Of a DNA stretch of 64,000 nt, positions 1 to 64,000 are shown piece by piece (the first letter of the stretch is position 1; every line of letters begins with the position of its first letter). The notes beneath the pieces were generated by a model. The model did not search any database and was not told where the DNA came from. It saw only the letters and a list, made by a program, of their open reading frames with translations. Origin of the DNA: Schaalia odontolytica (lineage in GTDB: Bacteria; Actinomycetota; Actinomycetes; Actinomycetales; Actinomycetaceae); the NCBI RefSeq assembly GCF_031191545.1, contig NZ_CP133472.1, positions 1 through 64,000 on the forward strand. The letters run 5' to 3'. The position numbers and the translations under genes were made by a program.

Positions 1-12
1 TATTGGTTGTGT

Positions 13-129
13 TGTGGCGGTGTCCTACTCTCCCACAACCTGTCGGTTGCAGTACCATTGGCGCTGCCGGGCTTAGCTTCCAGGTTCGGAATGGAGGCTG
101 GGCGTTTCCCCGGTGCTGTGACCACCACA
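13..129 (-). rRNA. rrf: 5S ribosomal RNA
   Basis: Read on the minus strand this is a typical actinobacterial 5S rRNA: a closing helix of GTGGCGG-type sequence at both ends, the conserved CCGAACCTGGAAGCTAAGC core and a GGGAGAGTAGGACACCGCC 3' end. It lies about 110 nt downstream of 23S in the same transcript. The ends are estimated from the closing helix and could be off by a few bases. Confidence 0.93.
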
Positions 130-242
130 AGATTGTGTGTTCTTCCGTGTCCCACTGGTGTGTGGGTGTGGGTTGATCGTGGTTTGTATAGTGGTTGCGG
201 CGTTGTTCGCTGTTTTTGTGGGCCCGTTGTGTTGGGTGTTGT
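130..242 (-). other. 23S-5S spacer with 23S processing-stem arm
   Basis: This is the transcribed spacer between 23S and 5S. Positions about 168-225 are the reverse complement, with small interruptions, of about 3368-3428 in the 16S-23S spacer. The longest uninterrupted match is 16 bases covering GCAACCACTATACAAA. In the precursor RNA the two arms would close a long helix around 23S, the usual RNase III processing stem. Confidence 0.75.
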
Positions 243-5250
<5,008 letters not shown>

Positions 5251-5550
5251 AAAAACGTTAAAGCCCAGAAAAACCAACCAAACAAAACGCCCAGTCAGCA
5301 ATCCCAACCAAAAACACTCAAAAACAAAAAACAGGCATAAAAAACAAACAAACACACTATCGAGTTCACAAACAACACCCACACACCACAGACAACCAAG
5401 CCAAAACCCAGCGCCCACAGCAGTGAACCACCACCACAAACCCACAAACAAGCTCGCGGCGACAGGTGAATAATCTACCCACCCCCACACCCAAAGTCAA
5501 ACCAAAACACCGTGACCCCCACCACATACAACACAAACCCAACAAACACA
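5251..5550 (-). promoter_or_regulatory. rRNA operon leader with boxA-like antitermination element
   Basis: No protein gene lies in this 300-nt stretch between 16S and tyrS. The minus strand carries GTTGTTTGTGAACTCGATAGTGTG (read 5375 down to 5352), which resembles the boxA plus RNase-site block found in actinobacterial rRNA leaders. A related copy lies in the 16S-23S spacer. The strand is markedly G/T-rich. The rRNA promoters must lie here or upstream inside 5400-5550, but I could not pick a convincing -35/-10 pair. Confidence 0.6.
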
Positions 5551-5588
5551 ACGAAAAGAGGGCGCCCGACCTTCATCGAACGCCCTCT
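5551..5588 (-). terminator. tyrS intrinsic terminator
   Basis: An 8-bp stem AGAGGGCG/CGCCCTCT (5557-5564 with 5581-5588) lies 13 nt past the tyrS stop and is followed on the minus strand by TTTTCGT, a short U tract. It separates tyrS from the rRNA operon, which is transcribed in the same direction. Confidence 0.8.
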
Positions 5589-5600
5589 CTTGTAGAAGGA

Positions 5601-6863
5601 TTAGCTCAACTCAAGCACCGCAAGGTTCTTACGACCCTTACGAATGAGAGCCAGTCCACCAGCGAGAACGTCATCGTGGCCCAGAACTGCCTCGGGATCC
5701 TCGACCTTGACGTTGTTGATGGAGGCACCACCCGAGGAGATGGTGCGGCGGGCAGCGGTCTTGCCCTTTTCGAAACCAAGCGCGACGAGAGCGTCCGCCA
5801 CGGTCGACTCGCCGATGGAGAGGGACGCGCGCGGCAGACCTGCGGTCGCAGCGGCCAAGGTCGCCTCGTCGAGATCACGAATATCGCCACCGCCCCAGAG
5901 CGCGTCGGTTGCGGCGAGCACACGCTGGAGCTGGTCGGCGCCGTGAACAAGCTCGGTGACCGAAGCCGCCAGCGCCTTCTGCGCGGCCCGCTGATGCGGG
6001 CGCTGCGCAACCTCGACGGCAAGAGCCTCGATCTCTTCACGCGACTTGAAGGTGAAGATCTTGAGGAAGCGCACGACATCATCGTCAGCGACCTGCAGCC
6101 AGAACTGGTAGAAGGCGTAGGGAGTCATCATCTCCGGGTCGAGCCAGATGGCCCCACCCTCGGACTTGCCGAACTTCGTGCCATCAGCCTTGGTGATGAT
6201 CGGCGTGGTCATGACGTGGGTGTCGACGCCCTCGACTTTACGAATAAGGTCGACACCGCCCACCATGTTGCCCCACTGGTCATTACCGCCGGTCTCGAGC
6301 GTGCAGCCGTTACGACGGTAGAGCTCAAGGAAGTCGTTGGCCTGGAGGACCTGGTAAGAGAACTCCGTGTAGGAGATGCCCTCGTCCGACGCGATACGAC
6401 GAGCGACGATGTCCTTGTTCAGCATCGTGCCCACACGGAAGTACTTGCCGATCGTGCGCAGCAGATCGATCGCGCTCATCTCCTGGGTCCAGTCCAGGTT
6501 GTTCACCATCGTTGCAGCCGCGGGTCCCTCGAAATCGAGGAACTTCGAAATCTGCGAATGCAGGCGATCCGCCCAGCCCTTGACGACATCGGTGGACTGG
6601 AGCTGGCGCTCGCCGCTCTGACGCGGGTCGCCGATCTGCCCCGTCGCGCCACCTACAAGAGCAAGCGGGCGGTGCCCGGCAAGCTGCAGGTGACGCATGA
6701 CGATCAGCTGCACGAGGTGTCCATGATGCAGCGACGGTGCCGTCGGGTCATAGCCGCAATAGAAGGTGACAGGTCCGGCATTCAGGTGCTCACGGAGCGC
6801 CTCGAGGTCGGTGTGCTGCGCGAGCAGCCCACGCCACTGCAGTTCATCCAGGATGTCTGTCAC
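5601..6863 (-). CDS. tyrS: tyrosine--tRNA ligase
   Basis: Charges tRNA-Tyr with tyrosine in the cytoplasm. The 420-residue protein is the usual bacterial length. The class I HIGH motif appears as HHGH near residue 46, the tyrosine/ATP pocket as GGNDQWGN near 192, and the KMSKS loop as KFGKS at 230-234. An S4 RNA-binding domain follows at the C terminus (about 350-415). The start is GTG at 6863, preceded by GGAAGGAT on the minus strand. It sits 70 nt downstream of argH and ends at its own terminator before the rRNA operon. Confidence 0.97.
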   Translation of the reverse strand: MTDILDELQWRGLLAQHTDLEALREHLNAGPVTFYCGYDPTAPSLHHGHLVQLIVMRHLQLAGHRPLALVGGATGQIGDPRQSGERQLQSTDVVKGWADRLHSQISKFLDFEGPAAATMVNNLDWTQEMSAIDLLRTIGKYFRVGTMLNKDIVARRIASDEGISYTEFSYQVLQANDFLELYRRNGCTLETGGNDQWGNMVGGVDLIRKVEGVDTHVMTTPIITKADGTKFGKSEGGAIWLDPEMMTPYAFYQFWLQVADDDVVRFLKIFTFKSREEIEALAVEVAQRPHQRAAQKALAASVTELVHGADQLQRVLAATDALWGGGDIRDLDEATLAAATAGLPRASLSIGESTVADALVALGFEKGKTAARRTISSGGASINNVKVEDPEAVLGHDDVLAGGLALIRKGRKNLAVLELS

Positions 6864-6933
6864 GAAAATTATCCTTCCTTGCGGATTCGACGGGTCGTTA
6901 CGGTCTCAGTGTATCGGCTTGCGCGTGTGGGCG

Positions 6934-9760
<2,827 letters not shown>

Positions 9761-9776
9761 ACACGAAACAGTAGGC

Positions 9777-9810
9777 GAGGCGGGAGCGCCATTCGAAGCG
9801 CTCCCGCCTC
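9777..9810 (-). terminator. hairpin after argG
   Basis: A perfect 13-bp stem GAGGCGGGAGCGC/GCGCTCCCGCCTC (9777-9789 with 9798-9810) and an 8-nt loop, 50 nt past the argG stop. The U tract is weak. It sits directly upstream of the -10 of the next gene, so it appears to separate the two transcripts. Confidence 0.65.
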
Positions 9811-9859
9811 TTGAAACCCAACTGAGACATTCTCTGTGAGAACGCCCTCAACTGATCGT

Positions 9860-11080
9860 TCAGTACCCCATGTTCTGGCCAAAACGCACGTCGCGGGCAG
9901 CCGCAAGCTTCGACTGCAGACCGTAGATGTCGATGAAGCCACGAGAGGAGGACTGATCGAAGGTATCGCCGGTTTCGTAAGTCGCCAGGTTGAAGTCGTA
10001 CAGGGAGGACTCAGAGCGACGACCGTTGACTGTCGCGCGACCACCGTGCAGGACCATACGGATGTCGCCGGAGACGTACTCCTGCGTGTGCTCAATGAAG
10101 GCATCCATCGACTTCTTGAGCGGCGAGTACCACTGCGCCTCGTACACGAGCTCACCCCAGGTCTGCTCCAGCTGACGCTTGTAGCGGCGCTGCATGCGCT
10201 CCAGCGTTACCGACTCAAGCGCCTGGTGAGCTTCGATGAGCGCTACAGCTCCGGGGGCCTCGTAGATTTCGCGGGACTTGATACCAACGAGGCGATCCTC
10301 AACCATGTCGATACGGCCGATGCCCTGCGCGCCCGCGCGGCGGTTCATCTCCTGGATGGCCTCGAGCGGGGTGACCGCACGGCCGTCGATGGCGACCGGG
10401 ATGCCCTTGTCGAAGGTGATGACGACCTCGTCGGGCAGCGGCGGGTAGGTCGGATCATCGGTGTAGTTGTAGACATCCTTCGTGGGAGCGTTCCACAGGT
10501 CTTCCAGGAAGCCCGTCTCAATAGCGCGGCCCCACACGTTCTGGTCGATCGAGAAGGGGTTGTGCTTGGTCGTTTCGATCGGCAGGCTGTGCTTCTCGGC
10601 GTAATCGATAGCGACATCTCGCGTCAGGGCGAGATCACGAACCGGGGAGATGCAATCCATATCGGGAGCCATCGAGGTAATCGAGACCTCGAAACGGACC
10701 TGGTCGTTGCCCTTACCGGTGCAGCCGTGGGCGACGGTCGTCGCACCGAACTCGCGGGCAGCCTTCACCAGGTGCTTCGTGATGACGGGACGCGACAGAG
10801 CTGAAACCAACGGGTACTTGCCTTCGTACAGAGCGTTCGCCTTGAGCGCGGGCATGCAGTATTCTTCAGCGAACTCATCACGAGCGTCTGCGACGTACGC
10901 CTCGACGGCCCCACAGTCGAGGGCGCGCTGGCGAATGACCTCCAGGTCTTCTCCGCCCTGGCCGACATCAACGGCGACGGCGACGACCTCACGGCCGGTC
11001 TGCTCGCCGATCCATCCGATAGCGACAGAGGTGTCCAGACCGCCTGAATACGCCAGGACGACGCGGTCTTTGCTCGACAT
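9860..11080 (-). CDS. argG: argininosuccinate synthase
   Basis: Joins citrulline and aspartate with ATP use to give argininosuccinate, the step before ArgH. The 406-residue protein starts with the ATP pyrophosphatase P-loop [11 protein letters not shown] at about residues 9-19 and keeps the [13 protein letters not shown] block near 115-127. The ATG at 11080 is chosen over an in-frame TTG 15 nt upstream because GGAAGGA lies within that extension. It follows argR by 63 nt in the same direction, so the repressor and its target are probably one transcript. Confidence 0.97.
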
Positions 11081-11143
11081 GTGGGTTCCTTCCAATTGTT
11101 GGGTTCGTGGTGCCCGGGCGGACTCGGTAGAACGAGGCCGGGG

Positions 11144-11659
11144 CTAGTTTTCGGGGAGTGCGCCCGGCTCGGCGAGGGCAAGCAGCGATCGTTCGACGCT
11201 GGCCGCACCTTGTTCGCTGCGACAGATCACGAGGATCGTGTCGTCGCCGGCGATTGTTCCGGCAATCTCGTCGCGCCGCACAGCATCGATCGATGAGGCC
11301 AGGAGATTCGCGGCCCCGACCTGAGTGCGCAGGACCAGCTGGCTTCCCACCTTCACGGAAGTGACGAGGAGGAGCTGACACCAGCGCGCGAGGCGAACGT
11401 TGGCAGCTTCGGCATCGTGGGTGAGACCGCCATCGTGGTCGGGCACCGTGTAGATGAGCGCGCCGGAGGCGTTGCGGATCTTCGTAGCCCGCAGGTCCAT
11501 GAGGTCGCGAGACAGAGTCGTCTGGGTGACGTCAACACCCCGCTCGGCCAGCCGGGCGCGTAGGCCCTCTTGACTGCCGATGGATTCGGATGCGAGGAGG
11601 TCTCGGATCATTTCGTGGCGTGCACTCTTCGTGCTCGGAAAGGCGGATGCTGCACTCAT
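11144..11659 (-). CDS. argR: arginine repressor
   Basis: DNA-binding regulator of arginine genes. The 171-residue protein has the N-terminal winged helix (RHEMIRDLLAS... GVDVTQTTLSRDL, about residues 13-48) and the C-terminal arginine-binding, oligomerisation domain with GTIAGDDTILVICRS near 135-150. The start ATG 11659 is preceded by TATAAT with a 7-nt gap and no ribosome-binding site, which implies a leaderless message. Two further in-frame ATGs upstream (11665, 11677) lie in the promoter. It is followed by argG, and an ARG-box-like palindrome covers its promoter, so it is probably autoregulated. Confidence 0.95.
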   Translation of the reverse strand: MSAASAFPSTKSARHEMIRDLLASESIGSQEGLRARLAERGVDVTQTTLSRDLMDLRATKIRNASGALIYTVPDHDGGLTHDAEAANVRLARWCQLLLVTSVKVGSQLVLRTQVGAANLLASSIDAVRRDEIAGTIAGDDTILVICRSEQGAASVERSLLALAEPGALPEN

Positions 11660-11697
11660 ATGCATGATTATACGCATCAATGCATATAAATGAGCAA
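11659..11697 (-). promoter_or_regulatory. argR promoter with ARG-box-like operator
   Basis: On the minus strand TTGCTC (11697-11692), a 19-nt spacer and TATAAT (11672-11667) precede the argR ATG by 7 nt. The spacer and -10 are built from repeated ATGCAT/TATGCAT/ATGCGTATAA half-sites, which match the ARG box pattern of 18-bp palindromes rich in TGCAT. ArgR bound here would cover the promoter. Confidence 0.7.
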
Positions 11698-11738
11698 GCG
11701 GGCGAGGGACGTACCTCCCCCGCTTACTATCAGAACTG

Positions 11739-12227
11739 TCAGGCCGACAGCTCAGACGCGATGTGGTCAGCCCACTCGTCAATCACGTCCCAGTCACGGA
11801 AATCGCCCTCAACGACGCCGGCGAGGCGCGCGACCGAACGCTCACGCAGCGACATGAGCGTCGGCTTGTAGCGTCCAGGGAATGTACGCAGCTCACGGCA
11901 GTTAACGTGTGTGAGCAGCGGGCCGACTCGGCTGCCATCCTGCTCGGAATGCTTCGGAACCCCGTTCATGCCGACCGAGAAAGCCCAGACCTGCTTGGCG
12001 CGCAGCTCATCCTTGAAGCGCTCCATAAAGTCGTGGGCCTCGGGCATCCACTGGAGAATGTAGATGGCGGAGCCAACAATCACAGCGTCGTAACGTTCAA
12101 CCGTGGTCACGTCAGCGGGCGCGGCTCGATCAACGGTGAACCCCTTCGCTTCGAGGCGCTTCGCGATGGCGTCGGCGACCTCATCCGTCGCCCCGTGCTT
12201 TGATGCTGCAGTAACAAGGATGTGCAT
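11739..12227 (-). CDS. flavodoxin-domain protein
   Basis: A 162-residue single-domain protein starting MHILVTAASKHGATDEVA, the phosphate-binding loop region of flavodoxins, followed by the GSAIYILQW segment near residue 55-63 that contacts the flavin ring. It resembles the HemG/Flavodoxin_5 group, which includes protoporphyrinogen oxidases, but nothing here fixes a substrate. It is read from its own promoter: TACGAT lies 6 nt before ATG 12227 and there is no ribosome-binding site. It lies between pheT and argR. Confidence 0.8.
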   Translation of the reverse strand: MHILVTAASKHGATDEVADAIAKRLEAKGFTVDRAAPADVTTVERYDAVIVGSAIYILQWMPEAHDFMERFKDELRAKQVWAFSVGMNGVPKHSEQDGSRVGPLLTHVNCRELRTFPGRYKPTLMSLRERSVARLAGVVEGDFRDWDVIDEWADHIASELSA

Positions 12228-12248
12228 GTACCCATCGTAAAGCGAAGA

Positions 12249-12311
12249 CCGGTCGAATCGATGGGCACAACGCCCCAAATGAGTGGGGTGCCACACCGCT
12301 GATTCGACCGG
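12249..12311 (-). terminator. long hairpin after pheT
   Basis: An 11-bp outer stem CCGGTCGAATC/GATTCGACCGG (12249-12259 with 12301-12311) encloses GGCA/TGCC and CCCC/GGGG inner pairs. It starts 19 nt past the pheT stop and is followed on the minus strand by TCTTCGCTTT. Its distal arm also forms the upstream part of the flavodoxin promoter. Confidence 0.65.
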
Positions 12312-12329
12312 CCAGTCGCTCCGCGGACA

Positions 12330-14978
12330 CTAGGCGCGCAGCGACGCTCCCAGAACTTTTGCTGCCTTCGCGACGACCTGCGCGCGAACCTGCGACGACT
12401 CCTTCGCGGTCAGCGTGTGGTCTGCCGCGCGCAGTCGCAGCGCAAATGCAAGAGAACGGTGGCCCTCGGGCACCTGATCACCTTCGTAGATGTCGAAGAG
12501 CGTCACGGACTCAGCAAGCTGACCCGCACCCTGACGCACGATCTGCTCGACGCGCGAAGCCGGGATATCGGAGGGCACAACCAGTGCGATGTCTTCCTTT
12601 GCCAGCGGGAAGGTCGAGACTCCCTTGACCTGAATGGGAGCAGCACTCATCTGGGAAATCAGCGCATCCATGTCGATCTCGAATGCGCACGAACGCGCGG
12701 GAAGACCGAAGGAACGGCAGGCTGCAGGCGACAGTTCGCCGGCGAGCGCGACGTCCACGAGGTCTCGGCCGGCACGCACGAAGACGCGGGCCACGCGACC
12801 GGGGTGGAACGGCGCAACGGCAGCGGGATCCGTCGCCGGAGCAGGCATCGGAGCGCCCTTGTGCGCGGGCACCTCGTCCATCCACGCGCGCGTCACCTCG
12901 ACGCGTACGCCAAGGCCTGAGGCGACGCGACGCACATGCTCAAGAGCGTCCGCCCAATCGAACGCCCGAGCATTCGCCAGGACGCCGGCCGGAACGGCCT
13001 GGCCGGTCAGGACGCCGCCAATGTGCCAGGGCTGCGCCGGGATACCGGCTTCGAGCGCCGCAAGCACCTCATCGGAAGGCCGTTCGTCGGCACCGGGCAG
13101 GTCTGCCGGGACAGTTCCCGCTGGACGAGCAACCTTAGCGACTTCGAAAATCGCTACATCCGCATTGGATCGCGAGACGTTACGGCCAGCGACATCCAGA
13201 AGGGTGTCAAGGATCGTCGTGCGCAACCACGGTGCGTCATCCGCCATGGGATTACGCAGGCGCAGCGCCTCGCGGCGCGGATCGTCGACGGGAATGCCCT
13301 GACGATCCCAGGTATCGGACACGAACGGGTAGGACTCGACCTCGACCAGTCCCCCGTCAGCGAGCGCCGCTGCCGACAGACGGCGAGCCTTCTGCGCGGT
13401 CGTCAGACCGTGGCCTGCCGGGGCGGTGGGCATGATAACTGGAATGTTGTCGTAGCCGTCAAGGCGAGCGACTTCCTCGACCAGGTCAGCCGGCAGTGTC
13501 AAATCGGGACGCCACGAGGGAGCGGTAACCGTGAACACGCCGTTGTCGGGACCTTCCACGACACACCCGACCGTGCGCAGCAGCTCGGCGATGCGCTCGG
13601 GAGTATGCGCGACGCCGGTCAGGCGCTGCGCTTCACCGACGGGAAGCGAGATGACGACGTCCTCTCCACGCTCGTCCACGTCCGTCACGCCCTCGTCGGC
13701 CGTGCCGCCGCCGTACTGGACGAGCAGCTCGACGGCACGCTGGGCAGCCACCGCAGGGAGCTGCGGATCCGTACCGCGCTCGAAGCGCTTCGCAGCCTCA
13801 GAATGCAGCTTGTGGCGGCGCGAGCTACGGGCAACCGACACCGAATCGAAGTGAGCGGCCTCGAAGAGAACGTCGCTCGTGCCCTCGCCGACCTCGGAGT
13901 AGGCCCCGCCCATGACACCGGCGATGCCGATGATGCGAGAACCCTCACCCTCGGGCGAGTCAGTGATCAGCAGATCCTGCGGGTCAAGCTCGCGCTTTTC
14001 CTCGTCGAGGGTCACCAGCGTTTCCCCAGCGCGGGCGCGGCGCACGACGATCGGACCGGCCAGGTCGCCCAGATCGTAGGCGTGCATCGGCTGGCCAAGG
14101 TCGAGCATGACGTAGTTCGTGATGTCGACGGCCAAGGAGAGCGACCGCATTCCGGCGGCCTCGAGACGCTCGACCATCCAGCGCGGTGTCGGGGCGGAAG
14201 GGTTCGTCCCGCGCACAACACGTGCGACGAAGCGGTCCACACCAGAGCGGCCACGAATCGGGGCGTCGTCGGAGAACACGACCGGGAAGCCGCAACCGTT
14301 CGCGACCGCAGGCTCGCTCGCGATCACGCCGGGCAGGCCGGGGTCGCGGAAGGACGCGCCGGTGGAGTGCGAGTATTCACGAGCGATACCGCGCATGGAG
14401 AAGCAATACCCACGATCCGGGGTCACGTTGATCTCGAGGACCTCTTCGCCCAGGCCGAGCCAGGACACGATGTCGGTGCCGACGGCGGGGATCTCCCGGT
14501 CCGGGAAGTACTTCGGCAGCACGATGATGCCGTCGTGGTCCTCGCCCAGGCCGAGCTCGCGCGCGGAGCAGATCATGCCGTCGGAGACGTGACCATAGGT
14601 CTTACGAGCGGCGATCTGGAAGTCTCCTGGCAGGATCGCGCCAGGCAGAGAGACGACGACGAGGTCGTCGACGTCGAAGTTGTGGGCACCACAGATGATG
14701 CCGCGGCTCGGCAGATCGGAGGGCTCTTTTCCGGTGCCGGGAGCATCGTTATGCTCCCCCACATCCACACGGCAGTAGTTGACAATCTTGCCGTTCGATG
14801 CGGTCTCTTCCACACGGGTCAGAACACGACCCACGACGAGGGGACCGGTGACGCGCGCCGGGTGAATCTCTTCCTCTTCGAGGCCGACCTTCACGAGGGC
14901 GGCAGCAAGAGCCTCGGCGTCGGTTCCTTCGGCGACGTCAACGTGATCGGCCAGCCAGCTCAGCGGGACCATAGGCAT
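12330..14978 (-). CDS. pheT: phenylalanine--tRNA ligase beta subunit
   Basis: Beta chain of the alpha2-beta2 enzyme that charges tRNA-Phe. The 882-residue protein has the N-terminal tRNA-binding OB domain (about 40-170), B3/B4 editing domain with the GIAGVMGG stretch, B5, catalytic-like core and the C-terminal anticodon-binding domain (GVSTFPLAKEDIALVVP onward, about the last 95 residues). The ATG at 14978 is preceded by GGAAGGGG and lies 1 nt after the pheS stop, so the two subunits are translationally coupled. The gene ends at a hairpin. Confidence 0.97.
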   Translation of the reverse strand: MPMVPLSWLADHVDVAEGTDAEALAAALVKVGLEEEEIHPARVTGPLVVGRVLTRVEETASNGKIVNYCRVDVGEHNDAPGTGKEPSDLPSRGIICGAHNFDVDDLVVVSLPGAILPGDFQIAARKTYGHVSDGMICSARELGLGEDHDGIIVLPKYFPDREIPAVGTDIVSWLGLGEEVLEINVTPDRGYCFSMRGIAREYSHSTGASFRDPGLPGVIASEPAVANGCGFPVVFSDDAPIRGRSGVDRFVARVVRGTNPSAPTPRWMVERLEAAGMRSLSLAVDITNYVMLDLGQPMHAYDLGDLAGPIVVRRARAGETLVTLDEEKRELDPQDLLITDSPEGEGSRIIGIAGVMGGAYSEVGEGTSDVLFEAAHFDSVSVARSSRRHKLHSEAAKRFERGTDPQLPAVAAQRAVELLVQYGGGTADEGVTDVDERGEDVVISLPVGEAQRLTGVAHTPERIAELLRTVGCVVEGPDNGVFTVTAPSWRPDLTLPADLVEEVARLDGYDNIPVIMPTAPAGHGLTTAQKARRLSAAALADGGLVEVESYPFVSDTWDRQGIPVDDPRREALRLRNPMADDAPWLRTTILDTLLDVAGRNVSRSNADVAIFEVAKVARPAGTVPADLPGADERPSDEVLAALEAGIPAQPWHIGGVLTGQAVPAGVLANARAFDWADALEHVRRVASGLGVRVEVTRAWMDEVPAHKGAPMPAPATDPAAVAPFHPGRVARVFVRAGRDLVDVALAGELSPAACRSFGLPARSCAFEIDMDALISQMSAAPIQVKGVSTFPLAKEDIALVVPSDIPASRVEQIVRQGAGQLAESVTLFDIYEGDQVPEGHRSLAFALRLRAADHTLTAKESSQVRAQVVAKAAKVLGASLRA

Positions 14979-14979
14979 G

Positions 14980-16095
<1,116 letters not shown>

Positions 16096-16235
16096 TCATT
16101 ACTGCGCGCATCACGCGCACCGCGCACCATCCTACCCGTTCGTCTATCCTCACAGCTCACCGGATCCACGGGCGCGCTACCCTGTAAGACATGAATGCGC
16201 TCTCGCGCCGACCAACAGCTCACCGAAGGAATCCC

Positions 16236-17096
16236 GTGTCTCACATTACGCAACCGGAGAACGTGCCCACGGCCTCGTCGCAGACGCCCGCGCTCTTTTC
16301 CGCCAAGCGCGTGCGCATCCAGCACATCGCTCGCGCGAAGGCTGAGGGAATTCCCCTCACCATGCTCACCGCCTACGATGCGCTCACCGCGCCGATCCTC
16401 GAGGCAGCGGGGGTGGACATGCTCCTCGTCGGCGATTCGCTTGGCAACGTGATCCTTGGCCACTCCTCGACGCTACCCGTCACCCTGGAAGACATGGAGC
16501 GAGCCACAGCGGCCGTCGCTCGCTCAACCTCGCGCGCGATGATCGTCGCAGACCTTCCCTTCGGTGCCTACGAAGACTCGGTCGAGCACGCCTTTGCCTC
16601 CGCCACGCGCCTCATGAAGGCCGGCGCGCACGCCGTCAAGCTCGAGGGCGGCGAGAGCCGCGCCCACATCATCGCTGGCCTGGTCTCGGCGGGCATCCCC
16701 GTGTGCGCCCACCTGGGTTACACGCCCCAGTCGGAAAACACCCTGGGCGGCCCTCGTGTGCAGGGTCGCGGTGACGGCGCAGACGCCCTGCGTCGCGACG
16801 CCGAGGCCGTCGAAAAGGCCGGCGCATTCGCCGTCGTTTTCGAAATGGTGCCTTCCTCGATCGCCACCGAACTCACCCAGACGCTGTCGATCGCCACGAT
16901 CGGCATCGGCGCGGGCCCGAATACCGACGGCCAGGTGCTCGTGTGGTCGGACATGGCGGGATACTCGGACTGGACGCCTTCCTTCGTGCGCACGTTCGGG
17001 GAGCTGGGTCGTGCCCTGCACGACGCGGCTAGCGACTACGTCGATGCCGTGCGTGAGCGCAGCTTCCCGGGCCCCGACAACTACAAGAACGACTAA
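16236..17096 (+). CDS. panB: 3-methyl-2-oxobutanoate hydroxymethyltransferase
   Basis: First step of pantothenate synthesis: transfers a hydroxymethyl group from methylene-THF to 2-oxoisovalerate. The TIM-barrel protein shows the magnesium ligand region LLVGDSLGNV, the LPVTLEDME signature and the catalytic glutamate in AVVFEMVP. I start it at GTG 16236 with GAAGGAATCCC upstream (286 residues). The frame also has ATG 16191, which lies 7 nt after a TACCCT hexamer and could be a leaderless start giving 301 residues. map follows 27 nt later. Confidence 0.93.
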   Translation: MSHITQPENVPTASSQTPALFSAKRVRIQHIARAKAEGIPLTMLTAYDALTAPILEAAGVDMLLVGDSLGNVILGHSSTLPVTLEDMERATAAVARSTSRAMIVADLPFGAYEDSVEHAFASATRLMKAGAHAVKLEGGESRAHIIAGLVSAGIPVCAHLGYTPQSENTLGGPRVQGRGDGADALRRDAEAVEKAGAFAVVFEMVPSSIATELTQTLSIATIGIGAGPNTDGQVLVWSDMAGYSDWTPSFVRTFGELGRALHDAASDYVDAVRERSFPGPDNYKND

Positions 17097-17123
17097 CGCC
17101 ACCCGGTAGGAGGACGAAGATCC

Positions 17124-18008
17124 ATGGAAGCATCGCCACTCGCGCGACGTGCGCCCCTCGGTACGCTCAAGCCGGGCCGCATCTCGCCTATGCGCGCCGT
17201 ACCCGGGCACATCGAGCGCCCCGAGTACATGTTCCACGACGGACCCGAGCGCGTCACAGCCTCGGACATTAAGAGCCCCGAGACCATCGCAAAGATCCGC
17301 GAGGCAGGTCGCATCGCGGCCGGTGCCATCGAGGCCGTCGGTGCCGCCATCGCGCCGGGCGTGACCACGGAGGAACTCGACCGCATCGGTCACGAGTATC
17401 TGATCGCCCACGACGCATACCCTTCTTGCCTGGGCTACATGGGCTTTCCCAAGTCCCTGTGTTCCTCGATCAACGAGGTCATCTGCCACGGCATTCCGGA
17501 CGACCGACCGCTCGAGGACGGCGACATCGTCAACATTGACATCACGGCCTACAAGGACGGCGTCCACGGCGACACGTGCGCGATGTTCGAGGTGGGATCC
17601 GTCGACGAAGAGTCTCACCTGCTCATCGAGCGCACCAAGAACGCCATGATGCGCGGCATCAAGGCCGTGGGGCCGGGCCGCGAAATAAACGTGATCGGTC
17701 GCGTCATCGAGGCCTATGCGAAGCGCTTCGACTACGGCGTCGTGCGCGACTACACGGGACACGGTGTAGGCGAGGCCTTCCATTCGGGCCTGATCGTCCC
17801 CCACTACGATGCGGCCCCCGCCTACGACACGGTCATGGAGCCCGGCATGGTCTTCACGATCGAGCCGATGCTGACCCTGGGCACGGTCGAGTGGGAGCAG
17901 TGGGACGACGACTGGACCATCGTGACGGCCGACCGCTCGCGTACTGCCCAGTTCGAGCACACCGTTGTCGTCACCGAAGACGGGGCTGAGATCCTCACCC
18001 TTCCGTGA
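17124..18008 (+). CDS. map: methionine aminopeptidase, type I
   Basis: Removes the initiator methionine from new proteins, after deformylation by peptide deformylase (def is also in this window). The 294-residue protein has an N-terminal extension of about 45 residues rich in proline, as in actinobacterial type Ic enzymes, then the pita-bread fold with metal ligands in [34 protein letters not shown] and QFEHTVVV. The start ATG 17124 has GGAGGACGAAGATCC upstream. A strong hairpin follows the stop. Confidence 0.96.
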
Positions 18009-18020
18009 CGGTGATCTTTC

Positions 18021-18060
18021 GAGGCCCGCCCTCAGGCTCTCACAGTCTGAGGCGGGCCTC
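18021..18060 (+). terminator. terminator after map
   Basis: A GC-rich stem GAGGCCCGCCCTCAG/CTGAGGCGGGCCTC with one mismatch/bulge, spanning 18021-18060, 13 nt after the map stop. The U tract is weak (GCTATT). A separate ppgK promoter should lie in 18060-18140. Confidence 0.75.
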
Positions 18061-18147
18061 GCTATTAGTCGTGACATCCCATACAATTCGGGTACGGCGG
18101 GCTTCAGGGGCCCGCTGACAACAGATTGTCTTACCCGAGGAGGGGTC

Positions 18148-18900
18148 ATGGCTCACGTCGCATGCGGCATCGATATCGGCGGATCGGGCGTCAAGGGCGC
18201 GCTCGTTGATCTGGAAACCGGCGAGTACATTGGCGAGCAGATCCGAATTCCCACGCCTAATCCCGCCACGCCCGAGGCCGTCGCAGCCGTGTGCCGCGAG
18301 GTCATCGACCAGCTCGACGTCAAGATCGGCGTTCCGATCGGCGTCACCTTCCCCGCCCCCGTTTTTGACGGCGTGATTCCCTACATGGCGAACCTCGACC
18401 AGTCGTGGGTCAACGTCGACGTCGACGAACTCATGGAGCGCTACCTGGGTCGCGCAGTCGTCGCGCTCAACGACGCGGACGCGGCGGGCATCGCCGAAGT
18501 CGCCTACGGTGCGGCCAAGGGCCGCGACGGCGTCATCGTCTTCACCACCCAGGGCACTGGAATCGGCTCGGCGATCATCGTCAACGGCACTCTCCTCACC
18601 AACACCGAGCTCGGCCACCTCGAGATCGACGGCACTGACGCGGAGAAGAACGCATCCTCGGGCCAGAAGACCCTGCAGGGCCTGGATTGGGAGCAGTGGG
18701 CCGAGCGTCTTCAGCGCTACTACGGTCACGTAGAGTTCCTGCTCAACCCCGACCTCTTCGTGGTCGGCGGCGGCGTGTCCGAGAACCATGAGAAGTTCAT
18801 GCCCCTCCTGAAGCTGAAGACCCCCATGATCCCTGCGAAGCTGCTCAACACGGCCGGCATCGTGGGTGCCGCCTACTACGCGGCCCAGCACAGCTCCTAA
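18148..18900 (+). CDS. ppgK: polyphosphate glucokinase
   Basis: Phosphorylates glucose to glucose-6-phosphate with inorganic polyphosphate (and usually ATP), an actinobacterial ROK-family enzyme. The 250-residue protein begins with the phosphate loop ACGIDIGGSGVKGALVD (about 5-21). The glucose-binding NDADAAGIAE lies near 110, and FTTQGTGIGSA near 131-141. The start ATG 18148 has GAGGAGGGGTC upstream; a longer frame from 17965 would run through the map terminator and is not used. A shared hairpin separates it from RNase P RNA. Confidence 0.95.
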   Translation: MAHVACGIDIGGSGVKGALVDLETGEYIGEQIRIPTPNPATPEAVAAVCREVIDQLDVKIGVPIGVTFPAPVFDGVIPYMANLDQSWVNVDVDELMERYLGRAVVALNDADAAGIAEVAYGAAKGRDGVIVFTTQGTGIGSAIIVNGTLLTNTELGHLEIDGTDAEKNASSGQKTLQGLDWEQWAERLQRYYGHVEFLLNPDLFVVGGGVSENHEKFMPLLKLKTPMIPAKLLNTAGIVGAAYYAAQHSS

Positions 18901-18916
18901 GAGCCCGCACACGCAG

Positions 18917-18944
18917 AAGGACCCCGACGTGAGTCGGGGTCCTT
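18917..18944. terminator. convergent terminator between ppgK and RNase P RNA
   Basis: A perfect 12-bp stem AAGGACCCCGAC/GTCGGGGTCCTT with a GTGA loop. It lies 16 nt after ppgK (plus) and immediately after the 3' end of rnpB (minus), so it can serve both strands. Neither side has a long U tract. Confidence 0.75.
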
Positions 18945-19317
18945 CGCGGATCTGTCGGCCTATACGCCGGGTTCTGTCACGCACGCCGTTGCCGAACGTG
19001 CGGCGGCGACCATCTATCTAGGACCGTCGTTACCGACGGCCTCCAGCAACCTACCCGCAGGCATTGGACGGGCCGCCCTGCCTGCTGCTCGGTCTTGCTC
19101 CGGGTGGGGTTTACCTAGCCGACGCGGTCACCCGCGCCGCTGGTGAGCTCTTACCTCACCTTTTCACCCTTACCGACGCATGCGCACCGGTGGTTTGTTT
19201 TCTGTGGCACTGTCCCGCGGGTTACCCCGGGTGGCTGTTAGCCATCACCCTGCCCTGTGGAGCCCGGACGTTCCTCGAGCGTTTCCGCGCGCGGCCGCCC
19301 AGCCGGCAGATCCGCAA
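18945..19317 (-). ncRNA. rnpB: RNase P RNA, class A
   Basis: Catalytic RNA that removes the 5' leader of tRNA precursors. On the minus strand the 5' end GCGGATCTGCCGGC pairs with the 3' end GCCGACAGATCCGC to form P1. The conserved GAGGAACGTCCGGGCTCC block follows near 19280, ACAGTGCCACAGAAAACAAACC near 19195-19216, and the P8-P11 GGTAAACCCC region near 19105. The length of about 373 nt fits actinobacterial type A RNAs. Ends are set by P1. Confidence 0.92.
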
Positions 19318-19362
19318 CGATCATAGCGCGCAGGGGCGCACCCCCGCGATAGGGTGGTGCCC

Positions 19363-20175
19363 ATGCTGATCTGGTTACCCCCGTCGGAGGGAAAGAACGC
19401 GCCCACGCATGGGCCGGCGCTTGACGTGTGCGCGTTGTCGCGCCAAGGCCTCGCCGAAGAACGCCGACGGGTGTGCGAGGTGCTCGAATCACTTGGAGAT
19501 GGTCCTGAAGCGGCGGCGATCCTGAAGGTTGGCTCACGAATCGATTTGTCCGTCAACACCGCGCTGACGAGCGCCCCCTGCGCCCCGGCCTCGTCTGTGT
19601 TTACCGGTGTGCTGTACGAGGCGATCGAGGAATGCGCGCCTGGCGCATGGTCGAGCGAAGGCGCGTCGTGCATGTCGATCTTCTCCGGACTTTTCGGTGT
19701 CCTCTCCCCGACCGACCTCATTCCCAACCATCGTGTCGCGATGGGCGTCTCCCTCCCAGATCTGGGGGTTTTGTCGACCTGGTGGGCACCGCGCCTCGAT
19801 GAAGCACTATCCCCCGAGGCATCGGAACGCATCGTCATCGACGGCCGATCCGGACCGTATCGCGCGGCCTGCAAGGCTCCGTGGGCGCGCATGTGGGAGC
19901 TGCGCGTCGAACGGGAGGTCGGCGGCAAACGCTCCGTCATCTCCCACGACGCGAAGCGCTGGCGCGGTGCCGTTGCCGGTCGACTTCTGGCGTCCAACGG
20001 ATACTCCGCCGAGGAGACGGCGTCGGCGCAGGAGGCTCTCGAGGGCGCCGCGTACTCGCTGTCTCTCCACGACTCGCAGGGAAACGAACACCGCGTGGCG
20101 AAGGTCGAGTACGGCCCAGAAAGGCAGACGAAGAAGGGCGGATCGACACGCACAGTTACGTTGGTCACGCACTGA
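19363..20175 (+). CDS. yaaA: YaaA-family (DUF328) peroxide-stress protein
   Basis: Member of the YaaA/UPF0246 family, whose E. coli member limits iron-driven oxidative damage and binds DNA; the exact chemistry in actinobacteria is not settled. The 270-residue protein starts MLIWLPPSEGK, the family N terminus, and has the FTGVLYEAI segment near residue 81-89. The ATG 19363 lies 7 nt after TAGGGT with no ribosome-binding site, so the message is probably leaderless. It is divergent from rnpB and followed 78 nt later by the fucosidase gene. Confidence 0.85.
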   Translation: MLIWLPPSEGKNAPTHGPALDVCALSRQGLAEERRRVCEVLESLGDGPEAAAILKVGSRIDLSVNTALTSAPCAPASSVFTGVLYEAIEECAPGAWSSEGASCMSIFSGLFGVLSPTDLIPNHRVAMGVSLPDLGVLSTWWAPRLDEALSPEASERIVIDGRSGPYRAACKAPWARMWELRVEREVGGKRSVISHDAKRWRGAVAGRLLASNGYSAEETASAQEALEGAAYSLSLHDSQGNEHRVAKVEYGPERQTKKGGSTRTVTLVTH

Positions 20176-20253
20176 CCGGTACGTTATGCTTTTTCCGGAA
20201 CCTGCAGGGTGCAGGACCGGCCGACGCGTCGGCCATCAAGGGGAACCAAAGGC

Positions 20254-21591
20254 ATGATCAACGAGGACTACCTGGCTAACATTCGGCCGACTCACCGTCA
20301 GCTCCAGTGGCAGAAGATGGAGATGTACGCGTTCATCCACTTCGGTATGAACACGATGACGGACCGCGAGTGGGGCTCCGGCCACGAGGATCCCGCGCTC
20401 TTTAACCCGGGAAACGTCGACGTCGATCAGTGGATGCGGGCCCTCGTGAGCGCCGGCATGACCGGCGTGATCCTCACATGCAAGCATCACGACGGCTTTT
20501 GCCTGTGGCCCTCCGCCTACACGAAGCACTCGGTGGAGTCTTCCCCCTGGAGGGGAGGGCGCGGCGACCTCGTGCGCGAGGTGTCCGACGCGGCGGCGCG
20601 TCACGGCCTTAAGTTCGGCGTGTACCTGTCCCCCTGGGATATGACGGAGGCGACCTATGGACAGGGCGAGGCCTACAACGACTTCTACATCAACCAGCTG
20701 ATCGAGCTCCTCACCCACTACGGCCCGGTTTTCTCCGTGTGGCTGGACGGTGCGTGCGGCGAAGGCCCCAACGGCAAGGTGCAGATCTACGACTGGCAGC
20801 GCATCTACGAGACGGTGCGCGCCTTGGCTCCCGAGGCCGTCATCTCTGTGTGCGGCCCGGACGTGCGCTGGTGTGGCAACGAGGCGGGCAGCGTTCGCAC
20901 CAACGAATGGTCGGTCGTTCCCGCCGCCCTGCGCGAGGCCGAGCGCACCGCCGAGAAGTCCCAGAAGGCCGACGACGGAGAGTTCTCCCGCCAGGTAGCG
21001 TCCGGAGATGAGGATCTGGGCTCGCGCGAGGCTTTGGCCGACTACTCCGGTCCCCTTGCCTGGTACCCCGCCGAGGTCAACACCTCGACCCGCAAGGGCT
21101 GGTTCCACCACGCGAGCGAGGACTCCCACGTGCGCAGTGTCGAGGAGTTGTTCTCGATTTGGAAGGGCTCGGTCGGGGGCAACGCCACGTTCCTCCTGAA
21201 CGTTCCCCCGAACCGCGATGGCCTCCTCGCGGACGCCGACGTCGAGGTTCTCGCGCGCCTCGGCGAGAAGATCGCCGACTTCCGCTGCCGACGCATCGAG
21301 GCTTTCCGCGACAACGAAGGCGACGTCGTCACCCTTCGCTTTGACGCGCCGCGCACGGTCGTTGCCGTCGTCCTCGAAGAGGACATCACCCAGGGGCAGC
21401 GCATCGACGAGGTCGTCGTGACCTCGTGCGTGGACAGCGGCGTCGAGCAGGAGATCGCTCGGGCTCACAGCGTTGGCTACCGCCGCATTATCACCCTGGA
21501 TAAGCCCGTGACCGCCACCGGGGTGCGGGTGACGGTCACGAAGAGCAGGCAGGGCTTCTACTTGGCGGACGCGTACGCGGTTCGTTCCTGA
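20254..21591 (+). CDS. GH29 alpha-L-fucosidase
   Basis: Hydrolyses terminal fucose from glycans. The 445-residue protein has the GH29 barrel with the substrate-binding KHHDGFCLW (77-85) and the nucleophile aspartate D165 in SVWLDGACG, plus a short beta-rich C-terminal domain (about 370-445) like a truncated F5/8 type C module. There is no signal peptide, so it probably works in the cytoplasm on imported oligosaccharides. The start ATG 20254 has AAGGGGAACCAAAGG upstream. No transporter gene is adjacent. Substrate linkage cannot be read from the sequence. Confidence 0.92.
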   Translation: MINEDYLANIRPTHRQLQWQKMEMYAFIHFGMNTMTDREWGSGHEDPALFNPGNVDVDQWMRALVSAGMTGVILTCKHHDGFCLWPSAYTKHSVESSPWRGGRGDLVREVSDAAARHGLKFGVYLSPWDMTEATYGQGEAYNDFYINQLIELLTHYGPVFSVWLDGACGEGPNGKVQIYDWQRIYETVRALAPEAVISVCGPDVRWCGNEAGSVRTNEWSVVPAALREAERTAEKSQKADDGEFSRQVASGDEDLGSREALADYSGPLAWYPAEVNTSTRKGWFHHASEDSHVRSVEELFSIWKGSVGGNATFLLNVPPNRDGLLADADVEVLARLGEKIADFRCRRIEAFRDNEGDVVTLRFDAPRTVVAVVLEEDITQGQRIDEVVVTSCVDSGVEQEIARAHSVGYRRIITLDKPVTATGVRVTVTKSRQGFYLADAYAVRS

Positions 21592-21594
21592 GCC

Positions 21595-22338
21595 TCAGCG
21601 CGGCGTGTTCGCCGCCGTGCGCACGACGATCTGAGCCGTGTCCTCGGTCAGGTAGAGCTCGTCGGCGGGGGTCAGGCGGATGCGCTCAAGCTCCATCGGG
21701 CTCAGGTCGGCGGCAACGCCGATGCCGTAGCCGTCGCGGACCTCGATGACGGCGAGAGCGCCGTTGCGGCGGCGCGCATCCTCGTACTCCTCGAGCAGCG
21801 GGGCGGGCAGGCGACCCGCAAGCTCACGGCGAGTGGCGATGACACGACGCAGTTCCTCGTCCGAGTCCGCGACGTCGGCTTCGAACTGGGCCTTGAGAGC
21901 CTCGATGTCGGCGGCGATAGCCTGCGCCTCCTGCTTCATCTTGTCCTGTGCGGCCTGAGCAGCCTCGACGCGCTCCTCAGCCTCCACCTGATCGTCCTCG
22001 AGCTTGGCGAGGCGACGGTCCATCTGGGCGATCTCGTGTTCCATGGCCGAGATGTCGCGAATGGGCACCTGATTGTTGTCGATTCGGCCCTGCTGGCGCG
22101 CACGTCGCTCGGTAACCTTCGCGATCTCGTCTTCGATGCGGGTGACCTCTCGCGTCGTGTCCGCGATGACAGCGCTCTGGCTGATCGCGGCGCGCTGCAG
22201 GTCTGCGACACGTCCGGCAAACTCGCGTACCGTCGCGTGAGCAGGGTGAGAATCGCGCTTGTGGCGCAGCGCCGACTCCTTCTGGTCGAGCTTCTGAAGC
22301 TCGAGGAGTTCGAGCTGGTCGGTGTGCTGTGCTTTCAC
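21595..22338 (-). CDS. coiled-coil protein of the C4 zinc-ribbon (CT398-like) family, zinc ligands lost
   Basis: A 247-residue protein with a long coiled coil (about residues 10-180) and a small C-terminal beta domain. Position and shape match the zinc-ribbon protein that sits beside Nif3 in many actinobacteria. In that family four cysteines bind zinc near the end; this protein has no cysteine at all. Where the family has the two CxxC pairs, this one reads GYGIGVAADLSPME and LYLTEDTAQIVV. Its start overlaps the nif3 stop by 4 nt (ATGA), so the two are coupled. Confidence 0.85.
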   Translation of the reverse strand: MKAQHTDQLELLELQKLDQKESALRHKRDSHPAHATVREFAGRVADLQRAAISQSAVIADTTREVTRIEDEIAKVTERRARQQGRIDNNQVPIRDISAMEHEIAQMDRRLAKLEDDQVEAEERVEAAQAAQDKMKQEAQAIAADIEALKAQFEADVADSDEELRRVIATRRELAGRLPAPLLEEYEDARRRNGALAVIEVRDGYGIGVAADLSPMELERIRLTPADELYLTEDTAQIVVRTAANTPR

Positions 22339-23249
22339 GCTAGTTCTCCCTGGGTGACTCGGTGGCTAGTCCATGGCTCGGTGACAATCGTAGAGACTTC
22401 CACGCGAAGTTCCACATCTGCGGCGTGAGCGGCCTCGCGGAGCTTGCGCGCGAGAACGGGGAGCCACGGGGACTCCGTCGCCCAGTGAGATCCGCACAGC
22501 AGCGCGGGCGCACCGCCCTCGAGGTGCTCGGAGGCGGGGTGGTGACGCAGGTCCGCCGTGAGGTACACGTCGACTCCCGCGGCGCGCGCGACGTCAAGGG
22601 CACTATCGCCTGCCCCGCCAAGAACCGCCACTCGCTTGACCGTGGCGTTCTCGTCACCGCCGACGAACAGACCGGAGGGGCCTGCGGGAAGCACGGAAGC
22701 GACGTGGTCGGCGAATGCGCCGAGCGTCGTGGTCTCGACGGTGCCGACGCGCCCCAGGCCGATGTCGTGTCCCTCGGCATCCGTCCCGCACGGCTCCAGC
22801 GGAACGGTATCTCGCAGGCCGATCAGGTCGGCGAGCGCCGTCGCGACGCCGTCGCATGCCACGTCCGCGTTCGTGTGGGCATTGAAGAGGGCGATACCGG
22901 AACGAATGAGAGTGGTGACGACGCCCCCCTTGGGATCCGTCACCGGCAGGAAGGACGCGCCGCGCAGGAGCAGCGGGTGGTGGGTGATGACCATGTCGTA
23001 GGGTTGCCCGTCGCCGGAGGGACCGGCGACGGCCTGTGCGGCGATGGCCGCGGTGGGATCGAGGGCAAGGAGGATCGAGCGCACGGGGGATGCCGGGTCG
23101 CCCACGATGAGGCCGACGCGGTCCCACGACTGGGCCGTAGCCGCCGGATACCAGGACTCCATGAGGGCCATAACGTCGCCGACCGTCCACTTCGATGCGG
23201 ACGTATCGGCCGTGGTTGCGTGACCGTTGGGGTGAGACGAAGACTGCAT
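22335..23249 (-). CDS. Nif3-like dinuclear metal-centre protein (DUF34)
   Basis: A conserved hexameric metalloprotein of uncertain biochemical role, 304 residues. Metal ligands of the family are visible in MVITHHPLLLRG (about 86-97), FNAHTNADVA (about 119-128) and CGSHWATES near the C terminus. The start ATG 23249 lies 6 nt after TATGCT without a ribosome-binding site, so it is probably leaderless. It is divergent from lipB, only 60 nt away, and leads a two-gene unit with the coiled-coil protein. Confidence 0.92.
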   Translation of the reverse strand: MQSSSHPNGHATTADTSASKWTVGDVMALMESWYPAATAQSWDRVGLIVGDPASPVRSILLALDPTAAIAAQAVAGPSGDGQPYDMVITHHPLLLRGASFLPVTDPKGGVVTTLIRSGIALFNAHTNADVACDGVATALADLIGLRDTVPLEPCGTDAEGHDIGLGRVGTVETTTLGAFADHVASVLPAGPSGLFVGGDENATVKRVAVLGGAGDSALDVARAAGVDVYLTADLRHHPASEHLEGGAPALLCGSHWATESPWLPVLARKLREAAHAADVELRVEVSTIVTEPWTSHRVTQGELA

Positions 23250-23309
23250 GCGTCAAGCATACCGGACCCCCATTGAGCAAGGGACCCTGCCCGCGACTAT
23301 GATCACAAC
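23250..23309. promoter_or_regulatory. divergent leaderless promoters of nif3 and lipB
   Basis: Only 60 nt separate the two start codons. Toward nif3 (minus) TATGCT lies 6 nt before the ATG. Toward lipB (plus) TATGAT (23298-23303) lies 6 nt before the GTG at 23310, with TTGAGC (23273-23278) 19 nt upstream of it. The palindromic TTGAGCAA sits between them and could serve both. Confidence 0.6.
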
Positions 23310-23987
23310 GTGCAGATTTTGAGCCTACTCGACCAGGGGTTGGTCGATTACACGCAGGTTGACGCGCTCCAGCGCTCCGCGCACGAGGAGGTCCTCGCCG
23401 GCGGCGAGGACACGCTCATCGTTTCTCAATTCACCCCCACGTGGACGGCGGGGCGTCACACGAAGCCCGAGGATATTCCCTCCACGACGATCCCCGTGAT
23501 CCGTACCGACCGCGCGGGTTCTGCCACCTGGCACGGCCCCGGTCAGGTCGTCGTCTACCCCGTTGTTCGACTGCGCGAGCCCGTCGACCTCGTGCAGTGG
23601 ATCCGCGCCGTCGAGGCCTCGGTGATCGATACCGTACGCGAGGTCTGGGAGCTTCCCGTACACCGCGTCGAGGGACGCGCGGGCGTGTGGCTGACCGAAG
23701 AGGGACGCCGCGACCGCAAGATCTGCGCGATCGGCCTGAAGGTGGCGCGCGGAGCGACCCTGCACGGCATCGCTCTGAACGTCGATATCGACCCGGCACA
23801 CGCCTTCGAAGGCATCATCCCCTGCGGGCTCACGGACGCCGACGTGACCTCCCTGTCGTGGGAAGGCATTCACACAACCGTCTCCGACGCCGCATCCGAG
23901 CTTCTCCCGCGCATGGTGGAGCACATCTCCCCCTGCCTGGCAACCACTCCCACTTCCGTTTCCTACACGACGAGGTCAACGCTATGA
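23310..23987 (+). CDS. lipB: octanoyltransferase (lipoate synthesis)
   Basis: Moves octanoyl from octanoyl-ACP to the lipoyl domains of 2-oxoacid dehydrogenases. The 225-residue protein has the family block [17 protein letters not shown] near residue 68-84, the catalytic lysine in AIGLKVARG, and the catalytic cysteine in [14 protein letters not shown]. The start is GTG 23310, leaderless. Its stop overlaps the lipA start as ATGA. Pyruvate dehydrogenase E1 (aceE), whose E2 partner needs lipoate, lies 10 kb away. Confidence 0.96.
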
Positions 23988-25048
23988 GTACCCTGCCCGA
24001 TCCCGAAGGACGCAAGCTCCTGCGCATCGAGGTGCGTAACTCGCAAACTCCGATCGAGAAGAAGCCCGAGTGGATCCGCACGACCGCTAAGGCCGGCGAT
24101 AACTACCAGGACATGCGCTCGCTCTCGCACGCGAAGGGCCTGCACACGGTGTGTGCCGAGGCCGGCTGCCCCAACATCTACGAGTGCTGGCAGGACCGCG
24201 AGGCGACCTTCCTGCTTGGCGGCGCACTGTGTACGCGCCGCTGCGACTTCTGCGACATTGCGACGGGGCGCCCCACCGAGTACGACAAGGACGAGCCGCG
24301 TCGCATCGCCGAGTCCGTGCGCGACCTCGACCTGCGCTACGTGACGATCACGGGCGTGACCCGAGACGATCTGCCCGACGGTGCCGCATGGCTCTATGCC
24401 GAGACGTGTCGTCTCATCCACGAGCTCAACCCGGGCACCGGCGTTGAGCTGCTCGTCGATGACTTCCGCGGCCAGGACGCCTCGATCGACATGGTGATCG
24501 ACGCCGGCCCGCAGGTCTTCGCGCACAACCTCGAGACGGTGCCGCGCATCTTCAAGAAGATTCGTCCCGCCTTCAACTACGATCGCTCACTCGCGATGAT
24601 CAAGCGCGCACACGACGGCGGCATGGTCACCAAGTCGAACCTCATCCTGGGCATGGGCGAGACGCGCGAGGAGATCAGCGCGGCGATGCGCGACCTGCAC
24701 GAGTCGGGCTGCGACCTGCTGACCCTCACGCAGTACCTGCGCCCCTCTCCCCTGCACCACCCGATCGACCGCTGGGTACACCCCGAGGAGTTCGTCGAGC
24801 TGGCCGCGCAGGCCGAGGAGATGGGCTTCGCCGGCGTCATGGCCGGTCCCCTCGTGCGTTCTTCGTACCGCGCGGGCCTGCTGTGGGCAAAGGGCATGCG
24901 CGCCCGCGGCTTTGAGATTCCCGAGCAGCTACGCCACATCGCCAATTCCGGGTCGACGTTGCAGGAGGCCGGCTCCGTCCTGGCTCGCCTCAAAGAGCGC
25001 ACCGAGCGTCACGCGGCCATGGCCGCGAAGGCCGCATCGGCCTCGTGA
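23984..25048 (+). CDS. lipA: lipoyl synthase
   Basis: Radical-SAM enzyme that inserts two sulfurs into protein-bound octanoyl groups. The 354-residue protein has the auxiliary cluster motif [12 protein letters not shown] (about 58-69), the radical-SAM [10 protein letters not shown] (about 84-93) and the C-terminal serine ligand region [14 protein letters not shown] 23984 overlaps the lipB stop and its own stop overlaps the next gene as GTGA, so lipB, lipA and the ligase are translated as a coupled unit. No octanoyl-ACP gene is adjacent. Confidence 0.97.
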
Positions 25049-26529
25049 CCGCCGATTACTCGCCCGCACGAGCGCTGCTCGCCGCCGCCCGTCGGTACCC
25101 GGGTCGCCGCTCTCTCGTGGACGCGGTCACTGGCCAGGAATGGAGCGTGCGCGGGGCCGCGGACACCGTGGCGCGCCTAGCCGCAGCCTTTGAGGGTGCC
25201 GGTATCGGCGAGGGTACGCGCGTCGGCGTCATCGGGGCGAACTCGCCGTGGCACTACATCGCCGCCGTGGCGGCCTCGTGGCTGCGCGCGGTGACGGTCC
25301 CGCTGTCCCCGCGTATGCCCTCGTCGACGCTCGCCTCGATGTGCGAGCAGGTGGGCGTCTCGTGGGTGTTTCTGGACGAGGTCTCTGCCCACCACGCTCC
25401 CGCCCTGTCCGGAGCGGGCGCGCAGGTCGCGTCGTTTGCGGATCTGGCTGCGTGGGCGGATCACGCCGCGCCCATCGAGAAAGCCCCCGCGCGCTGCGGG
25501 ACCGATCTCGCCGCCATCTTGTTCACGTCCGGGTCTACGGGCACCCCGCGCCCCGTCGCGCTCACGCACGAGGTCATGTGGTGGGGATCGGCAAACTTCC
25601 GCGAGGGCTTCGACTACGCGCCGACGTCCTCGGTCGTGGGCGTGTGTGCGCCCGCGAGCCACATCGGAGGCTTCAACGGGACGTCGATGGACGTGTGGAC
25701 CCACGGCGGCACCCTGGTCACTCTCGGTTTTCCGGGCTCTTTCGACGCGCGCGGCGTCATCGACGCGATCGAGCACTACGGGATCACCATGATGTTCGCC
25801 GTGCCCGCGATCGTCCGCGCAATCCTCGACGAGCACCACCGCGCGGGCGGGGACCTGTCGTCGTGGGTGCGTCCCCTCATCGGCGGCGACGCGATGACGG
25901 CGGACCTCGCCGAGGCGATGCGCGCGGTCGGCTTGTCCCCCATTCACGTGTGGGGCATGACCGAGACCTCCGGGGCGGGCACGGTCGCCACACCCGATTG
26001 CTTGGCGCCACCCGGATCGCTGGGGGTTCCCTTCCCCTACGTGGACCTGCGCGTCATGGCCACCGAGGAGCGCGAGGCCGGCGTCGATGAGATGGGCGAG
26101 ATCTGGGTGCGCGGTCCCGGCGTCGTGAGCGGCGAGGAGTGGCTGCGCACCGGCGACCTGGCGACTCGGGATGCCCACGGTTGGCTGCACATGGTGGGAC
26201 GCGCCCACCGCATGATCAACACGGCCGGAGAGCTGGTGGCTCCACCGACCGTCGAGCGGGCTCTACGCTCGCTGGACGAGGTATCGGATGCGCTCGTCGT
26301 GGGACTGCCGAATGAACGCTGGGGACAGATCGTCGCAGCCCTGATCGTCGCATCCCCCGAGGGCCGCTCCCAGGCCTCGTCGTTGAGCGCCAACGCGCTG
26401 TCCGGCGCCCTGCGCAATTGCCTCGCACCGTGGGAGAAGGTGCGTCGTGTCCTGGTCGTCGACGCGCTTCCGACTACGACGACGGGCAAGCCGGATCCGG
26501 TTGCGGCAGCGCGGCTTTTTGACAGTTGA
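25045..26529 (+). CDS. AMP-forming acyl-CoA/acid ligase (ANL family)
   Basis: Activates a carboxylic acid as its adenylate. The 494-residue protein shows the ATP loop [17 protein letters not shown] near 153-169 (arginine in place of the usual lysine), the A5 motif [11 protein letters not shown], the A7/A8 region RTGDLATRD and [11 protein letters not shown], and the catalytic lysine in TTTGKPDP near the end. Automatic pipelines would probably call it MenE-like, but no menaquinone genes are near. The start is GTG 25045 overlapping the lipA stop by 4 nt, so a role in fatty-acid or lipoate activation is a reasonable guess only. Confidence 0.85.
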
Positions 26530-26580
26530 GGACACGGAGCCCAGGTGCGCCAGACCTCACAAAGTGCCGGTGGAATAAAT

Positions 26581-26602
26581 TAGTAAGATTAGCCTTGCGT
26601 AA
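26581..26602 (+). promoter_or_regulatory. candidate DtxR/IdeR iron box upstream of ndh
   Basis: The 19-mer at 26584-26602, TAAGATTAGCCTTGCGTAA, matches the DtxR/IdeR consensus TTAGGTTAGCCTAACCTAA at 14 positions by hand count, including the central TTAGCCT. It lies 15 nt before the ndh start, across a TAAGAT that could be the -10, so an iron-bound repressor here would block transcription. Confidence 0.5.
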
Positions 26603-26617
26603 TTGAAGGAGAGTCTT

Positions 26618-27982
26618 ATGTCACGCCACCGCATTGTCATCATCGGTTCCGGCTTCGCAGGCCTCAGCGCCGCGCGCCGCCTGAAGAACGCCGACGCCGA
26701 CATCACCATCCTGGCCCGCACATCGCACCACCTCTTCCAGCCCCTGCTGTACCAGGTGGCCACGGGCATCCTCTCCGAGGGCGACATCGCCCCCACCACG
26801 CGCGAGATCCTGCGAGGTCAGAAGAACGTGACGGTTCTACAGGCGCTCGTCGAGGAGATTGACGTCGAGGCGCGCGTCGTCAAGTGGCGCAACCACAACA
26901 AGCACGAGCAGACCGACTACGACACGCTGATCGTTGCGGCGGGTGCGGGCCAGTCCTACTTCGGCAACGACCACTTCGCTGTCTTTGCGCCGGGCATGAA
27001 GACGATCGACGACGCCCTGGAACTGCGCGCGCGTATCTTCGGCGCGTTTGAGCTGGCCGAGATCGAGACCGACCCGGCTGCTATCGAGAAGCTCCTCACC
27101 TTCGTCGTCGTGGGTGCCGGCCCGACCGGCGTCGAGATGGCCGGACAGATCCGCGAGCTCGCCTCTCACACTCTCAAGGGCGAGTTCCGCAACATCGACC
27201 CGACCAAGGCGCGCGTCATCCTGGTGGACGGCGCCGAGCATCCTCTCCCCCCGTTCGGCGAGGCGCTCGGCCTCAAGACCGAAGAGGCACTGGCCAAGCT
27301 TGGCGTCGAGATGAAGATGAACGCCTTCGTCACTGGCGTGGACTCCGAGGGCGTGACGATCAAGTACAAGTCCGGCGAGGAAGAGCGGATCGAGTCCGTA
27401 TGCAAGGTGTGGGCCGCCGGCGTGGCCGCGAGCCCGCTGGGCCGGGCCCTCGGCGAGGCCACGGGCGCCGAGGTGGACCGCGCGGGGCGCGTCACCGTCA
27501 ACAAGGACCTTACCCTGCCGGGCCACCCCGAGATCTTCGTGCTCGGCGACATGATGGCCTTCCCGGGCGTACCGGGCGTCGCGCAGGGTGCGATCCAGTC
27601 CGCGCGCTTCGCCGCAGACACCATCGCCGCTCGCCTGGCGGGCCGATCCCCGAAGGCCACCGAGTTCGTCTACAACGACAAGGGCTCGATGGCGACGATC
27701 GCGCGCTACAAGGCCGTCGTGAAGATGGGCAACACGAAGCTGACCGGCTTCGTCGCATGGGTTGCCTGGTGCTTCCTGCACCTGCTCTACATCGTCGGCT
27801 TCAAGTCGCAGGTCGGCACCCTGGTCAGCTGGTTCTTCAGCTTCCTGTCCGGCGCACGCCCCCAGCGCACGACCACCAACCAGCAGATGGTAGGCCGCCT
27901 CGCCCTAGAGCAGCTCGGCGCGGGTGCTTCCGGCAAGCTCGTCGTTGGTGAAGACGTCGCCGAAGAGCGCGAAGAGGACTGA
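26618..27982 (+). CDS. ndh: type II NADH dehydrogenase
   Basis: Non-proton-pumping NADH:quinone oxidoreductase at the inner face of the membrane. The 454-residue flavoprotein has the FAD loop IIGSGFAGLSAARRL (about 6-20), the NADH loop VVVGAGPTGVEMAG near 166-179, the FAD contact EIFVLGDMMAFPGVPGVAQ near 305-323, and a hydrophobic C-terminal anchor around 375-410. ATG 26618 has AAGGAGAGTCTT upstream. An iron-box-like site precedes it and a perfect hairpin follows it. Confidence 0.95.
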   Translation: MSRHRIVIIGSGFAGLSAARRLKNADADITILARTSHHLFQPLLYQVATGILSEGDIAPTTREILRGQKNVTVLQALVEEIDVEARVVKWRNHNKHEQTDYDTLIVAAGAGQSYFGNDHFAVFAPGMKTIDDALELRARIFGAFELAEIETDPAAIEKLLTFVVVGAGPTGVEMAGQIRELASHTLKGEFRNIDPTKARVILVDGAEHPLPPFGEALGLKTEEALAKLGVEMKMNAFVTGVDSEGVTIKYKSGEEERIESVCKVWAAGVAASPLGRALGEATGAEVDRAGRVTVNKDLTLPGHPEIFVLGDMMAFPGVPGVAQGAIQSARFAADTIAARLAGRSPKATEFVYNDKGSMATIARYKAVVKMGNTKLTGFVAWVAWCFLHLLYIVGFKSQVGTLVSWFFSFLSGARPQRTTTNQQMVGRLALEQLGAGASGKLVVGEDVAEEREED

Positions 27983-28063
27983 CGCACCACGCTCGGACGG
28001 CGCACTCATGCGCACCATCGAGCACTTTGTCAAGGCACTCTGACAAACAGGCAAACAAACACA

Positions 28064-28099
28064 GTGTGGGGCCGGAAGCAAGAGCTTCCGGCCCCACAC
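28064..28099. terminator. terminator after ndh; left palindrome of the island
   Basis: A perfect 16-bp stem GTGTGGGGCCGGAAGC/GCTTCCGGCCCCACAC with an AAGA loop, 81 nt past ndh. Its inner 12-bp arm GGGGCCGGAAGC is identical to that of the hairpin at 32453-32480, on the other side of the STAND/IS3 island. Confidence 0.85.
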
Positions 28100-28118
28100 G
28101 CAGGCCATCTTATGTCTG

Positions 28119-28155
28119 GCGACATGCGCTCCTGTGCGTATGTAGACTGTGCCCA
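28119..28155 (+). promoter_or_regulatory. leaderless promoter of the STAND gene
   Basis: GCGACA (28119-28124), an 18-nt spacer and TAGACT (28143-28148) lie 6 nt before ATG 28155. No ribosome-binding site is present, so the transcript should begin at or within a base of the start codon. This is the same layout as at several host genes in the window. Confidence 0.55.
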
Positions 28156-30986
28156 TGAGCACAAACAGTAACGTCGCCAATCTGTCAATCTTGGTCGTGA
28201 AGACCCTAGTCAAGATGGCCGGATTTGGCTTCGCCGCCGACATGATCGACGGCGCGCAGGAGTGCCTCAATCTGCTTGCCGACCTGAAGAACGACGCTCT
28301 TAATAATCCCAATGCGGAGATGATTCGCACGCTGAAAGGCGCAATCAATTCTGAGCTTAATGCCATTCAAGACACACTTCAGCAGGACGGCCTGAGTAGG
28401 AAACAGATTAAGCACGCCGTGGCGCAGCTATCGGATGCAGCGGGCCAAACAATCAAGAATCTGACAGAGGACGATGACGCCCTTATCCGCGCGGTCCAGC
28501 AACCCGAACACTTCATTGAAGATCTAAAAAGCCACGCCGTACCACTTCCGGACGACTCAAGCGCGGGTATGCAGGCCCACTACGAGAAACTCCTCGATCA
28601 AATCGCGCTAGAATTCCTTACCCTCGCACCTTGGTCCGCAAACTTTGAACACGTCGCTCTGACGAGCTTGTTACGCTGCTTCTCTACTTTGGAGGCCCGT
28701 ATCAAACAAGCTGAGCAAGAGATACGCGAATCCATTAAGCAGAGCGAAAAGCGTCTACACGAACACATAGACAAACAAACGGAATATATCGTCGAAGCAG
28801 TAATCAATAGCGGCCCGAACACATTCACCATACGCCGATTTGATACCGGAACACGACCAGCTCCACTATCTCACTCGTTGCCACGATACCCGAAAAGTGG
28901 TGACGATACGCTCCAGAAAATTGTATTCGAGTCGTCTGCAACAGGACAACCAACACGCAATGTCCTAATTGGACGACCTGGAAGCGGAAAGACCCAGATC
29001 GCAGCATCCATCGCCAACGAATGCAACACCGATGACTGGTCGATGATAGCCTGGTTCGACGCATCGTCACGTTCGAAACTCGAGCAGCAATACGTTATTT
29101 TTGGCGAGTCAGCACTCGGGATCATTAGAGACACATCAGAGAGTCCTGCACAGAGCATCGGCAAGATACTACCAAGGTTGAAACAAATTACCAAAGAAAG
29201 GACGCTATTTGTATTTGACAACGTCGAAAGCATCAATGACATAATGGGCTTACTTCCTACAGACTTAGGGGCAAATATTGTCGTTACCACCCGAAAAAAC
29301 TCCGGCTGGGACTCTCAGGAGGGTTGGAACATATTTCGGATAGATAATTTCACACGTCGTGAGTCCGTCGACTATCTGACGAAAGTCACCAACGATGATG
29401 ACAGAAAATCGGCCACAAAACTAGCCACATATTTAGGTGACCTACCTCTCGCAATTGCGCAAGCGGCAGCGATGGCAAAACGTTACTTTGACTCGAGCAT
29501 TTCTGACTATTATACATACCTGCAGTCACATTGCGACGAAGACCTTGAAGAACTACTCGAACCAATTGAAGGCAACGACTATACCCAAGGGGCGATCCAT
29601 GCTCTTCGAAACGCTAAGCAGACCACACTATCTAAAATTACCAGTAACACAGTCAAAGAAGAAGCCATTAAAATTCTGGATTCATTATGCTACCTGGACG
29701 AAACAGGCGTTCCAAAAAACTGGCTTAAACGCAAAAGTGACTTTAACAGAAGCAGAGCCTACCAAGCCTTAATCGATTCATCACTAATCGAAGAATCGGA
29801 CGGTGCACAATTCACGCGCATTCACCGATTGCTTGCACGATCAATGCGAAGCCGATCGACCCATTCAACTTCAGTAACCAACGCAATAGAGACACTAGAA
29901 TATGCTCTGGGAAGGCAGCTGCAGGATCAATCGATTGAAATTAGAATGCAACATTTACGACACATTTCGACACAACTTCGGGCAATTTGCCAATATTTAA
30001 TAAACACTGAAGACAACTTCCCACTGACGATCGACGCTATAATAATCGACACACTGAGATACGCTTACGACTTCGGAATGTTCAATTGTGCAACATCACT
30101 CTATACTACGATCCACCAATTAACATTCCTTCAGAATAAGGAATCATCCTGGCTAACGATACTTGACTTCCTCGGAATTAACTTGTGCGCACTGAGGAAA
30201 TTTGACGACGCTCATTCAGTTTACAAAATACTATTTTCCAGCATAGATGATACGCATTTTCTGTACCATATATATAGAGGACACCTTGCCCGATTACTGT
30301 ATTTTGAAGGACAAGATGTGCAAGCGTTAGAAATTTGCAAAAATACAATCGAAAGCACCGATGCATCTGATCCATTTTATGGGATCTACGAATACACTTT
30401 CGCCAAGATGATGATCGACACTACCTTTCCTTTTGACAGCGACAATCAGGCGCATATTCATAATGCGAACACAGCGATTCGTCACGCTCACTTGGCGATT
30501 CATCACACAACTGAAAGTCTTCATCAATTTGAACCTCGACATCGGATTAACGCCTGGATGACGATGGCCGAAGCATACAGCGCATTAGATCTACATACAG
30601 AAGCAATACACTATTCAAAAAAAGCACTCAACGCGTCACTTCACCAATTAGAAGATTCACACCCAGACGTTTACACGTGCAAGTTCAATCTCTTGGCATA
30701 TTCCAAGCGATGCTTCGGCCTTACTCAAGCGATAGTCGACGAACTTACCACTTTGGTCTCCGACTTGGAAGCTCAGTATACGACTTTCAGCCCTGAGGCT
30801 TTTACAATGCACTACATACTTGCAAAATGGCTTTTTGAAGCAAAACGCTATCAGGAGGCTATTGCTGAAGTCGACCTATGCATCACCGCCTCAGAAAGCC
30901 AAAGCGAGACGACTGATCCTCCATTAGACTCATTATATACATTGCGAAATTTGGCGACTTCACAACTGGCAGAGTTATGTAATTGA
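28155..30986 (+). CDS. STAND NTPase with helical N-domain, NB-ARC and TPR repeats (candidate immune receptor)
   Basis: A 943-residue NLR-like protein with no trained name I can give. Residues 1-230 are all-helical and end in a coiled coil (about 178-215); no enzyme motif is seen there, and it recalls the N-terminal helical domains of actinobacterial NACHT/NB-ARC proteins. The NTPase follows: Walker A GRPGSGKT (273-280), Walker B LFVFDNVE (351-358), sensor IVVTTRKNS (375-383), GxP motif GDLPLAIAQ (428-436) and a winged-helix end with IHRLLARS near 556. TPR-like helices fill about 675-915. Such proteins often act as one-gene antiphage sensors or as regulators. Codon use is much more A/T-rich than in neighbours, most clearly after about 28500, which indicates transfer. 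It stands alone, followed by a broken transposase. GTG 28149 is an alternative start. Confidence 0.88.
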   Translation: MSTNSNVANLSILVVKTLVKMAGFGFAADMIDGAQECLNLLADLKNDALNNPNAEMIRTLKGAINSELNAIQDTLQQDGLSRKQIKHAVAQLSDAAGQTIKNLTEDDDALIRAVQQPEHFIEDLKSHAVPLPDDSSAGMQAHYEKLLDQIALEFLTLAPWSANFEHVALTSLLRCFSTLEARIKQAEQEIRESIKQSEKRLHEHIDKQTEYIVEAVINSGPNTFTIRRFDTGTRPAPLSHSLPRYPKSGDDTLQKIVFESSATGQPTRNVLIGRPGSGKTQIAASIANECNTDDWSMIAWFDASSRSKLEQQYVIFGESALGIIRDTSESPAQSIGKILPRLKQITKERTLFVFDNVESINDIMGLLPTDLGANIVVTTRKNSGWDSQEGWNIFRIDNFTRRESVDYLTKVTNDDDRKSATKLATYLGDLPLAIAQAAAMAKRYFDSSISDYYTYLQSHCDEDLEELLEPIEGNDYTQGAIHALRNAKQTTLSKITSNTVKEEAIKILDSLCYLDETGVPKNWLKRKSDFNRSRAYQALIDSSLIEESDGAQFTRIHRLLARSMRSRSTHSTSVTNAIETLEYALGRQLQDQSIEIRMQHLRHISTQLRAICQYLINTEDNFPLTIDAIIIDTLRYAYDFGMFNCATSLYTTIHQLTFLQNKESSWLTILDFLGINLCALRKFDDAHSVYKILFSSIDDTHFLYHIYRGHLARLLYFEGQDVQALEICKNTIESTDASDPFYGIYEYTFAKMMIDTTFPFDSDNQAHIHNANTAIRHAHLAIHHTTESLHQFEPRHRINAWMTMAEAYSALDLHTEAIHYSKKALNASLHQLEDSHPDVYTCKFNLLAYSKRCFGLTQAIVDELTTLVSDLEAQYTTFSPEAFTMHYILAKWLFEAKRYQEAIAEVDLCITASESQSETTDPPLDSLYTLRNLATSQLAELCN

Positions 30987-31252
30987 TGACGGTGTCTCTG
31001 GCTACCAGGAATGTGTTGGTTATACGCTTCTGTGGCGGCGGTAGCCGGGGATTACTCTAGCGCAGTTGTCTTACTCGTACGCGATCGCGGCGAGGCAGGG
31101 TTGCAGGCTTGTGAGCGAAGTCCCTTAACGCAGTTGCGACATATTTATCGATCGGCACTTACGTTGGCTCTGGAGGGGGCAGGGCATTCCGCACCGTTTG
31201 TTTTAAGAGATTGTTCTGAGTAGTCCTGGTTGCTTGTGACCGGGCAGATTGG
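30987..31252. other. non-coding or decayed segment between the STAND gene and the IS remnant
   Basis: This 266-nt stretch returns to host-like GC. It contains a 70-codon open frame (31011-31223, plus) with no recognisable motif, no ribosome-binding site and no -10. I see no hairpin, tRNA or repeat in it. It is most simply a scar left by insertion and decay. Confidence 0.5.
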
Positions 31253-32330
31253 ATGACTATGAGGAAGTTACGCAAGCTCAAGCCTCAGCAGATTCGCGCA
31301 AGGCTGGAGATGACCGAGGCGTTGCGAGCTGACAGCACGAGTAGGGCCCAGGCCTGCCGCCAACTGGATAGAGGCATCGCCGTGCCCGTGGCACCGGCGT
31401 TATGGGCTGATGAGACGCTACGTGGCCTAGTCAACGCGTGAGTTGCGCGAGCGCAACTCACGCCTCAAACAGTTGTTGGCAAAGCTGGCGACAGCATCGG
31501 CGCGTGAGCTCGCGGACGGAAGCTTCTCGGCCCAGCACACCGGCGCGAGGCTGTGGGCTGCCTGGTCGGCCGGGGTCTTCTCAGCGTCTTGCGTGCCGCT
31601 TTGTCGAGCTGTCTCGGTCAGCGCATCGCCGTGCCCGCGCGGCGGGCAGGGCGAGCACGCTGTAGGACTATGCGCCCGTACACCAGTAGATGAACGATTT
31701 TGCCGCCGCACAACGACACTGGTCCTATAAAAGTGCCCGGGCGTGCGCCCACCCTAGCCGAGGGCATTGTCGCGGCCTGTGTGATACGTTCCGGTGCTTG
31801 TGGCGTGTAGAAGGACTGCGCGTGCGCGCGAAAAGCCCTCAAGCCTCGCGCCGCGCCTACAGTGCCTGGTCGGGGTTAGCGCTCCGGGGCAAGTGTGAGC
31901 CAGCGATTTCCGCTTCGATTCGAATTGGAAGGAGCGCGTGTGCAGGGTCTGTACCGTCATCGATGAGTTCACCCTTCTTCACCCGGCCTTCCATATCGAT
32001 CGGTGTATAGGTAGCCTCCTACGTAATCGAAATGCTCCACCTGGCTACCTTAGCCTTTAGGGTACCTCAGGTGCTGCGCACCAATTTCGGACCTGAATCG
32101 ATCGCAACAGCCTTGCGGCGATAGGCCAACGAGCACGATACACCCGAAGCGTGATCCCACCCGGCTAGCAGTGCTTGCACAACCACATGTGCAACGACCT
32201 CCACGAGGACGAAATGTTCGAGGATCTGAATCACGGAAGCACACAGATCGGCAGCTGGTCCCAGCGCTACAGTGAAGAACACCCCACAGCACGTGAGGTT
32301 GGCTCTCACCCAACCAATACGCATGCCAAT
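31253..32330 (+). pseudogene. IS3-family transposase remnant (OrfA and OrfB, multiply frameshifted)
   Basis: Pieces of an IS3-type transposase occur in order in changing frames. OrfA: RKLRKLKPQQIRARLEM and QACRQLD (31256-31370), then after a frameshift near 31440 the leucine zipper LRERNSRLKQLLAKL. OrfB: SSQRLACRFVELSRSAHRR (about 31590), FAAAQRHWSYKSARA, LWRVEGLRVRAKSP (about 31795), DFRFDSNWKERVCRVCTVIDEF (about 31905, first catalytic aspartate), VIEMLHLA and VPQVLRTNFGPESIATALRR (about 32065, where the second aspartate of DNGPE is replaced), and DDLHEDEMFEDLNH-like text near 32190-32230 around the glutamate. Several stops interrupt it. No terminal inverted repeats were found. It cannot make an active transposase. 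Confidence 0.85.
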
Positions 32331-32452
32331 GGGCACAACAGCACCAATAACAACCAACAACCCTCAAAATACCCATCGCACATACCAGACCAGGCCGTCG
32401 AAAACAGCAGGAAGTAAAGTCAGTCACCGAGTAGCACACTTGGATACGCGTC

Positions 32453-32480
32453 GGGGCCGGAAGCTTTCGCTTCCGGCCCC
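32453..32480 (-). terminator. terminator after tRNA-Val; right palindrome of the island
   Basis: A perfect 12-bp stem GGGGCCGGAAGC/GCTTCCGGCCCC with a TTTC loop (GAAA tetraloop on the minus strand), 10 nt beyond the tRNA 3' end. The stem is identical to the core of the ndh terminator at 28064-28099. Confidence 0.8.
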
Positions 32481-32489
32481 AGCCGCTTG

Positions 32490-32563
32490 TGGGCCCTACC
32501 GGGCTCGAACCGATGACCTTCTGGGTGTAAACCAGATGCTCTAGCCAACTGAGCTAAAGGCCC
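32490..32563 (-). tRNA. tRNA-Val (anticodon TAC)
   Basis: A complete cloverleaf on the minus strand: acceptor GGGCCTT/AGGGCCC with one G-U pair, D arm GCTC...GAGC, anticodon stem CTGG/CCAG with loop TTTACAC giving anticodon TAC, and T arm ATCGG-TTCGAGC-CCGGT. CCA is not encoded. The 3' end faces the STAND/IS3 island. Confidence 0.95.
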
Positions 32564-32664
32564 CACGCACGCGCCAATCTACCAGAAGTGACGCGTGCGG
32601 TCACGTTCGAGGCAGAGCATCACAGCGCAGGACAGCGCTGCGCACCCAGGCCTCGTCGAAGAAG

Positions 32665-33066
32665 CTAGCGGCGCGACCGCGGACGCGCGGTCAGGCGCAC
32701 GCCCGCCCAATTGTCTCCGAGAGCCGTCGAGGTCGTGGCGTGCAGGCCAGCGATCTTAGCGGCCTCCTCCACGTCGCCTACGCGCACGGAGTTGGGACGT
32801 CCCGGCTTGGGGATCAACACCCAGATCAGCCCGCCATCATCCAGGTTCGACATCGCGTCCACGAGCACGTCCGCGAGGTCCTCTTCCTCTGCGTCATCCG
32901 CGCGCCACCACACGATTGCACCGTCCACGACGTCCGCGTAATCGACGTCCACGATCGGCTGGCCGGTCTCTTCTTCAATCGCTGCGCGCACGGCCTGATC
33001 GACGTCATCATCGACGTAGAACTCCTGCACGATCGCATCGGACGCAAAACCCAGGCGCACTGCCAT
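32665..33066 (-). CDS. DUF3052 family protein
   Basis: A 133-residue acidic cytoplasmic protein of the actinobacterial DUF3052 family, function unknown. Features are the QPIVDVDYADVVDGAIVWWR segment (about 38-57), a run of acidic residues, and GGLIWVLIPKPGRPNSV (about 78-94). Members often lie next to aceE, as here, where the two are divergent. The start is ATG 33066 (or GTG 33069), which overlaps the TGA of a leaderless 17-codon upstream ORF as TGATG. No independent ribosome-binding site is obvious, so it probably depends on that upstream ORF. Confidence 0.88.
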   Translation of the reverse strand: MAVRLGFASDAIVQEFYVDDDVDQAVRAAIEEETGQPIVDVDYADVVDGAIVWWRADDAEEEDLADVLVDAMSNLDDGGLIWVLIPKPGRPNSVRVGDVEEAAKIAGLHATTSTALGDNWAGVRLTARPRSRR

Positions 33067-33119
33067 CACGCAGCACCGCCCATCATCGAGCTGGCGCTCA
33101 GTGTCATATCAACGTTCAC
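33066..33119 (-). CDS. leaderless 17-codon upstream ORF
   Basis: Begins with GTG at 33119, exactly 6 nt after TAGGAT (33131-33126), with TTGCAT 19 nt further upstream. The predicted peptide is MNVDMTLSASSMMGGAA. Its TGA (33068-33066) overlaps the ATG of the DUF3052 gene, so ribosomes finishing here could re-initiate on it. It is in a different frame from DUF3052. No attenuator-type codon run is visible. The layout is clear; expression is inferred. Confidence 0.5.
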   Translation of the reverse strand: MNVDMTLSASSMMGGAA

Positions 33120-33389
33120 GTCTTCATCCTAGGGCATGGGACCTACCAGAATGCAAGGGATGGACCACGATAAAAGACCCCTACGATCACTCCCCCGCCT
33201 GAGCCGTGGATTCATTCGACGCGGAATGCCTACCAAGCGGTGATGCGCACGTCATAGTCACAAGCCGAGGCAAACACTCGCAAAGGTCTGCCATTAGTGG
33301 GACAATGGTCCCGATACGTGCGGTGTCGCCAGAGGACACCGCTCACGCAGGCTGCGCAAGCAGCACCGAGTCAAGCGAGAAGGTACACC

Positions 33390-36137
33390 GTGAGCCAACT
33401 CCACGAGTCCCACCCTGTCGTCGTTAACGGCCTGATCCCTCAGGTTCCCGACAACGACCCCCAGGAGACCGCCGAATGGGTTGAGTCCCTGTCCGGGCTC
33501 ATCAACGAAAAGGGCGGCCCCCGCGCACGCTACATCCTGCTGAACATGCTCAACGAAGCACGCCGCAACGGCGTTCAGCTCCCCCAGGAATACACGACCC
33601 CCTACGTCAACACCATCCACGTTGACCAAGAGCCGTACTTCCCCGGCGACGAAGCCATGGAGCGCGAATACCGCCGCTGGATCCGTTGGAACGCCGCCGT
33701 CCAGGTGACGCGCGCCCAGCGCCCCGGTGTCAAGGTCGGCGGACACATCTCCTCCTACGCCTCGGTTGCCACCCTCTACGAAGTCGGCCTCAACCACTTC
33801 TTCCGCGGCAAGGACCACCCCGGCGGCGGCGACCACGTGTTCTTCCAGGGACACGCCTCCCCCGGCCCCTACGCCCGCGCCTTCCTCGAGGGACGTCTCT
33901 CCGAAGAGCAGATGGACGGCTTCCGTCAGCAGGTCTCCACGGAGCACGGCCTGCCCTCGTACCCGCACCCGCGCCAGCTCGAAGACTTCTGGGAGTACCC
34001 CACGGTCTCGCTCGGCCTGGGTCCCGCCGAGGCCATCTACCAGGCCTGGTTCGACCGTTACCTGCACATGAACGGCATCAAGGACACCTCTCAGCAGCAC
34101 ACCTGGGCCTTCATCGGCGACGGTGAGATGGACGAGCCCGAGTCTCGCGGCATGCTCCAGCTCGCCGCTCAGCAGCGCCTGGACAACCTCACCTTCGTCA
34201 TCAACTGCAACCTGCAGCGTCTCGACGGCCCCGTGCGCGGCAACGGCAAGATCATTCAGGAGCTTGAGGCTTTCTTCAAGGGTGCCGGCTGGAACGTCAT
34301 CAAGGTCATCTGGGGCCGCGGCTGGGACCAGCTGCTCGCCGCCGACAAGGACGATGCCCTCGTCCACGTCATGAACGAGACCCTGGACGGTGACTACCAG
34401 ACCTTCCGCGCCAACGACGGTGCCTTCGTGCGCGAGCACTTCTTCGGTCGCGACCCGCGCACGAAGGAAATGGTCAAGAACTGGACCGACGAGCAGCTCT
34501 GGGAACTCAAGCGCGGCGGCCACGACTACCGCAAGGTCTACGCCGCCTACAAGGCCGCCATGGACCACACGGGCCAGCCGACCGTCGTCCTTGCCCACAC
34601 CATCAAGGGCTACGCCCTGGGCTCGCACTTCGCCGGTCGTAACTCGACGCACCAGATGAAGAAGCTGACCCTCGAGGACGCCAAGCAGCTGCGCGATCGC
34701 CTGCAGATCCCGATCACCGACGAGGAACTCGAGCGCGATCCCTACAAGCCGCCGTACTACATGCCGCCGGCCGACCACCCGGCCCTGCAGTACATGAAGG
34801 AGCGCCGCGAGATCCTCGGCGGCTGGGTGCCCGAGCGACGCGCCGATCGCCAGCCTAAGCTGCCGGCCCTGCCCACCCGGCCCTTCGATGCCCTGTCCAA
34901 GGGTTCGGGCAAGCTTGAGGTCGCCACGACCATGGCTCTCGTCCGCCTCATCAAGGACCTCCTCAAGGACAAGGAGGTCGGCAAGTACTTCGTGCCGATC
35001 ATTCCCGACGAGGCCCGCACCTTCGGTCTGGACGCGATCTTCCCCTCGGCGAAGATCTTCAACACGACCGGCCAGTCCTACACCCCCGTCGACGCCGATA
35101 TGATGCTGTCTTACCGCGAATCCGAGCAGGGCCGAATCCTGCACACGGGCATCACCGAGGCCGGCTCCTCCGCCGCCTTCCAGGTCGTCGGCACGGCGTA
35201 CTCCACACACGACCTGCCGATGGTGCCGATCTACATCTTCTACTCGATGTTCGGCTTCCAGCGCACGGGCGACCAGTTCTGGGCAGCCGGCGACCAGCTC
35301 ACCAAGGGCTTCGTCATCGGTGCCACCGCGGGCCGCACGACGCTCGCGGGCGAAGGCCTGCAGCACATGGACGGCCACTCGCACGTCCTGGCTGCCACCA
35401 ACCACGCGTTCGTCTCCTACGACCCGGCCTACGCCTACGAAATCCGTCACATCATGGCGGACGGTCTCGAGCGCATGTACGGCGACGCGGGCGACCGCGA
35501 CCCCAACGTCATGTACTACCTGACGGTGTACAACGAGCCGATCCACCAGCCGGCCGAACCTGAGAACGTGGACGTCGAGGGCATCATCAAGGGCATCTAC
35601 AACCTCGACGAGCATCAGAACTTCGGAGGCCCCAAGGCTCAGCTACTCGCCTCGGGTGTCGGCGTGCCGTGGGCACGCGAAGCCCGCGAACTGCTCGCCC
35701 GCGACTGGGGCGTGGACGCCGCCGTGTGGTCCGTGACCTCGTGGAGCGAGCTGCGCCGCGACGGCCTGGACGCCGAGGAACACAACTACCTGCACCCCAC
35801 GGAGCCGCGCCGCACGCCCTACGTGTCCACGAAGCTCGCAGGACGCGAGGGTCCCTTCGTGGCCTCCTCCGACTTCGACCGTATGCTGCCCGACCAGATC
35901 CGCCAGTGGGTCCCCGGGGACTACCACGTGCTCGGCGCGGATGGCTTCGGCTTCTCCGACACCCGTCGCGCCGCACGCCGCTGGTACCACATCGATGCCG
36001 AATCGATGGTCGTGCGCACGCTGGCAGCCCTGGCCGACAAGGGTCAGATCGACCCCTCGACCGTCCAGCAGGCCATCGAGAAGTACGACCTGTTCAACTA
36101 CTCGATTCAGGGCAACGACCACGCCGGCGAGGAGTGA
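33390..36137 (+). CDS. aceE: pyruvate dehydrogenase E1 component, homodimeric
   Basis: Decarboxylates pyruvate and passes the acetyl group to lipoyl-E2, linking glycolysis to acetyl-CoA. The 915-residue AceE-type protein has the thiamine-diphosphate motif [14 protein letters not shown] followed by [19 protein letters not shown] (about 245-285), and a transketolase C-terminal part with [23 protein letters not shown] near 615-637. The start is GTG 33390 with GAGAAGG 6 nt upstream; longer frames reach back to 33297 without a site. E2 and E3 genes are not adjacent. A bidirectional terminator follows. Confidence 0.97.
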
Positions 36138-36185
36138 TCGTCGCTAGGCCCGCGCTCCTCCATCGCGGCACCCAGCGATCATGAG

Positions 36186-36226
36186 AACGAGGCCGGGGAT
36201 CCCCACGCGGGTTCCCCGGCCTCGTT
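36186..36226. terminator. bidirectional terminator between aceE and aspA
   Basis: A 14-bp stem AACGAGGCCGGGGA / TCCCCGGCCTCGTT (36186-36199 with 36213-36226) lies between the convergent stops of aceE and aspA. T residues follow the stem on the plus side only briefly; on the minus strand it is followed by CTCAT. Confidence 0.75.
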
Positions 36227-36241
36227 GTGCGCGTCGGACGA

Positions 36242-37654
36242 TTAGTCTTCCTCTGTGCCCGCGTACTTCGGGTTGGCGAGGTTCTCCGGCGAGAGGATCC
36301 GCTCGACCTCTTCCTCCGAGAGGAGCTCCATGTCGTGGATGACCTCTCGCACCGTCTTGCCTTCAGCGGCCGCCCGCTTGCCGACGACATCGCCCAGGTG
36401 GTGGCCGATGACGTCGTTGAAGTAGGTGACGATGCCGATCGAGTTTTCTACGTAGCTGCGGCACACGTCGGCGTTCGCGGTGATGCCGGCGACGCAGCGC
36501 TCACGCAGCGTATCGCAGGCATTCACGAGCAGGTTGATCGACTCGAAGAGGGCCTGACCGATGACGGGTTCCATGACATTGAGCTGCAGCTGGCCGGCCT
36601 CGGCCGCCATGGTGACGGTCTGGTCGTTACCGATGACCTTGAAGCACACCTGGTTGACGACCTCGGGGATGACCGGGTTGACCTTGGCGGGCATGATCGA
36701 CGAACCCGCGGCCATCTTGGGCAGGTTGATTTCGTTCAGGCCGGCGCGTGGGCCCGAGGCCAGGAGGCGCAGATCGTTGCAGACCTTGGAAAGCTTCACG
36801 GCGCTTCGCTTGATCGTCGCGTGCATGGACACGTAGGCACCCGTATCTGAGGTGGCCTCAAGGAGGTTCGGGGAGCCGACAACGCGGGCACCGGTGATGC
36901 GGCGCAGGTGGCGCACAACGACCTGCTGGTAGCCGTCCGGCGTGTTCAGCCCGGTGCCGATCGCGGTCGCGCCCAGGTTGGTCTCCAGGAGCAGCTCGGC
37001 GTTGTTGACGAGGCGATCATCCTCTTCGCGCAGCGTGTGCGCGAAGGCGGAGAATTCACTACCCAGCGACATCGGGACAGCGTCCTGCAACTGCGTGCGA
37101 CCCATCGTCAGGATGTGACGGAACTCGGCACCCTTCTCATCGAAGGCGTCGGCCAGCTCATCGATGGCCTTGCGCAGGCGGTTGACCTTGCGCCACAAGG
37201 CGATACGAAAAGCCGTGGGGTAGGCATCGTTGGTCGACTGGGAACGGTTGACGTGGTCATTCGGGTTGATGATGTCGTAGCGGCCCTTGTCCTCCCCCAG
37301 GATCTCGAGTGCTAGGTTCGCGATGACCTCGTTCGCGTTCATGTTGACGGACGTCCCAGCACCGCCCTGGAACTGATCGACGGGAAACTGATCCATGCAG
37401 CGGCCATTCTCGATGATCTCGTCGCAGGCGGCGATGATGGCCTCGGCCTTAGAGGGCTTCATCGCCTTGAGCTGCATGTTCGCCAACGCGCAGGCCTTCT
37501 TCACCTGGGCAAAAGCGCGGATCAGCTCGGGAGCCTCGTTAATCGTTGATCCTGAGATCTGATAGTTCTCGATGGCACGCAGCGTGTGGATGCCCCAGTA
37601 CGCTTCCTTGGGAACTTCACGGGTACCAAGCAGATCTTCTTCGGTGCGGGTCAA
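36242..37654 (-). CDS. aspA: aspartate ammonia-lyase
   Basis: Converts aspartate to fumarate and ammonia. The 470-residue protein has the superfamily signature [11 protein letters not shown] at about 317-327, with [13 protein letters not shown] near 98-110 and [12 protein letters not shown] near 138-149 forming the active site. I place the start at TTG 37654, because GGAAGGAACGACG precedes it and family members begin at this point; the open frame extends to 37720 without a site. It lies between aceE and a FAS-like relic and is probably a single-gene unit. Confidence 0.95.
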
Positions 37655-37789
37655 CGTCGTTCCTTCCGTCGGTTCGCTCGCCGGTCCATTCCGGGCGATG
37701 CGCCTATATCCTAGGCCCATAAGGCCTGGAAATTCAGCACTTTACGAACATTAGATGCGTCGTTGAAGCTCCGCTGACAAGGTCTTTCG

Positions 37790-38161
37790 CTAGTGATTGG
37801 AAGCGGCGTCAGAAACGGAGTCGAGCAGATCCCCGAGCGTCGACCAGGCCTGGACCTGAGCATCCGTCAGCGCCACCTTTGCCTCGCGTTCGACACGCGC
37901 GACGACGGCATACAAAGAGACATCATCCATGTCGAGATCTTTGCGCAGGGTGTCCTGCCCTCTCACGAGTGCCGGGTCGACCTCGACCTCGTCGAGCACG
38001 GCCTCCATCGCGATCACGCGCGCCCTCTCACACGCATCTGATGCGCGCTCCAGGTCCGAGGCCGGGGCCGCGCCGGGCGCTTCGTCGGATGCCTCGGGGT
38101 CGACCAGCTGCGCTAAGCCTGCACGCAGCTGGTCCCCCAGCAGGTCGGCGATGGAGCCCAT
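37790..38161 (-). CDS. acyl-carrier-protein-like protein lacking the phosphopantetheine serine
   Basis: A 123-residue protein with about 40 variable residues then an ACP-like four-helix domain. The region aligned with the ACP signature DLGADSLD reads DLDMDDVS (75-82): the serine that carries 4'-phosphopantetheine is aspartate D80, although S82 lies two residues on. The rest (VEREAKVALTDAQVQAWSTLGDLLDSV) follows ACP helices III-IV closely. Its ATG overlaps the DUF3145 stop (TAATG). It either carries no prosthetic group or is modified at another site. Function is unknown. Confidence 0.7.
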   Translation of the reverse strand: MGSIADLLGDQLRAGLAQLVDPEASDEAPGAAPASDLERASDACERARVIAMEAVLDEVEVDPALVRGQDTLRKDLDMDDVSLYAVVARVEREAKVALTDAQVQAWSTLGDLLDSVSDAASNH

Positions 38162-38664
38162 TAGCCGACCCGGTTGTTGAGCCAGCGCACGGGCGCGCCT
38201 GCGCCGGCGTGGCGGAAGGACTCGAGTTCGTCATCCCACGCCTGGCCGAGGGCCAGATCGAGGCCCTCACGCAGTTCTTCGTACGTGGTAGCGGACTCCA
38301 GGGCAGCGCGGATACGGTCCTCGGGCACAACGACGTTACCGATCGTGTCCATCTGGGAGTGGAAGATGCCCAGGGAGGGCGTGTGGCACCAGCGGCCGCC
38401 GTCACTCGACGCCGTGGCTTCTTCTGTTACCTCGTAACGCAGGTGCTCCCAACCGCGCAGAGCGGACGCCAAACGGGCACCCGAGCCTACCGGTCCGACC
38501 CACGAGAACTCGCAGCGAACCATGCCCGGTGCCGCTTCCTGGTCCGACCACTGAAGGCGAACCTCCTGGCCGAGCGCGGTGCCCAGCGCCCACTCGATGT
38601 GCGGGCACAAAGCGGGCGGTGTTGAGTGCACGAAAAGTACACCGCGGGTGTATGACCCTCTCAT
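38161..38664 (-). CDS. DUF3145 family protein
   Basis: A 167-residue cytoplasmic protein of the actinobacterial DUF3145 family, with no known activity. It starts MRGSYTRGVLFVHSTPPALCPHIEWAL, the conserved N-terminal block, and contains the GIFHSQMDTIGNVVVPEDRIR stretch near residue 98-118. In Streptomyces and relatives this family sits at the end of the fabD-fabH-acpP-fabF cluster, which fits the ACP-like gene immediately downstream. The start has AGGAGGAACA upstream. Confidence 0.9.
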   Translation of the reverse strand: MRGSYTRGVLFVHSTPPALCPHIEWALGTALGQEVRLQWSDQEAAPGMVRCEFSWVGPVGSGARLASALRGWEHLRYEVTEEATASSDGGRWCHTPSLGIFHSQMDTIGNVVVPEDRIRAALESATTYEELREGLDLALGQAWDDELESFRHAGAGAPVRWLNNRVG

Positions 38665-38775
38665 TGTTCCTCCTGTTGGCTTTGTCAGGATCGTCTTCCC
38701 CTACGCCCTAACTAGCCACGAGTATCAATGATCTGCGCCGAAAAGGCGCACACGATGTGACTACAGGATAGTAGA

Positions 38776-38810
38776 ACGCGCCGAGGAATGCACTCCATTC
38801 CCCGGCGCGT
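38776..38810 (-). terminator. hairpin after def
   Basis: ACGCGCCG-GGAATG pairs with CATTCC-CGGCGCGT around a CACTC loop, with one mismatch, about 25 nt past the def stop. It separates the proS-def unit from DUF3145. Confidence 0.7.
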
Positions 38811-38834
38811 CTACGCCTCTACGAGGCTCGATGC

Positions 38835-39326
38835 TCAGAAACCGGCGTTGCGGATGTCGCGCAGAGCCTTCTTGCGCGTCGGGCGATCCAGGCGATCGAT
38901 GTAGATGTGACCGTCAAGGTGATCGCACTCGTGCTGGATGCAGCGCGCCATCAGCTCCTCGCCCTCGACGATAACCTTCTTGCCGTCCAGGTCCGTGCCC
39001 TCACAGCGCGCGTACCAGGCGCGCTCGGTCGGGTACCAAAGTTCGGGGACCGACAGGCATCCCTCGTCGCCGTCCTGATACTCGTCCTCGCTCAGAGCAA
39101 CGATGCGGGGATTGAGCACGTAGCCGATCTCGCCGTCGATGTTCCACGAGAACGCGCGCAGGCTGACGCCGATCTGGTTGGCGGCCAGGCCGGCGCGACC
39201 GTCCATGTCGACACCCTCGAGCAGGTCTTCAACGAGAGCCTTCACGTTCGGCGTGATCTCCGTAATCGGATCGCACACGGTACGCAGGACGGGATCACCG
39301 ATGATGCGAATGGGACGAATAGCCAT
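38835..39326 (-). CDS. def: peptide deformylase
   Basis: Removes the formyl group from the initiator methionine, the step before methionine aminopeptidase. The 163-residue protein has all three family motifs: [12 protein letters not shown] (about 43-54, with the usual GxGLAAxQ glutamine), EGCLSV (about 88-93, metal cysteine) and HECDH (about 131-135). GGGGGAG precedes the ATG, which lies 1 nt after the proS stop, so it is coupled to proS. Confidence 0.97.
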
Positions 39327-39327
39327 G

Positions 39328-41136
39328 TCACTCCCCCTTCAGGGCTGCGGCGTGAGCCTCGCGCAGGCGCGCGACGGCTTCTTCGACGGGCACGACAATG
39401 GTCTCGCCGGTGGCACGCACGCGGATCTCCACCTCGCCGTCGGCCAGCGAGCGACCGACGACCAGGCCGAAGGGAACGCCCACGAGCTCGTAGTCCTTGA
39501 ACTTCACGCCAGCGCTCACCTTCCGGCGATCGTCGACGAGCACGTCCAATCCTGCGGCGTCCAGCTGCTCACCCAGCGACTGGGCGGTCTCAAACACCTC
39601 GTCGCCCTTGCCGGTGGCAAGGATGTGCACGTCGAAGGGCGCGATCTGCGCGGGCCAGCTCAGGCCCTTGTCATCGCAGTTCGCCTCGGCCAGGGCCGCC
39701 ATCACGCGGGTGACGCCGATGCCGTACGAACCCATGGTGACGACCCGGGTCTTGCCGTTCTCGTCGAGGACGGTCAGGCCCAGCGCCTCGGCGTACTTGC
39801 GACCCAGCTGGAAGATGTGGCCGATCTCGATGCCGCGCTCGAGGTGAAGCGGGCCAGAGCCGTCGGGAGCCAGGTCTCCCTCGCGCACCTCTGCGGCCTC
39901 AATCGTGCCGTCGGCAGTGAAGTCACGGCCCATGACCAGGTTCAGGACGTGACGCTGCTCGGCGTTCGCACCCGTGACCCATGCGGTCCCATCGACGACG
40001 CGCGGGTCCACCAAGTAGCGCACGGAACCGGAGGCGTTGCCTTCCTCGTCCACGACGCGCTTGGGCGAGTTGGGGCCGAGGACCGCGGGGCCGATGTAGC
40101 CGCGCACCAGCTCGGGATGCGGCTCGAAGTCTGAATCCGATGCCATATCGACCTCTGCGGGGGCCACGGCGGCCTCGAGACGCTTCATGTCAACGTCGCG
40201 ATCACCGGGCACGCCCACGACGAGCAGCTCACGATGCCCGTCCGGGTGCGTCAGCGTGACGACAACGTTCTTCAGCGTGTCCGCCATAGTCCAGGGACGG
40301 TCCTGACGCGGGTAGCGCTCGTTGAGCAAATCGACGAGCGACTCGATCGTCGGAGCATCGGGCGTGGGAACCTCCACCGCAGCGGGCACGCCGGAGGCAT
40401 CCTGGGCCTGGGGCGCCGGCGTCGTCACGGCCTCGGCGTTGGCAGCGTAACCGCCCGGGGACGCCACGAAGGTATCCTCGCCGATCGGCGAAGGGTGCAG
40501 GAACTCCTCAGAGCGCGAGCCACCCATCGCGCCGCTCATCGCGGAGACGATGACGTAGCGCAGGCCCAGACGCTGGAAGATGCGCTCGTAGGTGTCACGC
40601 TCGGCCTGGTAGGAGGCGTTCAGGCCCTCGTCGTCGATGTCGAAGGAGTAAGCGTCCTTCATGACGAACTCGCGACCGCGAATCAGACCGGCGCGCGGGC
40701 GGGCCTCGTCGCGGTACTTGGTCTGGATCTGGTAGAGGGTCGCGGGCAGATCCTTGTACGAGGAGTACATGTCCTTCACCAGGAGGGTGAACATCTCCTC
40801 GTGCGTGGGAGCGAGCAGGTAGTCGCCCCCCTTACGGTCGTTAAGCTTGAACAGCGTGGGACCGTACTCTTCCCAGCGGTTCGTCGCCTTGTACGGCTCG
40901 GCCGGAATCAGTCCCGGGAAGTGGACTTCCTGTGCGCCCATCGCGTCCATCTCTTCGCGGACGATGTCCTCGATCTTGCGCAGCGTGCGCAGGCCGAGAG
41001 GCAGCCACGTGTAGATGCCGGGAGCGGAGCGGCGGATGTATCCGGCACGCACCAGGAGCTTGTGCGAGTTCACCTCGGCGTCGGCCGGGTCTTCACGCAG
41101 GGTTCGCAGGAAGAAAGTCGAGAGATTTCGAAGCAT
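39328..41136 (-). CDS. proS: proline--tRNA ligase
   Basis: Charges tRNA-Pro. The 602-residue bacterial-type enzyme has class II motifs 2 ([22 protein letters not shown], shown in part, about 133-154) and 3 ([14 protein letters not shown], near 450), with the YbaK-like editing insertion between them (about 225-410) and a C-terminal anticodon-binding domain. The ATG 41136 is reached 6 nt after TACTCT and lacks a ribosome-binding site, so it is probably leaderless; the open frame extends 18 nt further. It leads the proS-def unit. Confidence 0.96.
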
Positions 41137-41213
41137 GTTCCAAGAGTACGGCACGCGAAGGCCCCGAGGCCACCGGCACAGCCGTGTGGCCCCTCATCGA
41201 AAGCGCGACGGCC

Positions 41214-41630
41214 TCAGATCACCGCGTGGGCACCGAGCTCGCGTTCACGGGCACCCGCGTGCGAGGCGTAGTAGCGGCGAGCCATCCAGCCCGGGTACGC
41301 CCACTCGGGCAATCCGCCGAAGTAGAGGGCCTGGACGGCGACGGCACCCATCAGGGCAAGCACACCGATCACGAAGCCAAGCGAGCCAACAGTGTCGAGG
41401 CCGCGCGCCTCGCGCACCATCAGATCCGCGGTCAGGAACCACAGAAGGGACAGCAGCGGCATGAGGGGCCACACGACGCGCCCCATCTCTGCGGCCGCGT
41501 TTCCACCACCGAGCTCGAGGCGCACCGACACACGGCGCGCGGTCGCACCGACGCCGAACCAGGCCCACGCCCACACGAGAGCGATGGCGGCACCGACGAG
41601 TGCGATCAGAGCGGTGGAGCTGGCGACCAT
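41214..41630 (-). CDS. small integral membrane protein
   Basis: A 138-residue protein with three predicted membrane segments: about 5-27, 55-70 and 80-105, the last rich in glycine and alanine. The C terminus is polar and carries EWAYPGWMARRYYASHAG. I do not recognise the family. It has AAGGAGGACACA before its ATG. It lies between a long hairpin (upstream) and proS, in the same direction. Confidence 0.75.
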   Translation of the reverse strand: MVASSTALIALVGAAIALVWAWAWFGVGATARRVSVRLELGGGNAAAEMGRVVWPLMPLLSLLWFLTADLMVREARGLDTVGSLGFVIGVLALMGAVAVQALYFGGLPEWAYPGWMARRYYASHAGARERELGAHAVI

Positions 41631-41650
41631 TGTGTCCTCCTTCGGACAAA

Positions 41651-41709
41651 AGCAACATCCCCGTTGGCGTTGCGTACTAGCTGATACTACAACATCAACG
41701 GGGATTGCT
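41651..41709 (-). promoter_or_regulatory. long-arm inverted repeat with promoter-like loop
   Basis: AGCAACATCCCCGTTG (41651-41666) pairs with CAACGGGGATTGCT (41696-41709) with one bulged base. It is followed on the minus strand by TTTTGT, so it can act as a terminator for the gene ending at 41740. The 29-nt loop holds an imperfect palindrome GTAGTATCAGCTAGTAC that could hold a promoter or operator for the membrane-protein gene. Confidence 0.5.
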
Positions 41710-41739
41710 GTCCAACCGAAATGGCCGGGTCGAGACTAC

Positions 41740-42243
41740 TCAGGCCTCAACGAGGCCACCGACGCATGCGTCGCGCAAGTCGCGCAGCATCGACAGCGAC
41801 GACAACGACTCGGCAGCAACGCCCGCCCACGCGAGCGCGCGGTCACGGCCCTGCGCCACGTGGCGCTCGCGGATGTGCAGGAGCGTGCGCGACGGCGACA
41901 GCGGCAGCAGGGCAATCACGCAGGTGCCCGAGGCCTCGGTACCCTCGGGGGCAGCCGGAGGCGCGACGCGCATCAGGATGTGATCCTCGTCCTCAACGTC
42001 GATGATCGTGGACTCGTCCTCGGGCTCAAAGACGTGGCTGAGCACATTCCACACAGCCGACGCAGGGGCGTCAATTGCGATGCCACGATCGACGACGACG
42101 TTAGCGCCGGGTTCGATGAGATCGCCTGGGAGCGACACGTCTGCCTGGGAAGCCGTCAAACCGATGCGACGCGGAAAGCCGGTGGCCGCGACGGCGCACG
42201 CGCCGGCGACGAGAGACAGACAGGCAAGAGTGCGAATACGCAT
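41740..42243 (-). CDS. exported SRPBCC-like protein
   Basis: A 167-residue protein with an N-terminal hydrophobic segment (about 5-22, RTLACLSLVAGACAVAATG) that looks like a signal peptide or anchor. The remainder resembles the START/SRPBCC hydrophobic-ligand fold: VVVDRGIAIDAPASAVWNVLSHV near 49-71 is the family strand-helix opening. There are no catalytic residues to assign. The cysteine after the hydrophobic stretch does not form a good lipobox. AAGGACC precedes the ATG. It is 21 nt downstream of ispG. Confidence 0.65.
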   Translation of the reverse strand: MRIRTLACLSLVAGACAVAATGFPRRIGLTASQADVSLPGDLIEPGANVVVDRGIAIDAPASAVWNVLSHVFEPEDESTIIDVEDEDHILMRVAPPAAPEGTEASGTCVIALLPLSPSRTLLHIRERHVAQGRDRALAWAGVAAESLSSLSMLRDLRDACVGGLVEA

Positions 42244-42264
42244 GTGATGGTCCTTACCGAAAAC

Positions 42265-43452
42265 TCAGAAGTCGATGCCCGGGAGCTTCACATCCGGGGC
42301 GCTAATCGGGGCGACCTCGACGCTGCCGGAACCCGGCTCAAGGCCAAGGTCCTCCGCGAGGGAATTTGCACGACGGATCAGCGTCTCGACGATCTGATCC
42401 TCGGGAACAGTCTCGACGACCTCGCCGCGGATGAAGATCTGGCCCTTTCCGTTGCCGGAGGCGACACCCAGGTCTGCCTCACGAGCCTCTCCCGGGCCGT
42501 TGACGACGCAGCCCATCACGGCGACTCGCAGCGGCACGGTCAGGTCCTTCAGGCCCTCGGTCACGTCCTCGGCAAGCGTCCACACATCCACTTGGGCGCG
42601 GCCACAGGACGGACACGAGACGATCTCGAGAGTCTTGTCGCGCAGTCCCATGAACTCCAACATCTTGGTGCCCACCTTGATCTCCTCGACGGGAGGAGCA
42701 GACAGCGAGACGCGAATCGTGTCGCCGATGCCCTCAGCCAGCAGAATGGAGAAGGCAGACACCGACTTGATGGTGCCCTGGAACGCGGGGCCCGCCTCGG
42801 TCACGCCGAGGTGCAGCGGCCAGTCCCCCGCCTCGGAGAGCATCCGATAGGCCTGGATCATCGTCAGCACGTCGTGATGCTTGACGGAGATCTTGAAGTC
42901 GTGGAAGTCGTTTTCTTCGAACAGGGAGGCTTCCCAGATGGCCGACTCGACCAGCGCCTCGGGCGTCGCGCGACCGTACTTCTTGAGTAGACGAGGATCG
43001 AGCGAGCCTGCATTGACGCCAATTCGCAGCGATACACCGTGATCGGAGGCCGCCTTGCAGATGTCCTTGACCTGGTCGTCAAACTTCCGGATGTTGCCGG
43101 GGTTGACGCGCACAGCACCGCAGCCCGCCTCGATCGCCTGGAACACGTACTTCGGCTTGAAGTGGATGTCGGCGATCACCGGGATGCGGGATTGCCTGGC
43201 GATGATGGGCAGCGCGTCCGCGTCCTTATCCGTCGGGCAGGCCACGCGCACGATGTCACAGCCGGCAGCCGTCAGTTCGGCAATCTGCTGAAGGGTCGCG
43301 CCGATGTCGTGGGTCTTCGTCGTCGTCATGGACTGAACGGACACGCGGGCGTCGCCGCCCACGGGCACGTCACCGACCATGATGCGTCGCGTCTGCTTGC
43401 GCGGGAACGGCGACGCCGCGACTTCGGGCATACCAAGATTGATTTCACTCAC
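42265..43452 (-). CDS. ispG: 4-hydroxy-3-methylbut-2-en-1-yl diphosphate synthase
   Basis: Iron-sulfur enzyme of the MEP isoprenoid pathway, making HMBPP from MEcPP. The 395-residue protein has the N-terminal barrel ([18 protein letters not shown] near 33) and the C-terminal cluster domain with [11 protein letters not shown] and [10 protein letters not shown] holding the cluster ligands. The start GTG 43452 lies 6 nt after GATAAT without a ribosome-binding site: probably leaderless. A longer frame to 43497 would cover the promoter. Dxr, an earlier pathway enzyme, is nearby with rseP between them. Confidence 0.96.
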
Positions 43453-43552
43453 CGTGTCATTATCTCGCACAGTGGCCTTCCTTCCCACACGGACCACACA
43501 CGCGTGGTCAGAGTCGCTTTTCCGCTAGCTGCGCACGAGGCGCTGATCGGGC

Positions 43553-44800
43553 TCAGCCGAGCGACACAGGCTTAACGATGTCAGCGACGATCAGGACGAC
43601 ACTCATCGCGACCAGCAGGCCACCCACCACCCACGTCAGGGGCACCAGGCGAGCGGTATCCGCCGGCCCGGGATCGGCCACCCCACGCACGCGCGCGATC
43701 GCTCGACGCGCACCCTCGAACAGAGCTCCAAGTATGTGCCCGCCATCCAGAGGCGGCAGCGGAATAAGGTTGAAGACAAAGAGAGCCATGTTGAGAGAGG
43801 CCAGCAGGCTGAGCAAGACCGCAATGACCTGACGCGCATCCTCCAGGCCGAGCGCCTGCGAATCACCCGTCACCTCACCGGCCAAACGACCAACACCGAC
43901 GACGGACACCACCCCGGAGGCATCGCGCTTCTCATCGGTCACGATCGAGCGCCCCACTTGCCACACGGCCTGCGGAAGACGCACGACCACGGACGCGGTG
44001 CCGGTAAACATCTGCCAATTGGCGGCGGCCACGTCGCCCAGCGACGCCGACACGTACTCGTACCCGGCAGTCACGCCAACAATGCGCGCCCCCTGAGCCC
44101 CCGTCACGGGAAAGACCGTCAGGTCCATGGTGGCACCGTCGCGCTCGACGGTCAAAATCGCGCTCTCCCCGTCACCGGTCGCGCCCACAGCGCGCTGCAG
44201 ATCAGCGAAGGTGGCCACCGGCTGCCCGTTCCAGGCGAGAACGGTATCTCCGGGACGAACCCCGGCCTCATACGCGGGAGACGCGACGTCGCCCGACGCG
44301 CTCGACACCGTCGTCGGCACCTGCGCGATGGTGCGCGACGCCGTCGGGGCACCGATCCCCATCATAGCGATCGCAGAGAGGACGAAGCAGATGAGCAGGT
44401 TCATCATCGGACCACCGAGCATCACGGTGATCTTTTTCGGAGCGCTCAGGTGATAGAAGGCCCGGTGCTCCTGGCCATGGGGGATCTCCTCAGCCGATGC
44501 CTCGCGCGCCTCCTGCGCGAGGGTCGCCTTGCCGCCGCGTCCCACGAGGCGTGTACCGGGTCGCGCAGGTGCGTACATGCCAATAATCTTCACGTAGCCG
44601 CCCAGCATAATGGCACGCAGCGCGTAGGTGGTCTCCCCAATCTTCTTCTTCCACAGCGCGGGACCAAAGCCCACGGCGTAGTCGGGAACCAGCACGCCGA
44701 ACTTCTTGGCGGGCAGCATGTGTCCCACCTCATGCAGGGCGACGGAGGCCAAGATACCGATAACGACGACAACAATACCGACGAGAGAGCCCACGCTCAC
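43553..44800 (-). CDS. rseP: RIP-type M50 membrane metalloprotease
   Basis: Site-2-type protease that cuts within membranes, for instance anti-sigma factors and signal peptides. The 415-residue protein has the zinc motif HEVGH (23-27) in the first membrane segment, a PDZ domain near 185-260 (GVRPGDTVLAWNGQPV) and the third ligand region NLIPLPPLDGGHIL near 358-371. The start is GTG 44800 with GGAAGGA upstream; GTGA overlaps the dxr stop, so the two are coupled, as in many bacteria. Confidence 0.95.
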   Translation of the reverse strand: MSVGSLVGIVVVVIGILASVALHEVGHMLPAKKFGVLVPDYAVGFGPALWKKKIGETTYALRAIMLGGYVKIIGMYAPARPGTRLVGRGGKATLAQEAREASAEEIPHGQEHRAFYHLSAPKKITVMLGGPMMNLLICFVLSAIAMMGIGAPTASRTIAQVPTTVSSASGDVASPAYEAGVRPGDTVLAWNGQPVATFADLQRAVGATGDGESAILTVERDGATMDLTVFPVTGAQGARIVGVTAGYEYVSASLGDVAAANWQMFTGTASVVVRLPQAVWQVGRSIVTDEKRDASGVVSVVGVGRLAGEVTGDSQALGLEDARQVIAVLLSLLASLNMALFVFNLIPLPPLDGGHILGALFEGARRAIARVRGVADPGPADTARLVPLTWVVGGLLVAMSVVLIVADIVKPVSLG

Positions 44801-46068
44801 ATATCCTTCCATTGGCCTGCGCGAACGAGTTCGCGTGCGCGTTGATCAGCCCAACGCTGCGCGGCCACAATGTCTTCCAAGGAGGGGTCTACAACCCCCT
44901 CATGTTCGTGCACAACAGCCGAGACCGTGTCGACGATCGCCAGCCACGGAACCTCACCCGCGATGAACGCGTCGACCAACACCTCGTTCGCAGCGTTGAG
45001 CACCGCAGGGTGTGTCGCCGAAGCTGCAACGGCAAAGCGCGCGAGGTCGATCGCGGGGAACGTATCGTTGTCTACCGGCTCGAACGTCCACTGCGACGCG
45101 GATTCCCACGTCAGAGGCGTCTCGACCTCCCGGAGGCGCTCCGGCCAGGTGAGCCCCAGCGCGATCGGCAGGCGCATGTCCGGAGGCGAGGCCTGCAGAG
45201 TCGTCGCACCGTCACACCACGTCACCATCGAGTGCACGATGGACTGCGGGTGAACCGTAGCGACAATGTGTTCGGGCGCCACGTCGAAGAGCAGGTGCGC
45301 TTCAATCAGCTCGAGGCCCTTGTTGATCAGGGTCGACGAATTGATCGTGACGACAGGACCCATCTGCCAAGTCGGGTGCGCGAGCGCCTGCTGCGCCCGC
45401 ACTCCCCGCAGCTGATCGCGCCGACGACCGCGGAACGGGCCGCCCGACGCAGTCAACACGAGATCCGCGACCTCAGAACGCCCCGACACGACCGGAGACG
45501 TCAGCCCACGCTCGTGCACGCCCGAGGCCAGGGCTTGGGCGATCGCCGAATGCTCGGAGTCCACCGGGACAATCTGGCCGGGAACGTGCATCGCATTCTT
45601 GACGAGGGCACCGCCGACAACGAGCGATTCCTTGTTCGCAAGCGCCAAGCGCGCGCCACACCTCAGAGCCGCGAGCGTCGACGACAGGCCGACGCCACCC
45701 GTAATTCCGTTGAGTACCACCGTCGTTGCGTGCGGGTACAGCTGCGCCGCGTGTTCCACCGAGGCGCACACGACCTCGACCGAGGCATTCTCGCCGACAA
45801 AAACCTCCGGGCACGTGCCGCCCATCGCGGCCACGGCGCTCGCCAACTCCTCACGAACGTCACGAGCGACACCCACGTAGGTGGGGTTCAAAGCGACTAT
45901 CTGAACAGCGAGCTCGGTGATTGACGCACCGCCGGCGCTGACGCCGATGACGTCGAAACGCCCGCGATGCGCTTCGATAACCTCACGAGCCTGGGTACCG
46001 ATCGACCCCGTGGACCCAAGCAGGACAACGGGAACTGTCGGAGCGTGCTCGTCCTCCAAAACAGCCAT
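44797..46068 (-). CDS. dxr: 1-deoxy-D-xylulose 5-phosphate reductoisomerase
   Basis: NADPH-dependent enzyme that commits DXP to the MEP isoprenoid pathway. The 423-residue protein has the nucleotide-binding GSTGSIGTQA (about 18-27), LANKESLVVGGAL near 146, PVDSEHSAI near 168 and SGGPFRGRRRD near 212. Its ATG overlaps the TGA of the DivIVA-like gene (TGATG) and its stop overlaps rseP, giving a three-gene coupled unit. Confidence 0.97.
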   Translation of the reverse strand: MAVLEDEHAPTVPVVLLGSTGSIGTQAREVIEAHRGRFDVIGVSAGGASITELAVQIVALNPTYVGVARDVREELASAVAAMGGTCPEVFVGENASVEVVCASVEHAAQLYPHATTVVLNGITGGVGLSSTLAALRCGARLALANKESLVVGGALVKNAMHVPGQIVPVDSEHSAIAQALASGVHERGLTSPVVSGRSEVADLVLTASGGPFRGRRRDQLRGVRAQQALAHPTWQMGPVVTINSSTLINKGLELIEAHLLFDVAPEHIVATVHPQSIVHSMVTWCDGATTLQASPPDMRLPIALGLTWPERLREVETPLTWESASQWTFEPVDNDTFPAIDLARFAVAASATHPAVLNAANEVLVDAFIAGEVPWLAIVDTVSAVVHEHEGVVDPSLEDIVAAQRWADQRARELVRAGQWKDM

Positions 46069-46616
46069 CAGTCGACCGCGAGTAGGATCTCGACCGCGCG
46101 GCCCAGGTACGCGTCCACCGGGCCTTCGGCGTAGGCCTTCTTGCCTCGCTTCGGACGGAAAGTCGCGGTACGGATCTCTTCAGCATTGAGGTCACCGGCC
46201 TCGTCAAAGTACGCGGCGATCCGATCGAGAAGGTCATCGACCTCGTCGCAGGCATAGCCACGGCCCGAGGTCGGCTGCGAGAAACGCTCACCGCGCGGAC
46301 GCTGCAGACGCGGGTACAGTGTCGTCGCCCGGTCCGCCACATGCTCATACCACGCAGCCTCGCCCTCGGCGGCAACGGAATCCGCTCGATCGCGATTCAC
46401 GAAAGCGGCCTCAAGGCGGTTCATCGCCCCGTCAACAGCCTCAATGTTGTAACCGCGGTTCTTGAGCTCAAACGTTGCCAGAAGCACCTGCTCGGAGCTG
46501 AACTGCTCCGGAGGAACACCGCCCTCGTAGGCGCGGCGGGCATCTTCAAAGAAAGCATCAACCTGTGCACAGTCGTAGCCCTTCGAGAAGAAACCAACCC
46601 TAGGGAACTCAGTCAT
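46068..46616 (-). CDS. DivIVA-domain protein with two repeat units
   Basis: A 182-residue cytoplasmic protein. The DivIVA N-terminal signature appears near the start (FPRVGFFSKGYDCAQVDAFF, about 5-24) and again later (GRGYACDEVDDLLDRIAAYF, about 117-136), each followed by a short helical stretch. The long C-terminal coiled coil of true DivIVA is absent, so polar scaffolding is doubtful. ATG 46616 has AAAAGGAG 7 nt upstream. It leads the dxr-rseP unit. Confidence 0.8.
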   Translation of the reverse strand: MTEFPRVGFFSKGYDCAQVDAFFEDARRAYEGGVPPEQFSSEQVLLATFELKNRGYNIEAVDGAMNRLEAAFVNRDRADSVAAEGEAAWYEHVADRATTLYPRLQRPRGERFSQPTSGRGYACDEVDDLLDRIAAYFDEAGDLNAEEIRTATFRPKRGKKAYAEGPVDAYLGRAVEILLAVD

Positions 46617-46701
46617 CACTGCTCCTTTTCCTGTGTCATGGAACGAAGAATCTGATCGACAGCTTGGGGCTTAACGAACTCAGTACTATCGGAAAAACCG
46701 G

Positions 46702-47964
46702 TCACGCGCGCCCCTCCCCGACCGCCCGCTTACCGTCGGCGACCGCCGTCGCCAGCTGCCCGCATGCGCCGTCAATATCCGAGCCGCGCGTATCGCGAAT
46801 GGACGTCGCGATGCCGTTGTCACGCAGGCGCTTGACGAATGCCTCCTGAGCGCTGCGCGTCGAGGCCGTCCAGATGGAACCCGGCGTGGGGTTAAGAGGA
46901 ATCGGGTTGACGTGCACCCAGCCGTGGCCTCGTTTATTCAGCTCATCAGCCAACAGCTGCGCACGCCATTCCTGATCGTTCATGTCCTTGATGAGCGCGT
47001 ACTCGATGGACACGCGTCGGCCCGTAGCCAAGAAGTAGGCGCGGGCAGCGTCCAGGAGTTCGCCCACCTTCCAGCGAGAGTTGATCGGAATCAGCTCGTC
47101 GCGCAGGTCGTCGTCAGGGGCGTGCAGAGAAACAGCCAGGGTGACAGGCATACCCTCCCCTGCCAGCTTTTTGATCGCCGGAACCAAGCCAACCGTGGAG
47201 ACCGTGATGTTGCGAGCGCTCATGCCGAAACCCTCAGGGGCCGGATCGATCAGACGATGCAGGGCAGCAACGACGGTCTTGTAGTTGGCGAGAGGCTCGC
47301 CCATGCCCATGAAAACAACGTTCGAAAGCGCGGTGGACCCACCCGCCAGCTTGCCGTCACGGCAGGAGGCCTGGGCCTCGCGCACCTGGTCGACGATCTC
47401 GGCGGTCGACAGGTTACGCGTCAGCCCCATCTGTCCCGTGGCGCAGAACGGGCACGCCATACCGCACCCTGCCTGCGACGAGACGCACAGGGTGGTGCGC
47501 TGGGGGTAACGCATCAAGACGGACTCGACCTGCGCGCCGTCGTACAGACGCCACAGGTCCTTGATCGTGCGTCCGCCGTCTGCCTCCAGTGAGACGACCT
47601 TTGTCACGAGCTTGGGTAACAGCGCCCCCGACACCGCCTCGCGCATCCCCGCAGGAATATCGCTCATATTCGAAGGGTCGGCTTCGAAATGCGTGAAGTA
47701 GTGACGCGAGAGCTGATCGGCTCGGAAACCCGGCATGCCCAGGTCCTTCAAGACCTGCTTACGGCCAGCCGCGTCCAGGTCAGCAAGGTGCGAGGGCGCC
47801 TTGCCGCGCCGCTTCGCCGTGAACGACAGCACCGGCTTAGCATCCTTGTGTGTCGCACCCTCCGGCGGCTGATCCGTCGGGCGCACCTCGCGGCGCGAGC
47901 TACGACGCTGAAGGTCGGACAAACTCGTCGCACTACGTTCGTGAGCCCCGCGTGCTTCCTTCAT
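46702..47964 (-). CDS. rlmN: dual-specificity RNA methyltransferase RlmN
   Basis: Radical-SAM enzyme that methylates A2503 of 23S rRNA and A37 of some tRNAs. The cluster motif is CGMACPFC near residue 160. The methylated cysteine is in GACGQLATA-type sequence near the end ([10 protein letters not shown]). At about 420 residues it carries an N-terminal extension of roughly 50 polar residues before the usual RlmN start. The start is uncertain: ATG 47964 lies 9 nt after cdsA, but an in-frame TTG 12 nt upstream has a better-spaced GGGAG. Confidence 0.9.
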
Positions 47965-47972
47965 CGATTGGC

Positions 47973-48884
47973 TCAATGGCTCGACTCCCAAGAAATACCC
48001 GGCAGCGCCCACGCGAAAACAAAGTAGGCTACCGGCGCGCTCATGAGCAGCGCATCCACTCGGTCGAGAACACCTCCGTGCCCGGGCAGGATCTGCGACA
48101 TGTCCTTCAGGCCTGCCTCGCGCTTAATGAGCGACTCAGTCAGGTCTCCCATCGTCCCCACGAAAGCGATCGCGATTCCTGCGATGAGGCCCCACCACCA
48201 CGCAGCACCCAGCAGCCAAAGACCGACCGAGCCGACAGCCATCGCGGTGATAGCCGAACCGGCGAAGCCCTCCCACGACTTCTTCGGAGACAGAGCGGGG
48301 GCCATCGGGTGCTTGCCGAACATGACACCGGCCGCCCAGCCGCCCGTATCGTTGGCGATCACCATCAGCTCAAAGACGACGAACACCCACGGGTTGTGCC
48401 ACGCCGCGAGCATCAAGACGACGAACGAAGCCAGGAAGGGCACGTACACGGCCGCGAACGTCGACGATACGACGTCGCTCATCCGCGCCTCCTGGCGGCG
48501 ATCAAGAAGCCTCCACGCCGCACAGACGAACACCGTGATGTACAGGGCGAAGAGCATTCCTTCGCTGCCTAGCCACCACGCGCAGGTGACCATACCGATT
48601 GCTCCCACGTACAGCGGGGTGACGGTCAGGGTAATACCCATGCGCGCGAATGCACCCGCAAGCTCCCAGATGCCGATGAGACACACGAACGCGATAACGC
48701 CAACGAATGCGGGGAGCGACGTGAAGATCGGAACAGCGACGGCGGTTATCAGGACAACCGCAGTCGTAATCGCCTGCGGCAGGTTACGCCCGGCCTTCCC
48801 CGTCGACCCACTCGCTGGATGATTGTCGCGAGTGGGTCCCGGGGAAAAGATTCGAGCGAAAATAGAACGATCAGTTGACGCCAT
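47973..48884 (-). CDS. cdsA: phosphatidate cytidylyltransferase
   Basis: Makes CDP-diacylglycerol, the branch point of phospholipid synthesis, in the membrane. The 303-residue protein has about eight hydrophobic segments after a polar N terminus of some 35 residues. It also has the family signature [12 protein letters not shown] (about 203-214) with [18 protein letters not shown] and [12 protein letters not shown] (about 247-280). Its ATG overlaps the frr TGA (TGATG). Confidence 0.95.
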
Positions 48885-49441
48885 CAGATCGTCAGCAGTT
48901 CGCTTTCCTTCGTGGCGAGCATCTTGTCGATCTGCTCGGTGTGGGCTTTCGTCATGGCGTCGAGCGACTTCTCAGCGCGATCGACGTCGTCCTCAGAGGC
49001 CTCGCCGTCCTTCTTCAGGCGGTCGAGCTGATCCTTGGCCTTGCGGCGCACTCCACGCACAGACACGCGGCCGTCCTCGGCCTTGCTCTTGGCCTGCTTC
49101 ACGTACTCCTTACGGCGTTCCTCCGTCAGCGCGGGCAGAACGACGCGCACAACATTGCCGTCGTCAGTGGGGTTGACCCCAAGATCGGACTCGCGCAGCG
49201 TACGGATGATTTCCTGGGTCGCGGTGCGATCAAAGGGAGAAATCAGGACCGTACGGGCCTCGGGAATCTGGAAGCTGGCGAGCTGCTGCATCGGCGTGGG
49301 AGCGCCGTAGTAGTCAACCATCAGCTGCTCGAACATCGAGGACGTCGCGCGTCCGGTGCGAATGTTCGCAAACTCGTGGCTGGCCGAGTCCACGGCCTTG
49401 TCCATCTTTTCCTCGGCTTCGAGGAGAATATCGTCGATCAC
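48884..49441 (-). CDS. frr: ribosome recycling factor
   Basis: Splits post-termination ribosomes together with EF-G. The 185-residue protein is the standard length, with the three-helix-bundle landmarks FANIRTGRATSSMFEQLMVDYYG near 25-47 (abbreviated here) and the conserved PPLTEERR equivalent VLPALTEERRKEYVK near 107. The start is GTG 49441 with AAAGGAG upstream. It lies between pyrH and cdsA, the common bacterial order. Confidence 0.97.
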   Translation of the reverse strand: MIDDILLEAEEKMDKAVDSASHEFANIRTGRATSSMFEQLMVDYYGAPTPMQQLASFQIPEARTVLISPFDRTATQEIIRTLRESDLGVNPTDDGNVVRVVLPALTEERRKEYVKQAKSKAEDGRVSVRGVRRKAKDQLDRLKKDGEASEDDVDRAEKSLDAMTKAHTEQIDKMLATKESELLTI

Positions 49442-49479
49442 TATGTGCTCCTTTAAGTCAGTGGTCTGTGAAGGTTATA

Positions 49480-50190
49480 TCACGCCGTCACTAGCGTACC
49501 GATTTCATCGCCCATGAGCGCGCGGGTGACAGCCCCGTCGCCACCCATGCCAAAGATACGCGTGGTCAACCCGTTCTCGCGGCACAGCGCCAGCGCAGAG
49601 CCGTCAATCACCTTCAGGTCGCGACGCAGAGCCTCCGAGTAGGTCAGCGTGTCGAATCGGTGGGCATCGGGATTCTTGTTCGGATCGTCATCGTAGACGC
49701 CGTCCACGCCGTTCTTCGCAACGAGGAGCTCGTCGCAGTGGATCTCGAGGGCACGCTGGGCGGAAACGGTATCCGTGGAGAAGTAAGGGAGTCCCGCACC
49801 TGCACCAAAGACGACGACGCGGCCCTTTTCGAGGTGACGAATCGCTCGAAGCGGAAGGTAGGGCTCGGCGACCTGCGCCATCGTGATCGCGGTTTGAACG
49901 CGAGCCGGGATGCCGGACTGGTCGATGAAGTCCTGGAGGGCAAGAGCGTTCATCACGGTGCCCAGCATTCCCATGTAGTCCGCACGAGAACGCTCGAGGC
50001 CCTCGCGCGCAAGCTGAGCGCCACGGAAAAAGTTGCCGCCGCCCACGACGATCGCGACCTGCACACCCTCACGCACCGCCGTCGCAACCTGCTCCGCGAT
50101 ACTGCGCACGACCTTGGGGTCCAAACCGATCGCCCCACCTCCGAACGCCTCTCCGGACAGCTTGAGCAAAACGCGGCGGTTCGTCGACAT
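49480..50190 (-). CDS. pyrH: UMP kinase
   Basis: Phosphorylates UMP to UDP. The 236-residue amino-acid-kinase-fold protein has the phosphate loop [11 protein letters not shown] (about 8-18), [12 protein letters not shown] (about 48-59) and the C-terminal [17 protein letters not shown] substrate/ATP region near 158-174. ATG 50190 has AAAGGAGAAGCGTC upstream. It is separated from tsf by a strong terminator, so pyrH-frr-cdsA-rlmN is a separate transcript. Confidence 0.97.
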
Positions 50191-50256
50191 GACGCTTCTC
50201 CTTTGTATCGGCCCGGGAAGGGCGGAACGGTCAGTAACCATACTACCTGGTAAAAG

Positions 50257-50290
50257 GGAAGCGGCCCCGCCGTTCGGCGGGGCCGCTTCC
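50257..50290 (-). terminator. terminator after tsf
   Basis: A perfect 15-bp stem GGAAGCGGCCCCGCC/GGCGGGGCCGCTTCC with a GTTC loop, followed on the minus strand by CTTTTACC, 31 nt past the tsf stop. It is a textbook intrinsic terminator. Confidence 0.9.
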
Positions 50291-50320
50291 ATCTGTCAGC
50301 AAGCTGACGACGTAGCCGGA

Positions 50321-51148
50321 TCAGGCACCCACGTGCACGCGCACGAAGTTGGTGACCGTGGCGCCGGCCTCCTTGAGGACCTGAGAGACGGACTTCGAGG
50401 GGTCACGGGCAAAGGCCTGGTCGACGAGGCAGTTGTCCTTGTAGAACGCGTTCAGGCGGCCCTCAACGATCTTGGGAACGATGTTGGCGGGCTTGCCTTC
50501 CTCGAGCGTGATCTTCTCGAGGGTGGCGCGCTCCTTGTCGAGCACGTCGGCCGGAACCGAGTCGCGATCGAGGTAGGCGGGCATGTAAGCGGCGACGTGC
50601 ATCGCGATGTCGTGGGCAACGGACTTGCCAGCGGCGTCGGTGACGACGAAGACGCCAACCTGCGGGGGCAGGTCGGGGTTCGTCTGGTGCAGGTAGAGGT
50701 CGACGTTCTCGCCCTCAACGCGCACGACACGGCCAACCTGCAGCTTCTCGCCGATGATCGCTGCGAAGGCGTCGAGGCGATCCTTGACCGTGCCCTCGCC
50801 CATGGGGGCGGCGTGCAGGGCGTCCAGGTCGGCGGCACCCGAAGCAACGGCGGCGGCCAGAACCTCGTTGGAGAAGTCAATGAACTTCTGGTTCTTGGCG
50901 ACGAAGTCGGTCTCGGAGTTAACCTCGACGAGCACGCCGACGGTGCCGTCGGTCTGCGCGGCCAGCAGGCCGGCGGAGGCCTGGCGGCCCTCGCGCTTGG
51001 ACAGGGACTTCAGGCCCTTCAGGCGGATGATCTCGAGAGCCTTCTCGGCGTCGCCGTCGGCCTCGGTCAGAGCCTTCTTGACATCCATCATGCCGGCGCC
51101 GGTCTGCTCACGCAGCGCCTTCACATCTGCAGCGGTGAAATTCGCCAT
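50321..51148 (-). CDS. tsf: elongation factor Ts
   Basis: Nucleotide exchange factor for EF-Tu. The 275-residue protein has the N-terminal UBA-like domain with VKALREQTGAGMMDVKKAL (about 9-27) and the core signature KNQKFIDFSNEV, where the family TDFVAKN sits just before. AGAGGAATCATCC precedes ATG 51148. It follows rpsB by 25 nt and ends at a strong terminator. Confidence 0.97.
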   Translation of the reverse strand: MANFTAADVKALREQTGAGMMDVKKALTEADGDAEKALEIIRLKGLKSLSKREGRQASAGLLAAQTDGTVGVLVEVNSETDFVAKNQKFIDFSNEVLAAAVASGAADLDALHAAPMGEGTVKDRLDAFAAIIGEKLQVGRVVRVEGENVDLYLHQTNPDLPPQVGVFVVTDAAGKSVAHDIAMHVAAYMPAYLDRDSVPADVLDKERATLEKITLEEGKPANIVPKIVEGRLNAFYKDNCLVDQAFARDPSKSVSQVLKEAGATVTNFVRVHVGA

Positions 51149-51173
51149 CGGATGATTCCTCTCAGTAAAAAGT

Positions 51174-51983
51174 TCAGTCCTGCTTGGGGGCTTCGGCGGC
51201 CTCGTCGGCCTTGGCCTCGCCCTCGAGGAGCTCGCGCTCCCACTCGGCCAGCGGCTCAGCGGCGTTCTCTTCGCCCTTGCCCTTGCGGACGTCGGAGCGA
51301 GCGATGAGGCCCTCGGCAACGGCGTCGGCGATCACGCGGGTGAGCAGCGCGACGGCGCGGATGGCGTCATCGTTGCCGGGGATGCGGTAGTCGACCTCGT
51401 CCGGATCGGCGTTGGTATCGAGGATGGCAACGATCGGGATGCGCAGCTTGCGAGCCTCGGAGACCGCGAGGTGCTCCTTCTTGGGGTCGACGATCCACAC
51501 GGCCGAGGGAACCTTGGCCATGTCGCGGATGCCGCCCAGGGTGCGCGAGAGCTTGTCCTTCTCGCGGCGCATCATGAGCAGTTCCTTCTTGGTGTGACCG
51601 GAGGAGGCCACATCGTCGAAGTCGATCTGCTCGAGTTCCTTCAGTCGCTGCAGACGGGTGGCAACGGTCGAGAAGTTGGTGAGCATGCCGCCGAGCCAAC
51701 GGTGGTTCACGTAGGGCATGCCGACGCGCTGGGCCTGCTCGGCCACGGCTTCCTGGGCCTGCTTCTTGGTACCGACGAAAAGCAGGGTGCCGCCGTGGGC
51801 GACGGTCTGCTTCACGAAGTCGAAGGCGATGTCGATGTCAGCAATGGTCTGCTGCAGGTCGATGATGTAGATGCCGTTGCGCTCGGTGAGGATGAAGCGC
51901 TTCATCTTCGGGTTCCAACGGCGAGTCTGGTGGCCGAAGTGGACACCGGACTCGAGGAGCTGACGCATGGTAACGACTGCCAT
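51174..51983 (-). CDS. rpsB: 30S ribosomal protein S2
   Basis: Small-subunit protein, 269 residues, starting [27 protein letters not shown] in family fashion, with the [22 protein letters not shown] block near 157. The C-terminal tail of about 40 residues is acidic and typical of actinobacteria. AAAGGACGAACC precedes ATG 51983; longer open sequence to 52178 is leader. First gene of rpsB-tsf. Confidence 0.97.
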
Positions 51984-52390
51984 GGTTCGTCCTTTCCCCG
52001 CAAGTCGCGAGTGATCAGTGGGGTTTCCCCCGGGGTTATCGGTTTGCTGTGCGCAATGCGCACCCTGATGCCATGACCGGCGACCATCCCCGAAGGGACC
52101 GAAGCCGCCGCGCCTCGCTGCCCTGGCGGTTTCCCGTGGGTCGCGATAATGGCACGCGAAGTCACCTGCATACGGCAAGTGCCCGGCTATCTTACCTCAG
52201 AGACACCCAGATCACCGCGGGGACGACGGTGAGACGTTGCCTACTGGATGCGCGTTCGACGAGGCCATGGCCGGGATGGGCAAGACACGCCGTTCGCTCG
52301 TTATCCACAGGGTCAATGCCGAGGCCTCCCGAATCCACAGGAGGCGCCACGTAGCTGGACGATCCGGTCAGCAACTCTCACGCTGTTGTT
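51984..52390. other. intergenic region between rpsB and the M23-like gene
   Basis: About 400 nt without a supported gene; the flanking genes diverge. It holds the rpsB leader, including a near-palindrome GTGCGC-AAT-GCGCAC at 52049-52063 that could be an S2-type control hairpin, an exact DnaA-box nonamer TTATCCACA at 52300-52308, and a weaker AATCCACA copy at 52331-52338. No -35/-10 pair stands out. Confidence 0.5.
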
Positions 52391-52912
52391 ATGAATACCG
52401 TGAGATTACGAGGCGCCCGCGTCCGCGTAGCGTCACTGACCCTAGTCTTCCTTATCGCGCTACTCATCACGATCACGTCCCCCACTCGTGCGACACTGCG
52501 GGAGGAACGGTGGCAGTGGCCGACGGGGACTCCCATGCCCGTCGTCGAAGGTTTTGCCCCGCCAGCCCAGGATTGGCTACCGGGACGTCGTGGAGTCACG
52601 TTGCAGTATCCGGCTGGCTCCCCGGTCTACGCCTGCGCAGAAGGGACCGTCACCGTTTCTGGGCCGGTCGCTGGCCGGGGCGTCATCTCGATTCGTCACA
52701 GCGCCGGCGGGCGGGATATCTGGTCAACCTATCTTCCCGTGATGCCCACCGTCGCCGTCGGCGAACACGTGCACAAAGGTGACGTCATCGGTCTGGTCGA
52801 AGGAGACTCCCAGACGCTGCACTGGGGCGCAAAAACCGCACGACGGACATACGTCGATCCGATACGCATGACGATCGGGCATCCTCGTCTCCTGCCCTGG
52901 GACGGACGCTGA
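52391..52912 (+). CDS. M23/LytM-fold exported protein, zinc ligands not conserved
   Basis: A 173-residue protein with an N-terminal membrane segment or signal (about 13-32) and a LytM-type beta domain (about 60-155). Actinobacterial relatives carry HRGVDL and a C-terminal HxH. Here the first motif is RRGVTL (66-71, so H to R and D to T), and the HLHWG equivalent is TLHWG (142-146), leaving one of four zinc ligands. It is probably an inactive binding or regulatory protein at the cell wall. No ribosome-binding site or clear -10 is visible. Confidence 0.75.
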   Translation: MNTVRLRGARVRVASLTLVFLIALLITITSPTRATLREERWQWPTGTPMPVVEGFAPPAQDWLPGRRGVTLQYPAGSPVYACAEGTVTVSGPVAGRGVISIRHSAGGRDIWSTYLPVMPTVAVGEHVHKGDVIGLVEGDSQTLHWGAKTARRTYVDPIRMTIGHPRLLPWDGR

Positions 52913-53094
52913 CGAGCACCCGTCACATCGCAGGGGCGTGGCGAGGATCGGGAGAAGCACGAACCCGCAGCAGTCCAGACGAGGCCAGGGCGGCGTGGGG
53001 CCTGGCCGGGCTTGACGACAACGCGCCGAACGCAGCTCGCAGCGCGGCGGAGAGTGGGCAATCCGCGAGCCGCCCACAGCGCGCGAGTGGGCGC

Positions 53095-54006
53095 TCAGGC
53101 GCGCGGGTGTGCCCTTTGGTAGATCGCGCTCAGACGTGAGGTATCCACGTGGGTGTAGCGCTGGGTAGTCGACAGCGACGAGTGCCCGAGCATTTCCTGC
53201 ACCGCACGCAGGTCGGCACCTCCCTGCAGCAGGTGAGTCGCCGTCGAGTGCCGCAGACCATGGGGGGCGATGTCATGAACACCGGCACGCGCCGCCATCT
53301 TATGCACCATCGAACGCACGACACGAGGATCGAGTCGGCCGCCCTTTTCGCCAAGGAAGAGAGCGTAACCGCTCCGCTCTGCGGCCAGCTGAGGGCGGCC
53401 TCGCACCAGCCAATGATCGAGCGCGTCGGCGGCCGGAGGCCCGTAGGGAACCACCCGCTCTTTATTTCCTTTACCGACGACACGCACGGTCAAGGCCTCT
53501 CGGTTCAACGAGGAGATGTCGAGGGCACACACCTCAGACACGCGTAGACCGCAGGCATAGGTCAGCTCGAGGATCGCCCAGTTGCGTATCTGTGCTGGCC
53601 CGCCGGTGCGCGCCTCCTGCTGTGCGAAATTGACAAGCGTCCGAGCATCAGACTCATCCAGCGGCGTCGGTAGTCTCTGATCCGCCCGCGGACTGGTGAG
53701 CAACGCGGCCGGATCCGACGGAAGAATCTGTTCCCGTGTGGCCCACGCGGTGAAGTGTCGAATGGCTGCCGTGTGGCGGGCAACCGTCGAACGGGCGCCA
53801 CCGGCAGCCACCGTCTGCGCAAGCCACGATCGAATAGCACGCTGCGTCAGCACCGGAGCAAGTTGCGCGGGCGTGGCATCCCACCCCACGCCAAGGAAGT
53901 CAAGAAGAGAGCGAAGGTCGCCCAAATAGGCACTAACCGTGTGGGGGCTCATCCGCCGACTCAACGTCAGGTAGTGATCCCAACAATCGCCAACAGCTTC
54001 ACTCAT
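53095..54006 (-). CDS. xerC: tyrosine recombinase XerC
   Basis: Site-specific recombinase that resolves chromosome dimers at dif with XerD. The 303-residue protein has the N-terminal SAM-like domain (about 5-88) and a complete catalytic set: R155, K179, H249, R252, H275 and Y284. The start ATG 54006 lies 6 nt after TAGGAT with no ribosome-binding site, so it is probably leaderless. It sits next to dprA, as in many actinobacteria. No dif site was seen in the window. Confidence 0.94.
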   Translation of the reverse strand: MSEAVGDCWDHYLTLSRRMSPHTVSAYLGDLRSLLDFLGVGWDATPAQLAPVLTQRAIRSWLAQTVAAGGARSTVARHTAAIRHFTAWATREQILPSDPAALLTSPRADQRLPTPLDESDARTLVNFAQQEARTGGPAQIRNWAILELTYACGLRVSEVCALDISSLNREALTVRVVGKGNKERVVPYGPPAADALDHWLVRGRPQLAAERSGYALFLGEKGGRLDPRVVRSMVHKMAARAGVHDIAPHGLRHSTATHLLQGGADLRAVQEMLGHSSLSTTQRYTHVDTSRLSAIYQRAHPRA

Positions 54007-54028
54007 GCGGCCATCCTACGGCCTCACC

Positions 54029-55180
54029 TCAGCGCGCGCGTGCCCACCCCCTGGTCGAACTCGTTACGAAGCCTGCGACGGCAAGGTCCATGAGGGCTCG
54101 GTTAACCTCGGAACGTCCGAGCCCCGCAGCGACACAGATCGCGCCGACATCCGCGGGTGCACTGCGCGGGAGTGCCTCCCACACCCGCCTGGCGATGGGT
54201 TCCATAGCTGCAACGCCGCGGTCGTCTTCGACGGGCATGCCGAAGAGTACTTCGGTGCCCTCTGCGCTCACAGGACGCACAAGTTCAAGCGCATCTCGAC
54301 CGTCACGGATGATTGTCGCTCCGTTGCGCGCGAGTTCCAGGCATCCGACCGACATCGGAGCATCAACCGCACCGGGCACTGCGCCCAGCTCACGCCCGTA
54401 TTCCATCGCACGCCGCGCCGTCGCGAGGGCCCCCGAACGCGCGCCCGCCTCGACGACCACCGTTGCGCGGCTCCATGCGGCAATGAGTCTGTTGCGGGTG
54501 AGAAAACGCCACTTTGCGGGTCTGGCGGTGGGAGCAACCTCAGAGACGAGAGCACCACCGCTATCGACGACGCTGCGGAAGTCAGCGCCATGGCAGGCAG
54601 GATACGGATTGGACACGCCACCGGCGAGAATGCAGATCGTACGACCGCGCGCTGACAAGGCTCCGCGGTGTGCCTCAATATCGATACCAATTGCGCCCCC
54701 GGACACAACCGAGATGCCCGCGGCGCAAACGAATGCAGCCATGTTTCGGGCGCACCTGTTTCCCGCCCCGGTAGAGGCACGCGCTCCAACGATGGACAGA
54801 TAGTCCCCCGCTCGCGGCGCCTCAGGAAGGCTGCCCAGGAACCACAGCCCCGCCGGCTCGTCCTCGCCCAGGCATGCCAGCTGTTCGGGCCACCGCGGAT
54901 CGGTCGGGGTCACGAATCCTCCACCGGCGCGCGCAACGCGTTCGAGGTCGGCGTCGATGTCGACCGAGAGCGCACGCTCGCGCCACCTTGCCCACTGCGT
55001 CAACCAGTCGACCGTGTGGTACGCCGCAAGCTGCCCTGGCACACCCACCCACCGGGTTTGCAGCCACTCGCGTGCTCCGCGGTCCCCTAATGCCCGGCGG
55101 ACGACACTGGCGCACCGGTCACCGGGCTCTGCAACGGCAGACCACCAAGCAGCCTCCCTCAGTAGCGTCTCATTCATCAT
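54029..55180 (-). CDS. dprA: DNA-processing protein DprA
   Basis: Protects incoming single-stranded DNA and loads RecA during transformation. The 383-residue protein has the Rossmann-like core with SIVGARASTGAG (about 128-139), SGGAIGIDIEAHRGAL (about 157-172) and FLTRNRLIAAWS (about 225-236), plus a C-terminal winged helix (about 320-383). The start is placed at ATG 55180, after GGAGCTGGCC, overlapping the comM stop by 11 nt. It is co-transcribed with comM and yraN. Confidence 0.94.
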   Translation of the reverse strand: MMNETLLREAAWWSAVAEPGDRCASVVRRALGDRGAREWLQTRWVGVPGQLAAYHTVDWLTQWARWRERALSVDIDADLERVARAGGGFVTPTDPRWPEQLACLGEDEPAGLWFLGSLPEAPRAGDYLSIVGARASTGAGNRCARNMAAFVCAAGISVVSGGAIGIDIEAHRGALSARGRTICILAGGVSNPYPACHGADFRSVVDSGGALVSEVAPTARPAKWRFLTRNRLIAAWSRATVVVEAGARSGALATARRAMEYGRELGAVPGAVDAPMSVGCLELARNGATIIRDGRDALELVRPVSAEGTEVLFGMPVEDDRGVAAMEPIARRVWEALPRSAPADVGAICVAAGLGRSEVNRALMDLAVAGFVTSSTRGWARAR

Positions 55181-56717
55181 GGCCAGCTCCATTTCGTAAC
55201 TGCTGTGCTTTAACGATATGGTCAAACGTGGGGCGCGGAGCTTCGTCAAGATCGGCGAGAGTCCACGACAGACGCAGCATCCGGTCGACACCGCGCATCG
55301 AGGAGCGCCCCGAATCGACGAGCCGATCGAGTTGGTTGATCAGCGAGTCATCGATGCCTGAGTGGTGTCGCAGCCACGCCCCGGGCAGTTGCGCGTTCAG
55401 GCACCAGGGTGTGCCCTCAAGGCGCCTGCGTGCCCTCGCTCGTGCCTCGACGACACGCTGGCGTATCGATGCCGAATCACGCACGCTCGTCACAGCCATG
55501 TCCGCCCGACTCGGCGCATGTACGTCGATGCGAATGTCCATGCGGTCCAGCAGCGGGCCGGACAAGCGCGCCAGGTACCGCCTCTTGTTCACCGACGAAC
55601 ACGTGCAGCGTCGACCGCCGTTTCCCCCACCGCACGGGCACGGGTTCGACGCCATCACCAGCTGGAAAGACGCGGGGTAGCGAGCCTGCACACCGGAACG
55701 ATGAAGGTGGATTACCCCCGATTCAAGCGGTTCGCGCAGAGAATCGAGGACGGAGGGAGCAAACTCGGCCGCTTCGTCGAGAAAGAGAATCCCGCCGTGG
55801 GCGAGAGAAGCCGCCCCCGGCACGAGCATGCGCGTTCCCCCACCGATAAGCGCGGGCATCGTCACGGAGTGGTGCGGCGCCTGAAACGGTGGGCGTGTCA
55901 TGAGAGACATGCCCGAAGGAAGCAGTCCGGCTACCGAATGCAACGACGTGGTTACCAGAGCGGTATCCGTGTCGAGGTCGGGAAGAATTGTCGGAAGCCT
56001 TGAGGCGAGCATCGTCTTTCCGGTGCCCGGCTCTCCCAGCAAGAACACGTGGTGCCCTCCCGCTGCCGCAGCCTCAAGCGCAGACACGGCCTCAGGCTGG
56101 CCCCGCACATCTGCCATGTCACACAGCAATCGATCCTCCGCATCAGCGCGGTCGCGTCGGACCCCTAGACGACCATGAAAGGGCGCTTTGACGGCGTCTC
56201 CCCCGGCCCATGCAATCATGTCGGCCAAGTGAGCAAAGTCAAGCACCTCTATCCCACTCACCAGCCTGGCCTCCTGCGCGCAGGCAGAAGGCACGATCAC
56301 CCGTCGCACCCCACGAGATCGCGCAGCTAGTACAGCCGGCAGCACACCGCGCACCGGCTGGATACTCCCATCGAGCGCGAGTTCCCCAACGATGACGGCT
56401 TCCTCGAAACCCGCTGGGGAGACGAGACCGGTAGCCAAAGCCACGGAAGCGGCAATCGACAGGTCGAACGCCGACCCGGACTTCGGAATCCCTGCCGGAG
56501 AAAGGTTGACGGTGATGCGCTGGTCCAACACATCGAGTCCGCAGGCTTCAAAGGCGGCGCGCACACGATCACGCGCCTCGCGCACCGAGGTGTCAAGCAG
56601 CCCAACAAGAGTAAACGCCACGAGTCCCGAACCGGCATAGGTTTCGACATCGACCAGGTGCCCTTCGATGCCGACGACACTCATCGAATAAGTGCGCGCG
56701 AGTCCCGGCCCGCTCAT
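55170..56717 (-). CDS. comM: YifB/ComM-family Mg-chelatase-like AAA ATPase
   Basis: In naturally transformable bacteria ComM is a branch-migration helicase that helps integrate donor DNA. The 515-residue protein has the N-terminal Lon-like ChlI domain (about 10-130), Walker A LGEPGTGKTML near 228, Walker B GGILFLDEAAEF near 300, and a C-terminal domain. A cysteine cluster NPCPCGG...RRCTCS lies near 370-390. ATG 56717 overlaps the yraN stop (ATGA) and the stop overlaps dprA. Confidence 0.94.
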   Translation of the reverse strand: MSGPGLARTYSMSVVGIEGHLVDVETYAGSGLVAFTLVGLLDTSVREARDRVRAAFEACGLDVLDQRITVNLSPAGIPKSGSAFDLSIAASVALATGLVSPAGFEEAVIVGELALDGSIQPVRGVLPAVLAARSRGVRRVIVPSACAQEARLVSGIEVLDFAHLADMIAWAGGDAVKAPFHGRLGVRRDRADAEDRLLCDMADVRGQPEAVSALEAAAAGGHHVFLLGEPGTGKTMLASRLPTILPDLDTDTALVTTSLHSVAGLLPSGMSLMTRPPFQAPHHSVTMPALIGGGTRMLVPGAASLAHGGILFLDEAAEFAPSVLDSLREPLESGVIHLHRSGVQARYPASFQLVMASNPCPCGGGNGGRRCTCSSVNKRRYLARLSGPLLDRMDIRIDVHAPSRADMAVTSVRDSASIRQRVVEARARARRRLEGTPWCLNAQLPGAWLRHHSGIDDSLINQLDRLVDSGRSSMRGVDRMLRLSWTLADLDEAPRPTFDHIVKAQQLRNGAGHDE

Positions 56718-57157
56718 TGCACGCCCCGCAACCACGTCACCCGCGCGTCCAGAGCGCGAAGATCCACGGCCTCGTCCATGGGAGCGGGCCACTCGCTCAG
56801 CTTCTGGGCGTCCACGGTGATGGCGACAACGTCGATGCGGACCCTCGAGGACAGGGGCCCATGCGTCCGACACCACGCACCCGTCAGGGTGCGAAGCCGG
56901 GCGACCTTACGATGATCAACCGATTCAAGAGCACTGCCTCGCCTGCGCCCAACCCTGGTACGCACCTCCACCACGACTGTCCAGGAGCGACGTGGATCCG
57001 TGTCGTCTCGGGCGATGATGTCCAGCTCCCCACGCCTTCCATCGCGCCAATTCGTCTCAAGAAGGTGCAAGCCCTCTTCTTGCAGCAGTAGGCGGGCGGT
57101 ATATTCCCCCGATGCACCTAAGACCCGTCGATCGGGCCGTGTTGAGCATTCCATCAT
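56714..57157 (-). CDS. yraN: YraN family (UPF0102) nuclease-fold protein
   Basis: A 147-residue protein with a Holliday-junction-resolvase-like fold; no activity is firmly established for the family. The core residues are visible as GELDIIARD (about 43-51) and TVVVEVRTR (about 59-67), with arginine where many members have lysine in EVK. It starts at ATG 57157 with GGAGGTGGTCC upstream. It opens a coupled yraN-comM-dprA unit behind its own terminator-separated promoter. Confidence 0.88.
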   Translation of the reverse strand: MMECSTRPDRRVLGASGEYTARLLLQEEGLHLLETNWRDGRRGELDIIARDDTDPRRSWTVVVEVRTRVGRRRGSALESVDHRKVARLRTLTGAWCRTHGPLSSRVRIDVVAITVDAQKLSEWPAPMDEAVDLRALDARVTWLRGVQ

Positions 57158-57210
57158 GGACCACCTCCACGACCACAGTGCGCCAAGCAACGACCCTGCT
57201 TCAACGCGAA

Positions 57211-57238
57211 AACCGCCCCCTGTGGATAGGGAGCGGTT
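57211..57238 (-). terminator. terminator after the DUF2469 gene
   Basis: AACCGCCCCC pairs with GGGAGCGGTT (57211-57220 with 57229-57238, one mismatch) around an 8-nt loop, followed on the minus strand by TTTTCGCG. It lies 45 nt past the DUF2469 stop. The loop region reads TGTGGATAG, close to a DnaA box; an exact TGTGGATAA follows at 57251-57259. Confidence 0.75.
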
Positions 57239-57282
57239 CGCGAAATGGCCTGTGGATAAACGCGGAGCGGTTGGTCTGTTGG

Positions 57283-57582
57283 TTAGGGAACATCGAGCTC
57301 CGGCTTGGAGAGTTCCTCAACGTTAACGTCCTTGTACGTGATCACACGCACCGAACGCACGAAGCGCGACGAGCGGTAAATGTCCCACACCCACGCGTCG
57401 CTGAGCGTCAGCTCGAAGAACACATCGCCGCCGACGGGGCGCGCCTGCACGTCGACGTGGTTACACAGGTAGAAACGCCTCTCGGTTTCCACGACGTACT
57501 TGAACAACCCGATGACATCGCGGTACTCCTTAAAGAGTTCCAGCTCCAGGTTGTTTTCGTATCCTTCGATTTCTTCACTCAC
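57283..57582 (-). CDS. DUF2469 family protein
   Basis: A 99-residue protein of the actinobacterial DUF2469 family, role unknown. The conserved opening SEEIEGYENNLELELFKEYRD and the C-terminal RSVRVITYKDVNVEEL are visible. The start is GTG 57582, which lies 6 nt after CATGAT and has no ribosome-binding site, so it may have its own leaderless transcript as well as read-through from rnhB (54 nt upstream). Members almost always sit between rnhB and yraN, as here. Confidence 0.9.
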   Translation of the reverse strand: MSEEIEGYENNLELELFKEYRDVIGLFKYVVETERRFYLCNHVDVQARPVGGDVFFELTLSDAWVWDIYRSSRFVRSVRVITYKDVNVEELSKPELDVP

Positions 57583-57636
57583 GCCACCATCATGCCGGGC
57601 TGGGCGTTGGCCCACGCCACGCCACCCCGGCGTGCC

Positions 57637-58308
57637 TCACTTTGTGGCCTGCGTCGGCATCTTCCAGGAACGACGATGGTGATCCGAGACGCCGAGCTCC
57701 ACGATGGCTCGCGCGTGCGCGGCCGACCCGTACCCCTTGTTCGATGCCCACCCGTATCCGGGATCGTCGAGGTCCTGCATGAGGCGATCGCGCGCGACCT
57801 TCGCGAGGACAGAAGCCGCCGCTACGGCCGCGCAGGACGCGTCGGCTTTGACCTGCATGTGGACGGGAAGCTCACGGCCGAAAGGATCCTCGGGGCCACC
57901 GAACGCGCCGAAGAGATCATCCGGAGCAGACAGCCAGTCGTGGGATCCGTCCAGGAGAACGCCACCGGGGACGAGGCCGCGGCCGGCGACGTCGGCGAGG
58001 GCCCGGCGACCCGCGAGCCTCAACGCCGCGATAATGCCCCACTGATCGATCTCTCGCGGCGACGCGTAACCGACGGACGAGCCGAGCGCCCACGAGCGTA
58101 CGGGCTCAACAAGCGCCTCTCGCCGACGCGGCGTCAGCGCCTTGGAATCGGTGAGCCCTTCGGGGACGGGCTCCGCTTCGACACTCACCAGAGCCACGCC
58201 AACTGCGACGGGGCCGGCGAGAGCCCCGCGGCCCACCTCATCCATCCCTGCGACAATTCCCCACCGCCGGGCGAGGGACACCTCAAGATCTCGCGAAGCG
58301 GTCGTCAT
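57637..58308 (-). CDS. rnhB: ribonuclease HII
   Basis: Removes ribonucleotides from DNA by cutting RNA-DNA hybrids. The 223-residue protein has the active-site opening AGMDEVGRGALAGPV (about 20-34, catalytic D and E), DSKALTPRRRE (about 56-66) and a third aspartate in DASCAAVAAASVLAKVARD (abbreviated region near 148). ATG 58308 overlaps the lepB stop (ATGA), so it is coupled to signal peptidase. Confidence 0.95.
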   Translation of the reverse strand: MTTASRDLEVSLARRWGIVAGMDEVGRGALAGPVAVGVALVSVEAEPVPEGLTDSKALTPRRREALVEPVRSWALGSSVGYASPREIDQWGIIAALRLAGRRALADVAGRGLVPGGVLLDGSHDWLSAPDDLFGAFGGPEDPFGRELPVHMQVKADASCAAVAAASVLAKVARDRLMQDLDDPGYGWASNKGYGSAAHARAIVELGVSDHHRRSWKMPTQATK

Positions 58309-59051
58309 GAGGCGGCGGGAACGGCGGCAAAAACTTCGTGGTGCGCGATGTCTGTCGTCCAGCGCGCGGAGGGCCAGATGACAGCCTGGACAGTGCCGAC
58401 GACGGAGGAGACCGGCACGAAGGGCGACTGTCCGGCGCCCATATGGTAACGAGAATCGGCGGAGTTCGAGCGGTTGTCCCCCATCACCCACAGGTGCCCC
58501 TCGGGAACGACGATGTCGAAGGTGCGTTCACCGCACGGCACTTGCCCGTCAGGGACGTATGGTTCGTCGATCTCCACGCCGTTGACGCTGACCTTGCCGG
58601 TCGCGTTCGCGCAGGTCACACGGTCACCGCCGACGCCGATCACGCGCTTGACGAGGGTCTGTTCGCCACCACCGGGAACGAAACCGGTGAACTCACCCAG
58701 GCGCCGCAGGACGGAGGGCGAAGCAGTCTCAGTCGAGCCCAGCCAATGAAGAGCGTCGTCGAAAACGACCACGTCGCCGCGGCGCACGTTCGAACGCAAC
58801 GCATCGATGCGTGAGACCGCGATTCGGTCATCCTCAACGAGCGTGTTGTGCATCGACGGCGAGGGAATCCAGAACACCTGAACGATGAAGGCACGTAGAA
58901 GCGACGAGATGATCAAAGCGACAACGATGATCACAAGGATCTCGCGCAGCCAGACGAGGGGGTTACGCCGCGCACGGGCCTCCGCGCGATCACGATCACG
59001 AAGCGAAGGCGAGTGCAAGGGTCCGAGCGTCGGGACTGGCTTCCGGGTCAT
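58305..59051 (-). CDS. lepB: signal peptidase I
   Basis: Cleaves signal peptides of exported proteins outside the membrane. The 248-residue protein has a polar N terminus of about 30 residues, one membrane segment (about 35-57), catalytic serine S66 in IPSPSMHNT, catalytic lysine K135 in LVKRVIGVGGDRV, and the VMGDNRSNSADSR box near 199-211. AAGGAGATTGC precedes the ATG. It lies between rplS and rnhB. Confidence 0.96.
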   Translation of the reverse strand: MTRKPVPTLGPLHSPSLRDRDRAEARARRNPLVWLREILVIIVVALIISSLLRAFIVQVFWIPSPSMHNTLVEDDRIAVSRIDALRSNVRRGDVVVFDDALHWLGSTETASPSVLRRLGEFTGFVPGGGEQTLVKRVIGVGGDRVTCANATGKVSVNGVEIDEPYVPDGQVPCGERTFDIVVPEGHLWVMGDNRSNSADSRYHMGAGQSPFVPVSSVVGTVQAVIWPSARWTTDIAHHEVFAAVPAAS

Positions 59052-59093
59052 GCAATCTCCTTATCGTCGCATCAACCATCCCAGGATACGGCG

Positions 59094-59124
59094 AGGCCCG
59101 ACACCGGCGCGCGATGTCGGGCCT
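59094..59124 (-). terminator. hairpin between rplS and lepB
   Basis: A perfect 10-bp stem AGGCCCGACA/TGTCGGGCCT with an 11-nt GC-rich loop, 38 nt past the rplS stop. The T run (TTT) lies on the plus side, so on the minus strand it may only weaken read-through into lepB. Confidence 0.6.
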
Positions 59125-59161
59125 TTCCGTGAAAAATGCCAAGGCTTGAGCCCGGCTGGCC

Positions 59162-59518
59162 TCACTCGGCCTTGCCGGAACGGTGTTCCTTGATCTTCGC
59201 AGCCTTGCCGTGACGCTCACGCAGGTAGTAGAGCTTAGCGCGGCGCACGTCGCCCTTGGTGACGACCTCAATGTGGTCGATCGTGGGGGCGTGAACAGGG
59301 AAGGTACGCTCGACGCCCACACCGAAGGAAACCTTGCGGATGGTGAACGTGGAGGACACACCGTGGCCGCGACGCGCGATCACGACGCCCTGGAAGACCT
59401 GGATACGAGAGCGGTTGCCTTCGATAACCTTGACGTGCACCTTGAGGGTGTCGCCAGCTCGGAACGAAGGGATGTCATCGCGCAGCGATGCCGCATCAAC
59501 GGCGTCCAGCTTCTGCAT
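59162..59518 (-). CDS. rplS: 50S ribosomal protein L19
   Basis: Large-subunit protein at the subunit interface, 118 residues, with [24 protein letters not shown] opening (abbreviated, about 17-40) and the signature [18 protein letters not shown] near 68-85, KLYYLRE near 95. ATG 59518 has AAGGAGAAACA upstream. It follows trmD at about 170 nt, the usual order. Confidence 0.97.
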
Positions 59519-59689
59519 TGTTTCTCCTTGACGCATCTGCCGCAGGTCACATGCGCCTGGTTGGGCGGGTCAAGCCCGCTCATGAACGTTTGATTGTGCG
59601 CCGCGGTGTCCCCCTGCGGCAGGATGAACCGCGCACAATCCTCGCTATTATCACATACCCACCCGGCGGTCGGCTAGCGTGAAGACCCG

Positions 59690-61042
59690 TCAGTCGCCCA
59701 GATCACGCACCATGACGAAGTCGTAGTTCTGCACACCGCCCACCGCGAAGGTTCGGCTCGAACGCTTGCGGAACCCGTGGCGCTTATAGAAAGCCTGCGC
59801 GGTCTTGTTTCCGCGGTTGGTCCCGAGAACGACGGCTACGTGCCCAATCTCGCGGGCATCGGCAACGGCGCGCTCGAGCAACGCATCCGCAACGCCGCTG
59901 CCCCGCCACGCCTCGTCCACATAACATTTCGACAGGTAGGCGCTGCCTTCCTCGACGCGTCCGGGGCGCACGAGTTCACTCGGAAGCCCGTGGACCCCGA
60001 CGTGAGTGAGCACGTAACCGATAAGGCCACCCCACACCTCGGCGACGAACAGGCGATGATGGTCGGGCGCACAGATGAGGGCCTCGAAAACGTCGACGCT
60101 GAGCTGAGTGGCAATATGCTCGTCGATTGCTTCTCGGGGCAGGTTCGCCGGGCACGCGTCCGGGAACGTCCGCGCGGCAAGTTCACTAACCGCGACGGTG
60201 TCCTCGAGCGTGGCCAGGCGTATCTCCAGGCGTTCCGCAGCACCCGCACGCGGGTAGGCAATGCCGCATGCGGCGAGCGCAGCACGGTCTTCGTGCGTCA
60301 GAGATGAGGAGTCGAGACGAAGCGCAAGGTCGGGGCGAACGCGCACCGTCTTCTCTATCGCACGATCGCGCCTCCAGCGCTCAATCGCCGCGTGGTTGCC
60401 GCCGAGAAGAACCTCGGGAATCTCAAGTGAGCGGAACTCCCGGGGCTTGGTATACACGGGATACTCGAGGAGTCCCGCGCCGGAGTGCGACTCTTCAACG
60501 AGGGAATCCGGGTTGCCCATGAAGCCCTCGAGAAGGCGCGCGACCGCCTCTGTAAGAACCATTGCGGCAACCTCGCCTCCGTTGAGGACGTAGTCGCCGA
60601 TCGAGAACTCGACGACCTCGACACCGCTGCCGCGGTAGTGTTCGGCGACGCGCGCATCGATGCCTTCGTAGCGCCCACAGGCGATAATGATCTGGTGCGC
60701 ACGCGCGAGGTCCTCCACGCGCGCCTGGGTGAGCGGCGTGCCCGAGGGGGTCGGGATCGCGAGAATGCGCCGGGGCGAGGCATCGGTGCGCTCACCGTCA
60801 CCGCGCGTAAGCGGCACGGAAAGAACCTCGTCCAGGGCGCGTGCCCACACATCCGCGCGCATCACCATGCCGGCACCCCCACCGTAGGGGGTATCGTCCA
60901 CGCTGCGGTGCTTACCGCTGGCCCAATCGCGAAGGTCGTGCGCCTGCAGCTGCACGAGCCCGGCATCCTCCGCCTTTCCCATCAGGGACAGGCGCAGCGA
61001 CGCAAAATAGTCGGGGAAAATAGAGATAAGATCGAAACGCAC
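59690..61042 (-). CDS. trmD: TrmD tRNA (guanine37-N1)-methyltransferase fused to a GNAT acetyltransferase
   Basis: The first 260 residues are TrmD, which methylates G37 of tRNAs to prevent frameshifting. They show DDTPYGGGAGMVM (49-61), the trefoil-knot SAM site CGRYEGIDARV (122-132) and FSIGDYVLNGGEVAAM (146-161), and HSGAGLLEYPVYTKP (186-200). Residues about 271-450 form a complete GNAT domain, with the acetyl-CoA loop EAWRGSGVADALL (377-389) and YKRHGFRKRS (419-428). The frame is continuous, so this is a real fusion in the assembled sequence. GTG 61042 starts 4 nt after the rimM stop. The acetyltransferase substrate is unknown. Confidence 0.9.
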   Translation of the reverse strand: MRFDLISIFPDYFASLRLSLMGKAEDAGLVQLQAHDLRDWASGKHRSVDDTPYGGGAGMVMRADVWARALDEVLSVPLTRGDGERTDASPRRILAIPTPSGTPLTQARVEDLARAHQIIIACGRYEGIDARVAEHYRGSGVEVVEFSIGDYVLNGGEVAAMVLTEAVARLLEGFMGNPDSLVEESHSGAGLLEYPVYTKPREFRSLEIPEVLLGGNHAAIERWRRDRAIEKTVRVRPDLALRLDSSSLTHEDRAALAACGIAYPRAGAAERLEIRLATLEDTVAVSELAARTFPDACPANLPREAIDEHIATQLSVDVFEALICAPDHHRLFVAEVWGGLIGYVLTHVGVHGLPSELVRPGRVEEGSAYLSKCYVDEAWRGSGVADALLERAVADAREIGHVAVVLGTNRGNKTAQAFYKRHGFRKRSSRTFAVGGVQNYDFVMVRDLGD

Positions 61043-61046
61043 GAGC

Positions 61047-61559
61047 CTAGCGGTCCTCGCGCTCCGAAACGGCTTCATCATCGAAGAGGCCGGGAGGCGC
61101 ATCGATGACGACGACTCCGCGCTCAACGTCGACCGTAGGGACGAGCGCCGTCACAAAGGGCACCATGACAGTGCCGCGACCGGTGGCGACGAGCAGGAGA
61201 TCCTGAGCGGCACCGGGCGTCAGACCGCTGACGGTTCCGAGGACATCGCCGTTGGGAGTGCGCGCCTCAAGCCCCTTGAGCTCGTGCGGATACCAGGCGT
61301 CTTCCTCGGGGTGGGCATCGACGAGCAGACGGGAACCTCGCAAGGCCTCGGCGTCCTCGCGCGTCACACATTCTTCGAAGGAGGCGAGCACGCGGTCCCT
61401 GTGAACGCGCACTGCGCGGACCGTGAGCGTTCGACGATCCCCGGCCACGTCCAGACTGGCACCGGGCGCCAAAACCTCAGGGTCGTCGCTGCGCACGTCC
61501 AAGATGACCTCGCCACGCAGGCCGTGGGCAGGGCCGACGATAGCTGCTGTGAGCTGCAT
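61047..61559 (-). CDS. rimM: 16S rRNA processing protein RimM
   Basis: Ribosome maturation factor that binds S19 and helps assemble the 30S head. The 170-residue protein has the N-terminal RimM barrel with GPAHGLRGEVIL (about 9-20) and the C-terminal PRC-barrel with DAWYPHELKGLEA (about 87-99) and VMVPFVTALVPTVDVE. GTGAGGAG precedes the ATG. It sits between khpA and trmD. Confidence 0.95.
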   Translation of the reverse strand: MQLTAAIVGPAHGLRGEVILDVRSDDPEVLAPGASLDVAGDRRTLTVRAVRVHRDRVLASFEECVTREDAEALRGSRLLVDAHPEEDAWYPHELKGLEARTPNGDVLGTVSGLTPGAAQDLLLVATGRGTVMVPFVTALVPTVDVERGVVVIDAPPGLFDDEAVSEREDR

Positions 61560-61602
61560 GTGTTCTCCTCACGATGAACGGGGACTCCCCCGAAGGATAC
61601 AA

Positions 61603-61633
61603 CGAAGGGGCCCGGCAATACCGGACCCCTTCG
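61603..61633 (-). terminator. hairpin between khpA and rimM
   Basis: CGAAGGGG-CCCGG pairs with CCGG-CCCCTTCG around CAATA, with one mismatch. It falls 16 nt past the khpA stop and 44 nt before the rimM start, so it could attenuate transcription within the rpsP operon. Confidence 0.65.
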
Positions 61634-61648
61634 TGACGTGTGCGAGTC

Positions 61649-61888
61649 TTACTCGCGATCCGTGTCGACGACGTCAACGCGGACAGTGCCACGCGTGGAC
61701 AGCGCACCCATGACGGTGCGCAGCGCGCGAGCCGTCCGACCGCCGCGTCCGATGACGCGCCCCAGGTCCTCGGGGTTCACGCGAACCTCAAGAAGCTGGC
61801 CGCGTCGCATGGAGCGAGGCGTCACCTCGACATCTTCGGGGTGGTCAACGATGCCGCTGACCAGGTGCTCCAACGCGTCGGCGAGCAT
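61649..61888 (-). CDS. khpA: KH-domain RNA-binding protein KhpA
   Basis: A 79-residue single KH domain protein of the YlqC/KhpA family that binds RNA, usually with KhpB. The RNA-binding loop is GRVIGRGGRTARALRTV (about 43-59, GxxG as GRGG). It begins 2 nt after the rpsP stop, so it is tightly coupled to S16. Expression may drop after it at the following hairpin. Confidence 0.94.
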   Translation of the reverse strand: MLADALEHLVSGIVDHPEDVEVTPRSMRRGQLLEVRVNPEDLGRVIGRGGRTARALRTVMGALSTRGTVRVDVVDTDRE

Positions 61889-61890
61889 GC

Positions 61891-62343
61891 TCAGGCATCC
61901 TCTCCGGCGGCTTCTTCGGAAGCCTGCTCGGCAGCCTCGGCCTCAGCAGCGGCCTCTTCCTCGGCCTTCTTGGCGGAAGCGGCGGCCTTGGACTTTTCGG
62001 CAGCTGCCTCGGCGTCCTTGATGGCCTGCTCGGCCTGGGCAGCCTTGTCCTTCTCGGAGACGATGACGCGGGAAACCGCATCGGCCTTGCCGTTGAACTT
62101 GGCGATGTCACCGGTCAGGACCAGCAGATTGCGGACCTGATCGGAGGGCTGAGCGCCAACGCCGAGCCAGTACTGGGCGCGCTCAGAGTCGATGCGAACG
62201 ATCGACGGGTTGGGCTGAGGATCGTAGTAGCCGACCTCTTCGATGACGCGTCCGTCACGCTTCTTGCGCGAATCGACGACGACAACACGGTACTGGGCGG
62301 CGTGGATCTTACCCACGCGCTTCAGGCGAATTCGAACTGCCAC
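61891..62343 (-). CDS. rpsP: 30S ribosomal protein S16 with long acidic-alanine tail
   Basis: Small-subunit protein. Residues 1-82 are S16 proper ([28 protein letters not shown] near 36). The remaining 68 residues are a low-complexity alanine/glutamate/lysine helix, a tail seen in several actinobacterial S16 proteins. Start is GTG 62343, with GGAGAGACC about 8 nt upstream. First gene of rpsP-khpA-rimM-trmD. Confidence 0.96.
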
Positions 62344-62558
62344 TTGAGTGGTCTCTCCATTTCAGATTGGTGTGGACCTTTGCGTCCCGAGGTGGGAAAC
62401 ACAGGGGTCGCATCGGACCGGGACACGACGGCACGCAGTGAGAGGGTCTACGAACCGCCGGGTACAGCAAGCGATTATGCCATATTTCGCGCGCATATCC
62501 CAAGTCAGGGAGCTGCGGCGCGTGGCGCGAATCGGTTAAATCCATCACTGCCGCGCGT

Positions 62559-63665
62559 TCAGACGGACGCTCGCTCCCACACGCTACCTCCGTCGAGGAT
62601 GACCCGCGCTGGCCTGGACAACTCCAGCGGATTACTCCTCGGATCCTCATCCAGGATCAGGAAGTCGGCAGGGCCGCCTTCGACGAGGCCGGGGTAGCCC
62701 AAGTAGTGCTGGCTCACCCAGGTGGCCGCATCGATCGTGGCCTGGGCGGGCGCACCCCAGCGCAGCCAGAGCTCGAGTTCACCCGCGATTGTCCCATGAT
62801 CCTGGTAGCCGCCCGAGTCAGTTCCCATGAGAAGAACGACGCCGGAGTCGACGAGCATCTGGAAGTGGTCCCACCTCGTGTCGTACATGCGCTGCATCGT
62901 CGCCGCGTACACGGGGTACTTCTCCCCGGCCTGGGCTGCGAAGTCCCTGAAAAGCTCAACCTGGCGCAGCGTCGGCGTCACCGCGATGCCGCGAGCCGCG
63001 ATCTCGCTGGCCTGATCTGCATCGATGCCGCTGCCGTGTTCGATGTCGTCGACGCCAGCCTCAATGAGCGAGTCGATGACGCGATGAGAGAAGGCATGTA
63101 CGGCGATCCTGGCCCCGGCGTCGTGAACGGCGGCAACAGCATCCGTTAGCACAGCGGTATCCCACAGGGGCATGAGGTCGGAGTCAGCGCCGGCGCTGCG
63201 ATCGATCCAGTCGCCGACGATCTTCACCCATCCGTCGGCAGAACGCGCCATCGTCGCGAGGACATCAGGAAGCTCGCGCTGGTCCTGTACGTCCAGCGGA
63301 AGGTCACGCATATAGCGCTTGGGACGCGCGACGTGGCGACCACATCGAATCAGGTGCAGGCCGGTGGCACGAGCGGCGGCCGAGTTGTCGACCGGAACAC
63401 CGCAGTCCCGCACCACGGTCACACCGCTCGCGAGCGTGACTCGGGCCTGCTCCACCATGTCGCGTTCAGACACGGAACCGACATCCGAGTATCCGATGTG
63501 GCAGTGTGTATCGACCATGCCTGGCACGATGAAGCCCACCGACGTCGCGGTCTCATCATCACTGATGCGACGAATCACTCCGCCGTCGACCCTCCACGTG
63601 CCGCGCACCCACCGGGGACGCTCTAACGTGTGATCCGCCCACAGGGCGAGACCGGAGAATTCCAT
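62559..63665 (-). CDS. amidohydrolase-family protein
   Basis: A 368-residue metal-dependent hydrolase of the imidazolonepropionase/prolidase-like amidohydrolase group; the substrate is unknown. Metal and catalytic residues are visible as HCHIG (about 54-58), a lysine in GWVKIVGDW near 145, histidines in AVHAFSH (about 188-194) and IEHGSG (about 209-214), and the aspartate in LMGTDSGGY (about 281-289). There is no signal peptide. It starts 3 nt after the ffh stop and is therefore read with it. Confidence 0.88.
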   Translation of the reverse strand: MEFSGLALWADHTLERPRWVRGTWRVDGGVIRRISDDETATSVGFIVPGMVDTHCHIGYSDVGSVSERDMVEQARVTLASGVTVVRDCGVPVDNSAAARATGLHLIRCGRHVARPKRYMRDLPLDVQDQRELPDVLATMARSADGWVKIVGDWIDRSAGADSDLMPLWDTAVLTDAVAAVHDAGARIAVHAFSHRVIDSLIEAGVDDIEHGSGIDADQASEIAARGIAVTPTLRQVELFRDFAAQAGEKYPVYAATMQRMYDTRWDHFQMLVDSGVVLLMGTDSGGYQDHGTIAGELELWLRWGAPAQATIDAATWVSQHYLGYPGLVEGGPADFLILDEDPRSNPLELSRPARVILDGGSVWERASV

Positions 63666-63668
63666 GCC

Positions 63669-64000
63669 TCAGAGCTGGCCGAGCATGCGCTTGACGTCGT
63701 CCGGCAGATCGTCGATCGTCGGGCGCGGGGCGGGCGCTTCCTGGGCGACACCAAAGGACGAGCCCTGCGCGGAGCCACGCTCCGATGGGGGCAGCATGGC
63801 CTCGAGCTCCTGCTGACGACGCTTCGCGGGGTTACCTGAGCGCGCGCTCTTCTTCATGCGAGCACGCTGCGCCTGCGCCTTACGGGCGTTGGCCTTCTGC
63901 TTGGCCTTTCCACCGCGACCAGGCAGGGCACCCATGCCGGGCATGCCCCCACCCATCTGCCCCATCTGGGCCATCATTTCGCGCGCGGCCTCAAAACGCT
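63669..64000 (-). CDS. ffh: signal recognition particle protein Ffh, C-terminal part
   Basis: Only the last 110 residues are in the window; the gene continues past base 64000. The fragment is the methionine-rich M domain end: RFEAAREMMAQMGQMGGGMPGMG, then a basic stretch KAKQKANARKAQAQRARMKKSARSGNPAKRR (abbreviated) typical of the SRP-RNA-binding tail, and an acidic C terminus DDLPDDVKRMLGQL. Ffh binds signal peptides and 4.5S RNA. Its position upstream of rpsP is the usual bacterial order. Confidence 0.93.
   Translation of the reverse strand, partial: RFEAAREMMAQMGQMGGGMPGMGALPGRGGKAKQKANARKAQAQRARMKKSARSGNPAKRRQQELEAMLPPSERGSAQGSSFGVAQEAPAPRPTIDDLPDDVKRMLGQL

Follow-up and report, generated by a model that had tools for sequence, protein, structure and literature searches.

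A candidate NLR-like immune receptor of Schaalia odontolytica in a chromosomal slot with exchanged alleles

A stretch of 64,000 nucleotides from the Schaalia odontolytica genome (hereafter, the window) contains a gene that is best explained, at a probability of about 0.6, as a single-gene NLR-like immune receptor that forms an exchangeable cassette within a chromosomal slot dedicated to it, with the order ndh, hairpin, receptor, hairpin, tRNA-Val. The evidence comprises the domain order and NTPase motifs of the protein, the synteny of the locus, the presence or absence of the gene in related species, divergence far greater than in the flanks, trees that disagree, a recombination edge within ndh, and the existence of a chimeric and a broken copy. 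The first-pass annotation had portrayed a lone receptor in an isolated AT-rich insertion. The receptor-type protein is borne out, and within the genome, a single contig of 2,455,831 bases, the gene matches only itself; however, rather than an isolated insertion, it is one allele of a gene that recurs at an exchangeable slot.

Architecture of the receptor

The receptor gene (positions 28155 to 30986, plus strand) encodes 943 amino acids plus a stop, in the domain order NNH1-like, NB-ARC, WHD, and TPR. The surrounding open frame in the ORF list of the window extends from 28149 to 30986 (plus strand), and the ATG at 28155 is favored as the start because a −10-like box, TAGACT (28143 to 28148, plus strand), lies 6 nt upstream. 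A TANNNT motif 6 to 7 nt ahead of the ATG is present in 10/10 receptor copies, which are homologous and not independent, compared with 21 of the 1,610 ATGs on both strands of the window. This layout would fit a leaderless-type start, that is, a leaderless mRNA for the receptor. As had been claimed, the base composition is sharply unlike that of the flanks: the kilobases from 28 to 31 kb have GC contents of 0.52, 0.45, and 0.43, compared with 0.65 to 0.71 in the eight kilobases before and 0.61 to 0.67 in the six after. The gene as a whole has 46% GC, and its third-position GC is 0.48, versus 0.89 in ndh. No relative of the receptor was found among 50,697 phage records; IMG/VR yielded two matches, at the level of NB-ARC.

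The switch region matches the Pfam NB-ARC profile (E = 2e-8, residues 270 to 460, 34.3 bits against a cut-off of 23.5), placing the core at 28962 to 29534 (plus strand). The motifs quoted in the first-pass annotation were all recovered, namely, GRPGSGKT at residues 273 to 280 (Walker A), LFVFDNVE at 351 to 358 (Walker B, 351 to 356), and GDLPLAIAQ at 428 to 436 (GDLPLAI, 428 to 434), so that the profile and the Walker A, Walker B, and GLPL-like motifs are all present in the window protein. The adjoining helical/winged-helix region (29535 to 29885, plus strand) gives a weak DUF7779 match under the cut-off and contains H557-R558, invariant in 10/10 copies, which we take to be the MHD-like position of plant NLRs. 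The GxGK[TS], DN, and HR motifs are likewise conserved in all 10 copies; the first Walker A glycine is found in nine, with G034 as the exception, and the GLPL-like motif in nine, that of G002 being divergent. The protein has the NBD-HD-WHD fold that characterizes STAND receptors of the NB-ARC (AP-ATPase) type. By the features tested, with its helical N-terminal domain, NB-ARC core, and TPR tail, it is a STAND NB-ARC protein with an NLR-like layout, as the annotation had held.

The C-terminal part is a TPR superhelix and putative sensor (29886 to 30983, plus strand; residues about 578 to 943), for which the Pfam TPR_12 match (9.4e-6, 26.2 bits) is under the cut-off of 30.1. This is the most variable part among the receptor copies. 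Tandem 126-nt TPR repeats are present in three of the 10 copies (G002, 91% match; G006a, 83%; G006b, 78%) and absent from the window allele. Such repeats suggest that repeat turnover may be a route of sensor evolution. In the slot of Schaalia georgiae (G006, locus 3308 to 4767), two overlapping ORFs of 369 and 117 aa lie behind the receptor; by eye, their starts resemble the same TPR type, and they are possibly spare sensor modules or cut-off repeats.

The effector position is occupied by an all-helical domain (28155 to 28808, plus strand; residues 1 to 218), which had been described as lacking an enzyme motif and as impossible to name. No nuclease or other enzyme domain was found in the N-terminus, but a borderline name is available: NNH1 (NACHT N-terminal Helical domain 1, PF22733; cut-off 27) scores 28.1 bits on residues 1 to 248, 27.7 in the genome search, and 24.9 with the whole protein. 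The match, at 28428 to 28709, covers only positions 81 to 174 of the 177 in the profile. Eight of the 35 congeners match this profile at E <= 1e-3, three of them above the cut-off, compared with 0/14 control genomes. Seven of these eight matches are receptors of the window protein's family; the eighth (G007) spans 44 positions in another frame and is not a receptor of that family. The strongest, in G002, covers positions 2 to 173 of 177 with 48.8 bits (43.9 in a separate Pfam scan); neither the receptor of G010 nor that of G026 reaches E 1e-3. Because the profile matches in the window receptor and in its relatives, the N-terminal domain is called NNH1-like, borderline for the window copy. A literature search found no paper on NNH1 or its activity. 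N-terminal effector swapping is usual among STAND proteins. In related NB-ARC/TPR proteins of other bacteria, the N-termini appear by eye to be trypsin-like, TIR-like, or transmembrane.

The most hydrophobic 18-mer of the window protein is located in an N-terminal helix (28182 to 28235, plus strand; residues 10 to 27), and a helix is predicted at residues 3 to 21 or 4 to 21 with low pLDDT. The N-terminus is intact in nine copies, and in eight of these the 18-mer of highest hydrophobicity seen begins within the first 10 residues, the sequences of G002, G023, and G026 being visible only up to the contig end; in the ninth, from G011, 8 of 1087 stretches are more hydrophobic than the N-terminal 18-mer. 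The hydrophobic moment of the helix is modest (0.20 to 0.36). The structure model that the first-pass annotation had proposed as a check came out all-helical, with pLDDT of about 44 to 53 in the first helices, and matched no PDB fold at E <= 1e-3. Given this low pLDDT and the lack of a fold match, the one feature that points to membrane action is hydrophobicity.

The tripartite plan of effector, switch, and sensor is common to the window receptor and to bNACHT and Avs proteins (PMC12169576 and PMC10907252, in extract). When the window protein was compared with Avs, bNACHT, and DUF7779-type STAND proteins, the comparison that had been recommended, no cut-off tested was reached. The NACHT profile gives 15.7 bits (0.014; cut-off 26.7), far behind NB-ARC, which rules out bNACHT membership, and the NNH1-like domain is here joined to NB-ARC, not NACHT. 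Membership in Avs (AVAST) was rejected, with no Avs family by name among the five PADLOC families at E <= 1, of which the best matches the P-loop region at E 0.0022. The DUF7779 type (PF25000) was rejected at 18.3 bits versus 27; the G012 copy, at 26.4, is likewise under. Apaf-1, CED-4, and the plant NRC NLRs, which are of the NB-ARC (AP-ATPase) clade, carry WD40 or LRR domains where TPRs are found here, and CARD or plant CC domains at the position of the borderline NNH1-like domain of the window protein. Plant CC and fungal HeLo-like pore formers possess a helical bundle with a membrane-inserting first helix; the first helix of the window protein is hydrophobic, with low pLDDT there and no clear fold match for the domain.

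Such a layout could also belong to a STAND-type regulator (MalT, AfsR/SARP, or FxsT/HaaT TPR type) that controls metabolism or a peptide product and has no part in defense. The top NCBIfam profile for the NB-ARC/TPR part is FxSxx_TPR (NF040586), but FxsT membership was rejected at its score of 133.1 bits versus a cut-off of 300; the N-terminus also differs. The Pfam matches shown include neither a helix-turn-helix nor a SARP domain. By eye, no partner gene for a peptide or a radical-SAM enzyme was recognized next to the receptor gene, nor any fxs partner in the ORF list from 22 to 37 kb. Moreover, seven of 15 close relatives lack the gene, which has been swapped among such species. A regulator of this kind is therefore considered unlikely.

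The slot between ndh and tRNA-Val

The slot is bordered on the left by an ndh-like NADH dehydrogenase gene (26618 to 27982, plus strand) and on the right by tRNA-Val(tac) (32489 to 32563, minus strand), the nearby tRNA gene noted at first reading; past the right border lies the core gene aceE, for a pyruvate dehydrogenase E1-like protein (33402 to 36137, plus strand). Both ndh and aceE were named from their sequences. In a genus sample of oral Actinomyces/Schaalia (35 genomes, one per species), slot borders were placed by ndh and aceE searches, and intervals were obtained from 27 genomes besides the window, giving resolved slot content in 28 of 35; G003, G005, G016, G018, G022, G027, and G029 were left out, the ndh orthologue not being found or the borders being on different contigs. 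All 28 resolved genomes have tRNA-Val(tac) in the interval from ndh to aceE.

Fifteen species form a clade with ndh at least 83% identical to that of the window. Eight of their slots hold an NB-ARC-TPR receptor (G000, G006, G010, G011, G012, G023, G026, and G034), seven are empty (G017, G019, G020, G024, G025, G028, and G031), and no slot in this clade carries unrelated cargo alone. For G023 and G026, where the contig ends within the receptor and the tRNA and aceE are on a separate contig, the left junction alone is visible and we infer the right one. Among the 13 other resolved genomes, three have 157 to 341 bases from the interval start, inside ndh, to the tRNA, with no ORF of 90 aa, and 10 have other ORFs in the slot. 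Ten such ORFs from five genomes were scanned with Pfam and found to be mostly metabolic or regulatory, with nothing defensive among them: AhpC, pyridine nucleotide-disulphide oxidoreductase, PhzF-like, metallo-lactamase fold, SatD, TipAS, DUF5692, FeMo-cofactor domain, HEAT repeats, and one without a match. In the distant congeners G014 and G033, high-GC DNA of about 11 and 28 kb, respectively, separates ndh from tRNA-Val, and the site therefore tolerates large insertions. The stretch from tRNA-Val to aceE in the window contains a 134-aa ORF (32665 to 33069, minus strand), which has look-alikes in G023 and G026.

A search for the NB-ARC family, in which at most 55 candidates per genome were scored, identified at least 10 strong matches (E below 1e-5) across the 35 genomes. 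All 10 of those listed belong to this receptor family, and eight of them are in the slot; the others are a second G006 copy and one in G002. At least nine weaker matches (E 1.9e-4 to 8.9e-4) lie outside the slot; three of these nine, in three further genomes, are just above the cut-off once frame neighbors are counted.

A GC-rich hairpin with the core GGCCGGAAGC-loop-GCTTCCGGCC is found at exactly two places in the genome, and these flank the receptor gene: to the left as GTGTGGGGCCGGAAGC-AAGA-GCTTCCGGCCCCACAC (28064 to 28099) and to the right, in the sole other genomic copy, as GGGGCCGGAAGC-TTTC-GCTTCCGGCCCC (32453 to 32480). The two cores in the window compare with none in 100 shuffles. Two hairpins, some with one or two altered pairs, are present in 7/7 occupied slots outside G006 (in G023 and G026, one per contig), and one hairpin in each of the 7/7 empty slots of the clade; around the receptor copy in the G006 slot, no hairpin was found. 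The hairpins may be insulating terminators, recombination substrates, or both.

Between the receptor and the right hairpin lies 1.47 kb of decayed sequence, possibly an IS3 relic (30987 to 32452); elsewhere, the distance between the two is 18 nt in G010 and G011, 67 in G012, and 135 in G034. The "dead transposase" reported here is weakly supported, by a 53-aa piece that resembles IS3 transposases (E = 5e-3), but there was no transposase among the Pfam matches of six open pieces or the NCBIfam matches of four. A similarity search with another open piece was empty, and blastn against plasmids gave no match. A 145-bp stretch of the region recurs in the genome at 1758436 to 1758580 (74%), as does a 69-bp stretch at 548759 to 548827 (81%).

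The doubled hairpin at occupied sites, the tRNA neighbor, the low GC, and the one decayed copy are also what a selfish or neutral cassette at a hairpin/tRNA site would display, one without benefit whose receptor look is inherited baggage. That explanation is quite improbable, given the compact slots of G010 and G011, which have no other ORF of at least 90 aa between ndh and tRNA-Val and therefore no integrase or transposase, and given that the Walker core residues are preserved in 10/10 copies and the frames are open in 9/10 (three of these as far as the contig extends), although much of the protein shows low identity.

Divergence and exchange between species

In the eight genomes with slot receptors, the ndh and aceE proteins are 85 to 98% identical pairwise, whereas the receptors are 12 to 54% identical in the N-domain, 29 to 74% in NB-ARC, and 23 to 72% in the region after NB-ARC. 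Identity in the TPR is 15 to 31% for pairs with more than 200 aligned residues; truncated pairs reach up to 54% over 56 residues. In a housekeeping tree of 21 of the 35 genomes, G023 is near kin of the window, and it bears another receptor type; the sisters G010 and G011 also have receptors of different types. AU tests show the two histories to be in conflict: the species topology is rejected with the receptor alignment (p = 2.6e-47), as is the receptor topology with the housekeeping alignment (p = 1.2e-4). The exact receptor tree is not to be trusted because of its long branches and within-type supports of 26 to 42.

Direct exchange at the slot is visible in the sisters G025 (empty) and G026 (occupied). 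Their ndh genes are 95 to 100% identical except in the last segment. There, identity between the sisters is 77%, and G026 shares 89% with both the window and G023; their right flanks are 93 to 100% identical. The recombination edge is near the equivalent of window position 27868, preceded by about 1,100 bases with 46 differences and followed by about 130 with 45. Gain by G026 and loss by G025 are both possible. Compared with the window, ndh of the two sisters is 88 to 95% identical from the second 240-base segment (78% in the last segment of G025) and aceE is 74 to 84% identical; ndh itself was therefore probably imported earlier. The G034 copy is, judging by its sequence, both a chimera and decayed: its first 126 residues share 75% identity with the window allele and contain stops and a frameshift, its remainder shares 38%, and DNA identity drops from about 0.8 to 0.4 to 0.5 near 28640 to 28700.

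Conversely, the slot, the architecture, and the promoter layout common to all copies could come from one ancestral gene that was inherited vertically, evolved very fast, and was lost independently, with no exchange. The AU rejections in both directions, the edge in ndh, and the G034 chimera argue against such descent, which is highly improbable and was rejected for the full set of copies, even if part of the tree might be distorted by long branches.

The locus can be compared with two other systems. The het-d/het-e NLRs of Podospora are polymorphic with high internal repeat conservation (PMC12222747, in the part available), and TPR repeats are seen in some copies here; the window allele is without them, and the genes are bacterial and exchanged between species at one slot. 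Similarly, P2/P4 phage and satellite hotspots are fixed sites with interchangeable anti-phage genes (PMC9122126, from an excerpt), but the slot described here holds one architecture in the close clade and lies on the chromosome, flanked by core genes, and no phage backbone was seen there.

A proposed mode of action and its implications

The receptor would be expressed from its own leaderless promoter and would rest as a nucleotide-bound monomer. The TPR superhelix would recognize a protein that is derived from an invader or altered by it, after which NB-ARC-driven oligomerization of the Apaf-1/resistosome kind would expose NNH1, and the hydrophobic first helix would then enter the membrane, the infected cell being stopped or killed. 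The least certain step, held at somewhat under even odds by analogy, is that oligomerized NNH1 helices perforate or depolarize the membrane; in plant CC-NLRs, the first helix enters membranes (PMC11467418, partial text). Alleles would be gained, replaced, and lost by homologous recombination via the conserved flanks, and this exchange would reshuffle effector and sensor modules around a more conserved switch.

The receptor is a putative defense protein, and divergent or empty slots are as might be expected for an arms-race gene. Anti-phage action would be the likeliest of the arms-race functions. The Avs and bNACHT STAND proteins with known triggers recognize phage, according to the portions of PMC10907252 and PMC12169576 at hand, and this speaks against an immune receptor directed instead at Saccharibacteria (TM7), conjugative elements, gene-transfer-agent control, or kin/non-kin incompatibility. 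Such a non-phage role is rather unlikely, but the slot behavior is expected in any arms race, one member of the genus, Schaalia odontolytica XH001, carries the parasitic epibiont Nanosynbacter lyticus TM7x (PMC12369343, in extract), and a bacterial CARD-NLR-like system has been co-opted to govern gene-transfer-agent release (PMC13236601, in extract), so that the NLR plan does not prove defense.

Taken jointly, a dedicated single-gene receptor locus of oral actinomycetes, its ndh-mediated reshuffling between species, and NB-ARC "resistosomes" that perforate membranes with NNH1 helices would make this locus the bacterial equivalent of an R-gene locus in plants or an incompatibility locus in fungi, a tentative reading with the odds rather against it.

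Defense genes are known to be grouped in islands and hotspots whose content is mixed. Here, a fixed slot contains, in the close clade, one architecture in divergent versions or nothing, a natural experiment in which the flanks are constant while receptor, effector, and sensor vary. The hosts include a model species for epibiotic Saccharibacteria, and triggers besides phage are therefore testable. Comparison of entire alleles or of domains among these close relatives could reveal the target of the TPR and the role of NNH1.
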